A stretch of DNA of 47,328 nucleotides, from the IMG/VR virus record IMGVR_UViG_3300035210_000052, positions 1 through 47,328 of that record; one strand, 5' to 3'. Below, piece by piece: positions 1-47,328 of this stretch. The DNA is from a virus. Each line of letters starts with the position of its first letter. The first letter of the stretch is position 1. The translations under genes and the position numbers were made by a program. The notes beneath the pieces are model-generated. The model made no database searches. It saw only the letters and a program-made list of their open reading frames with translations, and was not told where the DNA came from.

Positions 1-50
1 AAGACGTACTCACGCCAGGACATCGGGTACCCGCGACGGTCGTAGTACAT
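1..50 (-). CDS. 5' fragment of the WLGLDH-type phage protein (duplicate of the gene at 46775-47122)
   Basis: The start codon complement lies at 48-50 and the frame runs off the left edge of the window. It is the same 5' end as the complete leftward gene at 46775-47122, carried twice only because the two window ends overlap. It should not be counted as a separate gene. Confidence 0.8.
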   Translation of the reverse strand, partial: MYYDRRGYPMSWREYV

Positions 51-256
51 CGGCCCAGTGTAGCTCCACCCTCAATTCCCCCTCGGAAGGAAATACCCTG
101 ATGCGTAACCGCATCCTCGCGGCTGTGGTCGCTGCCTTCGCGCTCATTGGCGTTGGCTTCGGTGCCGCGTCGTTCGCTTCGGCGTCCGGGCCCGTCAACA
201 AGCTCTGCGCGAAGGTCAACTCGCGTGAACTGACGGTATTCTCGAACACCTGCCCT
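1..256. repeat. Terminal overlap repeat, left copy
   Basis: This stretch matches 47073-47328 over its whole length with six substitutions and no indel, giving a unit of about 47,072 bp. The differences all lie inside the gene starting at 101. Several are synonymous or conservative, for example Val to Ile and Asn to Asp, which looks like natural variation rather than random sequencing error. A packaged direct terminal repeat would normally be identical at both ends, so overlap of a circular or circularly permuted genome assembled from a mixed population is more likely. Confidence 0.9.
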
Positions 257-622
257 GCGGGGCATTTCCCGGTTCAGATCGCTGGTTCCGACATCTACGG
301 TGGCGCTGCGGCGGTCAAGGGCGACAAGGGCGACCCCGGAACCAACGCCATCAAGATCGTCCACAAGACGGTCGTCCTCAACTCCAATTCTCCCGCATCG
401 CAGACCGTCACTCTGACTGGCCTTCCGGCCAAGACGGCATCCGGTCTTCCCGAGCTTCGGGGAAGCAACAGCGGTGACGCCCCTTCGGGCGTCAGCGTCA
501 GCGTGAGCTGGTCCAGCGTGACGACCGGTTCCACCGAGCGTTCGCTGACCCTCTCGACTACTCCGCTGACTGCGGCTCAGATCTTCACGGTCGACCTCTG
601 GGTTCTGGCCGTCACTCCATAA
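101..622 (+). CDS. Secreted protein with short collagen-like motif
   Basis: The 173-residue product begins with Arg-rich residues and a hydrophobic stretch (about residues 5-25) ending in FASASG, a good Sec signal peptide. The mature part has two early cysteines and a single collagen-like run GDKGDPGTN near residue 75, then a Ser/Thr-rich beta-type region. A GGAAGGAAA ribosome site precedes the ATG. I do not recognise a family. Export from the lysogen or infected cell is inferred, possibly for surface modification or superinfection exclusion; a virion surface role is also possible because it lies in the late block. Its 5' part is where the two window ends disagree, so it varies in the sampled population. 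Confidence 0.8.
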   Translation: MRNRILAAVVAAFALIGVGFGAASFASASGPVNKLCAKVNSRELTVFSNTCPAGHFPVQIAGSDIYGGAAAVKGDKGDPGTNAIKIVHKTVVLNSNSPASQTVTLTGLPAKTASGLPELRGSNSGDAPSGVSVSVSWSSVTTGSTERSLTLSTTPLTAAQIFTVDLWVLAVTP

Positions 623-628
623 CAGCCG

Positions 629-703
629 CGCGGGGTGTTGTAAAGGAAACCTGCCGGCCTCATAAGCCGGGCGATGCGGGTTCGATTCCCGCCCCCGCCA
701 CCA
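629..703 (+). tRNA. tRNA-Met (CAU), initiator-like
   Basis: A 75-nt cloverleaf can be drawn: acceptor CGCGGGG (629-635) against CCCCGCC, anticodon stem CCGGC/GCCGG around loop CTCATAA, a 5-nt variable region, T arm GCGGG-TTCGATT-CCCGC, discriminator A and encoded CCA. The acceptor leaves positions 1 and 72 unpaired (C and C), as bacterial initiator tRNAs do (C1 with A72), and the 5' CGCGGGG equals the E. coli initiator acceptor. Two G-C pairs of the initiator anticodon stem are kept and the third is reversed. The D stem is poor, with only two good pairs. It could be a divergent initiator or a decayed tRNA-Met. Confidence 0.8.
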
Positions 704-704
704 A

Positions 705-775
705 ATGCCCGAAGTGTTATGGCAGCACAGCGGTCTCCAAAACCGTTAGCCGAGGTTCGACTCCTCGCGGGCGTG
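705..775 (+). tRNA. tRNA-Trp (CCA)
   Basis: A regular cloverleaf: acceptor ATGCCCG/CGGGCGT with one G-T wobble, D stem GTGT/GCAC, anticodon stem GCGGT/ACCGT with loop CTCCAAA (anticodon CCA), and T arm CGAGG-TTCGACT-CCTCG. Discriminator is G, as usual for bacterial tRNA-Trp. The 3' CCA is not encoded, unlike the neighbour at 629-703 from which it is separated by one base, so the two are probably processed from one transcript. Confidence 0.9.
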
Positions 776-779
776 CGTG

Positions 780-813
780 TTCAGATTCACAAATGATTCA
801 TGAATCGTGAACA
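780..813 (+). other. Hairpin between tRNA-Trp and tmRNA-like RNA
   Basis: GTTCA-GATTCA pairs with TGAATC-TGAAC with one bulged G, enclosing an AT-rich loop. It sits between two stable RNA genes and could be a processing signal. It has no U-tract, so it is not an obvious terminator. Confidence 0.45.
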
Positions 814-816
814 GAA

Positions 817-896
817 GGGGCACCAAGGGTTCGACGGTGTGTTGAAATCCCGTGAAGGGACCGCACCGGAGGTGGGTTCGATTCCCACGTGCTCCA
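817..896 (+). ncRNA. Miniature tmRNA-like RNA (tRNA-like domain only)
   Basis: The ends match the tRNA-like domain of tmRNA. Acceptor GGGGCAC (817-823) pairs with GTGCTCC (889-895) and includes a G3-U70 wobble (819 and 893) with discriminator A896, the alanyl-tRNA synthetase identity signal used by tmRNA. A stem-less D region GGGTTCGACGG (827-837) matches the conserved tmRNA 5' motif, and the T arm is GTGGG-TTCGATT-CCCAC. In place of an anticodon arm a 5-bp helix (835-839 with 864-868) encloses a small hairpin TCCC-GTGAA-GGGA. Only about 34 nt separate D region and T arm, so there is no tag reading frame or pseudoknot set. The encoded tail is CCCA rather than CCA. A degenerate long-arm tRNA is the alternative. 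Confidence 0.6.
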
Positions 897-1015
897 CCCA
901 TTCCAGATCGACCGGCCCACGGAATGCGTAATCAAGTCCGGTAGTCAGAGCTGCCTTTACTTCCCCAGGTAAAAGCATGGCTGGCGTCACCTAACGTACG
1001 ACAATGGGAGTGTAA

Positions 1016-1546
1016 GTGAACGACGACTTCGACTTCGACGGCGACAACGCCAGTGAGTCTGACGGCATCAAGAGCCTGCGCAAGCAGGCGAAGGAACTGG
1101 CGAAGGTCAACGGCGAGCTGCAGTCGCAGCTCAAGGAAGCCCTCGCGGCGACGCGCAAGGCGTCGGTGAGCGAGACCCTTCGGGATCTCGGCGCCAACCC
1201 CAAGCTCGCTCGCTACATGCCGGCAGACGTCGATGCCAGCAAGGAGTCGATCGAGAAGTGGCTCGCCGATGATGGCGAGCTTTTCGGCTTCAAGCCCCAG
1301 GGCCAGGAGCCCGCAGGGGAGCAGCAGCAGAGTCCGGTCGCTCCGGGCGCACGCGCTGTCGCCCCTGCCGGGATTCCCCCGGCCATGGTCGAAGCGTTCA
1401 GCCGAGTCCAGAACCCCGAGTCGTTCGGGGCCCCGCCCACGCAGGGACTGGATTCGCAAGCCCTCGAACAGATGCGCTCCCTCGCCGAGCAGGCGGGTGG
1501 CAGCTTCCACCGGTTCGAGGACCTTCAGCGACATCTCTCAAGTTAA
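1016..1546 (+). CDS. Probable capsid scaffold protein
   Basis: Acidic, charged 176-residue protein starting at GTG with GGGAG five bases upstream. Residues about 15-50 form a charged heptad-like helix and the middle is rich in Pro, Gln and Ala, typical of scaffolds. It lies 11 bp before the major capsid gene, the usual place for a scaffold. No protease motif is visible, so any maturation protease must come from elsewhere or is absent. The function is inferred from position and composition, not from a recognised domain. Confidence 0.65.
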   Translation: MNDDFDFDGDNASESDGIKSLRKQAKELAKVNGELQSQLKEALAATRKASVSETLRDLGANPKLARYMPADVDASKESIEKWLADDGELFGFKPQGQEPAGEQQQSPVAPGARAVAPAGIPPAMVEAFSRVQNPESFGAPPTQGLDSQALEQMRSLAEQAGGSFHRFEDLQRHLSS

Positions 1547-1557
1547 GGAAAACGTAG

Positions 1558-2517
1558 GTGGCTAACCAGTTCACCAGCATTGCCACGACCCCGGGTCTGG
1601 CAGACAACACCGTCAAGACAATGTACGACTTCGCTTTCGGGTGGGCCCTGAACGCGACTCCCATCTACCGTCAGTTCGTGGACAAGCGTCCCGAGCAGGT
1701 CAACGGCCCGTCGAACAGCATCGTCCTCCAGAAGTACAACTACTTCGCGGACGCTGACGTCACTGCGGCTAAGACGCCGCTGACTGAAGAGCTGGACGTC
1801 GACTCCCGCAAGGTGCCCACGACCTCGACGGTCACCCTCGCGCTCAACGAGTACGGCGACGCGATCACCAAGACCCGCAAGCTCCAGCTCTTCAGCTTCG
1901 CGGACGTCGACATGGCGGCCGTGAACATCCTCTCGGATGAGTGCGCCAAGGTCATGGACGAACTGATCCAGGACACCATGCTCACCGGCACGCAGGTCAT
2001 TCGTGTGCAGGCGCGTGCGTCGACCGGTGCGGTCACCGCGACCGACAAGTTCGACTCGACCACGCTGCGGAAGACCGTTTCCAAGCTGCGCCGCAACCAG
2101 GCGCAGACCTGGGACGGTGGCCTCTACGGGGTGGGTGTTCACCCCGACGTCGTGCACGACCTCCGCGAGGAGACCGGGCAGGGCGGCTGGCTCCAGCCGC
2201 AGGAATACGGCGTGGCCCAGGACCGCCTGTGGCGGGGCGAGGTTGGCGTCTACCAGGGCTGCCGGTTCTTCGAGAACCCGCGCACCCGGAAGGCCGCTGA
2301 CGGCGCCGCTGGCGCCAACGTCTACCGGACCCACGTGATTGCCCGTGAGGCAATCGCCGAGAAGATGGCCGTTGAGCCCAACGTAGTCATTTCGCCGGTT
2401 GTGGATAAACTTTCTCGCTTCCGCAGCCTCGGTTGGTATCTGGTGGGTGGTTGGGCGCTCTACCGGCCCGAGGCGCTGGTTCGCATCGAGTCCAGCTCCA
2501 GCATTGCCCTGATCTGA
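1558..2517 (+). CDS. Major capsid protein, N4-gp56-like
   Basis: 319 residues from a GTG preceded by AAGGAAAA. The N-terminal pattern (VKTMYDFAFGWAL, then FVDKRPEQ) and the central LNEYGDAITKTRKLQLFSF followed by a DVD motif resemble the phage N4-gp56 family of major capsid proteins, whose fold is HK97-like. It would form the icosahedral shell with the preceding scaffold. A strong hairpin at 2530-2558 follows directly, which could let the capsid transcript accumulate. The position after terminase, portal and scaffold, read around the circle, agrees. Confidence 0.85.
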   Translation: MANQFTSIATTPGLADNTVKTMYDFAFGWALNATPIYRQFVDKRPEQVNGPSNSIVLQKYNYFADADVTAAKTPLTEELDVDSRKVPTTSTVTLALNEYGDAITKTRKLQLFSFADVDMAAVNILSDECAKVMDELIQDTMLTGTQVIRVQARASTGAVTATDKFDSTTLRKTVSKLRRNQAQTWDGGLYGVGVHPDVVHDLREETGQGGWLQPQEYGVAQDRLWRGEVGVYQGCRFFENPRTRKAADGAAGANVYRTHVIAREAIAEKMAVEPNVVISPVVDKLSRFRSLGWYLVGGWALYRPEALVRIESSSSIALI

Positions 2518-2529
2518 TCGACCCGAGTG

Positions 2530-2562
2530 CGGCCTCGGCGCCTTGTGCGCCGGGGCCGTTCT
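2530..2562 (+). terminator. Hairpin terminator after the capsid gene
   Basis: A 12-bp GC-rich stem (2530-2541 with 2547-2558, one G-T pair) with loop CTTGT is followed by TTCTC. The T-run is short, so partial termination or transcript stabilisation downstream of the capsid gene is the likely role. Confidence 0.6.
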
Positions 2563-2581
2563 CATCGAAACAGGAGGCGTC

Positions 2582-3118
2582 ATGAGACGCCATGCAGGCA
2601 GGCCCCGTCGTACCGTACTTCGGCTGGCAGCCCTGACTGTTGCCGCTACGGCAGTAGTCATTCCGGTCACCCAGATGGCTCTTCCCGAATCGGTCACGGT
2701 TCGGAATACCGTCGCAACCCCAACGGCCACCTCGGCTCCTAGGGTCACGGTCACCGCGACGCGCACCATAAAGGTCACCACAACGAAACGAACTGTCGTT
2801 TATGTGAGCAGGTCTCGCGTCGAATCGGCGCAGGCCATTGCCCGTGAACTACTGGCGACCTATGGCTGGACAAGCCAATGGTCATGTTTCAACTCCGTGG
2901 TCATGCACGAGAGCGGCTGGAACGTCAACGCGACGAACCCGTCCTCCGGTGCCTACGGAATCCCGCAATCCCTGCCGGCCAACAAGATGGCCAGCGCGGG
3001 CGCCGACTGGCGCACGAATCCCGCCACGCAGCTCCGGTGGATGCTCGCCTACATCAAGACGCGCTACGGAACCCCTTGCGGCGCATGGGCTCACGAACAG
3101 AAGAGTGGATGGTACTGA
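2582..3118 (+). CDS. Exported or membrane-anchored transglycosylase (SLT-like)
   Basis: Start ATG follows CAGGAGGCGTC, a strong ribosome site, giving 178 residues; an upstream in-frame start lacks one. Residues about 10-33 are a basic start plus hydrophobic helix, then a Thr/Val-rich linker. The C-terminal domain (about 80-178) resembles actinobacterial lytic-transglycosylase-like domains: VMHESGWN carries the likely catalytic Glu, AYGIPQSLPANKMA is the family's G-[IL]-x-Q-like segment, and two cysteines could pair. It would cleave peptidoglycan at the cell surface during entry or exit. Its TGA overlaps the next ATG (TGATG), so the two are translationally coupled. Confidence 0.75.
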   Translation: MRRHAGRPRRTVLRLAALTVAATAVVIPVTQMALPESVTVRNTVATPTATSAPRVTVTATRTIKVTTTKRTVVYVSRSRVESAQAIARELLATYGWTSQWSCFNSVVMHESGWNVNATNPSSGAYGIPQSLPANKMASAGADWRTNPATQLRWMLAYIKTRYGTPCGAWAHEQKSGWY

Positions 3119-3684
3119 TGTCGGTCGACGTCGCGGGTTGGCACGCCCATGCCGAGGTGCTGAAGTTTGACCCTGAGCAGGTCGCCTGGGCCCGCACGCG
3201 CATCATGCGCGTCGACCCGTCTGCCACTGCGCTCCAGCGTCTCGGGCTTGTGCCCGAGATTGCCGAGGTCGACTCGAACCTCGTGACCACGGCGGGCCTG
3301 GCCCGCCGCGCAACGCTTCTCATCGGTACCGGTCAGGCCATGACCAACACCGCCACACGCCTCGGCGTGGGCGATGGCGCTGGCACCGCTGCGGTCGGTG
3401 ACACCGACCTGAGTGCGGCTGCCGGTTCCACGCACCGGTATTTCCAGGTCATGGACGCGACCTACCCCAGCTCCGCCGCTGCGGTCATCACGCTCCAGTC
3501 CACCTTCGGCACGGCCGACGGGAACTTCGCCTGGAACGAGTGGTGCATCGACATCGGTACCCCGACGGTCGCGGCGGGAACCACGGTGGGAACACTCATG
3601 ATGAACCACAAGACGTCGGTCGCCATCGGTACCAAGGTCGCCGGTTCGATCTGGGCGCTGCGCCCGACCATCACGCTTTCCTGA
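3118..3684 (+). CDS. Virion structural protein (GVGDG family)
   Basis: 188 residues starting at the ATG that overlaps the preceding stop. The pattern LIGTGQAMTN, then RLGVGDG, MDATYP, STFGTADGNFAWNEW and a C-terminal GSIWALRPTITLS matches a widespread actinophage structural protein found between capsid and tail genes, though no biochemical role is known to me. The alternating beta-type sequence suggests a decoration or tail-associated beta-sandwich. No catalytic motif is visible. Confidence 0.65.
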   Translation: MSVDVAGWHAHAEVLKFDPEQVAWARTRIMRVDPSATALQRLGLVPEIAEVDSNLVTTAGLARRATLLIGTGQAMTNTATRLGVGDGAGTAAVGDTDLSAAAGSTHRYFQVMDATYPSSAAAVITLQSTFGTADGNFAWNEWCIDIGTPTVAAGTTVGTLMMNHKTSVAIGTKVAGSIWALRPTITLS

Positions 3685-3702
3685 TCTGAGGGGTAGCCCG
3701 CC

Positions 3703-5502
3703 ATGCCCGTCACGATCACACAGAAGGTTGCCTGGCAGGGCCTCGGTGCCTTCAGCACCCTGAACTACAGCGCCACGACCGCCAATGCAGGCGAGATCTG
3801 GCTGGTGGTGACCTACACGCCAGACAATGGCGGGTTCACCTCTGTGACGGATTCACTGTCCGTACCGTGGGCGCGACTTGCCGGCGCCAATGCGGCCAAG
3901 GGAACCACCATCTGGTGGAGCGTGCGTCCCACTAACGCGTCAGTGGTCGTCACCGTCACGCAGGCGTCGGCCACGCCCGGCGCATACACCACGCTTTACA
4001 CCCTCACGGGCGCGCATCCGACGCTCCCGTTCGGGACGGCGGTCGCGGACAACACCGGACTGACTACCGGCACGCCCATCACCGAGTCGTTCACGACGAC
4101 CTACGCGAACAGCACGATGTTCGCGGCGGTGGTGAACTGGGCAAGCGCAGCTATTCTGACGTCCTCAACGTTGACGCAGATCGACACGACCTCGGTCCTC
4201 GGCAAGTCTCTTGCGTCCGGCGCTCAGCCGGGGCCGGTCAGCCCCGGTTCGAGCAATATCCAAATCGCAACGCCGACCGGCGCCCCGACGCCGATCTGGT
4301 ACTTCGCGGCCATCGAGATCAACCCGGACCCGTTCGAGTTCATCAAGGTGGACACTTTCGGCTCCTCGACCAACCGCACGAACTTTCCCGGGAATCCTTT
4401 CGCCGTTACGTCCGGCGACCTACTGGTCATGACGCTCCAGGGGAACGGCAGTAGTCAGGCCGTCGCCGACTCCGTGTTCGGCAGTTGGACGCGCGTTGCG
4501 GTCGACTGGTCCGCCACCAATGCGATCTGGTACAAGGTCGCCCCGAGTTCGACCACAATAACTGTCACCTATACGGCAGGCACCACGGGGCAGGGCCATT
4601 TCGATGTCTTTCGCATTCCCGCGCGGTCGGGCGGATCGGCGTCGATTGGTGCGACCGCAGGTTCACCAAGCAGCACCACCTCCACGAACTACAACGCCAA
4701 CGTCCTCACGAACACCACGGCGAATAGCCAACTGTTGATCGGGGCGGGCAGCGGCGGAGGTAACGCTCTCGCCACTACGGCAGACTGCTATAACTACGGC
4801 ACCTATAACTTCTCGTTCGTTTCCGGATGTTCGGGCGCACGTCGGAACGCCACGATTGCGGCGCAGACCGTGAATCTGACCGGCGTGTCGGGTTCCACGT
4901 GGAACTGGGCCGCCGTTGAGATCATCGCCCCGATTGTCATTGTCACTCAGGCGCAATCCGAGACCTGGACCGCAACGGACGCCAGTCCGGCCAGTCACGA
5001 CAGGGCTGCCACTGAGTCAATGGTCGCGAGTGACGCGACCCCACCTAGCCTGATCACGGTCGACGCCCTACAGGTGCAGTCCGAGTCGATGACCGCACTG
5101 GACGACTTCACGGCCATTGCGCTTCAGCAGACCGTGGTCGACAACGAGCCCTTCGGGTTCGCGGAGAATGCTCCGGGCGGGGAACAGATCCAGGGCGCCA
5201 CCGAGGACTCGTTCGGCTTCACCGACGACAACGGGCAATTGCTCAATGCGACCTGGGTGACGTTCAGTCCTCCGGGAGTCGAAGGCATCCGGGACACCAC
5301 GCACCCGCTCTTCGCGCGGATGCATGTCGACCGTGGTGTCTCCGTGCTGAAGATCGGCGGGTTCTACAGGCAGGTAGAGGAGCCCTCTACCGAAGACCTC
5401 CTGAGTGCCACCGAGGTCTACCTCGGCGGCCACGAGTACCGCATTCCGCAGTACATCGGAGATGACCTGGTCGCTGCCGGATACGGCCCGTACATCATCT
5501 AG
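3703..5502 (+). CDS. Large beta-rich decoration or fibre protein with duplicated domain
   Basis: 599 residues. Two related beta-sandwich modules lie at about 1-205 and 215-410: each has a segment like WLVVTYTPDN or LLVMTLQGNG, then PWARLAG/SWTRVAV, then IWWSV/IWYKVA, then a ligand-type WYFAAIEI/WNWAAVEI ending. An Asp/Glu-rich linker (about 415-510, with repeated ESMTALDD-type units) leads to a C-terminal cap of about 80 residues ending YGPYII. The duplication is visible in the protein. A surface fibre or capsid decoration role is inferred from module type and place in the late block. Confidence 0.65.
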   Translation: MPVTITQKVAWQGLGAFSTLNYSATTANAGEIWLVVTYTPDNGGFTSVTDSLSVPWARLAGANAAKGTTIWWSVRPTNASVVVTVTQASATPGAYTTLYTLTGAHPTLPFGTAVADNTGLTTGTPITESFTTTYANSTMFAAVVNWASAAILTSSTLTQIDTTSVLGKSLASGAQPGPVSPGSSNIQIATPTGAPTPIWYFAAIEINPDPFEFIKVDTFGSSTNRTNFPGNPFAVTSGDLLVMTLQGNGSSQAVADSVFGSWTRVAVDWSATNAIWYKVAPSSTTITVTYTAGTTGQGHFDVFRIPARSGGSASIGATAGSPSSTTSTNYNANVLTNTTANSQLLIGAGSGGGNALATTADCYNYGTYNFSFVSGCSGARRNATIAAQTVNLTGVSGSTWNWAAVEIIAPIVIVTQAQSETWTATDASPASHDRAATESMVASDATPPSLITVDALQVQSESMTALDDFTAIALQQTVVDNEPFGFAENAPGGEQIQGATEDSFGFTDDNGQLLNATWVTFSPPGVEGIRDTTHPLFARMHVDRGVSVLKIGGFYRQVEEPSTEDLLSATEVYLGGHEYRIPQYIGDDLVAAGYGPYII

Positions 5503-5513
5503 AGGGAGGCACC

Positions 5514-6227
5514 GTGGACTACATCCCCCGCTCCGGTTGGGCGCCCACGGCGATTCCCGAACGGAAGCTGAAGCACTTCGATGCCGCAGTCCTGCGCGGC
5601 GTCGCCGTCCACTACACGGGCTCCACGAGTCCGCTCGGTGAAACGGCCACGCTCGCACAGAGCGTCGCCCGCCTACGGGCGGAACTGACGCAGCACACCA
5701 AGGGCAACGGCTGGACGGACATCGCGTACAACTTCGCGATCGATGAAGCGGGGCGGGTCTTCGAGCTGCGGGGTCTGGAGTGCTGGAGCGCCGCGAACGG
5801 TGACCCCGGGGTGAATGCCCCGTACGCCGCATGCACGTTCCTGATCGGGGTCGGCGACAAGCCGACACCCGCTGCGATCCAAGCCTTTCACGACTGGCGT
5901 GAAGGAATGTTCCTCAAGCGGTGGCCAAGGGCGGTCATCGTCGTCGGACACCGGGATCTGCATTCCACGGAATGCCCCGGTGCTCCGCTCTACGCCCTAG
6001 TGCACAACGGTTCCCTGGCGAAGGGAGCCGCCCCAGCACTGCCCGCTCCGAAGGAGCTGTCCATGACTCCAACCGTGCAAGAGATCGCAGACGAACTCTT
6101 CTCGGATAGGCCCGATGGGGCCTACTACAAGGTTCATCGCCCGGATGGCTCGCTCGCTGCCATCCCGACGGCCCTGGCCGAGATGTACGCCCTGCTGGAG
6201 AGAATTGCGGCGAAGGTGAATGCCTGA
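5514..6227 (+). CDS. N-acetylmuramoyl-L-alanine amidase endolysin
   Basis: 237 residues from GTG, with AGAGGGAGG upstream. Residues about 1-165 are an Amidase_2/PGRP zinc amidase: H33 (VAVHYTGS), Y72 (IAYNF), H146 (VGHRD) and C154 (ECPG) are the expected zinc ligands and catalytic Tyr. It hydrolyses the bond between MurNAc and L-Ala of the stem peptide. The C-terminal 60 residues, with YYKVHRPDGSLAAIP, probably form a helical region for oligomerisation or wall contact. Its gene overlaps the first holin-like gene, forming a lysis cassette. Confidence 0.92.
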   Translation: MDYIPRSGWAPTAIPERKLKHFDAAVLRGVAVHYTGSTSPLGETATLAQSVARLRAELTQHTKGNGWTDIAYNFAIDEAGRVFELRGLECWSAANGDPGVNAPYAACTFLIGVGDKPTPAAIQAFHDWREGMFLKRWPRAVIVVGHRDLHSTECPGAPLYALVHNGSLAKGAAPALPAPKELSMTPTVQEIADELFSDRPDGAYYKVHRPDGSLAAIPTALAEMYALLERIAAKVNA

Positions 6228-6462
6228 CCCGACCCCTCCTGGTGATATCACTCTGGGCGAGGTGTGGCGTGGGCTCCAGGATCTGAAGACCATCTTGAAA
6301 GAGTCTCTGGCCGAATACAAGGCAGAGATCGACACCGCAGTGGAAGCAAAGACGTCGGCACTGAAGAGTCGGGTCGATCGACTCGAACGTCTGGTGTACG
6401 GCGGAATCATGCTCATGGTTGCCGACCTGGTCGCCGCCATTATCGTGGGATGGATGAAGTAG
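6220..6462 (+). CDS. Holin-like or anti-holin-like protein with C-terminal membrane helix
   Basis: 80 residues; the ATG overlaps the amidase stop. Residues about 14-58 form a charged coiled coil and about 60-78 (IMLMVADLVAAIIVGWM) one transmembrane helix. This layout occurs in small phage lysis proteins encoded beside the endolysin. It could be a partner of, or brake on, the true holin downstream. The role is inferred from context. Confidence 0.6.
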   Translation: MPDPTPPGDITLGEVWRGLQDLKTILKESLAEYKAEIDTAVEAKTSALKSRVDRLERLVYGGIMLMVADLVAAIIVGWMK

Positions 6463-6654
6463 ATGAAGAACCTGGCGTTCTACTCCAAGGCCGTTGCGGC
6501 TGCCGTCAGTTCCCTCGCTGGCGCCATCGGTGTAGCTGCGGCTGACGGTGCGATCACGAGTGCCGAATGGGTCGGCATTGCCAGCACCGTTCTTGTTGCC
6601 ACCTTCGCCGTGTTCGCTGCGCCGAAGAATGCCGTCGCCGACGGCGAGATCTGA
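6463..6654 (+). CDS. Holin
   Basis: 63 residues starting directly after the preceding stop. It has two short hydrophobic helices (about 7-27 and 36-53, WVGIASTVLVATFAVFAAP) separated by the polar turn ADGAITSAE. This two-helix layout with the DGxIT/SxxEW turn is typical of small actinophage holins that permeabilise the membrane and release or activate the endolysin. Its TGA overlaps the next ATG. Confidence 0.75.
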   Translation: MKNLAFYSKAVAAAVSSLAGAIGVAAADGAITSAEWVGIASTVLVATFAVFAAPKNAVADGEI

Positions 6655-6905
6655 TGGCCTGCCGCACTGGTTGCCCCTCGCAGGACCACGGGTCCTACGC
6701 CGACTGCCTGAAGGGCAGCGGCATCAAGGTCGGTTTCGTCGGTGGCGGACTGGACCTCTCCATTCAGAAGCGATGGGACCGCGAACTGGCCGACTACCGC
6801 GACCTGCGCAAGCAGGGAGTGCAACCGGCCGGAACGACGCGGTACGCCATTGACGACGCCAAGCGTCAGTCCGATGCCCTCGGGCAGGCATACCAGGCCG
6901 GATAG
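6654..6905 (+). CDS. Small conserved phage protein (SYADCLKG)
   Basis: 83 residues starting at the TGATG overlap. The N-terminus has cysteines in CRTGCPSQDHGSYADCLKG, followed by a basic helix and RYAIDDAKRQSDALG. Similar small proteins with this Cys-His N-terminus occur near tail genes of actinophages. No function is known to me. The three cysteines and a histidine could bind a metal. Confidence 0.65.
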   Translation: MACRTGCPSQDHGSYADCLKGSGIKVGFVGGGLDLSIQKRWDRELADYRDLRKQGVQPAGTTRYAIDDAKRQSDALGQAYQAG

Positions 6906-6916
6906 GCAGGCACACC

Positions 6917-7819
6917 TTGTCGGGATACCCAACCGTAGACACCTTCGCTTCGCTGACCGATGAGGTGCTTTCCAGTCTTCAGGGCTTCACGTTCCTGGCC
7001 GATCAGGTGGTCACGCTCACGCAGACCATCACCGACACCGACACTGCGTTCACCGTCGACTCCACGTCCCTGGGACGCGGAATCATCGAGATCGATGAAG
7101 AACTGATTTACGTCACGTCTACCGCAGACGGTGTCGTCACGGTCCCGTCCTGGGGCCGGGGATGGAAGGGCACAACGCCTGCCGCGCATACCTCCGGTGT
7201 GGCCGTCTACGTCGCCCCGGTGTACCCGCGCAGCATCGTCACCCGTGAAGTCAACAACACCATTAGAGCGGTGTACCCGGACCTATTCGCGGTCGGCTCG
7301 ATGGACACGTCTACCAATAGCACCACCTACCAGTACGCACTTCCCGCAGAGGTCGACCGCATTCTCGCCGTCGAATGGCGCTGGAACAGCGCCTCGGGGT
7401 GGATGCCGGTCTCGGACTGGGAAATGGTCAGCGGTGCCAACACCGTCGACTACCCGACGGGTCAGTACCTGAGCGTGCATGCCTACCTGCCGCCCGCTGC
7501 GCTTCTGCATGTCGTGCACGCCTCGGCGCCAACGCTCATGGTGAACCCGACCGATCCGTTCGCGGCAACCACTGGCCTGCCGGCCAGCGCCAGGGACGTC
7601 ATCGTGTTCGGTGCGGCCTCACGGCTTCTGCCGTGGATCGACTCCGGGCGGAGTCCCGCACAGACCGTCTCGTCGGATCTCACCGACCAGCAGCGCCCTA
7701 TCGGGCTCAGCGTCCAGCTCGCCAAGGACCTGCGACAGCGTTACCTCGACCGGCTCGCCAAGGAACGGGATGCGCTGTACGCGCAGTATCCGATCCGGGC
7801 ACATCGAATCAGGAGTTGA
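6917..7819 (+). CDS. Tail adaptor-like structural protein
   Basis: 300 residues from TTG after GGCAGG. Residues about 25-95 form a small beta domain with GIIEIDEELIYV and a GRGWKGTTPAAH segment also seen in phage adaptor and fibre-base proteins. The remainder is mixed alpha/beta with ALPAEVDRILAVEW and a C-terminal charged helix (RQRYLDRLAKERDAL). Position between lysis and fibre genes suggests a collar or tail-adaptor component. No sequence motif proves this. Confidence 0.55.
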   Translation: MSGYPTVDTFASLTDEVLSSLQGFTFLADQVVTLTQTITDTDTAFTVDSTSLGRGIIEIDEELIYVTSTADGVVTVPSWGRGWKGTTPAAHTSGVAVYVAPVYPRSIVTREVNNTIRAVYPDLFAVGSMDTSTNSTTYQYALPAEVDRILAVEWRWNSASGWMPVSDWEMVSGANTVDYPTGQYLSVHAYLPPAALLHVVHASAPTLMVNPTDPFAATTGLPASARDVIVFGAASRLLPWIDSGRSPAQTVSSDLTDQQRPIGLSVQLAKDLRQRYLDRLAKERDALYAQYPIRAHRIRS

Positions 7820-7824
7820 CCTAA

Positions 7825-9378
7825 GTGGCACTGCGGAACTACTCCTCGACTGCGGCCAAGGCGACGCTTACCCTTCCCGTTTCCAACAGCGCGACGCAGC
7901 TCCCCGTCTCCACGACGACCGGTTGGCCTTCGGTGCCCTTCACTGCGGTTATTGACCGGGGCCTGGCGGCCGAAGAGGTCGTCACGGTCACGGCTCTTGC
8001 CGGTCTGTTCGCCACGGTCACGCGGCACGAGGACGGAACGTCCGGCGTCGCGCATGCTGCCGGTGCCACCGTGGAACACGGTGTCAGTGCCCGGGACTTC
8101 TCTGACGCGAACACCCACGTCAATGCCACCACGGGCGTTCACGGGACCGTCGGCGCCCTCCTGGACACCGCTTCGGCGCAGACCCTGGACAACAAGACGT
8201 TCCAGTCCGCTTCGGGCTCGAATGCGCCACTGAAGGTGCTCGCTAAGGCAGGCCAGGCCAGCGACATTCTCCAGGTCAAGGACCAGTACGGCGCAACTGC
8301 CCTCAGCGTGGACGGCTACGGCGAGCTGTACGTCAGGTCCCAGACGCCCGGCACGACCGGTGCGCGGCCCGCTACGGCCATTGCCGGGACCCTGCGATGG
8401 AATACCACCACCAGCAAGCTGGAAGCCTTCATTGGTGGGTCGTGGATTCCTGCTAGCGCGGCCACTCCGCCGCCTACCCTGACGCAGCTCACGAACATCG
8501 CGCATCCCGCTGGCGTAGGAGCGAAGGTCGTCGCCTACGGCGCATCTCTGTACGTCAGCCTTCCGACCGCTTCGGGGAACCTGGCCTACAGCTCGCCGGA
8601 TGGAGTCACCTGGACTAGCCGCACTCTGCCGGCCACCCAGGCGTGGAACTACCTGGCGTTCGTCAATGGCCGGTTCATTGCCCTCGGTGGCACGACAACC
8701 GGTGCGACTTCCACCGACGGGATCACCTGGACGGCCGTTACCCTGCCGACGACCACCGGGTGGAACGCGGTCAGCTATGCGTCGGGTCTGTACGTCATTC
8801 TCTCGACCGGTCTGACCAACTGCTACAGCTCCCCGGACCTGATCACCTGGACCTCGCGGACACTTCCTGCCACGGGCAGCCCGACGGGCTGGGTGCACCT
8901 GGCGTCCAGCGGGACCAAGTTCGTCGCGGCCTCGAACTTGACCGGCTACTTCGCTACGTCTCCCGATGGCATCACCTGGACGTCCAGAAACCATACCGCC
9001 CTGATCGCTTCCGGGAGCGTGTCGGGACTGGTCTACGGCAACAGCAAGTTCGTTGCGATTTCGTCGACAGGGCTGGGCAACAATGCCATTGTCTCCACCG
9101 ACGACGGAGTGAACTTCACGTCCTGGCAGATGGCGCACGCGGGCATGAGTGGCGTCGGAGGGATCTACTTCGGGAACGGCGTGTTCGTTGTTTCCAGCAA
9201 TGGCGGCTCGGCGACGACCTCACCACAGGGCTTCAACGTGTCGTCCGACGGCAACTACTGGACCTTCATCCGGGGGCCCTTCGGCGGCAACGCGCAGCTC
9301 AGCCTCCAGACCCAACTGGTCTACGGCACGCAGTGGCTCATGGGCCACGCCTTCGGTGGCGTGCAGGTATCCCCGTGA
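7825..9378 (+). CDS. Tail fibre with beta-propeller-like repeats
   Basis: 517 residues from GTG. Residues 1-105 repeat the small beta domain of the preceding protein (FTAVIDRGLAAEEVVTV, then HAAGATVEHG). The middle has a fibre-shaft-like GTLRWNTTTSKLEAF module. Residues about 215-517 contain repeated motifs such as SSPDGVTWTSRT, TSTDGITWTAVT, SSPDLITWTSRT, TSPDGITWTSR and SSDGNYWTF. These S-x-D-G-x-x-W units resemble Asp-box or sialidase-type beta-propeller blades. Receptor binding is inferred. Its stop overlaps the next GTG. Confidence 0.75.
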   Translation: MALRNYSSTAAKATLTLPVSNSATQLPVSTTTGWPSVPFTAVIDRGLAAEEVVTVTALAGLFATVTRHEDGTSGVAHAAGATVEHGVSARDFSDANTHVNATTGVHGTVGALLDTASAQTLDNKTFQSASGSNAPLKVLAKAGQASDILQVKDQYGATALSVDGYGELYVRSQTPGTTGARPATAIAGTLRWNTTTSKLEAFIGGSWIPASAATPPPTLTQLTNIAHPAGVGAKVVAYGASLYVSLPTASGNLAYSSPDGVTWTSRTLPATQAWNYLAFVNGRFIALGGTTTGATSTDGITWTAVTLPTTTGWNAVSYASGLYVILSTGLTNCYSSPDLITWTSRTLPATGSPTGWVHLASSGTKFVAASNLTGYFATSPDGITWTSRNHTALIASGSVSGLVYGNSKFVAISSTGLGNNAIVSTDDGVNFTSWQMAHAGMSGVGGIYFGNGVFVVSSNGGSATTSPQGFNVSSDGNYWTFIRGPFGGNAQLSLQTQLVYGTQWLMGHAFGGVQVSP

Positions 9379-11297
9379 TTACCGACAGGATCGTCTTCCC
9401 GGTCAGTTCACGTGCCCCGAACACCGGAGACTACGCCGGGGACCATGGCGTCCCCGACGTCCTCATCGGCGGTCTGCCATTCTTCCTGGACATCAACGAC
9501 CAGCACCTGTACAAGCGGTCCACGCTGCCGTTCAAGCGCCAGCAGATCGACACCTCAAGCGAGCCCGGCGAGCAGACGCTGTCCGCCTACTGGGTTCGCG
9601 ACCAGGAGTCCTGGCACCGTGGGTCCGGGATCAACTTCTACGAACCCGCGACTGACCCGTACTCGCGCTACCGCTTCGCCAAGAGCGTCGGCGTGGACAT
9701 CTGGACCGTCGGTCAGCTTTCCCTGCTCAAGCGCACCAGTAACGTCGTAGCGGCTGCCGGTGAGATCGGCGTGGCCTCGGCCATCCGGAACGGCGTCAAT
9801 GGCGTCTACTACACCGCAGGTGGGGATCTGGGCTTCTGCACCGAGGCAGGTGCGGCAACCAGCTACGGGTTGCCCGACTACGCCGAGACGGCCCCCGTGG
9901 TGGCCGGTGCGTACGTGCTCTACGGCACGACCGAGGGGATCGTCGCCTGCCCGGTGGGCAGCGAGGGTTCCGCGTGGGGCCTGTGGAGCATTGCGACCGG
10001 CGCGCCGGTCAAGCCGTGGTGGGTCAAGTCTCGGATCATCGCCGCACGGGACAACAACCTGTATGAGCTGTCCACGGCCGGTGGAGCCATCGGCTCCCCG
10101 CTCTACACCCACCCGGATGACGGGTGGGAGTGGACCTCGGTGACCGAGACACCGGACGCCATTCTGGCGGCCGGGAGGTCCAACGGGTACGGCGGCATCT
10201 ACGCGTTCAGCCTCCAGACCTCCGGGGTTGCCGGGTCGACTCCGACCCTGGGCAGCGCGGTTCCCGTGGCGGACTTCCCGCCCGGGGAAGAGGTCCACGT
10301 GATCAAGGCGTACTTGGGTCAGTTCCTCGCCATCGGCACCACCCGTGGTGTCCGGATCGCCTTGATCGGGTCCAACGGACAGCTCAAGTACGGGCCATTG
10401 ACGATCACCACGACCAAGCCGGTGCGAGCCCTGACGGCTCGCGACAGCTACGTCTTCGCCGGCATCGAAGCCGACATCGACGGGGTCTCGGGCTGCGCCC
10501 GGATCGATCTCTCTCAGGAGATCACCACGCAGGTTGACGGCATCGGGTACTCCTACGCGTCGACCCAGCGGTACGCCTGGGCGTACGACGTCATGGTGAC
10601 CGGCGCAGCGACGATCAACTCCCTGGCACTGGTGGGGACGGGCCCCGGCCTGGCCCTCGGCGCGCAGGACTCCGGGCTCTGGGTCACCTCGCCCACGCAG
10701 TACGTCTCATCCGGGTATGTCCAGTCAGGCAAGGTCCGGCACTCGACCGCAGAGCAGAAGGTGTTCCCTTGGCTCAAGCTCCGGTCGAACGTCTCCAGCG
10801 ATGCACAGATCAGGGTCAACACCGTCGACCAGTCCGGCAACGAGGTGTTCGCCCTGGCGGTGGACCAGCAGGTTGACGAGTCGATCGACATTGCCCTGTC
10901 TGCGATCTCCGAGCTGCCGCAGGCGCACGTCGCGATCAAGACCGTGATGCTCGCCAGCACCGATGGACTGACGTCCCCGGTGATCCGGCACGTGCAGCTC
11001 AAGGCCATGCCGAAGCCAAGGCTTCAGCGCCAGATCACGTTTCCGCTCCAGCTCGCTGACCGCGAATCGGACCGGAACGGGACGGTATTCGGTTACCCGG
11101 GTTCTGCCTATGTCAGGCTCGCCGCACTGGAAGCGCTCCAGGACGGCCAGGTGATCGTGTCCGTGACGGACACCACCTGCGGGGAAACCTTCTCGGCGAC
11201 CATCGCCGATATCGCCCTGGTGCGCTCCACGCCCCCTAGCCGAAACGGCCAGGGAAACTTCGGTGGGGCACTCGATGTGACGGTGATCAAGCTGTGA
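9375..11297 (+). CDS. Large tail protein, beta-propeller-like
   Basis: 640 residues from the GTG that overlaps the fibre stop (GTGA). An apparent upstream extension of this frame runs through the fibre gene and is not coding. The sequence is rich in beta strands with spaced Gly-Thr turns (VLYGTTEGIVACPVG, LAIGTTRGVRIALIG, YVFAGIEADIDG), suggesting a propeller, then a C-terminal beta domain with RESDRNGTVFGYPG. Its size and position would suit a tail nozzle or hub protein of a short-tailed phage. That role is inferred. Confidence 0.6.
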   Translation: MITDRIVFPVSSRAPNTGDYAGDHGVPDVLIGGLPFFLDINDQHLYKRSTLPFKRQQIDTSSEPGEQTLSAYWVRDQESWHRGSGINFYEPATDPYSRYRFAKSVGVDIWTVGQLSLLKRTSNVVAAAGEIGVASAIRNGVNGVYYTAGGDLGFCTEAGAATSYGLPDYAETAPVVAGAYVLYGTTEGIVACPVGSEGSAWGLWSIATGAPVKPWWVKSRIIAARDNNLYELSTAGGAIGSPLYTHPDDGWEWTSVTETPDAILAAGRSNGYGGIYAFSLQTSGVAGSTPTLGSAVPVADFPPGEEVHVIKAYLGQFLAIGTTRGVRIALIGSNGQLKYGPLTITTTKPVRALTARDSYVFAGIEADIDGVSGCARIDLSQEITTQVDGIGYSYASTQRYAWAYDVMVTGAATINSLALVGTGPGLALGAQDSGLWVTSPTQYVSSGYVQSGKVRHSTAEQKVFPWLKLRSNVSSDAQIRVNTVDQSGNEVFALAVDQQVDESIDIALSAISELPQAHVAIKTVMLASTDGLTSPVIRHVQLKAMPKPRLQRQITFPLQLADRESDRNGTVFGYPGSAYVRLAALEALQDGQVIVSVTDTTCGETFSATIADIALVRSTPPSRNGQGNFGGALDVTVIKL

Positions 11298-11707
11298 TGC
11301 CGCACTGGTTCACCCGTGAGATCCGGCCCGGCGACACCGGGCCAGATGTCCGAGCGGTCAAGAGGATCTTGGGTCTCGACTACGAGACAATATGGGATTC
11401 GGACTGCGTCACGGTCCTACGCGGGTACTTCGGGTCCGATGTCATCACGGCGGAGATCGCAGAGAAGATCGGCGAGACGGCGGCCACAGCCGCCGGCATC
11501 CCGCCGGAATGGTGGGCAGACCGGGACCTTGGCCCGGGAGACTACGGGGACGACGTTGACGCCGTCCGCAAGATCTTCAAGCTGAAACCCGGTGCCTATG
11601 ACAGCCACGTCGAGAACGCGGTCCGCAGGTTCCAGTCCAACCACGAGATCGCCCCCACGGGGCGAATCACAGAGGATCTTGCTCTCCTCATGGGCGAAGC
11701 CCCATGA
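11297..11707 (+). CDS. Peptidoglycan-binding-like protein, two PGB modules
   Basis: 136 residues from ATG at 11297; a GTG three bases upstream is an alternative. Two related modules are visible: IRPGDTGPDVRAVKRILGL and LGPGDYGDDVDAVRKIFKL, the second followed by VENAVRRFQSNHEIAPTGRI, the usual peptidoglycan-binding type 1 pattern (DVxAVQ...VxxFQxxxGLxxTG). No catalytic domain is attached. It could tether the tail tip to the wall or act as a separate wall-binding lysis factor. It is the last gene before a terminator. Confidence 0.75.
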   Translation: MPHWFTREIRPGDTGPDVRAVKRILGLDYETIWDSDCVTVLRGYFGSDVITAEIAEKIGETAATAAGIPPEWWADRDLGPGDYGDDVDAVRKIFKLKPGAYDSHVENAVRRFQSNHEIAPTGRITEDLALLMGEAP

Positions 11708-11749
11708 TACAGTTTTCAAGCAGTTGTATCCGCAACTGTGCAAGAAGAA

Positions 11750-11790
11750 AGCCCCCTCCGCGACCCTAGCGGAGGGGGCTTTCCTTGCTT
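11750..11790 (+). terminator. Rho-independent terminator of the late virion block
   Basis: A 12-bp stem AGCCCCCTCCGC/GCGGAGGGGGCT (11750-11761 with 11769-11780) is followed by TTCCTTGCTT. It closes the long rightward virion transcript 42 bp after the last gene. Confidence 0.85.
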
Positions 11791-12070
11791 GAGAGCAGGC
11801 AGGTGGGCGGCATCGGGTTATGGAGGGAAACCGAGCACGTACCTCTCCCTGAGGCTGTATCCGCAGCTTGTCAGGGATACCACGACCGGGTCAGTGGGGG
11901 GATTCGGCCATGGCACCTTCGCTCCGTAGGGGCAGGAGGCCTGACCCCTCGGTGACGTTAACCCATCTCTCTTGCGCGCTCGCCCGGGGATCGAACCCCG
12001 GAGCCCCGCAGATCTCTTCTCGATCCCTCAGGGTGCTTCCTGCGCGAGCTGAGTCAAGAGTGCTTCCCTC
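11791..12070. other. Structured non-coding stretch with tRNA-like T arm on the minus strand
   Basis: No convincing gene is seen. On the minus strand CCGGGG-TTCGAT-CCCCGG (about 11984-12002) looks like a tRNA T arm. It is enclosed by two further long-range pairings: CTCTTG (11969-11974) with CAAGAG (12055-12060), and GCTCGC (11978-11983) with GCGAGC (12044-12049). A five-pair stem with a 7-nt GAGAAGA loop lies between. It does not fold as a normal tRNA: position 33 is not U and the D arm is missing. It may be a decayed tRNA, an attachment-site remnant or a structured RNA near the integrase genes. Confidence 0.4.
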
Positions 12071-12265
12071 TCACTCTCGGCCCTTGTGACGCCATTGATC
12101 AGGAGCCAGACGGAGCCAATTAAGGCGTAGTTGCTCAGCAACCTGATCCCCTATCTTGTCGCGTAGTTCCCCGTGTGCACCCAGGAGTTCCAGCGCAGCA
12201 AGAATTGCATCGATGTCCGCTCCTAGGAGCTGGAGTCGATACAGGCTTGCTGACCACTGCGTCAC
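12071..12265 (-). CDS. Hypothetical small protein (doubtful)
   Basis: A 64-codon frame from GTG encodes a plausible amphipathic helical protein (IDAILAALELLGAHGELRDK, then a Trp and Arg-rich tail). There is no good ribosome site before the GTG and no recognisable family. It is the only protein-like frame in the 11.7-12.4 kb gap. It might be a small regulator next to the integration module or not be translated. Confidence 0.3.
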   Translation of the reverse strand: MTQWSASLYRLQLLGADIDAILAALELLGAHGELRDKIGDQVAEQLRLNWLRLAPDQWRHKGRE

Positions 12266-12385
12266 GAGAGGAACACTACCCGTTAACCGGGGCGAAATGG
12301 GACATCGGGGCCGAAGACCGGAAGAAAGTACTAGACATCACAGAAGCCGCAACTCGATCATGCGGTCCGTGGGACGGTGCCCGCC

Positions 12386-12604
12386 ATGAGCGAACGACAG
12401 AAGGTGGTCATCGATGGTCGCTACACCTACGCCTGGCACGGTGAGCCGGTCGCCGTGGGCGACACGGTGCTCCTCCCCGAGAACTACGTGACGAGGATGA
12501 AGCTCGGCCCCGGGCCGTTCGCCGGAACGGTGACGGCGCTGGAGAGCACCTACGAGGGACCGCTGTCCCCGGTGCTGCGCGTGATCCACCGAGTCAAGTC
12601 CTGA
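12386..12604 (+). CDS. Hypothetical small beta-barrel protein
   Basis: 72 residues from ATG at 12386; an in-frame GTG at 12377 is an alternative. The pattern EPVAVGDTVLLPENY, then GTVTALESTYEGPLSPVLRVIHRV, resembles small SH3 or KOW-like barrels and echoes three other small genes in this genome (18690, 18934 and 20447). Function is unknown. It lies alone before the integrase control region. Confidence 0.6.
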   Translation: MSERQKVVIDGRYTYAWHGEPVAVGDTVLLPENYVTRMKLGPGPFAGTVTALESTYEGPLSPVLRVIHRVKS

Positions 12605-12609
12605 CAAGG

Positions 12610-12865
12610 GTTGTACTCGATCCCACTTCATCCCACACGTGGCTCACCAGCGGTCACCAACACTCGACAATCGGGACATATCGACCTGACGTCGAGATGG
12701 GAGCGGGAGTGACATAGCCGCAGGTCAGAGCGCGATTGCCCCCCACGCGGCCATCCCACTGGGTGGCGTGCAGACGTACTGGAAGTACAACTTGTCCGTG
12801 GCTTGACCTGCGGCTTTATGCGCTATCCCTCATCTATCCCACATCCCACACGGTAGGATGCCCTC
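12610..12865. promoter_or_regulatory. Putative attP and integrase control region
   Basis: No gene is seen. ATCCCAC occurs at least five times: near 12620, 12629, 12751, 12831 and 12841. Two copies extend to CATCCCACACG, one at each end of the region. Tyrosine integrases bind repeated arm-type sites flanking a core, so this layout next to the integrase fits attP. A 12-bp inverted repeat AGCCGCAGGTCA (12717-12728) and TGACCTGCGGCT (12805-12816) lies inside, and TTGACC followed by TATCCC may be the integrase promoter. The core crossover site cannot be read from this sequence alone. Confidence 0.5.
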
Positions 12866-14056
12866 ATGGCATCCATACGCGAGTACGAGACCAAGGCCGG
12901 TAAGCGGTGGGAGGTCCGCTGGCGCGAGCCCGACGGGACGCCGACGGGACGCACGGCCAGCTCCGAGTCGGAGGCCAAGAGGATCAAGGCGGACGCGGAG
13001 CGGCGGGTGCGCAGGCTTCGAGCGGAGGCCGCCGACTCGGGCATCAACCCGACGGACGTCGGACTGATCGGCGCTGACTTCCGCACCGTGGCCCTGAAGC
13101 GCATGGAGCTTGTCCGAGACCCTGCAACCAGGAAGGCGAACCTGGCCCGACTGGAGAACCACGTCTTCCCGGTGATCGGCTCCAAGCCGATCACTATGGA
13201 CGCGAGTGATCTTGCGGCGTGCATCCTGTCCTGGTCCAGCCAAGCGCACAGCACGCAAGCCACGCTATTCCGAATCGTGTCGCCCGTCTTCACGTACGCA
13301 ATGGAGCGCCGTGCCATCACGAGCAATCCCTGCAAGACCGAAACCGTGAAGAACGTCCGACCCAAGGCGCCGAAGCGGCGGATCTACGCATGGTCCAACG
13401 AATGGGTTACCGGTGTCGTGAAGTCGATTCGCCCGGACCTTGCCATCTTCCCTCTACTGGCCGCATTCTGCGGCCTCCGTCAGGGGGAGATCTTCGGGCT
13501 GTCGCCCGATGACATCGTGATTAACGAATCGGGAGAGCGGGTCATCCGCGTCCGCCGGCAGATCTCAGATCAGGGTCGCCACATGTTCAAGGCACCGAAG
13601 CACCGTGGCGTCCAGGACGACCCCCGAGAGACCCCGTGCCCCGATTACGTATGGGAAGCCATTCAGGCTTACATGGAGGACTACCCGCCCTGCCCCGTGA
13701 CGCTGCCCTTCGCCAAGGGCGACGATTCGGAACCGCTCCCTCGGACGGTGCGATTGTTCCTGACGACCAATCGTCGCAACGCCTGGGACAGCGAAACATT
13801 CAACAATCATGTTTGGCATCCGGTGCGGGCTGCGGTCGGCATTCCGCAACTAAACGAGAACGGCAGCCATGCCCTGCGGCATTGGTTCGCTGCGACGCAA
13901 CTCACCAATGGAACGTCCGTCACTCAACTCGCCGCATTCCTTGGGCATTCGACGCCCGCATTCACAATGCAACAGTACGGTCGATACGCGAAGTCATCGG
14001 ACGTGGCAACGGCGGCCATGGATCGGCTGGCCCGGACTATGACCGACGGCGCTTAG
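12866..14056 (+). CDS. int: Tyrosine integrase
   Basis: 396 residues. An N-terminal AP2-like arm-binding part (REYETKAGKRWEVRWREPDG) leads to a core-binding SAM-like region (about 70-170) and a catalytic domain with R205 (CGLRQGE), a Lys in the KAPKHRG segment, H335-x-x-R338 (HALRH), H361 (LGHS) and Y371 as likely nucleophile. It would integrate phage DNA at an attB with host factor help. The putative attP lies directly upstream. Its last 20 bp overlap the excisionase-like gene on the other strand. Confidence 0.92.
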   Translation: MASIREYETKAGKRWEVRWREPDGTPTGRTASSESEAKRIKADAERRVRRLRAEAADSGINPTDVGLIGADFRTVALKRMELVRDPATRKANLARLENHVFPVIGSKPITMDASDLAACILSWSSQAHSTQATLFRIVSPVFTYAMERRAITSNPCKTETVKNVRPKAPKRRIYAWSNEWVTGVVKSIRPDLAIFPLLAAFCGLRQGEIFGLSPDDIVINESGERVIRVRRQISDQGRHMFKAPKHRGVQDDPRETPCPDYVWEAIQAYMEDYPPCPVTLPFAKGDDSEPLPRTVRLFLTTNRRNAWDSETFNNHVWHPVRAAVGIPQLNENGSHALRHWFAATQLTNGTSVTQLAAFLGHSTPAFTMQQYGRYAKSSDVATAAMDRLARTMTDGA

Positions 14057-14309
14057 GCGCCCGCTGCCGAGGAATCTCCTGGATGGCCGCCGCAGTCGTT
14101 GCCACTTCCTGAGCCGCTATCCAAGCCTCGATGTGCGCCCGCCTGTAGCGGACGTGCCCTTCGAGCCGGGTCCCGTGAGGGCCACGCTTGCGCTTGCGCC
14201 AGTCGTAGATCGTGGCCAGTGGAATGTCGAGCCATTCCGCGAGCTGCGCGGGAGAGAACCATTCCTTCGCCTCGTCGGCCGGTGACCTTGGCGCTGGAAT
14301 CTCGGGCAT
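14037..14309 (-). CDS. xis: Excisionase-like HTH protein
   Basis: 90 residues from ATG at 14309; an in-frame ATG at 14329 is an alternative. FSPAQLAEWLDIPLATIYDW followed by RYRRAHIEAWI is the MerR-type helix-turn-helix of excisionase and AlpA-like proteins, which bind att sites and bend DNA. It ends convergently with the first integrase and lies downstream of the second, leftward recombinase, with a hairpin between. Either integrase could be its partner. A basic tail (RQRAPKRRRS) would help DNA binding. Confidence 0.8.
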   Translation of the reverse strand: MPEIPAPRSPADEAKEWFSPAQLAEWLDIPLATIYDWRKRKRGPHGTRLEGHVRYRRAHIEAWIAAQEVATTAAAIQEIPRQRAPKRRRS

Positions 14310-14350
14310 GACTCGGACGTTACGCATCTGACCAAGATCCCTCAAACAGA

Positions 14351-14384
14351 AGGGCCCCCTACCGCGTGTTGCGGAGGGGGCCCT
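14351..14384. terminator. Bidirectional hairpin terminator
   Basis: AGGGCCCCCT-A-CCGC pairs with GCGG-AGGGGGCCCT around a short loop, giving about 14 bp. It sits between the second recombinase gene and the excisionase-like gene, so it may end the leftward recombinase transcript. Confidence 0.65.
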
Positions 14385-14396
14385 CATCTGTTCGGT

Positions 14397-15383
14397 TCAG
14401 CCGCTAATCGCCCTCACGTTGTCTGCAACCGGCGTGAACATCCGCTGCCCTCGGAAGATCTTGTCCCGCTGGACGCGGTCCACGCGAAGATCGAGATACC
14501 GCTCGGTCATGGTCACGCTCTCGTGGTGCAGCCACGTCGACACCGTGCGGATGGCACCGTCATGGCCCCGGTCTGACAGCTCCTCGTACATGGCCCGCGC
14601 CGCGCTCCTGCGGAGCGTGTGACCGCCCTCCCGGCTGCCCGGCTCTGCCGGGTACCCTGCGCGCCCTAGGACGGCTTGGATCACGTCGGCCAGGCGTGAC
14701 AGCGGGGCAGTGGGAACCAGGACCCTAGAGGACCCCTCAGGGCCTCCCCAGCGGTTGTTCGTGGCGAGCTTCCTGGGGTGCAGGTAGTAGCCGGGCGCCA
14801 GCCCGCCCATCTCTTCGGTGTAGAAGGTCATCCAGCGGCGCAGCTCATGATCCAGCTCTTCGCAGATCGGCATGGAGTCGCGGTCGGTGGTCTTCGAGAT
14901 CGTGACCCGGACGAACCCTGCGGCCAGGTCGACATCACCGACCATGATCTTCTGCGTCTCGCTGGCGCGCGTCATGAGGTAGAACCCGGTAGCCACGACC
15001 ATCCGCTCCAGCGGATGATCGGCGCAGTCCAGAACGCGGGCGAAGTCCCCACGGGGGATGAGCACTCCCTGCCGGGGCATGATCTTGTGCCAGCGGCGGT
15101 CGGCCAGCGGGTCGACGTCCATGTACTGCCTCGCGCGGGACCACTTGATGAACGCCTTGGTCGTGGACAAATCGGTGTTCAGCGTGGACCTGGCACAGGT
15201 CCGTGCCCTGACGGCCACGAACCGGTCGAACGCTTGCGCCGACAGCTCACGGCTGTCGATCTCGCCGGTCGCGTCGAGCAGAGCCCCGAGGACCCGTACG
15301 TCGTTGCGCAGGGTGTTGCCGGCGAAGCCCGAGGCTTCCCGGGCGGCCAGGTATTCGGTGATCACTTCACGGAGTAGGGGCAT
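14397..15383 (-). CDS. Second tyrosine recombinase, XerC/D-like
   Basis: 328 residues, leftward. A SAM-like core-binding domain (about 1-105) without an arm-binding extension precedes a catalytic domain with R139 (LMTRASE), K164 (ISKTTD), H255-x-x-R258 (GHTLRRS), H286 or H287, and Y296 (TERYLDL). All catalytic residues are present. The lack of an arm-binding domain and the XerD-like N-terminus suggest a recombinase for dimer resolution, for Xer-site integration or for inversion, rather than a lambda-type integrase. Having a second intact enzyme on the opposite strand is unusual. Confidence 0.88.
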   Translation of the reverse strand: MPLLREVITEYLAAREASGFAGNTLRNDVRVLGALLDATGEIDSRELSAQAFDRFVAVRARTCARSTLNTDLSTTKAFIKWSRARQYMDVDPLADRRWHKIMPRQGVLIPRGDFARVLDCADHPLERMVVATGFYLMTRASETQKIMVGDVDLAAGFVRVTISKTTDRDSMPICEELDHELRRWMTFYTEEMGGLAPGYYLHPRKLATNNRWGGPEGSSRVLVPTAPLSRLADVIQAVLGRAGYPAEPGSREGGHTLRRSAARAMYEELSDRGHDGAIRTVSTWLHHESVTMTERYLDLRVDRVQRDKIFRGQRMFTPVADNVRAISG

Positions 15384-15498
15384 GCCCTGAGCCTAGGGCT
15401 CAGACTTGTGGTGCTCGTGGGCTATACGGGTGATCTGTGACCCAGAGATCGGTGGACAACCGTAGACGCGTCAGCGGCTGCGGTCATAGCCTCACAGC
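15384..15498. promoter_or_regulatory. Divergent control region between recombinase and HTH regulator
   Basis: A 115-bp gap between divergent genes must hold both promoters. It contains the inverted repeat GATCT-N9-AGATC (about 15431-15449). No -10/-35 pair is strong enough to assign. The HTH protein encoded to the right could act here. Confidence 0.35.
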
Positions 15499-15915
15499 AT
15501 GGGCAAGCAAGTTCTGAGTGAGCATCAGGTCGGCAAGCTCGTTGAGCGAGGGATGACTCCCTCGCAGATCGCCGACTGGTATGCCAAGCACCGCAACATC
15601 CAGGTGACACCGCAGGCGGTGTCCATGCACCTGTCGCGCCGTGGTATCGAGACCGGTCTGAAGAACAGGCATGCGGATCTTCTGCCATGGGTGCTCGCCG
15701 TCGAGCACCGCAACTTGTATGCGGCCAAGATGTTGAGGTTCGAGTCGCGGAGACGTAACGGTGAGGAGCTTCCCGAGTACGCCTCAAGCAAGCTTGAGTC
15801 CTGGCTCTTGATGTTGAAAGAGCGAAAGCTTGTCGTCGCGTACAGCCCCACAGGGGGCTGGACGTACGTCGCGCGTAAGCGCAGCGACAAGGACATCATC
15901 CGTCAGCCCCGCTGA
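15499..15915 (+). CDS. HTH DNA-binding protein, repressor candidate
   Basis: 138 residues. Residues about 6-50 hold a helix-turn-helix: LVERGMTPSQIADWY, then VTPQAVSMHLSRRGI as recognition region. A charged central helix follows, then a small C-terminal beta part (KLVVAYSPTGGWTYVARK). It lies between the recombinases and the DNA-metabolism operon, just upstream of tandem 12-bp repeats. This is where an immunity repressor or a Cro-like switch would be expected, but no homology to a named repressor is claimed. There is no strong ribosome site, so it may be weakly translated or leaderless. Confidence 0.65.
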   Translation: MGKQVLSEHQVGKLVERGMTPSQIADWYAKHRNIQVTPQAVSMHLSRRGIETGLKNRHADLLPWVLAVEHRNLYAAKMLRFESRRRNGEELPEYASSKLESWLLMLKERKLVVAYSPTGGWTYVARKRSDKDIIRQPR

Positions 15916-15963
15916 CGCGGGTCCTCGCGCGCGTGCGCGCGGCAAGTTCTCTTGCAACACAGA

Positions 15964-15998
15964 AGCGGTTGGCCTAAGGGCCAACCGCTCTTTCTGTT
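15964..15998 (+). terminator. Rho-independent terminator, part of a possible attenuator
   Basis: An 11-bp stem AGCGGTTGGCC/GGCCAACCGCT (15964-15974 with 15979-15989) is followed by CTTTCTGTTTT. A competing pairing exists: CAGAAGCGGT, overlapping the 5' arm (from about 15960), is complementary to ACCGCTTCTG at about 16011-16020. Another hairpin, GGCAGCCC/GGGCTGCC, follows at 16024-16043, and GC-rich hairpins lie before it at about 15925-15954. Confidence 0.8.
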
Positions 15999-16047
15999 TT
16001 ACTGCGCAGGACCGCTTCTGCATGGCAGCCCTTAGGGGCTGCCTGTA

Positions 16048-16095
16048 GCTGCGAAGTTCGCTGCGAAGTTCGCTGTCAAGTGCGCTGCTAAGTAA
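16048..16095 (+). repeat. Four tandem 12-bp repeats upstream of the metabolism operon
   Basis: Units GCTGCGAAGTTC (twice exactly), GCTGTCAAGTGC and GCTGCTAAGTAA follow without gaps and share GCTG-N2-AAGT. They end just before TATAAG (16099-16104), which could be a -10 element for the operon starting at 16228. This layout suits a multi-site operator or an iteron cluster. The HTH protein encoded immediately upstream is the obvious candidate ligand, by inference. Confidence 0.6.
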
Positions 16096-16227
16096 CAGTA
16101 TAAGAACCGTTCGCATACCGAGTCAAACCGGACAGCATCGGCCATTCGGATGAACCGTAGATCAGCCGACACGCCGTAGGCGTGATCGCAAGTTGAGCCT
16201 GATAACTCGGACATCTACGTTCAACCC

Positions 16228-16494
16228 ATGCCAACAACCCGAAGCATTCCAGCGGGTCACGTGAATCTGCAATGGGGTAATGCGAGCCTTCAGCGACAGG
16301 CCGAGGGAAGCCCTCTCATTCTCATCGTCAACACCACGATGGAACTGTCCTCGGATGAAGAGGAAGCCTCGTGGGATGCGGCCATGGCGCATCTCTACAG
16401 CATGGGGTACATGCGCACGCAGATCCTTGGTGACCCGGACTGGTCCGGCGAGACCATCGAGTTCTGGTTGATCGAGGAGCCCGACAATGGTTGA
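16228..16494 (+). CDS. Hypothetical small acidic protein
   Basis: 88 residues. A beta-type start (HVNLQWGNASLQRQ, LILIVNTT) is followed by an acidic helix (SSDEEEASWDAAMAHLYSMG) and a C-terminal acidic tail. It is the first gene of the DNA-metabolism operon and overlaps the Cas4-like nuclease by 8 bp. Its family is unknown to me. Early position and charge would suit a small regulator or host inhibitor, which is speculation. Confidence 0.6.
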   Translation: MPTTRSIPAGHVNLQWGNASLQRQAEGSPLILIVNTTMELSSDEEEASWDAAMAHLYSMGYMRTQILGDPDWSGETIEFWLIEEPDNG

Positions 16495-17296
16495 CCTGCA
16501 TCACCTCTCGCATTCCAGCGTGGAATCGTACGCTCGGTGCGGTGAAGCCTTCCGGCTTCAGAAGGTAGAGAAGATCGGAGGAGAGCCCTCGTGGGCTCTC
16601 ATCGGTGGCAGTGCGGTTCACCTTGTTACCGAGACGCTGGACTTCGCAGACTTCGGCATCGACACCGGAGGGCCGACGACTTTCGCAGAGGGGCTGGAAG
16701 TCGGTCTGGCTGAGCAGGCTCAGCGTGGTTGGGCCGAGGAGCACATCCGTACCACCGGACGGAAGTCCAAGGAATGGCCCAATGCCCGGGACAAGGATTA
16801 CTGGATCAAGGTTGGTCAGGGTCACGTCGACAGGTGGCGCAACTACCTGACCAAGGGCATGGACATTGCTGTCATCAACGGTCGGCCGGCCATCGAGATC
16901 GAGTTCCTGGTGGAGTTCGACGCCGCTGACGGCGGCAAGGTTCCGTTCCTCGGTTACATCGACCGCATCCTGGAGAGCCCGCAGTACGGGGCGGGCGTGG
17001 TGGATCTGAAGTCTGGCGCCTCCATTCCGGAGTCGCAGCAGCAGTTGCGAGAATACGCTCTTTCGCTCCAGGTGTTACAATCTGACCTAGACATTCAATG
17101 GGCCGCCTACTACATGACGGATGAGAAGCACGCGGGGATGACAGCCCCGGTGGACCTCACGTCGAAGACGCCCGCTCAGGTCACCGGACCCATTCTCACC
17201 GCATGGCGTGGCATTCAGAACGACCTGTTTATGCCGAACATCGGTCGCCACTGCGGTTCATGTTTCGTCCGTCACTTCTGCCAGTTCGCCAACTGA
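16487..17296 (+). CDS. Cas4/RecB-like nuclease with probable Fe-S cluster
   Basis: 269 residues. PD-(D/E)XK motifs are in order: H45 (GSAVH), D159 (GYIDR) and D173-x-K175 (VVDLKSG), followed by a QLREYALSL motif-III-like helix. C18 near the N-terminus plus C256, C259 and C265 (HCGSCFVRHFC) match the four cysteines that hold a 4Fe-4S cluster in Cas4 and AddB-type exonucleases. It would resect DNA ends for recombination or replication. There is no CRISPR array nearby, so an adaptation role is not suggested. Confidence 0.85.
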   Translation: MVDLHHLSHSSVESYARCGEAFRLQKVEKIGGEPSWALIGGSAVHLVTETLDFADFGIDTGGPTTFAEGLEVGLAEQAQRGWAEEHIRTTGRKSKEWPNARDKDYWIKVGQGHVDRWRNYLTKGMDIAVINGRPAIEIEFLVEFDAADGGKVPFLGYIDRILESPQYGAGVVDLKSGASIPESQQQLREYALSLQVLQSDLDIQWAAYYMTDEKHAGMTAPVDLTSKTPAQVTGPILTAWRGIQNDLFMPNIGRHCGSCFVRHFCQFAN

Positions 17297-17306
17297 AAGG
17301 GAAACC

Positions 17307-17729
17307 GTGCCGAACAACGGTTGGATCCAGCTCAACTTCAAGACCCCTGCGGGGTCGCTGTTCAACATCTACGCCGACAACAAGGAGGACCTGGACTTCG
17401 GCATCGAGACGCTGTCGGAGCGCATGGGAACCATCGGCGAGCTGGAGGCCCTGATCGGCGCTGTGAGCGCCGCTGCGAGCACTCCCGCCAGCAATGGGTA
17501 CAACGGGGGCGGCCAGGCCGCCCAGCAGCCGCAGGTGCCCGCACAGCGCCAGTACGGCGGTGGTGGCGGTGGTGGCTACGGCGGTGGCGGTGGCATTCCC
17601 CGTCCCGGTGGTCCGGCCCCGCTTCTGCCCAACGGCCAGGAGGCCGACTGGAAGTCCGGCACCTCCAAGGCAACGGGCAAGCCTTACGGCGGCTGGTACG
17701 ACCCCGCGAGCAAGTCGTTCCTTCGCTGA
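17307..17729 (+). CDS. Gly-rich SSB-like protein
   Basis: 140 residues from GTG, with GAAAGGG upstream. A small N-terminal beta-type domain (NNGWIQLNFKTPAGSLFNIYA) is followed by helices, a disordered linker with a long poly-Gly/Tyr tract (about 85-100) and a C-terminal module WKSGTSKATGKPYGGW. The domain-plus-Gly-linker layout resembles single-stranded DNA-binding proteins. It lies between a nuclease and a helicase. The typical acidic SSB tail is absent, so the assignment rests on context and composition. Confidence 0.5.
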   Translation: MPNNGWIQLNFKTPAGSLFNIYADNKEDLDFGIETLSERMGTIGELEALIGAVSAAASTPASNGYNGGGQAAQQPQVPAQRQYGGGGGGGYGGGGGIPRPGGPAPLLPNGQEADWKSGTSKATGKPYGGWYDPASKSFLR

Positions 17730-17791
17730 CGTGACGTTCGGGGGTGGCGGCGGCAGTGCCGTCACCCCCTTGCGTTCCCGAGAGGAGCCCT

Positions 17792-18586
17792 GTGCTCACT
17801 GCCTCCCGGGCGCTAAACGTCGCGGTGGACGCGCCCGAACTTCCCCGGCTCGCTGAGCTGGAATCGATGTACGCCTACGGGTTCATTCCCCGTCGCAAGG
17901 AAATGCTCTTCATCTGTGGACAGCCCGGTGCAGGCAAGAGTGCGTTCGCACTCTGGTACGCCGACAGGCTGGCTATCCCGACCCTGTACTTCAGCGCCGA
18001 TATGGCGCCACATACCGCAGTGACCCGGCTGGCCGCCCATAGGGGCGGACATGCGATTGACGATGTGTCCGGTGATTTCGATGAGGGCCTGGGATTTATG
18101 CACCACGACGTGCTCACCAAGAGCAAGGTGCATTTCGTGTTCGACTCGGGTCCGACGCTCGATGACATCGCCGAAGAGCTGGATGTGTACGTCGAGATCT
18201 ACGACCGCTATCCCGAGGTCATTGTCGTCGACAACCTGATGAATGTGGAGTCAGGGGATGAGGACGATTTCTCCGGGCAGAAGTTCATCCTGAAGGAACT
18301 GCACCGGCTGGCCCGCACCACGGGCGCAGCGGTTCTCATCCTGCATCACCTCCGTGAGGAGGGCGACGCCACCAAGACACAGCCGCGTTCTGCGATCCAG
18401 GGCAAGGTCGCTCAGCTCCCGGAACGCATCCTCAATCTGGCGATGGACCCTGTCGAGCAGTGCCTGCATCTCGCGCCGGTCAAGAACCGTAGCGGCCGAC
18501 AGGACGCCAGCGGTAAGACGTTCTTCCGTCTGCGCGCTCACCCGGAGCGCGGTTCATTCTCCTACTGGTTCGGAATGGGGTACTGA
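17792..18586 (+). CDS. RecA-fold ATPase, DnaB/RadA-type helicase
   Basis: 264 residues from GTG with GAGGAG upstream. Walker A is GQPGAGKS (about 43-50). Walker B is VIVVDNLMN (about 140-148). A segment TTGAAVLILHHLRE follows, typical of the RecA/DnaB/KaiC clan. The N-terminal DnaB domain is missing, so this is a single-domain helicase or recombination mediator. It probably acts with the primase parts encoded downstream. Its stop overlaps the next ATG. Confidence 0.8.
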   Translation: MLTASRALNVAVDAPELPRLAELESMYAYGFIPRRKEMLFICGQPGAGKSAFALWYADRLAIPTLYFSADMAPHTAVTRLAAHRGGHAIDDVSGDFDEGLGFMHHDVLTKSKVHFVFDSGPTLDDIAEELDVYVEIYDRYPEVIVVDNLMNVESGDEDDFSGQKFILKELHRLARTTGAAVLILHHLREEGDATKTQPRSAIQGKVAQLPERILNLAMDPVEQCLHLAPVKNRSGRQDASGKTFFRLRAHPERGSFSYWFGMGY

Positions 18587-18693
18587 TGTCCGGTCGCCTG
18601 TCAGCTCAGGAACTGTGGGCCGTGGTATTCGTCGTGAACGGTTGCACGTGGGCCGCGCTGATGGCGTTGGTCCTCGTGACGGTTCTGCCGTGA
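18586..18693 (+). CDS. Small single-pass membrane protein (35 aa)
   Basis: A 35-codon frame begins at the ATG overlapping the helicase stop (TGATG) and ends overlapping the next GTG. Residues about 12-34 (VVFVVNGCTWAALMALVLVT) form one hydrophobic helix. The double overlap in a tightly packed operon supports real translation. No family is recognised. It could be a membrane-acting microprotein or simply a coupling peptide. Confidence 0.6.
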   Translation: MSGRLSAQELWAVVFVVNGCTWAALMALVLVTVLP

Positions 18694-18947
18694 GTCCGGC
18701 GGTCTACCCGCCGACCCGGCGCGGGGACCGCATCCGGGTTCTGCAATGGGGCAGTGAGGCCATCACGCACTACGCCGGACTGGAAGGGACGGTGCGCAGT
18801 GTTTCTGAGCAGGGCGTGGTCGTTGTGGACCTGGACAAGGACCCCATGCGGGGCAGGGATTTCAAGCGCATCGGGCTGGTCTTCGACCCGGCGTTTCTTT
18901 ACGACAATTACGAGGTCATCGGGCGGCCCGATCGTGACTTCGACTGA
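18690..18947 (+). CDS. Small SH3/KOW-like protein
   Basis: 85 residues from the GTG that overlaps the preceding stop. RRGDRIRVLQWGSE, then YAGLEGTVRSVSEQGVVVVDLD is a KOW-type or SH3-like barrel pattern (GD-x-[VI]-x-[VI]...G-x-V), with an acidic C-terminal helix. Related small barrels follow at 18934 and 20447. Nucleic-acid or protein binding is inferred from the fold pattern only. Confidence 0.65.
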   Translation: MSPAVYPPTRRGDRIRVLQWGSEAITHYAGLEGTVRSVSEQGVVVVDLDKDPMRGRDFKRIGLVFDPAFLYDNYEVIGRPDRDFD

Positions 18948-19146
18948 GCTGGCGATAGGGGACCTCGTGCAATGGATCGGGAAGCGTGGCTTCCCGGCCG
19001 GCGGTTGGGACGCCTACCTGTTCCGGGGTCGTGTTGTGAACGTGTATCGGCCAGACAACGTCGTCATCCACATCACTGACCCGAAGCGGTGCATGCCGTC
19101 CACGGCCCTGGTGCCGGTCAACCGGCTGGAGAAGTGGAATGGCTAA
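18934..19146 (+). CDS. Small SH3/KOW-like protein
   Basis: 70 residues from GTG inside the end of the preceding gene, with a 14-bp overlap. AIGDLVQWIGKRG, FRGRVVNVYRPDNVVIHI and LVPVNRLEKW form the same small-barrel pattern as its neighbour, suggesting duplication and divergence. It overlaps the resolvase-like gene by 8 bp. Confidence 0.6.
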   Translation: MTSTELAIGDLVQWIGKRGFPAGGWDAYLFRGRVVNVYRPDNVVIHITDPKRCMPSTALVPVNRLEKWNG

Positions 19147-19495
19147 CGCCCGTGTCGCCAGGGGACGCAAGTCCCAGGGCATCGCAGCGGAGTACCTGCG
19201 GGCCAATGGGTTCCCCATGGCGATGCCGGTATGGGGTTCCATGCCTGGCCGTGACATCCACGGGACGCCGGGTCTGGCGTTCGAGGTGAAGGCACGTCGC
19301 GACCTGGACCTGACCGGGGACCTTCGGCAGTCGGCCCGTAATGCCAAAGATGACGTCCCGGTTCTGCTCATCCGTCCCGACGGATACGGCGAAGCCCGTA
19401 TCGCCGAGTGGATTCTGGCCCTGTCGTTCGCCGATGCGGTGAAGCTCTTCCGAGCCGCCGGGTATGGCGTGCCCCTGCCGCACGACGAACTATGA
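19139..19495 (+). CDS. Holliday-junction resolvase-like PD-(D/E)XK nuclease
   Basis: 118 residues. RGRKSQGIAAEYL with E18, MPGRDIHG with D39, and AFEVKARR with E49-x-K51 are the E...D...ExK motifs of Hjc- and VRR-type resolvases and Holliday-junction-like phage nucleases. It is short and basic at the N-terminus. It would cut branched DNA during recombination or before packaging. The assignment follows motif spacing and length. Confidence 0.75.
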   Translation: MANARVARGRKSQGIAAEYLRANGFPMAMPVWGSMPGRDIHGTPGLAFEVKARRDLDLTGDLRQSARNAKDDVPVLLIRPDGYGEARIAEWILALSFADAVKLFRAAGYGVPLPHDEL

Positions 19496-20145
19496 AGCCG
19501 GTTCTCCTGGACCTGTTCTGTTGCGCCGGGGGTGCAACGCGGGGATACCAGGAAGCGGGATTCCATGTGGTCGGTGTGGACATCGCACCGCAGCCCAACT
19601 ACATCGGGGACGCGTTCCATCTCGGGGATGCGATTCAACTGGTACCGGATCTGGTGCGGGAGTACAGCCCTTCCCTGATCCATGCCAGCCCTCCGTGCCA
19701 GGGCTACACGGCCCTGAAGGCCGTGCACCGCAATACGCATCCGATGCTCATTCCCGCAACGCGGGATGCGCTCGATGCGACCGGTCTGCCCTACGTCATC
19801 GAGAACGTAGCCGGGGCTCCCATCGCCAAGCACATGATGCTCTGCGGGGAGATGTTCAAGCTCGGGGTTCTCCAGCACAGGTTCTTCGAGATGGGCCTGT
19901 GGCGAGCCGTGCAGCCGGTGCACCCGCCGCATCGCGGGCGGGTCCGTGGTTGGCGGCACGGGCAGTACTACGACGGCCCCTATGTGGCCGTGCATGGCGC
20001 AGGCGGGGGGAAGGCCACCGTGCCCGAGGCACAGAAAGCCAAGGGCATCGACTGGACAACGAACATGGTCGAGCTGTGCGAGGCCATCCCCCCTGCGTAC
20101 ACCTGGTACATCGGGAACGACTTCCTAGGAGGTGTTTCGATATGA
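19492..20145 (+). CDS. DNA (cytosine-5) methyltransferase
   Basis: 217 residues starting inside the preceding stop. Motif I is LDLFCCAGGATRGY, motif IV is SPPCQGY with catalytic C69, motif VI is VIENV, and QHRFFE resembles motif VIII. The target-recognition region is short and motifs IX-X are compact, so the enzyme is at the small end for the family. It would methylate cytosine in phage DNA, probably against host restriction. No partner endonuclease is adjacent, so it looks like an orphan methylase. Confidence 0.88.
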   Translation: MKPVLLDLFCCAGGATRGYQEAGFHVVGVDIAPQPNYIGDAFHLGDAIQLVPDLVREYSPSLIHASPPCQGYTALKAVHRNTHPMLIPATRDALDATGLPYVIENVAGAPIAKHMMLCGEMFKLGVLQHRFFEMGLWRAVQPVHPPHRGRVRGWRHGQYYDGPYVAVHGAGGGKATVPEAQKAKGIDWTTNMVELCEAIPPAYTWYIGNDFLGGVSI

Positions 20146-20453
20146 CCTTGTCAGACCTGCTCGATTCTCTGGACATCCGCCACAACGCCGACAAGCTTGG
20201 CGAGCAGTCGATCCGTTGCCCATTCCCTGATCATGACGACAGGCACGCATCGGCGCGAGTGAACCTGGACAAGGGATTGGTCTACTGCCACGGATGTGGC
20301 AGCACGGCCGATGTCATCGGCCTGTTCGCGAAGACGACGGGCCTGACGATTCCGCAGGCTCGCGCACAGATCGGCGACTGCGTTCACGTTCCGCCGCGTA
20401 AGCGGCGGGGCGGATTCCGGTTCTCGCTGAAGCGGAGGCCAGCGCAATGGTGA
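20142..20453 (+). CDS. Primase zinc-binding domain protein (CHC2-like)
   Basis: 103 residues. IRCPFPDHDDRHASA, then GLVYCHGCGSTADVIGL is the CHC2 zinc-finger pattern of DnaG primases, with ligands C26, H31, C49 and C52. The catalytic TOPRIM part is absent and lies in a separate gene at 21163. The C-terminus is a basic tail (PPRKRRGGFRF). It should recognise the priming template. An AGGAGG ribosome site precedes the ATG inside the methylase gene. Confidence 0.8.
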   Translation: MTLSDLLDSLDIRHNADKLGEQSIRCPFPDHDDRHASARVNLDKGLVYCHGCGSTADVIGLFAKTTGLTIPQARAQIGDCVHVPPRKRRGGFRFSLKRRPAQW

Positions 20454-20611
20454 AGGTCGGGGACCTTGTCCACCTGAAGGGGACCGACGGGGTGGGCCGC
20501 GTGGAGGCGTACGCGGTACGCGAGGAGCTGCGCCCGTACACCTCTCTCGTTCGATTCTTCGATGGGTACGTGGGCGTCTACTCGGATGCAGAGCTGGAGG
20601 TCATCGAATGA
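20447..20611 (+). CDS. Small SH3/KOW-like protein (54 aa)
   Basis: The ATG lies inside the end of the zinc-domain gene. MVKVGDLVHLKGTDGVGRVE, then VRFFDGYVGVYSDAELEVIE is a complete small-barrel pattern. The stop overlaps the next ATG (ATGA). It resembles the proteins at 18690 and 18934, so the operon holds a family of such barrels. Confidence 0.65.
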   Translation: MVKVGDLVHLKGTDGVGRVEAYAVREELRPYTSLVRFFDGYVGVYSDAELEVIE

Positions 20612-20796
20612 TGGCGCCCTGGTGGGCCGGTAGGGGATTCGGCGTCGCGACCGTGATCCGGCCGTGCACTCAGTGCGGGCAGGACACGCGGTTCGTGGAC
20701 TACGACTTTCAGACCTACGTTCATGCGGGCGATTGCGCCGAGAAGTTGTGGCGAGAGTATGTGGAGGCGACCTGTGGTCCGCGCTCGTCAATCTGA
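20608..20796 (+). CDS. Small zinc-ribbon-like protein
   Basis: 62 residues. RPCTQCGQDTRFVDYDFQ starts with a C-x2-C knuckle, and HAGDCAEKLWREYVEATC adds two more cysteines and a histidine that could complete a metal site. It lies between the two separated primase parts. A role in priming is possible only by context. Confidence 0.55.
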   Translation: MMAPWWAGRGFGVATVIRPCTQCGQDTRFVDYDFQTYVHAGDCAEKLWREYVEATCGPRSSI

Positions 20797-21166
20797 GATC
20801 TCTGCGGTCCTCGCGACGCTGGCCGAGGAATGGGATTCCGAGGAGGAGCTAGCCAAGGCTCTGATTGACGCCGTGTACGACCTGGCCGAGGAGCGGAACT
20901 TCTACGGGGTGGGTTGGGGCGGCCTGAGCTACGGGCCGTTCCCGTTGAAGTCGACAGCGGCGAGCCTGGCGAAGGCGCTGGACGAGAAGCCGTTCGTTGC
21001 TCCGCTGTTGTCCGTCGCCGCGTTGCGTCGGGCTGTTGCCGGCGCCAATCCGGTGGCCGATGACGGCCACTGCAAGGTGTGTACTCATCCGAAGTTCGCG
21101 CACGGGTTCCCTCGCCCGCCAGGTTGTTTCGTGAAGAACTGTGGATGCCGGACGGTGTACTCGTGA
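20774..21166 (+). CDS. Hypothetical protein with C-terminal Cys/His cluster
   Basis: 130 residues from GTG at 20774. A helical N-terminal half (VLATLAEEWDSEEELAKALIDAVYDLAEE) leads to a C-terminal zinc-type cluster: GHCKVCTHPKFAHG, then GCFVKNCGC. The C-x2-C...H...C-x4-C-x-C arrangement could bind two metals. It ends overlapping the TOPRIM gene (GTGA). I do not recognise the family. Confidence 0.6.
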   Translation: MVRARQSEISAVLATLAEEWDSEEELAKALIDAVYDLAEERNFYGVGWGGLSYGPFPLKSTAASLAKALDEKPFVAPLLSVAALRRAVAGANPVADDGHCKVCTHPKFAHGFPRPPGCFVKNCGCRTVYS

Positions 21167-21780
21167 GGCCGCTGTCTGACATTGCCAAGCAAGAGCTGGT
21201 CAAGATGACCGAGGGCTACGCATCGATGGTCGATGCGGTGGAGTGGTACTTGGAGCTGCGGGGTATCACCCGTGAAACGGCCGTGAAGTTCATGCTGGGG
21301 TACACCGGAGAGGAACCGTTCTCCGACCACCCGCCGGACCGTCTGTCCATTCCGTCGCTGGATGCGATGGGGCAACCGGTTTTCCTGTCCTTCCGGGCAT
21401 TGGACGACGGCAAGCCGAAGTACCTGCATCAGCATGGTCCGTCTCACCTGTTCAACCCTCGCGCCATTCTCCAGGCGGATGACGTCATCAACATCACCGA
21501 GGGCCAGCTCGATGCGATCGTGCTGGAGCAGTGCGGGATGCACGCCGTGGGCGTGCTCGGGGCGAAGGCTTGGAAGAAGCATCACCCTCGTATGTTCGCC
21601 GGATTCCGGAAGGTGTTCGTATGGGGTGACGGCGACGCGCCGGGGAAAGACTTCGCCAGAGCGGTGTGCGACTCGATTCCACAGGCAGTAGCCGTTACGA
21701 TGAGACCGGATTGCAAGGACGTCAACGATCTGTTTCTCGCCTATGGCGAAGATGGGATACACGATGTCATTGATGAGTGA
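21163..21780 (+). CDS. Primase TOPRIM-domain protein
   Basis: 205 residues from the GTG overlapping the preceding stop. A helical N-terminal part (about 1-55) precedes a TOPRIM fold: NITEGQLDAIVLEQ with E113, then VFVWGDGDAPGKD with D156 and D158, then KDVNDLF. These are the metal-binding residues of DnaG-type primases. The zinc-binding domain is encoded separately at 20142, so the enzyme appears split. An earlier in-frame ATG at 21145 is possible. Confidence 0.85.
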   Translation: MRPLSDIAKQELVKMTEGYASMVDAVEWYLELRGITRETAVKFMLGYTGEEPFSDHPPDRLSIPSLDAMGQPVFLSFRALDDGKPKYLHQHGPSHLFNPRAILQADDVINITEGQLDAIVLEQCGMHAVGVLGAKAWKKHHPRMFAGFRKVFVWGDGDAPGKDFARAVCDSIPQAVAVTMRPDCKDVNDLFLAYGEDGIHDVIDE

Positions 21781-21877
21781 GAACCCGTACTTCACGCCGA
21801 TTGCCATGACGCTCGCTCACCCCGAAAGGGGTGGCGAGACGCCGTCGCTGTTCGAGGATCTGGAGGATTGCGAGTGA
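21773..21877 (+). CDS. Small acidic protein (34-37 aa)
   Basis: ATG at 21773, or 21764 in frame, opens a 34- to 37-codon frame that starts inside the TOPRIM gene and overlaps the next GTG. It encodes NPYFTPIAMTLAHPE and ends in an acidic LFEDLEDCE. The chain of stop-start overlaps supports translation. Function is unknown. A CACCCC-GAAA-GGGGTG tetraloop hairpin lies in its coding sequence. Confidence 0.5.
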   Translation: MSENPYFTPIAMTLAHPERGGETPSLFEDLEDCE

Positions 21878-22167
21878 GCACCGAAGAGTCTGCGGCAGAC
21901 AGGGTGGCCGACGCGCTGCGGCAGTGCATGCAGGCCATTGTCACCGAGTTCGCCGAGCTTCTGGGTGGGGCAAGCCTGGTGGGTGACATCGTGGTTCTGA
22001 TGGAGTGCCACACCGGGGACGGGGCGACCGTCATGCGGCACTTCGACTCGGGCGTTCCGAGCTGGCGGCAGCTCGGGCTTCTGGCCTCGGCCTCGCAGTC
22101 CCTTCAGACCGAAGAGTTCATCATGGCCATGTCTGGTGGCGATTCCTGTGGCGACGAAGATGCGTGA
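21874..22167 (+). CDS. Hypothetical helical protein
   Basis: 97 residues from GTG. Two helices (ADRVADALRQCMQAIVTEFAE and SWRQLGLLASASQSL) flank a central hydrophobic segment GDIVVLMECHTGDG. No motif is recognised. It overlaps the sigma-like gene downstream by 8 bp, so the products are probably coupled. Confidence 0.55.
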   Translation: MSTEESAADRVADALRQCMQAIVTEFAELLGGASLVGDIVVLMECHTGDGATVMRHFDSGVPSWRQLGLLASASQSLQTEEFIMAMSGGDSCGDEDA

Positions 22168-22774
22168 GCTGGACATCGAGACCGTCATGAGGACGGCCAT
22201 TCTGGAGGTCCTGCGCTGGTACTCGCTGGTCGATGGTGATGAGCTGCGCCAGACCGGTGAGCTGTACCTGCTGGAGCACCCGCAGAGGGTCGAGAAGTAC
22301 CAGAACATGCGGCACCCGGCGACGGCTGCCCTGTACCTGCGGCGTGACCTGACGCGGGTCATGTACCGGGTGGCTCGGGAAGAGAAGGCGGCCCACGAGG
22401 GCTACTCGCCGGTCGATGAGTTCACGTACACGGCTGACGCCATTCAGTACAGGGGCCTCATCGCGGAATGCCTGCGGGCCATCGTGACCGGGACGCGGGA
22501 GCAGGCTCAGGGTCCTTCCGAGGGCGGGCGCAGCACGGCCGATCCGGCCGTGGTGGCCATGAACTTCGCGACGTCCCTGCTGGACATCGAGCGGGGCTGG
22601 GAGCGGCTGGACGCTGCGGACCGACACCTGTTGGCCGCGTACTTCGTGTACGGCGTCACGGCTGACGAACTGGGGCAGTGTTTCGCTCTGACCGACCGAC
22701 AGGTGTTCAACATGCTGAAGTCGGCACTGCGGCGCCTCGTGGCGCCACTGAACGGGGGACAGATCAGTGCATGA
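22160..22774 (+). CDS. Sigma-region-4-like transcription regulator
   Basis: 204 residues from ATG at 22160, with upstream GTG alternatives. The C-terminus (about 150-200) reads LDAADRHLLAAYFVYGVTAD, then ELGQCFALTDRQVFNMLKSALRRL, the pattern of a sigma-70 region 4 helix-turn-helix. The N-terminal two thirds is helical and has no clear region 2. It might redirect host RNA polymerase to late promoters or bind DNA as an Arp-like late regulator. Confidence 0.65.
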   Translation: MRELDIETVMRTAILEVLRWYSLVDGDELRQTGELYLLEHPQRVEKYQNMRHPATAALYLRRDLTRVMYRVAREEKAAHEGYSPVDEFTYTADAIQYRGLIAECLRAIVTGTREQAQGPSEGGRSTADPAVVAMNFATSLLDIERGWERLDAADRHLLAAYFVYGVTADELGQCFALTDRQVFNMLKSALRRLVAPLNGGQISA

Positions 22775-22916
22775 CCCGGAGCACTTCCACGAGGGCATCT
22801 GCATGTGTGAGTGCAAGGAATGCCAAGGTGTCGATGAAGACCCCTTCGGGCCCTGGTACGTCTACTGCATCTGCACCGCAGGGTGCGACGTCGAGAAGTG
22901 CGGGTTGCACAGGTGA
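22767..22916 (+). CDS. Cysteine-rich microprotein 1 (49 aa)
   Basis: A 49-codon frame from GTG overlaps the sigma-like stop. It carries eight cysteines: EGICMCECKECQG, then YCICTAGCDVEKCGLH. The next gene encodes a paralogue with the same spacing in its first block (C-x-C-x-C-x2-C) and a YCIC second block. Such clusters usually bind zinc or a metal cluster. No named family is recognised. Overlapping starts indicate co-translation. Confidence 0.65.
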   Translation: MHDPEHFHEGICMCECKECQGVDEDPFGPWYVYCICTAGCDVEKCGLHR

Positions 22917-23053
22917 CCGACCATGGCTGGCCTCATCTGCGCGAGGGCATCTGTTTCTGCGACTGCCACGAGTGCCTGAACCTGCACTACTGCATCTGCC
23001 AGTCGTGCGATCCGATTGCATGCGGCAGCCACGGACCGAAGGAAGCGGCATGA
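22913..23053 (+). CDS. Cysteine-rich microprotein 2 (46 aa)
   Basis: 46 codons from GTG overlapping the stop of its twin. It keeps REGICFCDCHECLN and YCICQSCDPIACGSH, eight cysteines and several histidines. The pair arose by tandem duplication, and the blocks between the cysteines have diverged. It overlaps the DUF1599-like gene by 4 bp. A metal-binding regulator or adaptor is the most that can be inferred. Confidence 0.65.
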   Translation: MTDHGWPHLREGICFCDCHECLNLHYCICQSCDPIACGSHGPKEAA

Positions 23054-23457
23054 AGGTTGAGCTGGACGACACCGACGCGTTCGAGCAGGTATTGGCAGAG
23101 ATCCTGGCCCTGAATCGGCGCAAGCGCGCCGACTACGCATTGGATGGTGACCCGTGGTCCAACTTTCGCGCTACGGCAGATCGTTGCGGTATGGCTTCAC
23201 CTCTCGACGCCGTCGTCTTCAACATCGAACAGAAGCTTGTCCGATTGACAGCGCTCAAGGCCAACGGCCGGCAGCCGGCCAACGAAAGCGTGGTCGACAC
23301 GTGGCGTGATATCGCCACGTACGCCGTCATCGGGAACGTGCTGGCGGGGCAGGATCACCGCAACAACGCCGCGTTCGTGGCGACCATCACCAAGCCCAAG
23401 CCCCCGGGTATGCCCCCGTACGACAGCGGCCCGATCAACAAGGGCTTCATCCTGTGA
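23050..23457 (+). CDS. DUF1599-like nucleotide-metabolism protein
   Basis: 135 residues. RRKRADYALDGDPWSNFRATAD and LDAVVFNIEQKLVRL followed by ESVVDTWRDIATYAVI match the DUF1599 or MazG-like all-alpha pattern found in phage nucleotide genes. MazG relatives hydrolyse nucleoside triphosphates, but activity here is unproven. It lies directly before and overlaps the dCMP deaminase gene, which suggests a shared dNTP-pool role. Confidence 0.7.
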   Translation: MKVELDDTDAFEQVLAEILALNRRKRADYALDGDPWSNFRATADRCGMASPLDAVVFNIEQKLVRLTALKANGRQPANESVVDTWRDIATYAVIGNVLAGQDHRNNAAFVATITKPKPPGMPPYDSGPINKGFIL

Positions 23458-23852
23458 CCCGTCCTACCGTGGATGAGTGGGCCCTGGCTGTTGCCAGGGC
23501 CGTCTCATTGCGTGGTGAGTGCACCCGCCGTCAGGTCGGGTGCGTCCTGCTCGACCCGTACAACCGCATCGTGTCCACCGGGTACAACGGGGCCCCGCCG
23601 GGGGAGCCGTCCTGTCTGGACGGCGCGTGCCCTCGCGCACAAAGCGACGCTGTCCCCGGCACGGGCTACGCAGCATCGGGCTGTGTAGTGATCCATGCCG
23701 AGGACAACGCCATTGCCGAGGCGGGTCGCCCAAGGGCCAGGGGCTGTACCGCCTACGTCACCGATGAACCGTGCGAGCTGTGCTGGCCGAAGCTACGTGG
23801 TGCTGCCGTGGTCCGTGTGGTCTGGCCTGCGGGCGAACTGCGCCTCGGCTAG
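23454..23852 (+). CDS. dCMP deaminase
   Basis: 132 residues from GTG overlapping the preceding stop. The zinc-deaminase signature is complete: H81-A-E83 (VIHAEDNAI) and C107-x2-C110 (EPCELC), after a typical GYNGAPPG nucleotide-binding loop. It converts dCMP to dUMP, feeding dTMP synthesis. No thymidylate synthase is seen in the window, so the host enzyme would finish the pathway. It is the last gene of the rightward operon and its 3' end overlaps the leftward gene below by 60 bp. Confidence 0.92.
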   Translation: MTRPTVDEWALAVARAVSLRGECTRRQVGCVLLDPYNRIVSTGYNGAPPGEPSCLDGACPRAQSDAVPGTGYAASGCVVIHAEDNAIAEAGRPRARGCTAYVTDEPCELCWPKLRGAAVVRVVWPAGELRLG

Positions 23853-23993
23853 ACGCCGATAGGTCGGCGTGTCGTAGATGGTCTGCTCGTCTTCGAGCTG
23901 TGCCAGCTCATCTATCATCGCGATCAGGTCATCGAACGTGACAATGCCAAGGCCGGGGAAGATGACGTCCTCGCCGTCAGGGGCGTCGCTCAT
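23793..23993 (-). CDS. Hypothetical small acidic protein
   Basis: 66 residues from ATG overlapping the upstream stop (ATGA). It is acidic, with a central helix FDDLIAMIDELAQLEDEQ. It ends inside the dCMP deaminase gene on the other strand, so the two operons converge with a 60-bp antisense overlap and no terminator hairpin between them. The family is unknown. Confidence 0.6.
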   Translation of the reverse strand: MSDAPDGEDVIFPGLGIVTFDDLIAMIDELAQLEDEQTIYDTPTYRRLAEAQFARRPDHTDHGSTT

Positions 23994-24163
23994 TCCACAC
24001 ACACAACCTCCGAGTCGATAATCAGGTCCTCCGGTGCGCCGGGGGACCTGATGTCGTATCCCATGTCTCGCAGCATCTGCGCTGCGGCTTCGGGGTACAT
24101 GCGGACCAGGGTCTCGACGAACAGAGGGTCAGCTATTCCGTTGCTGCTGTAGGGGAACATCAT
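23990..24163 (-). CDS. Hypothetical small protein
   Basis: 57 residues, starting MMFPYSSNG after GGAGGG. A helical middle (FVETLVRMYPEAAAQMLRDMG) resembles a short regulator. The start lies just after the stop of the upstream gene and its own stop overlaps the next ATG. No function is recognised. Confidence 0.6.
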   Translation of the reverse strand: MMFPYSSNGIADPLFVETLVRMYPEAAAQMLRDMGYDIRSPGAPEDLIIDSEVVCVE

Positions 24164-24165
24164 GG

Positions 24166-24420
24166 CTAGCCGATCCCTCCACGAATGTTGCGATCGCACG
24201 AGAACGCGACCACGTAGGTGTAGCCGTCGTATTGCAGGATGAGCCCGTTCCCGAGCTTGACCCCCTTGGCGTCGTACAGGTCGCTGACCTGGGTACCGGC
24301 GTCGGCAATGTCCTGCAATGCTTTCCGCAGTGCATCCTTGATGAGTAGGGCCATCATAAACTCCATCGTATGATCGTCCACGTTGTAAATGAATCCCAGC
24401 TTACTGATCCTGCGTTTCAT
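24166..24420 (-). CDS. Hypothetical small protein
   Basis: 84 residues from ATG at 24420, overlapping the stop of the zinc-ribbon gene upstream. A basic start (MKRRISKLGFIYN) leads to a helix (LIKDALRKALQDIADAG) and a beta end with LQYDGYTYVVAFSCD. No motif is recognised. Confidence 0.55.
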   Translation of the reverse strand: MKRRISKLGFIYNVDDHTMEFMMALLIKDALRKALQDIADAGTQVSDLYDAKGVKLGNGLILQYDGYTYVVAFSCDRNIRGGIG

Positions 24421-24644
24421 TCGGCGGCATTGCTGCCTTCGGTCATCACTTCTCGCGGGGGAGCCGGTTCGGGTGCTTCTACCTCGATGACCATGATGGC
24501 GCATTGCGGGCAGTGCAACGGGTGGCCGTCACGCTTCACGAGGATGTAGCAGTCCAGGCCGGGGCCTGGGTGGCACAGCCAATTGCCGTCGTGGGCGGCG
24601 CAGTCGCCCATCTGACGATGGCAGTGCGCGCACGTGCGGATCAC
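24417..24644 (-). CDS. Small zinc-finger protein
   Basis: 75 residues from GTG with AAGGAG upstream. VIRTCAHCHRQMGDCAAHDGN, then LCHPGPGLDC and LHCPQC give several C-x2-C pairs and histidines, enough for two zinc sites. A Pro/Glu-rich tail follows. It is coupled to the genes on both sides by 4-bp overlaps. It may bind DNA or protein; the family is unknown. Confidence 0.65.
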   Translation of the reverse strand: MIRTCAHCHRQMGDCAAHDGNWLCHPGPGLDCYILVKRDGHPLHCPQCAIMVIEVEAPEPAPPREVMTEGSNAAE

Positions 24645-25213
24645 GGATCTCCTTGTGTTCGTCGTGCCCGGCGCGTGGCGTTGCCGCGCGCTGTCTTGGT
24701 GGCACGGGCATGATTGACGCGCTGTTCCAGCTCCGGGAACTGGTCCTTGTGAACGTAGGTGAATCTGCCCCGTACTACGTGGGGCACCGGAGGCTCCTCC
24801 AGGAGGAGCTTGCGTACCTGTGCCACGGATGCCCGTAGGGAGGCCGCTACGCGGCTCAGGGGGACCAGGGGGATGAGGCGTATGCGCCAGGCACCCGTCT
24901 GCCATTCCTCGGCCGTCAACGGCCACGGGTCGACCTCCCATCGGCCATCCCTGACGCGGTGACCGATCATCGAACGCATGATGGTCTGCTTACCGGCCGC
25001 TGCGTCGGCCTCGAACGTGCGGTCCTCGCGCATCCGCTCGGGAGTCACGCCCATTCGTTGCCGGTGGCCGTCCCTTTCGGCCAGGGCGACGCGGTGCGCG
25101 CGCCCGGCCCAGATCAGCCGCTTGATCTCACGTGAGAACGTACGTCCGTCGATCCATGCGCCTGGGGCCAGGAGTTCGACCGCCCGTGTCACGTGGTCGG
25201 GAACCCGTCTCAT
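24641..25213 (-). CDS. HTH-containing protein downstream of ParB-like gene
   Basis: 190 residues from ATG overlapping the ParB-like stop. Basic helical stretches are followed by IPLVPLSRVAASLRASVAQVRKLL, a probable helix-turn-helix, then a short wing-like beta (PHVVRGRFTYVHKDQF) and a very basic tail (ATKTARGNATRRARR). It probably binds DNA together with the ParB-like protein. No named family is recognised. Confidence 0.6.
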   Translation of the reverse strand: MRRVPDHVTRAVELLAPGAWIDGRTFSREIKRLIWAGRAHRVALAERDGHRQRMGVTPERMREDRTFEADAAAGKQTIMRSMIGHRVRDGRWEVDPWPLTAEEWQTGAWRIRLIPLVPLSRVAASLRASVAQVRKLLLEEPPVPHVVRGRFTYVHKDQFPELEQRVNHARATKTARGNATRRARRTQGDP

Positions 25214-26193
25214 TTCTTGAGCGCATCCCGAAGGGCCTGAATGTGGGTAAGGGCGCTGTCCAGGTTCTTGACCAGGTCGGCGCGCTGCGCCGGGGTCATC
25301 GGCCGTTGGGCGATCACGGCAGGATCGGGCAGTGCCTTCACCTGCGACAGCATGGCCCACACCATCGTCGTCGGCGTGTGCACGGTCCGGCCCGGCGCGG
25401 ACGACGGGCGTACGCCTTGGAGCTGATGGTTGAACCGCTTGCGCATGTCGCCGACCTCGGCGACTTGCTTGGCGCTACTGCGGATGCGGTTCAGATCGGT
25501 GACAGCGGAAAGCACTTGGTCCGGACCAAGGTTGGCGTCCGATGCGAGCTTGGCCAGGGCCACGAAACCCTCATCCGTCGTCACTCGCCCCAGGGCGAGT
25601 TTCGTTGACTGCGGCAGCTTGTGCCAGCGGCTCAGTTCTGCCCCTGCTTCGGCAGCTCTGCTGTCGGCGATGTCGGTATTGACGGCTCGGGTGAGCTTGG
25701 TCTTCGCCAGGCCGAGGCGCTTGGCTGCCTCGTCGATGCTGACCCCGTTGTCCACGAGGTGCTGGCCCTGAATGATCCGGTCGGCCTCACTCGTGGGGAG
25801 CCCGTGCTTGGTGTTCGCCTCGAAGGTCAGCATGGTCACGGCGGCGCCGCTGGCGCCGATGATGACGTATGCGTCGATGGACTTGAGCCCGGCGTCCTCG
25901 TGGGCCGTATAGCGGTGATTGCCGTCGCAGATGAGCAGCTTGGCGCTGGCGCTGGTTTCGGCCGCCACGATGGCAGGGAAGACGTCACCGTTGCCCAGGG
26001 CCTGCGTGTAGCGGCTGACGGTGCTGGAGTCGATCGGGGTGCCGACCCGGGCCTGATTGTTCAGGGACAAGCTGCGGTCGAACGCGGACAGCGGTACGCG
26101 GGTGCGCAGCTCCCACGTGAAGCCCTTTTCCTTGAGCATCGCTTCGATCTGTGGACTGCGCGAGGCTGCCCGGTCAGTTGTGGCTGAAGACAT
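25210..26193 (-). CDS. ParB/Srx-fold DNA-binding protein
   Basis: 327 residues from ATG at 26193. The N-terminal domain has VFPAIVAAE, then LLICDGNHRYTAHEDAG, the GxHR-type motif of ParB/sulfiredoxin folds that bind CTP in true ParB or cut DNA in relatives. A helix-turn-helix follows: ISIDEAAKRLG-type GVSIDEAAKRLGLAKTKL. A long helical C-terminal half may dimerise. No ParA ATPase gene is seen, so this is more likely a phage DNA-binding regulator than a full partition system. Confidence 0.75.
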   Translation of the reverse strand: MSSATTDRAASRSPQIEAMLKEKGFTWELRTRVPLSAFDRSLSLNNQARVGTPIDSSTVSRYTQALGNGDVFPAIVAAETSASAKLLICDGNHRYTAHEDAGLKSIDAYVIIGASGAAVTMLTFEANTKHGLPTSEADRIIQGQHLVDNGVSIDEAAKRLGLAKTKLTRAVNTDIADSRAAEAGAELSRWHKLPQSTKLALGRVTTDEGFVALAKLASDANLGPDQVLSAVTDLNRIRSSAKQVAEVGDMRKRFNHQLQGVRPSSAPGRTVHTPTTMVWAMLSQVKALPDPAVIAQRPMTPAQRADLVKNLDSALTHIQALRDALKK

Positions 26194-26722
26194 CGGCCAG
26201 TTCCCTTTCCCGCTCTGAGAGGTTGATGACGGTAAGAATCTTGCGCTGTTGCACGTTGACGACAACCTGCACAAGGTCACGCGTTCTCAGCACCAGGCTG
26301 TGATGCTTGCCCGGCCGACTGATGGTCGGGTGATTGGCTGCCTTGAGCACGTCTTCCTCACTGACGCCACGCTCCTCCATCCGCTCACGCGCATGCACGG
26401 AGATATCCCAGGGCTCCTCCTGCGGCGCGCTCCAGGCGACCCGCTTGGGCGGGGTGGCCGGCGTGGCCGGCACTGGGATATGCGCGGGTACATGAATGTA
26501 GCTGGCGGTCACTTCGCCGCGCTCATCGCTGTCAGCACGCCGAGAGAAACGCTGCCTGTCGACAATGGTTCCGCATCGCGCCCACGACAGGAGCTGAGAT
26601 TGGAGCGCGTCGGCGCACGGATCACACAAGGGGATGCGGTACTCGTCGTCGCCGACATTGATCTTCGAGACCGTCTCCACGGGTCTGCCCGCGTAGCAGT
26701 GCCCGCAGATGCCTGCCGCCAT
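26174..26722 (-). CDS. Zinc-finger and DUF4258-like fusion protein
   Basis: 182 residues from ATG with GGAGAC upstream. Residues 1-55 have GICGHCYAG and PLCDPCADAL, a four-cysteine zinc site. A Pro-rich linker (about 75-100) leads to a C-terminal domain (about 108-170): ISVHARERMEERGVSEEDVL, then VQVVVNVQQRKILTVINL, matching DUF4258, which is related to RelE/BrnT-type folds. No antitoxin partner is obvious. The gene overlaps the ParB-like gene by 20 bp. Confidence 0.7.
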   Translation of the reverse strand: MAAGICGHCYAGRPVETVSKINVGDDEYRIPLCDPCADALQSQLLSWARCGTIVDRQRFSRRADSDERGEVTASYIHVPAHIPVPATPATPPKRVAWSAPQEEPWDISVHARERMEERGVSEEDVLKAANHPTISRPGKHHSLVLRTRDLVQVVVNVQQRKILTVINLSERERELADVFSHN

Positions 26723-26752
26723 CGATGTCTCCTAATGTCCGGGTTCGGAACG

Positions 26753-26800
26753 TTCGCCCTACTGTAGACGGTTGTGACTAGCCGTCACTACTGTCTCTCA
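26753..26800 (-). promoter_or_regulatory. Candidate leftward promoter with palindromic operator
   Basis: Reading leftward, GTGACG, 16 bases, TACAGT could be -35 and -10 elements about 40 bp before the DUF4258 gene. The spacer carries the inverted repeat GTGAC-TAGCC-GTCAC (26774-26788 on the plus strand), so a dimeric repressor could block the promoter. CTACTGT also occurs twice nearby. This is judged by eye only. Confidence 0.35.
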
Positions 26801-26851
26801 GTCCTGGGCCGTTCGGGGGATGTGTCGGGCGTGTCGCTATGCACACAGAGA

Positions 26852-26880
26852 AGGGCGGTGCCCCCGTGGCACCGCCCAAC
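26852..26880 (-). terminator. Hairpin terminator after the WhiB-like gene
   Basis: Reading leftward, GGGCGGTGCC and GGCACCGCCC form a stem of about 10 bp with a short G-rich loop, followed by TTCTCT. It lies directly after the WhiB-like gene and would separate it from the ParB-like operon. Confidence 0.6.
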
Positions 26881-26886
26881 CCTTGA

Positions 26887-27198
26887 TCATTCGCCTCGGA
26901 CCCAGACCCCTGCGATCACGCCGAAGACGCGTGAGTCCAGGTCGGCCTTGGCGTTGGCCTCGCGGAAGATGGAGCACTGGATGTAGCAGGCGCAGGACAT
27001 GCACGCGGAGATAGCCATGGCCACCCGGTCGTCCCGCTCGGCGTTGGTCTCGCCGTCCACGTAGTCATCGTGTCGCCATGGCATGGGCGAACAGTTGCTA
27101 GGTACCCCGTGGGCACGAGCCTCCACGAGCGGGAACATCGCCCGCCGGTACTCAGGACTCACGCGGGGACGGGGGACCAAGGGCTTGCCTTGAGGCAT
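26887..27198 (-). CDS. whiB-like: WhiB-family transcription factor
   Basis: 103 residues from ATG at 27198; longer starts are possible but lack ribosome sites. Cysteines C36, C66, C69 and C75 (NCSPMPW, then CMSCACYIQC) match the WhiB C...C-x2-C-x5-C iron-sulfur signature. The C-terminal GVIAGVWVRGE corresponds to the G[VI]WGG turn with changes. WhiB proteins bind a 4Fe-4S cluster and sigma region 4. A phage copy could reprogram host transcription or sense redox state. This family is confined to actinobacteria and their phages. Confidence 0.88.
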   Translation of the reverse strand: MPQGKPLVPRPRVSPEYRRAMFPLVEARAHGVPSNCSPMPWRHDDYVDGETNAERDDRVAMAISACMSCACYIQCSIFREANAKADLDSRVFGVIAGVWVRGE

Positions 27199-27350
27199 AA
27201 GAGGGACGTCCGATCGTTCGATCCGATCATCGCGAGGTCTCGGCGACAGCCCGAAAGCTATCTGTCCTTGACGTCCCCATAGGTCCGTTTTGACCGAAGA
27301 GATGACCACGGGTCCACCGTTACGGTGAGACCCGGGTCATATCCTCACGG

Positions 27351-27803
27351 TCAGACTGCCTCGAACGGCTCTCCCACGACGTGATCCAGCGCTAGGCCAA
27401 CGGTTGCCGCGACGACCTTGCGGCTGGCGCCGTGGAACAGGTGGGCCATCACTCGCGTGATGAGCCGACCCGGGGACTTCAGGTTGTAGACCTCCTGGCA
27501 GCCGTCGCACATGGCGTAGTCCCCACGGTTGCGGTGCTCTAGCCCGTGCTCGTCGGTGCCGACGACAAAGTCCGCCACGGGCAGGACCCACCAGTGTCGT
27601 CCGGCGATCTCGTCGGAGCAGAAGTCGCACCGCCCCTTGGCGTGGATCTCCCACGCGTCGACCGGCACGGCCGGGTGATCGGCGATGTCGATGATGCCGT
27701 GCTTCCAGCCGACGTGGTCATGGTCATCGACCGTGGACACCTCGGACAGCACGCGGGCGCAGACCGCGCACCACTTGGCCGGCAAGCGCTCGAGATCGGT
27801 CAT
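27351..27803 (-). CDS. Hypothetical protein with three CxxC motifs
   Basis: 150 residues. KWCAVCARVLSEVSTVDDHDH, RCDFCSDEIAGRHWWVLP and MCDGCQEVYNL carry three C-x2-C pairs with nearby histidines, enough for one or two zinc sites. A helical C-terminal part follows (RLITRVMAHLFHGASRKVV). The layout suggests a multi-zinc regulator or adaptor. Family unknown. Confidence 0.65.
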   Translation of the reverse strand: MTDLERLPAKWCAVCARVLSEVSTVDDHDHVGWKHGIIDIADHPAVPVDAWEIHAKGRCDFCSDEIAGRHWWVLPVADFVVGTDEHGLEHRNRGDYAMCDGCQEVYNLKSPGRLITRVMAHLFHGASRKVVAATVGLALDHVVGEPFEAV

Positions 27804-27833
27804 TGGGCCGTCCTTTCGGTTGAGCTGTTGCCA

Positions 27834-28160
27834 TCATGCCGCGATGAACTGCCGACGCGTGAGCGTCGAGCCGTTCTCGGCGAACCAGTCGCGCAGCTCC
27901 TCACTCGCGGACGCGAGGGAGGCACCCGGCAGGAACAGGCGGGCCACAGAGACCCCACGCGCCCACGCGGAGCGCGTCAGCAGGTGCCCCCGGCACTCGG
28001 CCTCGGCCCGGTCGCGCCGGGCCTCCAGGTAGGCACGCCAGGCGGCGTGCTGCTCCAGCAGTCGGGAACGGTTCCACCCAGCGGCAGTGCAGAACTGTCC
28101 GAGTGAGTTACGCAGGCACCAGTACACGCGCCCGCTCGGCGTCCATCGGTACTCCACCAC
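27834..28160 (-). CDS. Hypothetical basic helical protein
   Basis: 108 residues from GTG with TAGGAG upstream. It is rich in Arg, Ala and Trp, with a long helix (LLEQHAAWRAYLEARRDRAE). The composition would suit nucleic-acid binding, but no motif is recognised. Confidence 0.55.
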   Translation of the reverse strand: MVEYRWTPSGRVYWCLRNSLGQFCTAAGWNRSRLLEQHAAWRAYLEARRDRAEAECRGHLLTRSAWARGVSVARLFLPGASLASASEELRDWFAENGSTLTRRQFIAA

Positions 28161-28235
28161 GACTGATCAACTCCTAGTAGGCGCAGCCCCACGGTCAGAT
28201 CGTCACACCGCGACCTGACCATGAGGCAACGTCGG

Positions 28236-28472
28236 CTAGTCGGTCGGCAGGACGCGCAGCTCGCACCACCCGAGGGCCCCGCGCCCGCACTCCTCCAGCT
28301 CGGCCACCAGGGCCGCCGTAGCGGCCCCGCTGTAGTGGAGGCCAGACAGGTACGCACCCGGCCCCGGGTTGTCCGCGATAGCGGTCGTCAGGGCCTCCCT
28401 GACGTCGGTCCCGGTGCCGGTGAAGGTCTCCCGGTAGTTGCCGTGCCACACCTTGACCTCGACGGTGACCAT
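28236..28472 (-). CDS. Hypothetical small protein
   Basis: 78 residues. VTVEVKVWHGNYRETFTGTG is a beta-type start, followed by a helix with VREALTTAIAD, then a Cys-Trp-Cys end. The ATG sits in the GAACTGATCATG cassette, two bases after the upstream stop. Function unknown. Confidence 0.6.
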   Translation of the reverse strand: MVTVEVKVWHGNYRETFTGTGTDVREALTTAIADNPGPGAYLSGLHYSGAATAALVAELEECGRGALGWCELRVLPTD

Positions 28473-28474
28473 GA

Positions 28475-28756
28475 TCAGTTCTCCAGTCGTGAGACAGCGA
28501 AGGTGACGTGTTCGCAGCCCTGCGCCGTCCAGCGGCGGACGACCCGGCTGCTACGGGTCTTCTCGGGGTACATGAGCGCGCGGCGGGCGAGCCTGCGCAT
28601 GCGCTCGATCGGAAGACCCCCGACCCAGCACCCGGCGCCCAACGTCTCGCGCACCGTCACGCATAGCGTGCCGTTGAAGTCCCAGCTTGTGTCAGTGATC
28701 ACGAGCATGCCGTCCCGCGACGTATCGCCGATCTCGAAAACGCCATTCTTGTCCAC
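28475..28756 (-). CDS. Hypothetical small protein
   Basis: 93 residues from GTG after a GGGAGAGG site. VFEIGDTSRDGMLVITDTSW is a beta hairpin region, and a basic helix (IERMRRLARRALMYPEKT) follows. Its stop is joined to the next start as TGATCATG. Function unknown. Confidence 0.55.
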   Translation of the reverse strand: MDKNGVFEIGDTSRDGMLVITDTSWDFNGTLCVTVRETLGAGCWVGGLPIERMRRLARRALMYPEKTRSSRVVRRWTAQGCEHVTFAVSRLEN

Positions 28757-28773
28757 GGTTCACCTCTCCCTGA

Positions 28774-28833
28774 TCTGTAAGCGGAACGCGCGGCCGATTC
28801 CCCCGGATCGGCCTCACGCACTGCCGGCAGATC
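28774..28833 (-). repeat. Intergenic hairpin element, copy 4 (divergent)
   Basis: An outer stem TGATCTG/CAGATCA encloses GGCCGAT/ATCGGCC. The flank CTGTAAGCGGAACGCG corresponds to the CCGTAGGTCCAAC flank of the other copies. It lies between the ArdA gene and the 93-residue gene. This copy is the most diverged of the four. Confidence 0.45.
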
Positions 28834-29368
28834 ACTGCCAGAAGTAATGCGTCTCTCCGTCCACCCGCGCGGTCCAGAAGTCCAGACCCTGCGCCACGGA
28901 ATCCCAGTCGATGCAGTACTTGATCATCGCGGGCAGGTCGTCCAGGTCATAGCCACTGTTGTCGAAAAACTCTTGTGCGAAGTCGCGGTCACTCTCGGCC
29001 GTGCCCGCGTAGGCATCGGTGAACCTGTCGGACGTGGGCGCGTCCCATTCGGTGATCGTCTCGCCGTTGTTCTCGGCCCACGCGCCGACCACGGAGGCGT
29101 CGAAACCCTCGGACTGGATGTCCTCGATCACGCGCGCGATGCGCGCGGCCTCCATCGGCGAGCACTCGCCGGACAGGAAACCGCCGAAGCCCTCGTGATC
29201 CAGTACCCACAACTCCTCGTGACCCTCGCTCACGTGGTAGGGCCCGGGGCCCTCGATCTTGTCCGGGGTGATCTCGTCACCTTCGGTGGCGTCCATCCAC
29301 TGCCCTGCCAGGGTCCCGCCGTTGTAGCAGCCGAGACAGCCAACCCAGATCTTCGGTTCCAGCTTCAT
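28832..29368 (-). CDS. ardA: ArdA-like antirestriction protein
   Basis: 178 residues from ATG at 29368 preceded by GAAGGGAAACGATC. KIWVGCLGCYNGGTLAGQW, then ELWVLDHEGFGG and the acidic FDNSGYDLDDLPAMIKYCIDW segment match the ArdA family, whose members mimic bent DNA and block type I restriction enzymes. Length and high acidity fit the family. It would protect phage DNA on entry, and its location in the leftward block suits early expression. ArdA supports the view that this block is for establishment. Confidence 0.88.
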   Translation of the reverse strand: MKLEPKIWVGCLGCYNGGTLAGQWMDATEGDEITPDKIEGPGPYHVSEGHEELWVLDHEGFGGFLSGECSPMEAARIARVIEDIQSEGFDASVVGAWAENNGETITEWDAPTSDRFTDAYAGTAESDRDFAQEFFDNSGYDLDDLPAMIKYCIDWDSVAQGLDFWTARVDGETHYFWQ

Positions 29369-29442
29369 GATCGTTTCCCTTCGCTTGACGGACCATCGCC
29401 AGGTCAGAACGTAACAGCGGGCTCTGACTTGACGAAAGCGGG

Positions 29443-29778
29443 TCACGCGTTCTCGTGCTCCGAACGGGTGATGTACTTCGCCACCTCCACACGCGTGTAG
29501 GTGTCATCGGTGTACCGCACGAGAATGCCTGTCCAGAACGAGTCGGAGACGTACCCGTGCCACACGCGGAACGCGGCGGGGATGCCGTTCTGGCATGTGC
29601 TCTCCAGGTCGTGAAGGTCGTACGTGTGGCCCTTGTACCGGAAAAACTCGGGCCAGGTCTCGCCGTTCTCCACCTTCGCCGGGTCGATGTAGCTGAATGC
29701 CTCTCGCTCGGCATCGGTCAGATCGAGCCAGGAAAGGACGTCGCGCGGCTTGCGGTTCGTGATGATCTCGGTTGTCAT
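29443..29778 (-). CDS. Hypothetical protein adjacent to ArdA
   Basis: 111 residues from ATG at 29778. A much longer open frame extends upstream but crosses other genes and is not credible. RKPRDVLSWLDLTDAEREAF, then TWPEFFRYKGHTYDLHDLES and VWHGYVSDSFWTGILV make an acidic, aromatic-rich protein. It may be a second DNA-mimic or anti-defence protein by location, but that is speculation. The start is coupled to the upstream stop by TGATCATG. Confidence 0.65.
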   Translation of the reverse strand: MTTEIITNRKPRDVLSWLDLTDAEREAFSYIDPAKVENGETWPEFFRYKGHTYDLHDLESTCQNGIPAAFRVWHGYVSDSFWTGILVRYTDDTYTRVEVAKYITRSEHENA

Positions 29779-29780
29779 GA

Positions 29781-29987
29781 TCAGTTCCCTTCGGTGAATG
29801 ACTCGGAAGACCGACGGGTCTCCCGGTGAATGCGCGCAAGGTCCCGGATCGACCGCACGTAAATCCAGATCACCCAAGCGCAGCCGTAGAAGGCCAGCGC
29901 AGGCCACACCGCAACGGCGCCGACCCATGGGACCAGACACGCGGCGAAAGGGAGCAGGAACAGGACTCGGACGACCGACCGGACCAC
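29781..29987 (-). CDS. Small membrane protein, two helices
   Basis: 68 residues from GTG. Two hydrophobic helices (VVRVLFLLPFAACLVPWVGA and VWPALAFYGCAWVIWIYV) are followed by a charged tail (RDLARIHRETRRSSE). It would sit in the host membrane. Such early phage proteins sometimes block superinfection, but nothing in the sequence proves it. Confidence 0.65.
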   Translation of the reverse strand: MVRSVVRVLFLLPFAACLVPWVGAVAVWPALAFYGCAWVIWIYVRSIRDLARIHRETRRSSESFTEGN

Positions 29988-29990
29988 TGG

Positions 29991-30215
29991 TCAGCCCTCC
30001 GTAACGAGGGTGATCTCCCACCGGGTGACCTTGCCGGACGTGGGGTGATCGGAGCGGAATCGGAGACCCGGGGTCTCCGGGTCGTTGTTCATCCGAAGGT
30101 CTGTCACGAGTGCGGACACGACCCGCATCGGGTCGGTCGTCACGTAGTCGGACCACTTCGCTTCTGTTCCGTCGTCGCACATGAGCCACGCTCGGACGCG
30201 GTAGGACAGGGTCAC
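29991..30215 (-). CDS. Hypothetical small protein
   Basis: 74 residues from GTG, just before the membrane-protein gene. SYRVRAWLMCDDGTEAKWSD and GKVTRWEITLV are beta-type ends around a helix. No motif is recognised. It is closely spaced with its neighbours. Confidence 0.55.
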   Translation of the reverse strand: MTLSYRVRAWLMCDDGTEAKWSDYVTTDPMRVVSALVTDLRMNNDPETPGLRFRSDHPTSGKVTRWEITLVTEG

Positions 30216-30218
30216 AGG

Positions 30219-30398
30219 TCAGCCCTCCTCGGTAATGACGTCGACCACGTTGACGCGCGTACCCGCGCGGTTGTGAGCTGCGCTCACCATGTCGCCCGGG
30301 CCGTTCGGCGTGACTCGGTCGCCCGAGTCCACGTGAACCCAGGCCATACGGTCGCGGTCGAATGTCACCCGCCCGAGGCAGTACCCGCAGATCTCCAT
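30219..30398 (-). CDS. Small CxxC protein
   Basis: 59 residues. ATG at 30398 is chosen because GGAG lies six bases upstream. EICGYCLGRVTFDRDRMAWVH holds one C-x2-C pair and a His, perhaps half of a zinc site completed by a later His or by dimerisation. Function unknown. Confidence 0.6.
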   Translation of the reverse strand: MEICGYCLGRVTFDRDRMAWVHVDSGDRVTPNGPGDMVSAAHNRAGTRVNVVDVITEEG

Positions 30399-30430
30399 GA
30401 TCATCTCCGCCTTCTGCCGGCGTGGCCGGC

Positions 30431-30492
30431 ATGATCCGTAAACCGAACAGGTGACCGGGCCCGTAGGCCCGGCCGCCCGCATGGTCGGCGGC
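30431..30492 (-). repeat. Intergenic hairpin element, copy 1
   Basis: Plus-strand flanks ATCCGTAAACCGAACAGG and CCCGCATGGTCGGCGG bracket a stem CCGGGCC-CGTA-GGCCCGG (30455-30472). The flanks match copies 2 and 3, and the stem sequence differs but still pairs. It lies between two leftward genes. Confidence 0.65.
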
Positions 30493-30494
30493 TC

Positions 30495-30830
30495 TCAGCT
30501 CTCGCGCGACGGGTGATTGAGACACCACGTAGCGAGCAGGCAGAGCTGCCACCACTCGGCGCTGTCCTTGCCGTACACGCTCACGCACTCATCGAACGTT
30601 GCCGAGAGGTCATCGGCGAACAGCTCCAGGCTCACGTGTCCGGTGCTTGCCAGGGTTGCGAAGTGTCGGCCGACCCCGGACGGAGCCTGCCAGCCCGCGA
30701 CAATGGCCATAGCCACGGTGTCAGGGATCTCGGTCTCTCGGTTGCGGTGGCACTCGGTCTCCACTTCCGCAGAGAGGGCCTGTCGCGTCGACACGGTGAG
30801 CGTGTCGGTGCCGTGATACGTGCCGTTCAT
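30495..30830 (-). CDS. Hypothetical acidic protein
   Basis: 111 residues from ATG at 30830. The N-terminal half has VSTRQALSAEVETECHRNRE, and the C-terminal half VSLELFADDLSATFDECVSV followed by WWQLCLLATWCLNH is acidic and aromatic. No motif is recognised. Structured repeat copies lie on both sides. Confidence 0.6.
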   Translation of the reverse strand: MNGTYHGTDTLTVSTRQALSAEVETECHRNRETEIPDTVAMAIVAGWQAPSGVGRHFATLASTGHVSLELFADDLSATFDECVSVYGKDSAEWWQLCLLATWCLNHPSRES

Positions 30831-30843
30831 CGTTCCTGCCTTC

Positions 30844-30897
30844 CGTAGGTCCAACAGGTGGCACGCCGTAGGCGTGCCGCCCGCAAGATCGGCGGTT
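30844..30897 (-). repeat. Intergenic hairpin element, copy 2
   Basis: Flanks CCGTAGGTCCAACAGG and CCCGCAAGATCGGCGG bracket stem GGCACGCC-GTA-GGCGTGCC (30860-30878). Copy 3 shares almost the same flanks with a different stem. CCGC/GCGG in the right flank can form a second small hairpin. Confidence 0.7.
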
Positions 30898-30898
30898 G

Positions 30899-31156
30899 TC
30901 AGTCGATCGGCTGGCCTGCCAGCCACGTGGTGAATGCCCGTTGCATGCTCGGCATCATGCCCTCACGGTCGCATCGGAATGCCCGTTGACGCGTCGCGTA
31001 GTCGCGCGCGAAATCGAACGGCTCGCCTGGCAGGCTCGCCCCGAAGTCCTTCGCACCCCACGCGTACCACAGCGCTTGCGTGAAGCTCCGAACGTCATTC
31101 GGCTCATGCGTGAGCATGGTCACCGGGGCCACGGGCCCGAACGGTAGGCGCGTCAC
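30899..31156 (-). CDS. Hypothetical protein
   Basis: 85 residues from GTG overlapping the upstream stop. VRSFTQALWYAWGAKDFG and FDFARDYATRQRAFRCDREG suggest a compact helical protein. No family is recognised. The GTGA overlap couples it to the preceding gene. Confidence 0.55.
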   Translation of the reverse strand: MTRLPFGPVAPVTMLTHEPNDVRSFTQALWYAWGAKDFGASLPGEPFDFARDYATRQRAFRCDREGMMPSMQRAFTTWLAGQPID

Positions 31157-31395
31157 CGGATGAACCGAGCATAGACACGGATCTCTGCGCCGATCTTCCG
31201 CACGGTGGCCTGATATCCGGCCCCGTACTCGCGCCCGTCGTTAATGCGAGCCTCCGTGGTCTCGGCGCGCGCCATACGGTCGGGCCGCATGACGACTGCC
31301 CATTCTCCCGGACGGCTTTTCAGCTCTGCCGCAATGTCACCCCGTGACATCACGTGATCCGTGCTCTGCGGGGGACGTTCGAACGTGAGCGCCAT
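31153..31395 (-). CDS. Hypothetical small basic protein
   Basis: 80 residues from ATG at 31395, after GGGAAAGTGATCACC. SRGDIAAELKSRPGEWAVVM, then YGAGYQATVRKIGAEIRVYA has an alternating helix-strand pattern with a basic surface. It might bind nucleic acid. No family is recognised. Confidence 0.6.
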   Translation of the reverse strand: MALTFERPPQSTDHVMSRGDIAAELKSRPGEWAVVMRPDRMARAETTEARINDGREYGAGYQATVRKIGAEIRVYARFIR

Positions 31396-31414
31396 GGTGA
31401 TCACTTTCCCTTTC

Positions 31415-31478
31415 GTTGGTCCGTAGGTCCAACGGCAGACCCGGCCGTGAGGCCGGATCTCCCGCAAGATCGGCGGTC
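31415..31478 (-). repeat. Intergenic hairpin element, copy 3
   Basis: GTCCGTAGGTCCAACGGC and CCCGCAAGATCGGCGG flank stem CCGGCC-GTGA-GGCCGG (31441-31456). GTTGG and CCAAC in the left flank pair as well, giving two consecutive hairpins. It is placed between two leftward genes, like the other copies. Confidence 0.7.
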
Positions 31479-31479
31479 C

Positions 31480-31974
31480 CTAGCGGTCGAACAGAGTGAA
31501 CGCGTAGCGCGTCCCGTGAAGGTGACTGCCGCACCCGTCGCACGACCGTGAGCTGTACTCGCGTGTCTCGCAGTCGCAGTCGGAGTCGCGCGGGCCGTCC
31601 GGCCCGTTGGGGCATTCCTCGGCGTGCTCTCCACCCATGGCGATGCGGTGGTAGTGGCCCTCCCACAGAGCGAACGGAGCAGGCTCGGAAGGGTCACCAG
31701 CGTGTGACTCGGTACGGATGTCCACACCGTTCGCATGCATGAGCATGCACGTGGGGCAGACCCAGAGATCGGACATGACCACGGGTCGGTCGCCGTGAAC
31801 TTCGGTCACGAGTCGGTGCGTGAGGACCTTACGACCGTGCTGCGGGTCGATGTGATTCAGGTCCGCGAGGACTCGGAGCATCGACAGGGATGCGGTTGCC
31901 AGGATCTCCCGCGCGTGGCTTGCGCCGTCGGACTGCTGCAACAGATCGTTAAGGATCTCTGACTTGCTGGCCAT
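31480..31974 (-). CDS. Hypothetical zinc-binding protein
   Basis: 164 residues from ATG at 31974. A helical N-terminus (SKSEILNDLLQQSDGASHA) and a region with VCPTCMLMHANG and several histidines (EGHYHRIAMGGEHAEECP) lead to DSDCDCETREYSS and SCDGCGSHLHG. Nine cysteines plus histidines suggest two or more zinc sites. It belongs to the leftward small-gene block. Family unknown. Confidence 0.65.
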   Translation of the reverse strand: MASKSEILNDLLQQSDGASHAREILATASLSMLRVLADLNHIDPQHGRKVLTHRLVTEVHGDRPVVMSDLWVCPTCMLMHANGVDIRTESHAGDPSEPAPFALWEGHYHRIAMGGEHAEECPNGPDGPRDSDCDCETREYSSRSCDGCGSHLHGTRYAFTLFDR

Positions 31975-31976
31975 GA

Positions 31977-32114
31977 TCACTCGCCTGCCAGAATGCCACT
32001 GCACTGAAGCAGGGTCACAAGCTCACGGGCCCACTGCTCGGCCATTTCCTGCTTGCCGCACTGCTTATACGCAATGGCCTTCGCCAGTGCCCTATTGATC
32101 TCCGTGCGATCCAT
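31977..32114 (-). CDS. Small helical protein (45 aa)
   Basis: 45 codons from ATG at 32114 with GGGAG upstream. It encodes MDRTEINRALAKAIAYKQCG, then EMAEQWARELVTLLQC, a two-helix bundle-like peptide. The stop lies two bases before the next ATG in the TGATCATG arrangement. It is the first gene of the leftward block after the 1-kb control region. Confidence 0.65.
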   Translation of the reverse strand: MDRTEINRALAKAIAYKQCGKQEMAEQWARELVTLLQCSGILAGE

Positions 32115-32296
32115 GATCCAACTCCCTGTTTCGATGAGACCGGGCCGAACAATGCCGACACTCCTCTTTGTGGCTCCAACGTGTCAATGGGTTTCACCCG
32201 TTCGGCTCACCGATCGGGGACCATGATCCATCTGCCACCCGTGTGCACAGGAGAGCAGGGGACGGGAGCACGCACGGGTGCCAGCCACGATCATCG

Positions 32297-32312
32297 ATAC
32301 CCCCGGGGGTAT
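32297..32312. promoter_or_regulatory. CsoR-operator-like 16-bp palindrome
   Basis: ATACCCCCGGGGGTAT is a perfect 16-bp palindrome. The TACCC...GGGTA half-sites resemble operators of CsoR-family copper sensors in actinobacteria. It lies about 180 bp upstream of the leftward block. Regulation by a host CsoR is inferred from the pattern only; a phage repressor could equally bind. Confidence 0.4.
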
Positions 32313-32454
32313 GCGGTCACGCGTGGTGGAGGTAGGGACATGGGTCTGGACAGTGAGCAGAGTTGGCCCATGATCGGTGATCTTGGCTCACCCGGGTAAC
32401 AGATCATGTTGAAGAGCTCCGACTTTCGTGCAAGTCTGCCCAACCATGATCAAC

Positions 32455-32473
32455 TAAGGCTAGCCTAACCTAA
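32455..32473. promoter_or_regulatory. DtxR/IdeR/DmdR-type iron box
   Basis: TAAGGCTAGCCTAACCTAA agrees with the actinobacterial iron-box consensus TTAGGTTAGSCTAACCTAA at 17 of 19 positions, counted by eye. DtxR-family repressors bind this site with ferrous iron. It lies in the control region upstream of the leftward ArdA-containing block, so host iron status might control early or lysogenic expression. Confidence 0.6.
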
Positions 32474-32586
32474 CTTGATCTTGCTCAGCCCATGATCCAC
32501 TGTCCGTTTCGTCCGCTTGACCCCGGGTTGTTATATTCCGTGTGCCCCCCTCCCCGGCTACTATCACCCAAGATTTTTTTTCCCAG

Positions 32587-32608
32587 CAGGGGGGCGGCAG
32601 GGGGGCGG
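32587..32608 (+). repeat. Tandem G-rich 11-bp repeat
   Basis: CAGGGGGGCGG occurs twice without a gap, just after a T8 tract. The two G6 runs and GG pairs could form a G-quadruplex on the plus strand. The AT tract beside G-runs is also reminiscent of unwinding or pause sites. Function is not known. Confidence 0.55.
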
Positions 32609-32709
32609 TGGAACGCAACGTTGCAGGTCAGGCGCTTGTGGCCTGCCCCCGAGCCGAGGTACATCAACGGTGTGATGCAGGTCTCACTGCTTAAGTGGTG
32701 GTTCGCATT

Positions 32710-33037
32710 TCATTGAACTGATTTCAATGAGACCTAGTGGTGTAGAAGTTGTGAGCGAACCTGGTCGGTTCGCGAATAACAACGGCAGCGGTCATCCGCA
32801 TGACCGCGTTGCCTCTACGGCGGGAGCAACAAGCTCCCGCCTAGTACATAAACAGCAAGCAAGGGCGGCCCGGGGCCGCCCCTACTGGTTACAGAAGCAT
32901 CCCCTGTAGGGGATGCCGCTGAAGCCCTTCGCAGGGCACCCGAAGGTGCCCCACGCAAGAACGACCCCGCAAGGGGTCGTCGGAAGCTGCGCTTCCTTCC
33001 TCCTGAATAACAACCCCGTCAGCAGACGGGGTTGTTA
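32710..33037 (+). ncRNA. Array of eleven hairpins, possible structured RNA
   Basis: Eleven inverted repeats follow each other: 32710-32730, 32755-32773, 32788-32807, 32819-32841, 32863-32881, 32897-32916, 32924-32937, 32934-32951, 32961-32980, 32982-32996 and 33008-33037. Stems are 5 to 13 bp with short loops such as CCGC, TGTA, CGAA, GCAA and AGCA. Sequences differ, so this is not a simple repeat array. The seventh and eighth share bases and exclude each other. The last is a 13-bp stem that may act as terminator. No open frame explains it. It could be a noncoding RNA, a DNA-structure origin or a packaging signal. Confidence 0.55.
33008..33037 (+). terminator. Strong 13-bp hairpin, terminator-like
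   Basis: TAACAACCCCGTC pairs with GACGGGGTTGTTA around AGCA. The downstream CCTTTTT run starts about 10 bp later, so the fit to a classical terminator is imperfect in the rightward direction. It closes the hairpin array 110 bp before the first virion gene. Confidence 0.6.
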
Positions 33038-33146
33038 CGCGTGGACCTTTTTCGCGGACAGGTAGGTCAGATCTCAACACCGTGATGAGCCGACGCTGCG
33101 CGACGGCTCAGCGGTCCAGCTCTCCGAAACCGAAGGTGAATCAACC

Positions 33147-33464
33147 GTGGCGAACCAGCTCCCCTGCACGATCACCGTGAACGCCACGGCTACCGCCGTG
33201 CAGTTCGTCGGACATCACTGCGAAGTTGAGGCGTACAACCTCGGCACCGTTCCGGTGTATGCCCGCGCCGATGGCACGGCCGCCGCAGTTGGTGCGGATC
33301 TGAACTACTGCCTTCCGCCGGCAATGGGCACGTTCGTGGACATCGAGACCGTTCCTTCCGGCGGCTCTCTGGCCAGCGACGCGGCTACCCCGGTGACGAA
33401 CCTGTCGCTGATCTCCACGTCCGGCACGTCACTGGTCCATTTCTTCGAGTGTTGCTGCGACTGA
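33147..33464 (+). CDS. Small structural-type protein before terminase
   Basis: 105 residues from GTG. A beta-rich sequence: TITVNATATAVQFVGHHCEV, then YNLGTVPVYARADGT, with a cysteine cluster (FECCCD) at the end. It resembles small beta-sandwich decoration proteins by composition. It is the first gene of the late block, 34 bp before the terminase. Family not recognised. Confidence 0.6.
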   Translation: MANQLPCTITVNATATAVQFVGHHCEVEAYNLGTVPVYARADGTAAAVGADLNYCLPPAMGTFVDIETVPSGGSLASDAATPVTNLSLISTSGTSLVHFFECCCD

Positions 33465-33498
33465 ACCGGGCCGTTCCCCATCGATGCGAGGAGGCCGG

Positions 33499-35382
33499 GT
33501 GCCTCCGCTGAAGCTCACTGCCGCTGAAGCCAAGGCCGGTGTGATTGAGGCTGTCGCCAAGGGGTCGTCGGTCAACGCCGCGCTGGCCCTGGTGGGCAGG
33601 TCCATCAAGACGCACGAGAATTGGCGTTCCAGGGACCACGAGTACGCGCGGCTTCTCGATGAGGTGCGGCACTCGCGCAAGGTGGCCATCGACAAGGGCG
33701 CCCTCGCCGATGAGCTGGCGCTCACGTTCGCCGAATGGCGGCGGCGCTATCTGCGCCGCGAGACCTACCCGCACATGCAGAACCTGATCGACGTTGTTGA
33801 GGGGCGCGACCCGTCCTGGTTGCACCCGTCGATGACGTGGGAACCACGTCGGCGTAACCGCACCATCATTAACATCCCCCCGTACCACGCGAAGTCCCAG
33901 ACGCTCACCGTGGACTACGTCACCTACAAGCTCTGCCAGAACCCGAACTTCCGTGTCGTCATCGTGTCCAAGCGGCAGGAGCAGGCGAAGAAGTTCCTCG
34001 GGCAGATCCGTCAGCGCATGACCTCGAACCTCTTCACGGCTCTCCAGGTTGCCTTCGGCGGCACCGAGGGATTCAAGGGTGAGGGAACGGTCTGGCGGGC
34101 CAACATGCTCTACCTCGCCGGCAGGGATTCGGACGCGGCTGACGCGTCCATCGAAGCTCTTGGTCTCGGCGGGCAGATCTACGGAACACGCTCCGACCTG
34201 ATTCTTCTGGATGACTGCGTCGTTGGCTCCAACGCCAACGAGTACGAAAAGCAGATCAACTGGATGGAGTCCGAGGTAGAGAACCGTGTGTTCGACGGCT
34301 CCATCGTCATCATCGGTACCCGGCTTGCGCCGACCGATCTGTATGCGGAGCTGCGCAACGGGGACCGCTACCTGTCCGGGAAATCTCCATGGTCCTACCT
34401 GCGTATGCCCATGGTGCTGGAGACCGCAGGGAAGCCCGAAGACTGGGTCACGTTGTGGCCCAAGAGCCACATCCCGATGGACGAGAACGACGGGACCCCC
34501 GGGCCCGACGGCATGTTCGCGGCATGGGACGGCGTACGCGCCAACCAGACCCGCGACTCCAAGCCGCCGAAGACCTGGAACCTCGTTTACCAGCAGGCCG
34601 ACCAGGCCGAGGACGCGGTCTTCGACCCCAAGTGCGTGATGGGTTCGGTGGACCGGCGCAGAAAGCCGGGACCGCTACGTGCAGGTGGCTGGGGCCACCC
34701 GCGTAACGGCATGGAAGGCCAGTACGTCATCGCCTCGATGGACCCCGCCATGGCGGGGGACACCTTCACGTTGGTCGGAGCGGTCGACCGCAAGGACCAG
34801 ATGCGCCGGGTCATGAATGCATGGGTCGAAACTAGTCCGACCCCGGCATATATCCGCGAACTGATCGAGCGGGTCACCGACGAATACTCCGTCAATGAAT
34901 GGGTGATCGAGAAGAATGCGTTCCAGCTCTTCCTTGTTCACGACGAGGCCATTCAATCGTTCTGTCGTTCGCGCGGCGTGCGGATCACCGAGCACTATAC
35001 GTCTCGGAATAAGCAGGACCCTGACTTCGGGGTCGCGTCGCTCGCACCCCTCTTCGGATCGCTGCGTCGCATTCACGACGAATCTGGGCGTGCTGATCAT
35101 CAAGGGGACAATCTCTTCGACCTTCCTGATCCCGACCAAAGCCAGGGCGTCAAGAGTCTCATTGAGCAGCTCACGCTCTGGCAGCCGGGCAAGCAGGGCA
35201 AGCAACTGAAGATGGACGGGCCGATGGCCCTGTGGTTCTTCGAGCTGCGCGCCCGGGAAATCCTGGGACAGGGTCGGCAGAAGACCCAGCACTTCATGAA
35301 CAACCCGTACCTTTCACGGTCCGACGCTTCGCGCCGCACGGTGATTCCAATGGATTCATACCGGGAGGGCCGCCTTGGCTGA
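33499..35382 (+). CDS. terL: Terminase large subunit with fused N-terminal HTH
   Basis: About 627 residues. GTG at 33499 is preferred because AGGAGG lies just upstream; ATG at 33484 would add five residues. An N-terminal helix-turn-helix (SSVNAALALVGRSIKTHENW) looks like a small-terminase DNA-binding part. The ATPase has a Walker-A-like PPYHAKSQTL (about 127-136) and Walker B LILLDD (about 234-239). The nuclease domain starts near ASMDPAMAG with a metal-binding Asp. It pumps DNA through the portal and cuts it. No separate small subunit was found, so the fused HTH may replace it. Confidence 0.9.
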   Translation: MPPLKLTAAEAKAGVIEAVAKGSSVNAALALVGRSIKTHENWRSRDHEYARLLDEVRHSRKVAIDKGALADELALTFAEWRRRYLRRETYPHMQNLIDVVEGRDPSWLHPSMTWEPRRRNRTIINIPPYHAKSQTLTVDYVTYKLCQNPNFRVVIVSKRQEQAKKFLGQIRQRMTSNLFTALQVAFGGTEGFKGEGTVWRANMLYLAGRDSDAADASIEALGLGGQIYGTRSDLILLDDCVVGSNANEYEKQINWMESEVENRVFDGSIVIIGTRLAPTDLYAELRNGDRYLSGKSPWSYLRMPMVLETAGKPEDWVTLWPKSHIPMDENDGTPGPDGMFAAWDGVRANQTRDSKPPKTWNLVYQQADQAEDAVFDPKCVMGSVDRRRKPGPLRAGGWGHPRNGMEGQYVIASMDPAMAGDTFTLVGAVDRKDQMRRVMNAWVETSPTPAYIRELIERVTDEYSVNEWVIEKNAFQLFLVHDEAIQSFCRSRGVRITEHYTSRNKQDPDFGVASLAPLFGSLRRIHDESGRADHQGDNLFDLPDPDQSQGVKSLIEQLTLWQPGKQGKQLKMDGPMALWFFELRAREILGQGRQKTQHFMNNPYLSRSDASRRTVIPMDSYREGRLG

Positions 35383-37222
35383 GGATCGCCTCTACGGCAT
35401 TCCCGCACGTGTCAAGGCGCTTCGCGCCCGGTACCAGCACAAGGATGCCCGCAATAACGAGGTCCAGGCCGTCAGGCGTGGAGACTTCGAGGCCATTGCC
35501 CCTGACCTGTTCTCCGAGCAGTTCAGCCGGCCGATCGTCGCGAACCTCATCGACACCACCGCCCGGGACGTCGCCGCCGTCCTGGCGCCACTGCCGTCGT
35601 TCTCGTGTTCCTCGCCGAACATGTCCAGCGAACGCAGCAAGGACTTCGCCACCAAGCGCACGAGGATCGTGCGCAACTACCTGGACTTCTCTCAGGTGGA
35701 GTGGCAGATGCTCACCGGGGCGGACCAGTACAACTCCTACGGGATGATCGTCACCACGGTCACACCGGACTTCAAGAACAAGCAGCCGTACATCCTTTTC
35801 GAGTCCGCCGTCGGGGCCTACCCGGTGTGGGACCACAAGGGGGAGTGCACGGAGTTCGCCCGGGTCTACTACCGGGACTGGTTCGCCGTCGTGGCGGACT
35901 ACCCGAACGTGGAGAACGTTCGGAAGTCTTTCCCGCATGCCCTTGGTACGAACAACAAGGTCGAGATCGTCAAGTACATCAACAAGGATCGAATCCTTGT
36001 CTACATCCCGTCCATGGGTGACCTCATCCTGGAGGACATGCCCAACCCGATGAAGCGGTGCATCGTCGTGTGCACCCGCCGTCCCGGGCTGGACGACGAG
36101 ATTCGTGGCGCCTACGACGATGTCATCTGGGTGCAGTTCGCCCGGCACCGCCTTCAGGCTCTCTTGCTCGAAGGTGTCGACAAGGCCGTGCGTGCCCCGC
36201 TCGTCATCCCCGATGACGCCAACGAGGTGGCCCTCGGCCCGGATGCCGTCATTCGCACCCGTCAGGGTGCAGGGTCCGTGGCACGGGCCCGGCTGGACAT
36301 GCCTGCCCAGGCGTTCTCGGCGGTCGAACAGCTCAAGCAGGAGCAGATGCTCGGGGCTATGGCCCCGGAAGCGCGCTCCGGGTCGATGGACGCATCGGTC
36401 ATCACCGGTCGCGGTGTCCAGCAGCTCATGGCTGGGTTCTCCGCGCAGATCGCCGCCGCGCAGCTCGTCTTCCGTACGCATTTCAAGCGCGTGATCGAGC
36501 TGGCCTTCGCGATGGACGAGGAGCTGTGGCCCGACGAACCGAAGGACATCCGGGGCAACGACTCTGGCGTCCCGTACAGCTTCACGTACAGGGCTGCCAA
36601 GGACATCGACAACGACCACACCGTAGATATCTCCTACGGATTCGCCGCAGGGCTTGACCCCAACCGCGCACTGGTGTTCCTGCTACAGGCCGACGGTGCG
36701 GGATTGGTCAGCAAGGACTACGTCAGGCGGAACATCCCGGTCGACCTCAACGCGGTCGAAGAGGAACGCAAGATCTTCACCGAGCAGTCACGAGCTGCCT
36801 TGGTGCAGGCGTTCTCCGCCCTGACGCAGTCCATTCCTCAGCTCATTGCTGCCGGACAGGACGCCTCGCAGATCATTGCGACGCAGGCGAAGTTCATCTC
36901 GCTCATCCAGAAGGGCATGTCCGTAGAGGCAGCCGTGATGGAGGTGCTGAAGCCACCGGAGCCCCCGCCTGGCGCGTCGAGCCCGGGACCAGACCAGGCC
37001 GCTACCCCAGGTGGCCCCGGAGACGGTTCCGCGCCGGGCGGGCCCGGCGGAGCAGAAGGCTTCGGCCCCAACGGATTGCCGTCAGGCATGGCCCTCGGTC
37101 AGGCATCGCAGGGGCCGGGCGCACGCCCGCCCCTCCAGATGTTCATGGCCGGACTCAACGGTGCGGGCAACCCGAACATGGCAGCCGCAGTCAGCCGACA
37201 GAACCCGGTCGTCAACGGCTAG
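35375..37222 (+). CDS. Portal protein
   Basis: 615 residues from TTG overlapping the terminase stop. A mainly helical body with a wing-like beta region (FESAVGAYPVWDHKGECTEF), a long helix near GVQQLMAGFSAQIAAAQLVF, and a Pro/Gly-rich C-terminal tail (about 530-600). Position directly after terminase and before virion proteins, size and helical content match the phage portal family. It forms the dodecameric ring at one capsid vertex. Confidence 0.85.
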   Translation: MAEDRLYGIPARVKALRARYQHKDARNNEVQAVRRGDFEAIAPDLFSEQFSRPIVANLIDTTARDVAAVLAPLPSFSCSSPNMSSERSKDFATKRTRIVRNYLDFSQVEWQMLTGADQYNSYGMIVTTVTPDFKNKQPYILFESAVGAYPVWDHKGECTEFARVYYRDWFAVVADYPNVENVRKSFPHALGTNNKVEIVKYINKDRILVYIPSMGDLILEDMPNPMKRCIVVCTRRPGLDDEIRGAYDDVIWVQFARHRLQALLLEGVDKAVRAPLVIPDDANEVALGPDAVIRTRQGAGSVARARLDMPAQAFSAVEQLKQEQMLGAMAPEARSGSMDASVITGRGVQQLMAGFSAQIAAAQLVFRTHFKRVIELAFAMDEELWPDEPKDIRGNDSGVPYSFTYRAAKDIDNDHTVDISYGFAAGLDPNRALVFLLQADGAGLVSKDYVRRNIPVDLNAVEEERKIFTEQSRAALVQAFSALTQSIPQLIAAGQDASQIIATQAKFISLIQKGMSVEAAVMEVLKPPEPPPGASSPGPDQAATPGGPGDGSAPGGPGGAEGFGPNGLPSGMALGQASQGPGARPPLQMFMAGLNGAGNPNMAAAVSRQNPVVNG

Positions 37223-37374
37223 CACCCCTGCGGGTAGTGCACCGGGCACCCTTCGGTGATCCACCAGCCGTCGGGGGGGAACGGCGCCGCCGTCCCCCGG
37301 CGGTTGTCCAGCACGGCACAGATGCAGCCCTGCGCCAGCGCGGCGTCGCTGCCCGGATTGGGCGTCTTGTCCAT
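37219..37374 (-). CDS. Small antisense-oriented PNPGSD protein (51 aa)
   Basis: A 51-codon leftward frame lies between rightward structural genes and overlaps the portal stop by 3 bp. KTPNPGSDAALAQGCICAVL, then WWITEGCPVH matches a small family seen in actinophages and bacteria (NPGSD...GC-x-C...DN...W-x-x-GCP-x-H). Its four cysteines and His could bind metal. The function is unknown. It is the only gene that breaks the direction of this block besides the last one. Confidence 0.75.
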   Translation of the reverse strand: MDKTPNPGSDAALAQGCICAVLDNRRGTAAPFPPDGWWITEGCPVHYPQGC

Positions 37375-37406
37375 GTCCCCACGCTAGCTCACGGAGGAAC
37401 CCAACG

Positions 37407-37859
37407 ATGGCGAATGGCCATGGCGGGTACCGCAAGCCCGCGAACCCGGCCCCGGTGTCCGGGCCCGGCGCACTCTCGCGGCGCACCGACGGCAAGCAAC
37501 CGATGATGCCCCTGACCGATGCCGCCTACGGCGAGCAGAAGACCATGCAGGAGATCCAGGGTGGGGCGCCCATGGCGCAGGTCTCCGGGATGCCCCCGCA
37601 GCAGGCGGGCCCCACGGGGCCGCCCGTGGTGGGCATGGGTGAGCCGTCGATGCAGCCGGATGTCCCGGTGACCAACGGCGCTCAGTACGGCCCCGGAGGG
37701 GGCCCTGAAGCCCTGGGCATCGAGAACCCGCTCGCTGCCGATGCCTCCTACCTGGCCAAGTACCTCCCCGTCCTGCTCAAGCAGGCCGACGATCCGCGCA
37801 CGCCGCCCGGCTACAAGCGGTTCGTGCGAACCGTGATCGCGAACATGTCACCCCGCTAA
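37407..37859 (+). CDS. Pro/Gly-rich virion-associated protein
   Basis: 150 residues. A disordered, Pro, Gly and Met-rich N-terminal two thirds is followed by a conserved-looking helical end (ASYLAKYLPVLLKQADDPRT, then GYKRFVRTVIANM). It lies between portal and the giant virion protein with a ribosome site (GGAGG) upstream. It may link portal to internal proteins. Role inferred from location. Confidence 0.6.
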   Translation: MANGHGGYRKPANPAPVSGPGALSRRTDGKQPMMPLTDAAYGEQKTMQEIQGGAPMAQVSGMPPQQAGPTGPPVVGMGEPSMQPDVPVTNGAQYGPGGGPEALGIENPLAADASYLAKYLPVLLKQADDPRTPPGYKRFVRTVIANMSPR

Positions 37860-37870
37860 GGAGTCTCGCT

Positions 37871-40800
37871 GTGTCGTTCTGGGATTCCGTGGGCAAGTGG
37901 TTCGATGAGACCGAGGGCAACCTCGGCGCCGCATGGTCGAACGCCTTCGAGGACTCCGACGACACGTTCATGCGCAGCATGTCCACTGCCGTCAAGGAAA
38001 ACGCTGGCGTCAGCCCGCTCACGCCGATGGACCTTGCCGGCAGCGCCTCGAGTGTCATCGCCAACGCCGGGGCCAAGTACGTCGCCGCCCGCGACGCGGC
38101 CAGCGCCAGGGACACGGGCATCGCCCCGTTCGACTGGCTGCGGAAGACCTCGTTCTATCAGCACCCCGAAGAGAACACCCTCGGCACGCTCTCGCGCGGC
38201 ATCGCCGCCGCGATGATCAATGACCCGTTCAACGGCGGGAACCCGCTGTCCTTCAGCGACTGGAAAAGGTCCATCGCGCTGACCGGGACGCACACGGTTG
38301 AGGGACAGGAAGTCCGGGGCATCACCTTCGGCAACCTGGTTGCCGGGGACCTCGGCAAGGGCCCGAAGCGCGGGGGTCTGGGCGACGGAATGAACGACAG
38401 CCTTGCGGCTGCACAGCAGCGCAAGGTGGCCTACGACGACTCGTGGTCCGGCAAGATTCTGTCCGGCGTTCTCGACGTCGCCATCTCGTTCGTCTCCCCG
38501 GCAACGGGAATCGCCAAGGCCGGTACGGCTGCGCGCATGCAGGGCGGCCTCGTCCGCACGGGCGAAGCGGGCGCCACCATGGATTCCGCGCGGGCCCTGG
38601 CCCTGGTCAAGGACGATGTTCCTCCGACTGCCGCCCCCGACACCCTTCCCGGCCTTGATGTTCCGGCAGGCATTGATCCCGTCGCCCGCATCGAGCCCCT
38701 GGCCGAGGTGCAGGTTGACCGGGTGGCCGCCCGGATCAATGAGATGTCCGACTGGGTCATGACGAACCAGGCGCAGCCAGCGCTCATTGCGAACCATGAC
38801 TTCCTGAAGGGCTCGTCCGAGCGGGGCACCCTTGCCTACATGTTCTCGCAGGCGGAGAGCAAGGACGACGTTCTCGACCTCATTGGCACGGTCATCAACG
38901 ACCCGAACAGCGCGAAGAAGCTGATCGACCGCAGGGCCGACCTGGCGGAACAGCTCCACGGCTTCGGCAGTGTCACCGATGAGACCCTTGCCATCGAGAA
39001 GTACCTCGTGGACGGCCACGGTCAGACGTTCCTCAACCTCGCCAACTCCAAGGTTGACAGCGACATCGCTCACCGTGAGCAGGACATCATGGAGGAGATG
39101 GCGCGGCTTGACCGCGTCCTCGCCATCCGTGGCGAGCAGGAATTCATTCCCACGACGTACAACTGGCGCGGTGAAGACCTCATCGATGATGACGGTCTCA
39201 TGGTGTCGGAGCTGCGCAACGGGCTGTCCGGTCGCGTGGTCTCCGTCGCCAAGTACCAGTTGGGTACCCGCCTGTCCGGCCACATCAACATCGCCGACCC
39301 GTCCGAGGGTTACGCGCAGCTCAACAACCTTCTGCGCCAGGCGCGCTACGTGAGCGGCACCATGCGGGCCGAGATCATGGCTGACTTCGCACGGGCTGCG
39401 AGCGACAGCGCTCGGCAGACCGTTGTCATGAACGCCGAGGGCGCCGTCGTCAAGGGCATCGCCAAGGAATACGACCTGACGGAAGAGCTGGCGGCGCAGA
39501 TCCTCAAGGAGGGCACGGCTCGCCGGGCCCCCTACCGCGACATGATGGCCAAGCGTGCCTACAGCGCTGCCCCCGGGCAGAAGCTGATCGCCGTTGCCGA
39601 CCCCGAGTCGGGGCAGATCGTCATTCGCGAGACCGCGCACCTGCGGTCGCAGATCCAGGACTTCGTGCCGTTCATCGACCCGAACCATGTCGACAAGATG
39701 CTGCGCGAGGCCACGGACAATCAGACCCTTGACATCATGTTCGGCCGCAAGGCTGGTGATCGGCTGCATTCCGTGACCGATCCCATGAGCGAGTTCGCCA
39801 GAGCCAAGCTCATGACGTTCACCCGTGGGTGGAAGGATGCGCAGCTCATCCCCCGCGCCTTGCCGTACATCCAGCGTAACCAGATCGACGGCCAGCTCCG
39901 ACTGATCACCACGATGGGCGGGCAGGCGTACGCCCGCGAGGCGCACGCCATTGCGACCATGGGGGCCAAGGGCGCCAGGATCATCGCTGGCAAGGCTCGC
40001 CAGGTGCTCAAGCCGACGGGCAAGGGATTCGAGGACGACGACTACGCCGCCGTTGTTACTGAACATCTCAAGTCGGCCAGGATCAATCTGCCCGGTGGGA
40101 AGACCGCCCCGGCGTTCGACCCCGACGATATCGACCAGGCCATCCGCAATGTCCGGGCGACCGGCGGCTCGCACGTGGACCTCGGGTCCGAGCTGGCCAA
40201 CGTCAAGCTCCAGCAGTACCGCGCCTCGGGTGACTATGACGTCATTAAGCCCGGGGACCCGGCGCACATGGATTCCTACCTCGCCGCGTTCCGGCAGATG
40301 CAGTACAGCCCGATCTCGCTTGCCATTGCCGAAGGCAAGTCCATGCGACAGCTCGTTGACTTCGTCCGCCGCGACGCGGGGGCCAACGAGGAATGGCTGA
40401 ACGTCATGGCGGGCTGGCACGGGTCAATGGAGGACTGGCTGCGCGAGACGCGCAAGCTGGTCAACTTCTACCTGCCTACTCCCGAACTGCGTGAGTTCCT
40501 GGTCGGCCGGCAGGCCGTTTCGGCGGTCCCGGATTCGACCCAGAAGATCAACCTCTACCCGGAGGGTCCCACTGCGTGGGCCGCAGGTCCGCCGAACGAG
40601 AAGGGCCGCGTGGCCTGGAAAGAGGGACCTGCGCTGTACCACGGCGCAGCCAAGCGGTTCAACCAGAAGGCGCTTGCCGCTGATCCCTCGCTCACCTCGG
40701 GTTCGGGCAACATCCTCGGTAGTGGCCTGGCCGCCATCGACCACCCGGACATCGCCCGCAAGTTCATGACCAAGGACACCGGAGCGCTCTACAGCATTCA

Positions 40801-43246
40801 GTGGAAGGGCGACAAGAAGCCGAAGATCCTCAACCTGGAGACCTCGGCCATCAAGGACCTGCGGACATGGGTCAGCAAGACCCTGAAGTCCGTGAACGGC
40901 CCGCAGGAAGCCAAGGACGCGCTTGTCGCCAGGATCGCCGACAGCGCCGTCTCGGACCGCAAGGTTCTGGTCGAGCTGCGCGCATACATGACCGAAGCCG
41001 GAATGGCGAAGAGCGACATCGACAAGTCGTTCGCCGATCTGACCAAGCGCATGTCCAAGCGTTGGGACGCGGTGCGTCACTCCAGCGGCATCCCTATCGA
41101 GGGCGGCGACAAGCCGCACTCGGTCCTGGTTTTCCTGGACAGGTCCAAGGTGTCGGCCAACTGGATGCGGACGTCGACCTCGCGCCATGTCCCCGGTAAG
41201 CCCGGTGTTGACGCGACCGAGCCGCGCGACTTCACCTCGGACGACTACAACCGCTTTTTCGACCCGCAGAACGGCACCGTCACGCCGATGCAGGTTCACG
41301 GTAAAGGCTACAACCCGCTAGAGCGCAGCGACGCTGACTCGTACTGGCAGGAAGCCCGCACCCGGATCTACTCCCTGATCTCGGACGCGCCGGAGAATGT
41401 GATGGTGCGGTTCCCGCTCTACAAGTGGGATTATCAGCGTCAGCTCCAGCGCCTGGTCGAGAGTCACCCCGCACCCGTCCTGTCGCAGGAGGACTTCGGG
41501 CGGTACCGGGTTGTCGCGGATCGCCTGGCCCGCAAGACCGCCAAGCGGACTCTGTTCGACTCCAGCGACGTCACGAACCTGGCCCACACCATGCGGTTCA
41601 TCGCCCCGTTCTGGGGCGCATGGGAAGACGTTATGAAGAAGTGGGGCCGTCAGTTCTACGACAACCCCGCCGCCCTCATGCGGCTGAACACGGTCTGGCA
41701 GATCCCCAACCGCATGAACCTGGTTGAGGACGACCGGGGCTACCGAGCGAACGAGAACGGCGACCGCTACAGCGCGGCGACCGGGTACCTCGTCAAGGCA
41801 GAGAACCTCATCGGCAAGCGCGAGGGGTTCATCCTGCCGGCGGGACCAATCGGGGAGTGGCTCCACGAGAAGAACTTCTGGTGGGACAAGGGCAGCTTCA
41901 ACTCGGTGTTCCAGGGAGAGCACTTCTGGCTTCCGGGCTTCGGTCCCCTAGTCGCGGTGCCGACCAACGAGGTCATCAAGCGCATCTGGCCCGAAGCGGC
42001 CACCGACCCGATCATCGAATCGATCCTGCCCTACGGCACGAGCAACAAGGGTCCCGTGGACCAGAACCTCCCCGCATGGGCGCGCCAGGCGCACAATGCG
42101 TTCGGCAACACCGATGACCACAAGAACGTGTTCAGCAACTTCTACAAGCAGGTGTACGCCGAATACCAGGCGGAGCATGACCTGTGGGTCGCAGGGGGCA
42201 AGGTCGGCGAAGAGCCGCAGGAGCCTAGGCCGGATGCCGCTGCCAACCGCACGAGGAATCACTTCCTCCTGCGGGTGCTGTCGGGCCTGACGATGCCGTT
42301 CTCGGTGACACCGAAGCCTGAGTTCCAGTTCTACATCGACCAGGCCAATGCCATGCGTCAGCAGTACGGCAGCCCGGCGACCACCCCGGAGTACAAGGCC
42401 AAGCTCGCGACGTACGTCGAGAAGTACGGGAAGGCCACCGCCGAGAAGCACCTGCTCACGGAGAACCCGGAGCTTCGCGACTGGCGGACGCGGTTCATGG
42501 AGCAGTACCCCGAGTACTACAACTTCGCCATTCAGCTCTCGACGTCCGAGTCCGGGGTCAACATGAACCTCGCCTCGGTCACCGCGTACGAGCAGTACGG
42601 GAAAGAGCTGCAGAATCTGGCGAACCCCGACTCGGCTGCCGCCATCCTCGGGCCGGACACGGCCTATGGCCTGGACGACAAGCACGCCTATAGCGATTCG
42701 GCGCGGGACTACATGCTCACGCATGGTCTGCGCAGGATCATGGAGCCCGGGGAAGCACTCAAGAAAGCCGAAGCGGACAAGGGCTGGGTTCAGTACCAGC
42801 AGGTTCGCACCAAGGTCGACCTGATCCTGGAGTCACGCGGACTTACCTCGCTCAACCAGAAGGGCGCCGATGACCTTCAGAAGATCCTGAAGGATTTCGT
42901 TACCGAGCTGGGTGCCGAGAACCGGTACTGGTACAAGGACTATGGCGACCGGAGCACCACCAGTACTCAGACGTTCCTCGCCGATGTGAACAAGGCCACG
43001 ATCCGCAACAAGGAACTTGCGGCGCGACCGGACATGGTCGCCATGGCGCAGTACATCGAGGTGCGGAACAAGATTCGAGCGAAGCTCGATGAGCGTGGCC
43101 TCTCGCAGATCGACAGCAAGGGCGCCGAAGATCTCGCCGCCGTGTGGGACCAGTTCTCCGCAAGCCTCGGCGCGGAAACGCCGGGCTTCGGTCAGGTGTG
43201 GACCCGCTATCTGGAAACCGACAAGGTCGTAGGGAGGATTGGCTGA
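37871..43246 (+). CDS. Giant virion protein, probable internal or ejection protein
   Basis: 1,791 residues from GTG with AAGGAG upstream. It is mostly helical and charged, without membrane helices that I can see. Around residues 915-1000 the pattern ALYHGAAKRFNQ, then LGSGLAAIDHPDIARKFM and ALYSIQWKG resembles mono-ADP-ribosyltransferase folds, which is only a suggestion. No transglycosylase signature was seen. Short-tailed phages often package one very large protein that enters the cell with the DNA, and the position after the portal fits that. A second conserved-type segment lies near residues 1300-1450 with many aromatic residues. Confidence 0.7.
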   Translation: MSFWDSVGKWFDETEGNLGAAWSNAFEDSDDTFMRSMSTAVKENAGVSPLTPMDLAGSASSVIANAGAKYVAARDAASARDTGIAPFDWLRKTSFYQHPEENTLGTLSRGIAAAMINDPFNGGNPLSFSDWKRSIALTGTHTVEGQEVRGITFGNLVAGDLGKGPKRGGLGDGMNDSLAAAQQRKVAYDDSWSGKILSGVLDVAISFVSPATGIAKAGTAARMQGGLVRTGEAGATMDSARALALVKDDVPPTAAPDTLPGLDVPAGIDPVARIEPLAEVQVDRVAARINEMSDWVMTNQAQPALIANHDFLKGSSERGTLAYMFSQAESKDDVLDLIGTVINDPNSAKKLIDRRADLAEQLHGFGSVTDETLAIEKYLVDGHGQTFLNLANSKVDSDIAHREQDIMEEMARLDRVLAIRGEQEFIPTTYNWRGEDLIDDDGLMVSELRNGLSGRVVSVAKYQLGTRLSGHINIADPSEGYAQLNNLLRQARYVSGTMRAEIMADFARAASDSARQTVVMNAEGAVVKGIAKEYDLTEELAAQILKEGTARRAPYRDMMAKRAYSAAPGQKLIAVADPESGQIVIRETAHLRSQIQDFVPFIDPNHVDKMLREATDNQTLDIMFGRKAGDRLHSVTDPMSEFARAKLMTFTRGWKDAQLIPRALPYIQRNQIDGQLRLITTMGGQAYAREAHAIATMGAKGARIIAGKARQVLKPTGKGFEDDDYAAVVTEHLKSARINLPGGKTAPAFDPDDIDQAIRNVRATGGSHVDLGSELANVKLQQYRASGDYDVIKPGDPAHMDSYLAAFRQMQYSPISLAIAEGKSMRQLVDFVRRDAGANEEWLNVMAGWHGSMEDWLRETRKLVNFYLPTPELREFLVGRQAVSAVPDSTQKINLYPEGPTAWAAGPPNEKGRVAWKEGPALYHGAAKRFNQKALAADPSLTSGSGNILGSGLAAIDHPDIARKFMTKDTGALYSIQWKGDKKPKILNLETSAIKDLRTWVSKTLKSVNGPQEAKDALVARIADSAVSDRKVLVELRAYMTEAGMAKSDIDKSFADLTKRMSKRWDAVRHSSGIPIEGGDKPHSVLVFLDRSKVSANWMRTSTSRHVPGKPGVDATEPRDFTSDDYNRFFDPQNGTVTPMQVHGKGYNPLERSDADSYWQEARTRIYSLISDAPENVMVRFPLYKWDYQRQLQRLVESHPAPVLSQEDFGRYRVVADRLARKTAKRTLFDSSDVTNLAHTMRFIAPFWGAWEDVMKKWGRQFYDNPAALMRLNTVWQIPNRMNLVEDDRGYRANENGDRYSAATGYLVKAENLIGKREGFILPAGPIGEWLHEKNFWWDKGSFNSVFQGEHFWLPGFGPLVAVPTNEVIKRIWPEAATDPIIESILPYGTSNKGPVDQNLPAWARQAHNAFGNTDDHKNVFSNFYKQVYAEYQAEHDLWVAGGKVGEEPQEPRPDAAANRTRNHFLLRVLSGLTMPFSVTPKPEFQFYIDQANAMRQQYGSPATTPEYKAKLATYVEKYGKATAEKHLLTENPELRDWRTRFMEQYPEYYNFAIQLSTSESGVNMNLASVTAYEQYGKELQNLANPDSAAAILGPDTAYGLDDKHAYSDSARDYMLTHGLRRIMEPGEALKKAEADKGWVQYQQVRTKVDLILESRGLTSLNQKGADDLQKILKDFVTELGAENRYWYKDYGDRSTTSTQTFLADVNKATIRNKELAARPDMVAMAQYIEVRNKIRAKLDERGLSQIDSKGAEDLAAVWDQFSASLGAETPGFGQVWTRYLETDKVVGRIG

Positions 43247-43247
43247 C

Positions 43248-44141
43248 ATGGTTCGGTCAGAAATCACTCCGTCACCGACAGCCGCAGCGGTTGCGGTCAG
43301 CGCGCCGGTTTCCCAGACCCCTCGGGCCGCTTCGACGGTCCGCTCCACGGGGGCCGACAGCGCCAAGAGCGCCGCCGACAAGGCCCTGGAGGCCGCAGGG
43401 ACGGGCCAGGCCGCCGGTACCGCAGGTGACACCGGGGTCACTCGCGGTTCGGCCAATCAGATTCCCAACAAGGTCTATCTGGGGTCGACGTACACGGCGG
43501 GCCAGGACGCGCATGACCGGCGTTCCGGTGCAATCCAGAACAGGGCGGATGTCACCCTGGCGGAAGGCTATCAAGCTTTCTGGAACTGGGAAGACGGCTA
43601 CCGCAATGCCATGGCAATGGCCATGTATAAGGCGGGCATGATCTCCGATGCGTCGAACATCCAGCTCGCCTATGGCGCCTGGCAGGACGCCGTGGACGTC
43701 ACGGCGCGCTACAACGCGGCGGGACGCAAGGACCTCACCCCGGAGCAAGTTCTCGGAATGCAGTACGCCGTGGCCGGGGTGAAGGTCGGCAGTCAGAAGC
43801 GCACCCAGACCAGCACGTCGTACAACGTCCCGTCCGCGCTGGACGCGGAGGCCGGAATCAAGGGCATCTTCGCCGATGCGGTCGGGCGCGACCCGACGGA
43901 TAGCGAGCTGAAGAAATACACCTCGCTGATGACCGGCCTCGCGCGGTCCCAGCCCGGCAGGTCCACGACGACGTACGACGCCGCCGGGAACGCCAGCACC
44001 AGCAGCACCGACGGCATCGGTGCGCCCGGACTGGGTCAGGCCGTGAAGAACAAGGTCCAGGGGACCTCGGAATACGGCGCCTACCAAGCGGCCACCACGT
44101 ACTACAACGCGGCCATCCAGGCACTGCAAGCGCCGATCTGA
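43248..44141 (+). CDS. Virion-associated protein, Ala/Thr-rich
   Basis: 297 residues from ATG at 43248 with GGGAGG upstream. The N-terminal 80 residues are low complexity, rich in Ala, Ser and Thr. The rest is helical, with AMYKAGMISDASNIQLAYGA and IKGIFADAVGRDPTDSELKK, segments that recur in spirit in the next structural proteins. It would be another internal or tail-associated component by position. Confidence 0.6.
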   Translation: MVRSEITPSPTAAAVAVSAPVSQTPRAASTVRSTGADSAKSAADKALEAAGTGQAAGTAGDTGVTRGSANQIPNKVYLGSTYTAGQDAHDRRSGAIQNRADVTLAEGYQAFWNWEDGYRNAMAMAMYKAGMISDASNIQLAYGAWQDAVDVTARYNAAGRKDLTPEQVLGMQYAVAGVKVGSQKRTQTSTSYNVPSALDAEAGIKGIFADAVGRDPTDSELKKYTSLMTGLARSQPGRSTTTYDAAGNASTSSTDGIGAPGLGQAVKNKVQGTSEYGAYQAATTYYNAAIQALQAPI

Positions 44142-44148
44142 GGATCCC

Positions 44149-44736
44149 ATGAGTTCAATGTTCGGCGAGGGCATCGACAGGGACAGCAGTCAGGTCACGG
44201 GAAACTCCGGAATCGACTCGGCGACCAAAAACTCTGGTCTCGACAAAATGGACGTCACGGGCACACTCGATGGCCTCTTGATGCCGACCGTGGATGAGGA
44301 CCAGTTCCGACAGGCATTCCCCGACGGGTCATCGAACTTCGCGCTGACGTCCACCACGGGTGGCGGCCGGGCCGCCGTCGAGAACTACGCCAAGCAGTTC
44401 CTGGGCACACCGTACGTCTGGGGCGGAACGAGCCCTTCGGGCTTCGACTGCTCGGGCTTCACGCAGTTCGTGTGGAAGAAGTTCGGACTCGGCATTCCTC
44501 GCCTGACATACGGTCAGGCCGGTGCAGGGGCGACCACCAAGAATCTGAATCAGCTTCGGCCGATGGACCTTGTTCTGTTCAATAACGGAGACTCGCAGGG
44601 GCCCGGACACGTGGCCTTCTGGTTGGGCAATGGAATGATCCTAGAAGCTCCATACACGGGTGCGAAGGTACGCATTCGCAAGATCGGCGCCCATGAAAAC
44701 GTCTTCGGCGTGCAACTCAAGTACGGGGGCAAGTAG
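44149..44736 (+). CDS. NlpC/P60 endopeptidase
   Basis: 195 residues. After a flexible N-terminus of 70 residues comes GRAAVENYAKQFLGTPYVWG, then GFDCSGFTQFVWKK with catalytic C101, and GPGHVAFWLG with H154. The usual third polar residue after that, often His in an IHAP motif, is replaced by Glu (ILEAPY). NlpC/P60 enzymes cut gamma-D-Glu to diamino-acid links in peptidoglycan stem peptides. As a virion gene it should open the wall during DNA entry. Confidence 0.88.
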   Translation: MSSMFGEGIDRDSSQVTGNSGIDSATKNSGLDKMDVTGTLDGLLMPTVDEDQFRQAFPDGSSNFALTSTTGGGRAAVENYAKQFLGTPYVWGGTSPSGFDCSGFTQFVWKKFGLGIPRLTYGQAGAGATTKNLNQLRPMDLVLFNNGDSQGPGHVAFWLGNGMILEAPYTGAKVRIRKIGAHENVFGVQLKYGGK

Positions 44737-45644
44737 TGAGTTCCACGGCGAGCACGAAAAAGACGCAGGCCGAAGCTGCGGAACTGGCGCAGACATACGG
44801 GTTCGCGTATGCGTTCCTTCAGAGTGATCCGGACCTGAAGCGCATCTTCGAGCAAGCCGTAAACGGCGACGGCAAGAATGACCCGGGAAACTGGACCGCC
44901 GCTAAGTTCATCGCCATGCTGCGCGGAACCAACTGGTACAAGAAGAATGCCGAGAGCGTTCGTCAGTACCAGCTCCTGAAGACCTCGGACCCATCGACGT
45001 TCGCGGCCCGCTCGGCGGCCCGCGTCTCCCTGCTCGCCGACCAGGCGGCCAAGGTGGGTGCGGTCATCAGTTCCTCACAGCTCAAGCTCATGGCTGACCA
45101 CGCCATGATGTTCGACTGGAACGACAATCAGATCGCCGACAACCTTGCCGGCTACGTCAAGGCGACGAACGGCGTCTACAACGGCCAGGCCGGGACGGAC
45201 GTCGGGAACCTGAAGCAGACCGCCTGGCGCAACGGCGTGAACATCTCGGATGCCGCCATCAACTCGTTCGCGCAGCAGATCGCCGCAGGCACTGGCAGCG
45301 TCGGGTATTACCAGCAGTACATCCGGAACATGGCGAAGACAACGGCCCCCGGGTATGCCGATCAGATCGACGCCGGTATGGACCTCTACGACGTGGCCGA
45401 CCCGTACCGGCAGTCCATGGCGAAGATCCTTGAGATCAACCCGAACGACATCGACCTGAGCGACGCGACGCTGCGCGGCGCCATGAGCACCACGACTGCT
45501 GACGGGAAGCCGTCGACCAAGAGCCTGTGGCAGTTCGAGACCGAGCTGCGCAAGGACCCACGGTGGCTCCAGACCAACAATGCCCGCGACGGCCTCATGT
45601 CCGTGGCGCACGGCGTCCTCCAGAACTTCGGATTCTCCAGCTAA
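44736..45644 (+). CDS. Virion protein downstream of NlpC/P60
   Basis: 302 residues from the GTG overlapping the peptidase stop. It is almost all helical, with AQTYGFAYAFLQSDPDLKRI, then FIAMLRGTNWYKKNAESVRQ and ASAGISISSAQ-type repeats around GVNISDAAINSFAQQIAAGT. These resemble parts of the 374-residue protein that follows and of tail or internal proteins. Function inferred from position. Confidence 0.6.
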   Translation: MSSTASTKKTQAEAAELAQTYGFAYAFLQSDPDLKRIFEQAVNGDGKNDPGNWTAAKFIAMLRGTNWYKKNAESVRQYQLLKTSDPSTFAARSAARVSLLADQAAKVGAVISSSQLKLMADHAMMFDWNDNQIADNLAGYVKATNGVYNGQAGTDVGNLKQTAWRNGVNISDAAINSFAQQIAAGTGSVGYYQQYIRNMAKTTAPGYADQIDAGMDLYDVADPYRQSMAKILEINPNDIDLSDATLRGAMSTTTADGKPSTKSLWQFETELRKDPRWLQTNNARDGLMSVAHGVLQNFGFSS

Positions 45645-45653
45645 GGGGGAGCA

Positions 45654-46778
45654 GTGGCCACCGGCAATACGACCAAGCCCGCGAACCCTTCTGCCGCATG
45701 GACCGCCGCGTACGACGCGGCTATCGCCCGCAAGAACACACCGGCCAACGCCGTAGTCATTGCGAACAAGACGCCTGCCGCTAAGCCCGGCACGGGCAGT
45801 GTGAACAGGCCCACGGTCGGCAGCGGCACCAGTCCCACGCCAAGCACCGGCCCGGACCCGTCGACCACGCCGGACACCAGTGCCACCGACGCGGAGTTGG
45901 CGCGCCTGCGCGCCGAGAACGACACCCTCAAGAAAAAGCAGGCCGACGACCAGGCCACCAAGGACGCGGCGAACCGCAACGCCTACGACCAGCTCACGCA
46001 ACTGTTCAGCAGCTACGGGCTGGACACGCTGTCCAGTCAGATCCTCAAGATGGTTCAGGACGGCGACGGTAGCGACACGATCTCGCTGAAGCTCCAGCAG
46101 ACCGCCGAATGGAAGGCGCGGTTCCCCGCGAACGACGCACGCCTGAAGGCGGGACTGTCCGTTCTCACCCCGGCCGAGTACATCTCGACCGAGCGGGCCT
46201 ACCGACAGGTCATGCAGGCCGCTGGCCTGCCGGTCGGGTTCTACGACAGCAACAACGACTTCACCAAGTTCTTGTCCCAGGACGTCAGTCCCACCGAGGT
46301 ACAGCAGCGCGTGCAGGCTGCCGGTGAAGCCATCAATAACGCTCCCAAGTCCACCCAGGATTACTTCAGTCAGTTCTACTCCCAAGGCGACCTCATTGCC
46401 TACGCGCTCGATCCCACCGTGGCCGAACCGCTCATCGAGCAGCGCATCAAGGCGGCCGAGGCCGCCGCTCTGGCCGCGCAGAACGGGTTCTCCGTGGGGC
46501 AGTCGACCGCCGAGGGTCTGGGCCGTCAGAACTTCACCCTGGCGCAGCTCAACCAGGGCATGGTCAATAGCGGGGTCGACGCCGCCAACGTCAGCAAGCT
46601 GAACAGCATCTACGGCCAGGACGTCACAAGTGACGACCTCGTGCAGTCGGTGTTCGGCACCAGTGCCGACGCCGTCAAGAAGGTGAACCGGCTGGCCAGT
46701 CAGGAACGTGCCGCATTCAGCGGTACCGCAGGCGCTACGGGCGCTGGCCTGTCCAGCAACGCTGGCGGGCAGTTCTAA
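45654..46778 (+). CDS. Virion protein with disordered N-terminus and coiled coil
   Basis: 374 residues from GTG with AGGGGGAGC upstream. Residues 1-80 are Pro, Thr and Ser-rich; about 80-108 (DAELARLRAENDTLKKKQAD) form a coiled coil; the remainder is helical with QSTAEGLGRQNFTLAQLNQG. It would be a late structural protein, perhaps part of the internal core. It ends 3-4 bp into the convergent leftward gene. Confidence 0.6.
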   Translation: MATGNTTKPANPSAAWTAAYDAAIARKNTPANAVVIANKTPAAKPGTGSVNRPTVGSGTSPTPSTGPDPSTTPDTSATDAELARLRAENDTLKKKQADDQATKDAANRNAYDQLTQLFSSYGLDTLSSQILKMVQDGDGSDTISLKLQQTAEWKARFPANDARLKAGLSVLTPAEYISTERAYRQVMQAAGLPVGFYDSNNDFTKFLSQDVSPTEVQQRVQAAGEAINNAPKSTQDYFSQFYSQGDLIAYALDPTVAEPLIEQRIKAAEAAALAAQNGFSVGQSTAEGLGRQNFTLAQLNQGMVNSGVDAANVSKLNSIYGQDVTSDDLVQSVFGTSADAVKKVNRLASQERAAFSGTAGATGAGLSSNAGGQF

Positions 46779-47122
46779 CACGCGGTCAGAGCGGGCAGCT
46801 CTTGGAGCTGACCGACGGCCTCCAGCGTCATGACCATGAACGCGATGGTGTCGTGCCCCGCGAAAGCTTCCTCCAGGGTGCAGTACCGCTCGCAGTAGTG
46901 GTCAAGGAAGTTGTGGCCGTCGGCACCTAGGTCGAACACCATCGTCTCGAAGATGACGGGTGCACCACGGCCATAGCCGTGGTCCAGGCCAAGCCACACG
47001 GTCGAGATCCAGTACCGGCCGAAGGTTGTCTGAGCAACCCGCTTGTACCCCTCGCCGTATGTCGTCAGCAGGAAGACGTACTCACGCCAGGACATCGGGT
47101 ACCCGCGACGGTCGTAGTACAT
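46775..47122 (-). CDS. Conserved phage protein (WLGLDHG family)
   Basis: 115 residues from ATG at 47122; a later ATG (MSWREYVFL) is possible. FGRYWISTVWLGLDHGYGRG, then FETMVFD and HYCERYC match a family of small phage proteins of unknown function in which W-x-G-LDH and FETMVF recur. The gene is leftward in a rightward block and its 5' part lies in the duplicated window ends. An enzyme-like role is imaginable because of the conserved polar motif, but nothing is proven. Confidence 0.7.
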   Translation of the reverse strand: MYYDRRGYPMSWREYVFLLTTYGEGYKRVAQTTFGRYWISTVWLGLDHGYGRGAPVIFETMVFDLGADGHNFLDHYCERYCTLEEAFAGHDTIAFMVMTLEAVGQLQELPALTAC

Positions 47123-47328
47123 CGGCCCAGTGTAGCTCCACCCTCAATTCCCCCTCGGAAGGAAATACCCTGATGCGTAACCGCATCCTCGCGGCTGTGA
47201 TCGCTGCCTTCGCGCTTATCGGCGTTGGCTTCGGTGCCGCGTCGTTCGCTTCGGCGTCCGGGCCCGTCAACAAGCTCTGCGCGAAGGTCAACTCGCGTGA
47301 ACTGACGGTGTTCTCCGACACCTGCCCT
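47073..47328. repeat. Terminal overlap repeat, right copy
   Basis: Counterpart of 1-256, with six differences. It contains the 5' part of the leftward gene at 46775-47122 and the first 52 codons of the secreted-protein gene. Confidence 0.9.
47173..47328 (+). CDS. Secreted collagen-like protein, 5' partial copy
   Basis: First 52 codons of the same gene that is complete at 101-622. Relative to that copy it has Val to Ile in the signal peptide and Asn to Asp near the second cysteine, plus synonymous changes. The pattern indicates a sibling allele. Confidence 0.8.
   Translation, partial: MRNRILAAVIAAFALIGVGFGAASFASASGPVNKLCAKVNSRELTVFSDTCP

Follow-up and report, generated by a model that had tools for sequence, protein, structure and literature searches.

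Does the DNA at positions 817 to 896 of a viral genome encode a tmRNA reduced to its tRNA-like domain (TLD), and what would such an RNA do in an infected bacterium? We addressed this question in a 47,328-nt stretch of viral DNA, IMG/VR record IMGVR_UViG_3300035210_000052 (the window), where the original prediction, made from the sequence alone, had placed a tmRNA TLD without a message domain.

Anatomy and fold of the element

The RNA gene is 80 nt long, spans exactly 817-896 on the plus strand from G1 to A73, and has the sequence of a closed tmRNA TLD. Its parts are the following:

817-896, plus strand: TLD-only (message-less) tmRNA gene, G1 to A73 (RF00023, 50.8 bits end to end; R1, 61.7 bits, E 1.3e-13)
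817-823, plus strand: 5' strand of the acceptor stem, GGGGCAC, with G1-C72, G2-C71, and G3·U70 (sequence, fold, constancy of pairs 1 to 3)
824-835, plus strand: D region CAAGGGTTCGAC, without a stem, its 3' end being a tmRNA-type TTCGAC (sequence, fold, alignment)
836-867, plus strand: H2 helix (836-841/862-867) and cap hairpin (848-851/857-860), in the position of the anticodon arm (fold, covariation)
868-871, plus strand: linker GGAG, the variable region, of the tmRNA GGAC type (GGAN in 83 of 91 viral sequences)
872-888, plus strand: normal T arm, GTGGG-TTCGATT-CCCAC (sequence, fold, Rfam)
889-896, plus strand: 3' strand of the acceptor stem, GTGCTCC, and discriminator A73 (sequence)

The G3·U70 wobble, the discriminator A, the stem-less D region, the helix replacing the anticodon arm, and the normal T arm were thus all confirmed to the base, in the sequence and with RNAfold. 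The acceptor stem has 7 bp (817-823/889-895). The H2 strands, GGTGTG and CGCACC, may be extended by a pair C835-G868 and are followed by an asymmetric, A-rich internal loop (842-847, TTGAAA) and by an apical hairpin, TCCC-GTGAA-GGGA (848-860), with a single C at 861 before the second H2 strand. An A-rich asymmetric internal loop (RAAA type, on the 5' side) recurs between H2 and the apical hairpin in all TLD-only sequences. Directly 3' of A73 the window reads CCC, so that CCA is not exactly encoded.

The two H2 strands lie only 20 nt apart (842-861), and we found no tag reading frame, resume codon, or stop codon in the window TLD. None of the pseudoknots PK1 to PK4 is present in the RNAfold fold of 817-896, and 80 nt leaves no room for them. 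The fold described above is both the minimum free energy and the centroid structure; its energy is not significant by itself (z, -1.27), and we dropped folding energy as a proof of the TLD. Since this energy is unremarkable, the case for the window TLD rests on homology and covariation.

Homology to tmRNA

The original prediction had proposed searches with the Rfam tmRNA model and with a TLD-only model, and both yielded matches. RF00023 matched 817-899 over model positions 1 to 374, and the score, 50.8 bits, exceeds its cut-off (47); both ends of tmRNA are therefore present and the middle, the message domain, is deleted. Filtered cmscan runs do not report this match. The same end-to-end alignment with a deleted message domain was obtained in 38/38 carrier records, in 35 of them above the cut-off. 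Covariance model R1, which we built from 21 other viral TLD sequences of equal length with the window excluded, gave 61.7 bits (E 1.3e-13) on the window. In the wider set, intact TLDs scored 44 to 93 bits and one degenerate copy scored 54, and the best control score was 30.8 bits (60 loci, 520 kb, four with full-length tmRNA genes). The mostly unrelated matches of a 15-mer scan served among these negative-control loci, and the top four control scores all fell in loci collected for full-length tmRNA genes. Together with the covariation of H2 reported below, these scores bear out the claim of a message-less tmRNA TLD at 817-896.

A permuted, two-piece tmRNA was ruled out: the window order runs from the 5' acceptor strand to the 3' acceptor strand, not 3' half first, and the permuted tmRNA model RF04321 gave weak partial matches of 14.5 to 18 bits on the window (cut-off, 47).

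Relatives in viruses and cells

We then looked for relatives with two pattern scans. The first, of IMG/VR, specified the D region and the T arm, left the acceptor unspecified, and was followed by a structure filter; the second, which also fixed TCCA, covered IMG/VR and the GTDB genomes. After removal of false matches, the TLD-only element was present in at least 115 viral contigs among the matches listed (the window and Jojan60 included), and the viral set comprised at least 91 unique sequences in at least 73 groups at 85% identity. Six pattern matches (L057, L079, L090, L254, L268, and L284) were excluded by structure and are not TLDs.

Named carriers identified by blast are the Streptomyces phages GiJojo, LuckySocke, pSt2308, Shaeky, and Alone3, to which Stenotrophomonas virus Jojan60 is added. 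The intact TLDs of five of these phages are unannotated, none of the six named copies is labelled tmRNA, and the GiJojo and Jojan60 records have a hypothetical ORF drawn over the TLD. The Alone3 copy (L366:1501-1580) is degenerate, with TTCGAC changed to CACGAC and a disturbed T stem, in a local gene order identical to that of LuckySocke, whose copy is intact. Run over the TLD-only genes, ARAGORN called only four (L064, L112, L120, and L282), as "tmRNA" of 343 to 644 nt with wrong boundaries, and missed the other copies. Two tmRNA-type genes occur together in one phage record of 123,582 bases (G014), a full-length one at 77588-77979 and a TLD-only one at 46486-46567 (L174:1769-1850).

The pattern scan also found the element in at least 42 cellular contigs among the matches listed. 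Nostoc-type cyanobacteria have a conserved TLD-only tmRNA gene of 81 nt with G3·U70 (L345:4801-4884, minus strand; L332:4118-4201, plus strand; and others). It occurs in 20 of 145 genomes, in the family of Nostoc carneum NIES-2107, with a tRNA nearby and conserved downstream genes, one of them ribosomal L7/L12-like; all five of the genomes checked also contain a full-length tmRNA gene. The TLD-only gene of "Candidatus Poribacteria" (L299:861-946, L247, L251, L310, and others) has 86 to 88 nt and adjoins an opposite-strand pyridoxal-dependent decarboxylase gene, and full-length tmRNA was also found in two of the three genomes checked.

Covariation and conservation

The H2 helix lay outside the search patterns and the filter, except for a G at its second position. 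Its first pair is formed in 88 of 91 viral sequences versus 35 expected by shuffling, with GC, TA, AT, and CG at comparable frequency, and pairs 3 to 6 are formed in 71 to 81 of the 91 versus 38 to 41. When the 21 sequences of equal length are scored over the whole structure, 95.9% of the cells are paired; the covariation score reaches 0.644, compared with 0.173 for shuffled alignments and no more than 0.123 for slid ones. Apical loops of the TLD-only sequences differ in both sequence and size.

G3·U70 and A73 constitute the identity set of AlaRS. Acceptor pairs 1 to 3 are G-C, G-C, and G·U in 91/91 viral sequences. The scan with an unspecified acceptor contributed 37 unique sequences, and all of them (37/37) have G3·U70, while pairs 4 to 6 vary freely and take at least four forms across the full set. 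This pattern argues for selection for AlaRS recognition, and the invariant G3·U70 supports the view that TLD RNA would be charged with alanine. A73 was demanded by the later filter and not by that of the first scan, whose true TLDs all end in TCCA. The linker reads GGAN in 83 of the 91 viral sequences; TTCGAC and GGAC belong to the tmRNA elbow, with which SmpB makes contact.

Genomic neighborhood

The TLD lies in a short RNA gene cluster upstream of capsid genes, among the following features:

629-703, plus strand: tRNA-Met(CAT), in the RNA gene cluster (ARAGORN, Rfam)
705-776, plus strand: tRNA-Trp(CCA) (ARAGORN, Rfam)
778-812, plus strand: inverted repeat between tRNA-Trp and the TLD, a 12-bp hairpin with one bulge and an 11-nt loop (fold, -10.7 kcal/mol; z, -1.3), possibly a processing signal
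1016-1546, plus strand: phrog_7813 gene, in the scaffolding-gene position of Streptomyces phages (profile match, synteny)
1558-2517, plus strand: major capsid protein gene (phrog_1357, E 6e-60; 40 to 45% identity to Beephvirinae capsid proteins)

Other genes of the window encode a terminase (33484-35382) and a portal protein (35375-37222). Sequence comparison relates the phage of the window to the Beephvirinae of Streptomyces. In the Beephvirinae, a large tRNA array separates the homologue of window gene 45654-46778 from the scaffold and capsid genes, and in the window this position is occupied by tRNA-Met, tRNA-Trp, and the TLD. None of ten Beephvirinae relatives searched whole with R1 contained a TLD (the best score, ∼25 bits, was at a tRNA-Ala gene), and the TLD is thus dispensable in the window lineage, since the close named relatives tested are without it. 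Two diverged phages, L193 and L133, which we found by tblastn against the collected TLD loci, carry a TLD in exactly this position, flanked by the 45654 homologue and the scaffold/capsid genes; their capsid proteins are 43% and 23% identical to that of the window, respectively. The TLDs of the three phages are 64 to 71% identical, and their H2 strands differ yet still pair. A capsid-based search of IMG/VR found no relatives of the window.

We found no sigma-70-like promoter near the window TLD; transcription in carrier phages may start at promoters of another type or reach the TLD by read-through. A tRNA gene lies within 3 kb in only 30 of 120 viral TLD copies among the matches listed. No conserved partner gene is common to all TLD loci, with head genes recurring in a minority, and no SmpB gene was detected in the 38 carrier records searched, by a search whose control was positive.

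Proposed function

We propose, with a probability of roughly 60%, that the window RNA is a TLD-only tmRNA acting as a competitive decoy of the host tmRNA, which via host SmpB and EF-Tu would block trans-translation. The fold, homology, and conservation of the phage TLD and the lack of a phage SmpB gene are observed, and we infer the course from transcription onward. The transcript would be processed like a tRNA to 80 nt by RNase P/Z, a CCA end would presumably be added, and host AlaRS would charge the RNA with alanine through G3·U70 and A73. Host SmpB would serve it, as no SmpB gene is found in the 38 carrier records. With SmpB and EF-Tu·GTP, the RNA would be delivered to stalled ribosomes, or it would merely occupy SmpB, and it would block the tagging of truncated proteins during infection. 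Normal trans-translation should be impossible for TLD RNA because it has no message, tag, or stop codon. The TLDs of L193 and L133 at the corresponding site speak for the decoy, and the lack of a sigma-70-like promoter nearby and the absence of the TLD from the close named Beephvirinae tested speak against it.

By analogy, a decoy role has a reported experimental precedent in the DS6A-type RNA (PMC4131195, PMC11915505). The ssrA of phage DS6A is listed as "TLD only" (PMC4131195), and that paper states that a similar molecule strongly inhibits tmRNA whether chargeable or not, perhaps by titrating SmpB. PMC11915505 likewise reports that E. coli has its endogenous tmRNA inhibited by the form found in DS6A; both papers cite Mao et al. 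2009. Because inhibition is described in PMC4131195 as independent of chargeability, pure titration of SmpB, which would not require charging, leaves the invariant G3·U70 unexplained. The strict G3·U70 predicts that charging matters in nature, and ribosome entry or tag-less rescue should therefore be weighed against pure titration.

In such a tag-less rescue, the alanine-charged TLD would, with SmpB, take over the nascent peptide of a stalled ribosome, the ribosome would be freed for recycling by peptidyl drop-off or by other factors, and phage proteins would escape tagging and degradation. The strict G3·U70 fits a reaction that needs alanine, and mitochondrial tmRNAs have lost the tag yet retained SmpB and are suggested still to help with incomplete mRNAs (PMC11915505). 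We nevertheless find this reading doubtful: without a stop or resume codon, release would take an extra step, and PMC4131195 and PMC11915505 report inhibition by the DS6A-type RNA.

The window TLD lies directly upstream of the scaffold and capsid genes, as might an element that acts in cis on the capsid operon or serves its processing; the leader fold would then recruit RNase P/Z and set the 5' end or the level of the scaffold/capsid mRNA, with no action in trans. Downstream, the closest gene is one for a major head protein at ∼8 of 55 other loci, and capsid genes that are neighbors begin 48 to 300 nt away; upstream, the closest gene is one for a head maturation protease at ∼6 of 57 loci. At most loci, however, the neighbors are others (primase, helicase, portal, and tRNA arrays), and a pure processing signal would have no need of TTCGAC, a GGAC-type linker, or an invariant G3·U70, which makes this explanation quite unlikely.

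It is highly improbable that the element is a nonfunctional relic, be it a tmRNA copy in decay or a piece of host ssrA that integration left behind at an att site. Integration into ssrA genes is common, an integrase gene is present in the window (12866-14056), and the Alone3 copy is degenerate. Yet the integrase gene is 12 kb from the TLD, and at least 73 groups preserve both the pairing and G3·U70. An att core retains just the 3' portion of a gene, whereas the window TLD is closed, with both ends present and covarying, and the att/ssrA fragment was ruled out on this ground.

An aberrant tRNA-Ala, or another tRNA with an extended anticodon arm, shares G3·U70 and the T arm, and tRNA-Ala-type sequences score weakly with R1 (25 to 31 bits), but this reading was ruled out and its likelihood is negligible, as ARAGORN made no call at 817-896 (its calls there were the upstream tRNA-Met and tRNA-Trp only), no RF00005 match was listed even at E≤10 (lower-scoring overlaps within the clan go unlisted), and the fold has no 7-nt anticodon loop or D stem, with variable apical loops and a tmRNA-type TTCGAC in the D region.

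Relation to known tmRNAs

Standard bacterial tmRNA (RF00023) shares with the window element the acceptor with G3·U70 and A73, a GGnTTCGAC-type D region, the start of H2, a GGAC-type linker, and the T arm, but it has 350 to 400 nt with a tag frame, resume and stop codons, and pseudoknots, all of which the ∼80-nt window TLD lacks. The statement of the original prediction that known tmRNA is several times longer and carries a tag and pseudoknots is outdated, as message-less forms exist in mitochondria, some plastids, and phage DS6A (PMC4131195, PMC11915505). The message-less mitochondrial tmRNAs of jakobids and oomycetes (RF02544) and the ∼65-bp plastid tmRNAs of Mallomonadaceae have, like the window element, kept the TLD and lost the tag; these organellar forms are an inherited single system, usually permuted in mitochondria, whereas the hosts of phage TLDs normally also have a full tmRNA. 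Full-length tmRNAs of mycobacteriophages Bxz1 and Wildcat and of pelagic phage Melnitz (PMC9004378) are phage-borne ssrA genes as well, but they encode a tag and are in principle capable of trans-translation.

The "TLD only" ssrA of Mycobacterium phage DS6A is of the same kind as the window element, likened by description rather than by sequence, and differs in phage and host group. In a 2025 paper on a tmRNA database, only nine of 97,179 sequences are classed as "standard, no CDS" and a single phage, DS6A, is named (PMC11915505). DS6A is the sole phage example named in PMC4131195 and PMC11915505, whereas the present set is large and diverse. The kind of RNA was thus already known from DS6A, mitochondria, and plastids, and the window element is an additional member; what appears novel is its extent in phages. 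Among open-licence papers, we found no publication on a wide viral TLD-only family.

We give even odds to the broader proposition that a large viral RNA family, that of the TLD-only tmRNAs, has been overlooked, and that its members, selected for alanine charging and the use of host SmpB, act as a general phage countermeasure to bacterial trans-translation or a tag-free replacement of it. LuckySocke infects S. lividans, which makes deletion and complementation work on a TLD carrier practical. The breadth of the element, in at least 115 viral contigs, suggests that many phages interfere with the bacterial freeing of stalled ribosomes, and if phages widely carry an alanine-chargeable, message-less tmRNA, trans-translation would be a common target in infection.

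Follow-up and report, generated by a model that had tools for sequence, protein, structure and literature searches.

What is kept, and what for, when hairpins of quite different sequence stand one after another between the genes of a single operon? The window (the whole stretch of DNA analysed here, a virus record of 47.3 kb, whose terminase shares about 40% identity with the terminases of Streptomyces Beephvirinae phages) contains a leftward block of small genes, starting at about 32.0 kb, in which a preliminary description had pointed out four such elements. They were said to share flanking motifs and to have central stems that differ in sequence yet still pair, and the covariation between copies was taken as a sign of an RNA structure acting on mRNA stability, processing or translation ratios, or binding a phage protein.

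The four copies are indeed present on the minus strand, each in a wide gap between genes of the leftward block. We set their limits from the structure, which gives 31421–31476 (element 1), 30843–30895 (element 2), 30436–30491 (element 3) and 28775–28830 (element 4), i.e., 56, 53, 56 and 56 nt; the trimmed copies align nearly free of gaps, and the three 56-nt copies, divergent element 4 included, align with no gap at all. The announced flanks, CCGTAGGTCCAAC and CCCGCAAGATCGGCGG, are exact in elements 1 and 2 and not in the other two: element 3 has 2 mismatches in CCCGCAAGATCGGCGG, and element 4 retains few of the letters. The count of four, correct as far as it went, had missed a fifth copy, element 5, at 28175–28238 on the same strand (64 nt), to which we return below.

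All the genes concerned lie on the minus strand, so that the block is read here from high to low coordinates. Element 1 occupies the gap 31396–31479, downstream of a phrog_3034 gene (31480–31974) and upstream of a phrog_2660 gene (31153–31395); the latter is coupled to the following gene (30899–31156) by an overlap between its stop and that gene's GTG start. Element 2 follows in the gap 30831–30898, ahead of a gene of no known family (30495–30830), itself separated by element 3 (gap 30399–30494) from the gene at 30219–30398. Three genes then succeed one another (29991–30215, 29781–29987 and 29443–29778), with gaps of 3 nt at most and without any element. Element 4 (gap 28757–28831) separates an ArdA-like antirestriction gene at 28832–29368 (phrog_2059, 4.8e-18) from the gene at 28475–28756, which is followed at a distance of 2 nt by the gene at 28236–28472, with the start context TGATCATGG; element 5 lies between the latter and the gene at 27834–28160. 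Coding through the elements is not general, since a stop codon interrupts the downstream gene's frame within elements 4 and 5.

Read on the mRNA from 5' to 3', the elements fold into one irregular rod. It opens with an outer stem CCG/CGG (or CUG/CAG), a 2x2 internal loop CC/UA and a G-C or G.U pair; further inward come an A.C position, which forms a pair in two copies, then two or three pairs and a U.U mismatch, followed by G.U and GCGG-type pairs and one more mismatch, before an apical stem of 7–10 bp closed by a loop of 3–8 nt. Helical length is 25–29 bp in elements 1 to 4 and 23 bp in element 5. Element 1 is built as CCG/CGG, CC/UA, G.C, A.C, UCU/GGA, U.U and GCGG/CCGU, topped by a variable stem of 10 bp and a UCAC loop; element 2 is the same rod, with a variable apical stem of 8 bp and a 3-nt loop, and element 3 is again this rod, with compensatory changes in both the outer and apical stems. 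Element 4, with its CUG/CAG outer stem, is divergent in letters and retains the length, the mismatches and the pairing. As for element 5, it keeps CC/UA, A.C and U.U, and its outer stem UAG/CUA incorporates the stop codon of the gene at 28236–28472.

The claim that the stems change in letters while remaining paired is borne out by the alignment of elements 1 to 4, which yields a rod of about 25 bp. Both sides have changed in 10 of its 23 pairs, against 5.4 expected from shuffles, and 1 shuffle out of 500 reached 10; pairing holds in 90.1% of the cells (76% in shuffles), and the paired cells, the cells with changes on both sides and the covariation score were each reached by 0 of 500 shuffles. 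Shifting the partner by one column brings pairing down to about 44%. The covariation extends to the outer stems, beyond the central stem, and the CC/UA and U.U mismatches are identical in all four copies while the paired letters vary. One has to keep in mind that this sample is small, with four sequences and a structure derived from the same four, so that an independent test matters. It is provided by a covariance model built from these four copies (R1), with which we searched 659 kb on both strands: its best match outside the training set is element 5 (E 0.007 in 659 kb; E 0.0005 when the window alone is searched), a minus-strand stretch that lies in the operon's next wide gap. With compensating changes in the known copies and a further copy predicted by the model, the elements form one structured RNA family within the window, and the proposal of an RNA structure drawn from in-genome covariation is well supported; that this structure is real is close to certain.

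The rods belong to a more general arrangement of the block. Between 26174 and 31974 it has seven gaps of 68 nt or longer, and every one of them holds a long hairpin, with p 0.005–0.01 for each against dinucleotide shuffles, which we used as the null of the scan; reversed sequence is unusable as a control because reversal preserves self-complementarity. Five of these hairpins make up the R1 family, and two are of a different make: an irregular hairpin of about 22 bp at 29392–29439 (minus strand, p 0.01), with no match to R1, and a hairpin at 26847–26883 (minus strand, p 0.01) of the form AGGG-UU-10 bp-UU-CUCU, terminator-like at 26853–26877, whose UU/UU architecture is also found in Streptomyces phage WRightOn. 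In the seven wide gaps, the hairpin starts 0–4 nt from the upstream stop codon, and in six of them it ends 12–34 nt ahead of the next start; the exception is the 164-nt gap 26723–26886, where this distance is 124 nt. The remaining junctions of the block are overlaps or gaps of 3 nt at most; two short gaps, one of 30 and one of 41 nt, are the exceptions. As the hairpins lie in the wide gaps and the other junctions are coupled, the elements tend to separate translation-coupled groups of genes.

Are these elements a peculiarity of this phage? Exact-pattern searches of viral contigs and cellular genomes returned no copy at the level of letters. Near DNA relatives of the window were absent from the phage collection, and no relatives came from searching viral contigs with the proteins of three neighbouring genes, or genomes with the terminase. 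Among the 4227 models of Rfam, only two tRNAs reached the gathering score over the whole window, and none matched the region 28100–31600 with E up to 1; a CRISPR-DR29 match in the Beephvirinae phage Manuel was weak, below the gathering score, and was taken as chance. The preliminary description had suggested searching other actinophages with a covariance model. R1 itself finds nothing significant outside the window, in the 659 kb or in FlowerPower and Estes (best E 0.3); elements of like position, size and covariation are nonetheless present in the matching gaps of distantly related Streptomyces phages and, as concerns position and size, of a Mycobacterium phage.

In the five Beephvirinae phages compared, most wide gaps of the corresponding leftward block, which also contains ArdA, hold a similar rod; taking these phages and the window together, 37 of 52 gaps have a hairpin at p<0.05. 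The most direct evidence comes from one orthologous gap, aligned across seven Streptomyces phages without reference to structure: 95.1% of the cells are paired and 11 of 21 pairs show changes on both sides, a result matched by 0 of 500 shuffles. Twelve such rods show changes on both sides in 13 of 17 pairs, a set that was picked by pairing, so that the orthologous alignments are the only unbiased ones; a model built from these 12 rods (R2) matches further members in the gaps of the same phages, on the coding strand. A G-C pair flanked by two mismatches is fixed at 16–18 bp from the loop. The Beephvirinae hairpins thus resemble the window rods in position, size, covariation and style of mismatches; the two groups differ in that the models do not recognize each other's members (the best R2 match in the window has 14.9 bits, E 0.11) and in the start motif, ACAAGGGRGAGAG in Beephvirinae and TGATCATGG in the window. 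We found no paper describing these Beephvirinae hairpins in the open-access literature.

The closest known kind is found in mycobacteriophages of cluster M, for which stem-loops upstream of the start repeats CR3/CR4 are reported (Pope et al. 2014, as summarised in PMC7953290). In Mycobacterium phage Estes, a member of this cluster, 12 of 13 wide gaps inspected hold hairpins, after each of which comes a start repeat, and several of these hairpins are the best matches of R2 in this genome (E 0.0002–0.008); none is significant by R1. As in the window, they are long and irregular, lie just after stop codons and occupy the majority of the wide gaps in an accessory block read leftward. The start repeat of Estes, of CR3/CR4 type (CACACGGAGAAGGGAA), is absent from the window starts, which bear other motifs, and both TGATCATGG and the mismatch pattern of the window differ from those of cluster M. 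Judging from the sequences compared, the window, Beephvirinae and Estes have an architecture in common, which does not imply common descent. In cluster K, SAS and ESAS repeats lie upstream of starts in the non-structural half of the genome, and the ESAS inverted repeats conserve their letters, with RNA pairing unsupported according to their discoverers (PMC3203893). The window arms, unlike these 17-bp inverted repeats, vary in letters and keep their pairing; the 13-bp SAS (GGGATAGGAGCCC) is not enriched at window starts either (3 weak matches for 1.4 expected), and we thus do not count the rods among SAS/ESAS. Start-associated repeats with upstream stem-loops have been known in actinophages since 2011–2014, and RNA pairing was doubted (PMC3203893, PMC7953290). 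The rods of the window are a variant of a kind known from cluster M.

What could such rods be for? An RNase III substrate spans about two turns of A-form RNA, and a near-continuous intergenic helix of about 20 bp or more, as looked for in an RNase III site, is present in the 25–29 bp of four copies and the 23 bp of the fifth. The early gaps of T7 used for comparison, which have known RNase III sites, contain hairpins of similar size, with an apical stem of 9–13 bp followed by internal loops, in the same intercistronic position upstream of the next ribosome-binding site; the T7 sites have a common apical sequence, which the window rods lack. The Streptomyces enzyme cleaves stem-loops in mRNA (PMC12096830). 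For these three reasons, i.e., the two-turn helix, T7 sites of like size and position and a Streptomyces RNase III active on stem-loops, we rank intercistronic mRNA processing first, ahead of protein binding and passive end protection, the other two good candidates, and tentatively propose, with somewhat more doubt than confidence, that the rods are T7-like processing sites of host RNase III that set expression. The host enzyme is assumed here, since no RNase III gene is encoded in the phage record.

The rods are structured parts of a polycistronic leftward mRNA, present only between translationally uncoupled genes, each running from the upstream stop codon, or a few nucleotides past it, to a point ahead of the next ribosome-binding site. 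Their shape is conserved rather than their letters, with a freely varying apical stem, mismatches at set places and G.U wobbles. According to the proposal, host RNase III would cut the long transcript within the rods, as in the early intergenic hairpins of T7, and free each gene group as a separate message; the upstream message would gain a structured, protected 3' end and the downstream one a defined leader, so that the groups could be expressed and decay independently. Irregularities that limit cleavage would account for the fixed mismatches.

These mismatches could equally be the signature of a bound protein. The rods may thus recruit an RNA-binding protein of the phage or of its host, controlling translation, stability or antitermination of each gene group, with the mismatches as a recognition surface: CC/UA, U.U and a G.U are invariant within stems that otherwise vary freely, as is, in the Streptomyces phages, the G-C pair enclosed by two mismatches. 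We regard this as unlikely while giving it real weight, as no candidate protein can be named, the elements lie at widely varying distances from the start, and the mismatch patterns differ somewhat among phages, which makes one shared ligand unlikely. A plainer function, as passive ends that block exonucleases or pause or terminate transcription at the close of gene groups without specific cleavage, would suit strong hairpins (z down to -4.1) placed directly after stop codons, one of the seven (26853–26877) being terminator-like. With that exception, intrinsic termination is not supported: this holds for the five core copies, none of which is followed by a U tract; moreover, the rods lie inside the operon, just ahead of starts, with no promoter-like site nearby (sigma-70 pattern only), and fixed mismatches would be superfluous in a simple barrier. 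We therefore consider passive ends distinctly improbable.

The elements might also act as DNA, be it as operator-like inverted repeats, a role proposed for the ESAS of cluster K, as attC-like sites of single-strand recombination between gene cassettes or as spacers favouring gene exchange. They do separate small genes, mostly without known family, in a cassette-like manner, and GTTGGAC in two copies fits the attC core GTTRRRY; this fit is limited to 2 of the 5 copies and the RYYYAAC partner is absent from the other end, so that they do not qualify as attC sites. DNA-binding sites conserve letters, when here letters change in compensating pairs, and every copy is oriented as the genes are. On the mRNA strand of the Streptomyces phages, G.U outnumbers A.C by 79 to 28 (p 0.016 against composition), with 11 to 5 in the window alone (p 0.53), where the numbers are too small. 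This excess in relatives, along with the compensating changes, the constant orientation and the invariant mismatches, favours RNA over DNA, and we give the DNA readings very little credence. Less still is left for a translational switch in which the rods would hide or free the downstream gene's ribosome-binding site. The rods do lie just upstream of the Shine–Dalgarno (SD) sequence, and in Streptomyces phages flanking hairpins can replace the outer stem of the rod, which suggests two states; however, SD accessibility in the window is about equal with and without the element, and the 3' arms pair with the start region no better than shuffled arms (mean z 0.2 in the window and 0.0 in Streptomyces phages; Estes shows no more than a slight tendency, with a mean z of -0.9). 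Sequestration of the SD is thus not supported.

A shape kept despite changing letters indicates that the shape itself is under selection, and the pairing is shown here in three ways: by compensation within the genome, by a fifth copy found blindly and by the orthologous gaps aligned across cultured Streptomyces phages. The long-standing question of the start-associated stem-loops of actinophages becomes testable. It is conceivable, though we hold it doubtful, that RNA rods conserved in shape and free in sequence bound translation-coupled groups in many unrelated actinophages (those of Streptomyces and Mycobacterium and the window phage), as a standard processing or insulation device whose geometry alone is read by the host machinery. 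If the rods are processing sites, any operon map or expression model of these phages has to include them, and the building of polycistronic constructs in actinobacteria would gain useful parts.

The window holds 11 copies of the sequence GATCATGG against 2.0 expected (0/100 shuffles), and eight of these copies are found on the minus strand at 28.4-32.5 kb (28469-32497); the start codons at 28472, 30398 and 31974 each coincide exactly with one of the eight. GATCATGG is thus a motif that this phage associates with gene starts. A region of about 1.2 kb (31975-33146) that separates the leftward block from the terminase side contains few convincing genes and holds five GATCATGG copies together with strong hairpins, including a terminator-like one at 32858-32886; expression of the early block is likely controlled from this region. 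An ArdA-like antirestriction gene (28832-29368; match to phrog_2059, E 4.8e-18) is common to the window phage and the matching block of Beephvirinae phages.

In Mycobacterium phage Estes, the 5' arm of some rods, the long irregular intergenic RNA hairpins, includes a literal copy of the start-associated repeat (ACACGGAG...) that also stands before the next gene (L035:14118-14206, 14669-14762 and 12597-12701). In Streptomyces phage WRightOn, a rod and the start-associated sequence (L028:40993-41060) are located within an annotated gene (40499-41047), which probably starts further downstream than annotated. The covariance model built from 12 Beephvirinae rods also matches the late strand directly after the major capsid gene (plus strand; L028:20011-20048, L026:19933-19970 and L031:19949-19986; E 0.0003-0.006).

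Beside one rod of Streptomyces phage Manuel (L026:41936-42034, aligned with its orthologues as alignment A6), a 5' flanking hairpin (UCGCN...NGCGA) and a 7-bp hairpin on the 3' flank are kept as alternatives to the outer stem of the rod (90.5% of cells paired, 0/500 shuffles); the conservation of these competing hairpins suggests two states.

One gap in each of five Streptomyces phages carries, on the minus strand, a 29-38 bp hairpin with covarying stems (gaps L026:38055-38178, L024:38397-38501, L027:38037-38138, L028:37840-37941 and L029:38996-39115). In all five, the loop and the bases that follow read CUCUCUCCCCC, which is complementary to GGGGAGAGA, the start-associated sequence preceding many genes in these phages. 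Judging from this complementarity, the hairpin may possibly act as an antisense regulator of all the genes with GGGGAGAGA.

Follow-up and report, generated by a model that had tools for sequence, protein, structure and literature searches.

What is a tightly packed run of hairpins doing in the noncoding DNA just ahead of a phage terminase gene? The question is raised by positions 32710-33037 of IMGVR_UViG_3300035210_000052, a soil phage sequence of 47,328 bases (hereafter the window, meaning the whole stretch that was analyzed) that represents the nearly whole genome of a Beephvirinae-like actinophage. Its terminase large subunit (TerL) shares 40-42% identity with the TerL proteins of Streptomyces Beephvirinae (such as Immanuel3 and Dennebes) and of Caudovirales sp. 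ct2KA10, and identity reaches 59% among IMG/VR contigs. We found no DNA-level similarity to phage records at E 1e-5; nearer relatives sought through the portal gene yielded a single 61% match (L128, the same contig as L037), and those sought through the 105-aa open reading frame (ORF) past the hairpins and through an early gene yielded none. The window encodes a portal, a major head protein, an endolysin, replication genes, two tyrosine integrases and a repressor, and because of the integrases and repressor the phage is probably temperate. The integrase genes (12866-14056 and 14397-15383) lie on opposite strands and adjoin the repressor gene (15499-15915), and a sequence near 11985 that resembles a tRNA 3' end by eye may be an attachment site. 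Elsewhere in the window, perfect long hairpins at 15963-16000 (a gene-block boundary) and 11743-11790 (after a late gene) look terminator-like, and 22136-22774 gives a weak match to sigma-70 region 4 (E 0.003, below the Pfam cut-off) and could encode a phage sigma-like factor.

The hairpin array and its surroundings

The hairpins lie in a 949-base gap between leftward genes, which begin near 32197, and rightward genes, which start at 33147. The features of this region are as follows.

32517-32537, plus strand: conserved motif TTGACCCC-N5-TGTTATATT, present once in the window and common to relatives L036 and L006
32558-32565, plus strand: CTACTATC block, common to L036 by eye; possible, unproven -10 box
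32671-32686, plus strand: CRP-like site TGTGA-N6-TCACA with 1 mismatch, the sole one in the window (1.1 expected by chance)
32710-32730: hairpin 1, 8 bp, loop CTGAT
32755-32773: hairpin 2, 7 bp, loop TGGTC
32788-32807: hairpin 3, 8 bp, loop CCGC
32819-32841: hairpin 4, 9 bp, loop AACAA
32863-32881: hairpin 5, 8 bp, loop CGG
32897-32916: hairpin 6, 8 bp, loop TGTA
32924-32937: weak 5-bp hairpin overlapping hairpin 7, pair probability 0.00 on both strands; left out of the count
32934-32951: hairpin 7, 7 bp, loop CGAA (TTCG on the minus strand)
32961-32980: hairpin 8, 8 bp, loop GCAA (32969-32972)
32982-32996: hairpin 9, 6 bp, loop TGC (GCA on the minus strand)
33008-33037: hairpin 10, 13 bp, loop AGCA; arms formed by inverted copies of GGGGTTGTTA, a near-match to the motif at 32525
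33147-33464, plus strand: first ORF past the array, 105 aa, phrog_32632 (function not assigned in phrog)
33484-35382, plus strand: terminase large subunit, by homology

Between 32700 and 33040 there are ten hairpins with perfect stems (stems of 6-13 bp, loops of 3-8, 82 stem bp in total), while 1000 dinucleotide shuffles gave a mean of 0.48 and a maximum of 4, which bears out the claim of a preliminary description that random DNA would not reach such density. No other 350-bp stretch of the window is as dense, the runner-up having 7 hairpins per 350 bp. Stems of at least 7 bp occur in nine of the ten hairpins, none of the nine with an internal mismatch or wobble, and each of the ten forms with a pair probability of at least 0.96 on either strand. 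Over 32680-33050, RNAfold z-scores are -11.4 (plus strand) and -13.9 (minus strand); with DNA folding energies the array gives -12.7 and -10.6. Among 314 plus-strand 300-nt segments of the genome the array has the lowest z (-9.9); other strongly structured stretches come near it, at 15751 (-9.5), 27151 (-8.7) and 11551 (-8.2), with fewer perfect hairpins.

The preliminary description had counted eleven clean hairpins; its coordinates and ten perfect hairpins stand, and the eleventh is the weak stem at 32924-32937. The switch it had proposed between this stem and 32934-32951 is not borne out, since the 5-bp partner has a pair probability of 0.00 on both strands (-8.1 versus -14.0 kcal/mol for the overlapping hairpin). 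The GCAA tetraloop it had pointed out is present. Its view that the stretch has no coding frame agrees with the short ORFs there: the longest (32727-32909 on the plus strand, 32889-33080 on the minus strand) do not exceed 63 aa, and we rejected the array as coding sequence on this ground. We likewise rejected a tRNA, a tmRNA or an Rfam RNA, for which there was no match at gathering score; the only tRNAs of the window are two at 629-776.

Other sites lie upstream. Six direct copies of CCATGATC fall within 31971-32497, ahead of the leftward genes, and may be operator or iteron sites; the whole window holds 11 copies on both strands against 1.94 expected. CRP-like sites were sought with TGTGA-N6-TCACA, which we take to be the CRP consensus. 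Six cultured Beephvirinae leaders (L003:304-374, L028, L029, L030, L031, L032) each have two such sites in tandem, 46-57 bp apart with 0-1 mismatch (the Immanuel3 genome has just these two), and L006, L036 and ct2KA10 have one perfect site apiece.

Arrays in relatives and the terminal-repeat motif

Where does the array lie relative to the genome ends? The cultured relatives Immanuel3, FlowerPower, Manuel and Stella have direct terminal repeats of 253-276 bp at their genome ends, and in these four of five cultured relatives the right end of the repeat falls exactly 31 nt past the GTTGTTA of the motif; the record of the fifth, Abafar, has a 396-bp repeat instead. For the window, the terminal-repeat cut is predicted near 32557, in which case the array would lie 150-480 bp in from the left end of the packaged DNA; relative to the motif, the array begins 190 bp and ends 520 bp downstream, between divergent gene blocks. 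Among the functions offered in the preliminary description, a packaging signal before the terminase fits this position best, near the cut motif, with a leader RNA staying as rival.

Similar arrays recur in relatives. In the first set they were found in L036, L008 and L010 (TerL identities of 59, 59 and 41%), with unrelated sequences, and many other loci had few hairpins; our first survey gave at least 6 hairpins per 350 bp in 8 of 78 loci, the window counted, and most relatives had no array. A contig of Streptomyces hoynatensis (L117) has 18 hairpins of at least 7 pairs within 681 bp (3920-4600) ahead of its terminase gene and, as in the window, this pre-terminase array is the genome-wide maximum of hairpin density. 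The contig has 46,451 bases with ends that overlap by an identical 21 bases, making it circular; it carries an integrase and a WhiB-like gene (L117, L119-L121) and is apparently a circularized temperate phage. A search with the L117 terminase opened up a sister clade in which 15 of 41 loci have at least 9 hairpins per 350 bp; with the near-copies L151 and L159 taken out, 13 distinct loci remain (9-12 hairpins per 350 bp). Their arrays are centered on the motif, with 2.1-2.8 hairpins per 100 nt from -500 to +200, 1.6 per 100 nt from +200 to +300, and about 0.4-1.4 farther out. Mean z left of the motif is -11.3/-10.9, versus -2.5/-2.6 in TerL coding sequence (10 loci, L152, L154 and L167 being excluded here and from the comparison of strands by DNA folding energies). 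The hairpin array is a real, unusual and recurrent family trait. Two further observations concern individual loci: L010:460-651 holds two copies of a hairpin pair that have almost the same stems, differ in their loops and show one A-T to G-C double change, and the terminase at L008:448-3369 has a long in-frame insertion that appears intein-like in alignment.

What is conserved in these arrays appears to be their folded shape and not their sequence. In L036 and L131, whose TerL proteins are 87% identical, the upstream flanks are similar until a shared CTGCCTATATATAAGTGAG, and past it the arrays hardly align. We compared hairpin positions in four aligned pairs of loci (L169/L205 not among them). 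In L155/L158, 12 hairpins (of 18 and 19) occupy the same aligned place, against a shifted null with a mean of 2.7 and a maximum of 7; in L152/L154, 10 hairpins (of 15 and 13) match, against a mean of 1.3 and a maximum of 5. The 7 matches in L163/L166 lie within the null (mean 3.6, maximum 10), and the single match in L036/L131 is not above it (mean 0.7). Stems had changed in 21 of the 30 position-matched hairpins, perfect pairing having been required for a match and double changes being partly inflated where loop lengths differ. Column-wise covariation over five aligned array pairs is weak: pairing is kept in 105 of 224 double changes (slid controls: 132 of 337), and there are 251 one-sided breaks. 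The clearest covariation comes from two leader hairpins in seven cultured relatives, where 9 of 14 pairs changed on both sides and 91.3% of cells are paired, against at most 3 doubly changed pairs in slid controls. The check for compensatory changes that had been proposed for this locus was thus made on relatives, because none is close enough to the window for its own array; it bore out pairing in the two leader hairpins and hairpin positions in two of the four aligned pairs, and failed in the other two. Support for conservation of form without sequence is good in the sister clade and modest in the window's own lineage.

Wobble pairs, loops and the choice between DNA and RNA

Does the array work as DNA or as RNA? 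Its stems and loops can be compared with those of hairpins that act as RNA. In five arrays (46 hairpins), 38 stems are perfect, 1 has a G-T, 2 an A-C and 5 another mismatch, whereas among 104 terminator-like hairpins from the same loci the counts are 58, 20, 6 and 20 (Fisher p 0.0043 for G-T and 0.0016 for perfect stems), a comparison biased by perfect stems being how the arrays were first found. The terminator-like hairpins, which act as RNA, show the expected sense-strand wobble; the arrays are almost without G-T. Sister-clade arrays likewise show no strand preference in wobble (to the left of the motif, G-T 4 and A-C 6; to the right, 1 and 2). These left/right counts, and those of triloops, exclude L151, L153 and L161, where no motif was found, and L159, a copy of L158; the wobble counts additionally exclude L167.

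Sister-clade loops on the left side of the motif are strand-biased. Of 80 triloops, 28 are GNA and 5 TNC (p 6.6e-5); GNA exceeds TNC in 10 of 13 loci and the reverse holds in none. The commonest are GAA (14 of 80), GCA (6), ATC (5) and GGA (5), and GNRA loops are biased 8:0, while coding controls lack any bias (GNA versus TNC 8 to 10, GNRA versus its mirror 3 to 3). C(GNA)G triloops are stable in DNA. Left of the motif, it is the plus strand that would end 3' at the right end of the genome, and the loop orientation agrees with that of telomeres. On the right of the motif the sister-clade arrays have no loop bias (GNA 1, TNC 1), nor do the five window-type arrays (GNA 0, TNC 1, n=4 triloops); in the window array only 2 of 10 hairpins have triloops, one of them GCA on the minus strand, so that its loops are not mostly GNA loops of 3-4 nt. 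DNA folding energies show no strand preference. Taken together, strand-biased loops and little wobble would fit single-stranded DNA better than RNA.

Possible roles of the array

We tentatively favor, at somewhat less than even probability, the reading that the array is a DNA-level genome-end element of a Beephvirinae-like actinophage that works as single-stranded DNA. The array occupies the point where divergent gene blocks meet and lies a short way inside the predicted cut. Genome ends or concatemer junctions could be exposed there through incomplete replication, terminal-repeat duplication, or packaging and entry; exposed palindromes would snap into closely packed hairpins, much as the 3' overhangs of Streptomyces telomeres do, and the folded hairpins might protect the end or act as fold-back or binding sites for end processing. 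We infer the cut near 32557, the formation of single strands there and the function alike. The strength and place of the array argue for this reading, as do the spacing of motif and repeat end in four of five cultured relatives, sister-clade arrays centered on the motif with positions kept while stems changed, the near absence of wobble, and telomere-like GNA loops left of the motif. A structured leader RNA of the late operon is a close rival, to which we give a considerable if lesser probability: a transcript from upstream of the array would fold into the hairpin string ahead of the 105-aa gene and terminase, and would shield the untranslated leader from Rho or RNases, or carry antitermination. 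The two stand close because the loop bias is absent right of the motif, which is the window array's side, and because a leader would also fit the position, which is bounded by the divergent junction on one side and the first late gene on the other. The arrays of L036 and L131 begin just past a conserved TATATATAAG box, and the two covarying hairpins of the cultured relatives follow a TATA-like box and precede TerL; both fit leader RNA and count against the DNA-end reading, and the 8:0 bias of GNRA loops would be expected from RNA as well. DNA folding energies favor neither strand, and cultured Beephvirinae manage terminal repeats without arrays (2-4 hairpins), so an array is not essential for terminal repeats. 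Against a leader stand the scarcity of G-T wobble and lack of strand preference, unlike the terminator-like hairpins of the same loci, the reach of sister-clade arrays to ~500 nt on the other side of the motif, and the lack of a sigma-70-like promoter beyond chance directly upstream of the array.

Three other explanations are much less probable. That the array is a series of transcription terminators or attenuators separating gene blocks is improbable: the hairpins are GC-rich and some actinobacterial terminators lack T runs, but here no T run follows the hairpins on the plus strand, terminator-like sites in 31900-33600 number 3 versus 1.2 expected in shuffles, and at a divergent junction there is no read-through to stop. 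We rejected this candidate for the missing T runs and the near-shuffled number of sites. Template switching can keep palindromes perfect, and at an often single-stranded locus it might do so without selected function; the perfect stems and rapid double changes in close relatives (GCCCCC/GGGGGC to GGGCCT/AGGCCC, same loop) are in line with this equally doubtful idea, but separate lineages have arrays at the same place, positions are kept in two of four aligned pairs, and strand-biased loops would require another cause. Least probable is that an extrachromosomal prophage replicates from the array as an RNA- or DNA-based origin. In favor of this, L117 is a circular contig, and the RNA-based origins of extrachromosomal mycobacteriophage prophages, likewise actinophages, are 400-500-bp noncoding stretches (PMC7157519); but the window and L117 carry tyrosine integrases, and the origin of Alma is far less structured than the array (6 hairpins in 497 nt, z -3.4).

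Returning to the DNA-end reading, how far does the array resemble known genome ends? The loops of Streptomyces telomeres are reported to have 3-4 nt, most commonly GAA, GGA and GTA, with little stem similarity (PMC8743542), and the hairpins to be formed by the 3' overhang (PMC8743542, PMC4513846). The window and its relatives share the tightly packed palindromes with dissimilar stems, and sister-clade loops left of the motif are GAA, GCA, GGA and GTA on the would-be 3' strand of the right end, a partial likeness at 28 GNA loops in 80. The window array differs in lacking loop bias and in belonging to a phage whose ends are predicted to be direct terminal repeats made by terminase cutting. Its place near the physical end of a linear genome is a prediction from the terminal repeats of relatives; within this contig it is internal. 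Streptomyces telomeres also have terminal and telomere-associated proteins (Tpg/Tap); 10 L117-contig proteins scanned with NCBIfam gave no such match, which counts against the DNA-end reading. The late leaders of Immanuel3, Manuel, FlowerPower, Dennebes, Abafar, Stella and RosePharie occupy the same pre-terminase place, and the window array, like them, lies between terminal-repeat motif and terminase; they keep pairing by double changes, with two clear covarying hairpins versus ten or more in arrays. The T7 left end is the model for hairpins in terminal-repeat duplication. The idea, given in PMC4281155, is that synthesis can fold back at a palindrome lying to the right of the repeat; the T7 left end has no array, a further point against the DNA-end reading. 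The injection stop signal of the unrelated phage T5 is described in PMC13250531 as noncoding DNA close to the terminal repeat that contains inverted repeats and palindromes, and the window array is similar in this. In a literature search conducted mostly outside subscription journals we did not find hairpin arrays at Beephvirinae or Streptomyces phage genome ends. Unlikely, in our estimate, is the wider proposal of a Streptomyces-type phage family with fast-evolving telomere-like arrays around the packaging cut that work as single-stranded DNA, so that tailed-phage ends would be organized like host chromosome telomeres and the window array would be the left-end counterpart.

The arrays represent a noncoding element whose form and place are conserved while its letters turn over, so that sequence searches miss such elements. 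Cultured relatives exist (Immanuel3, Manuel, Abafar), and a strain of S. hoynatensis carries a relative with an 18-hairpin array. Should the array act as RNA, it would represent an extreme leader of the late operon; if it acts at the DNA level, it would tie phage end processing to Streptomyces telomere biology and provide tractable phages for the study of hairpin-rich ends.
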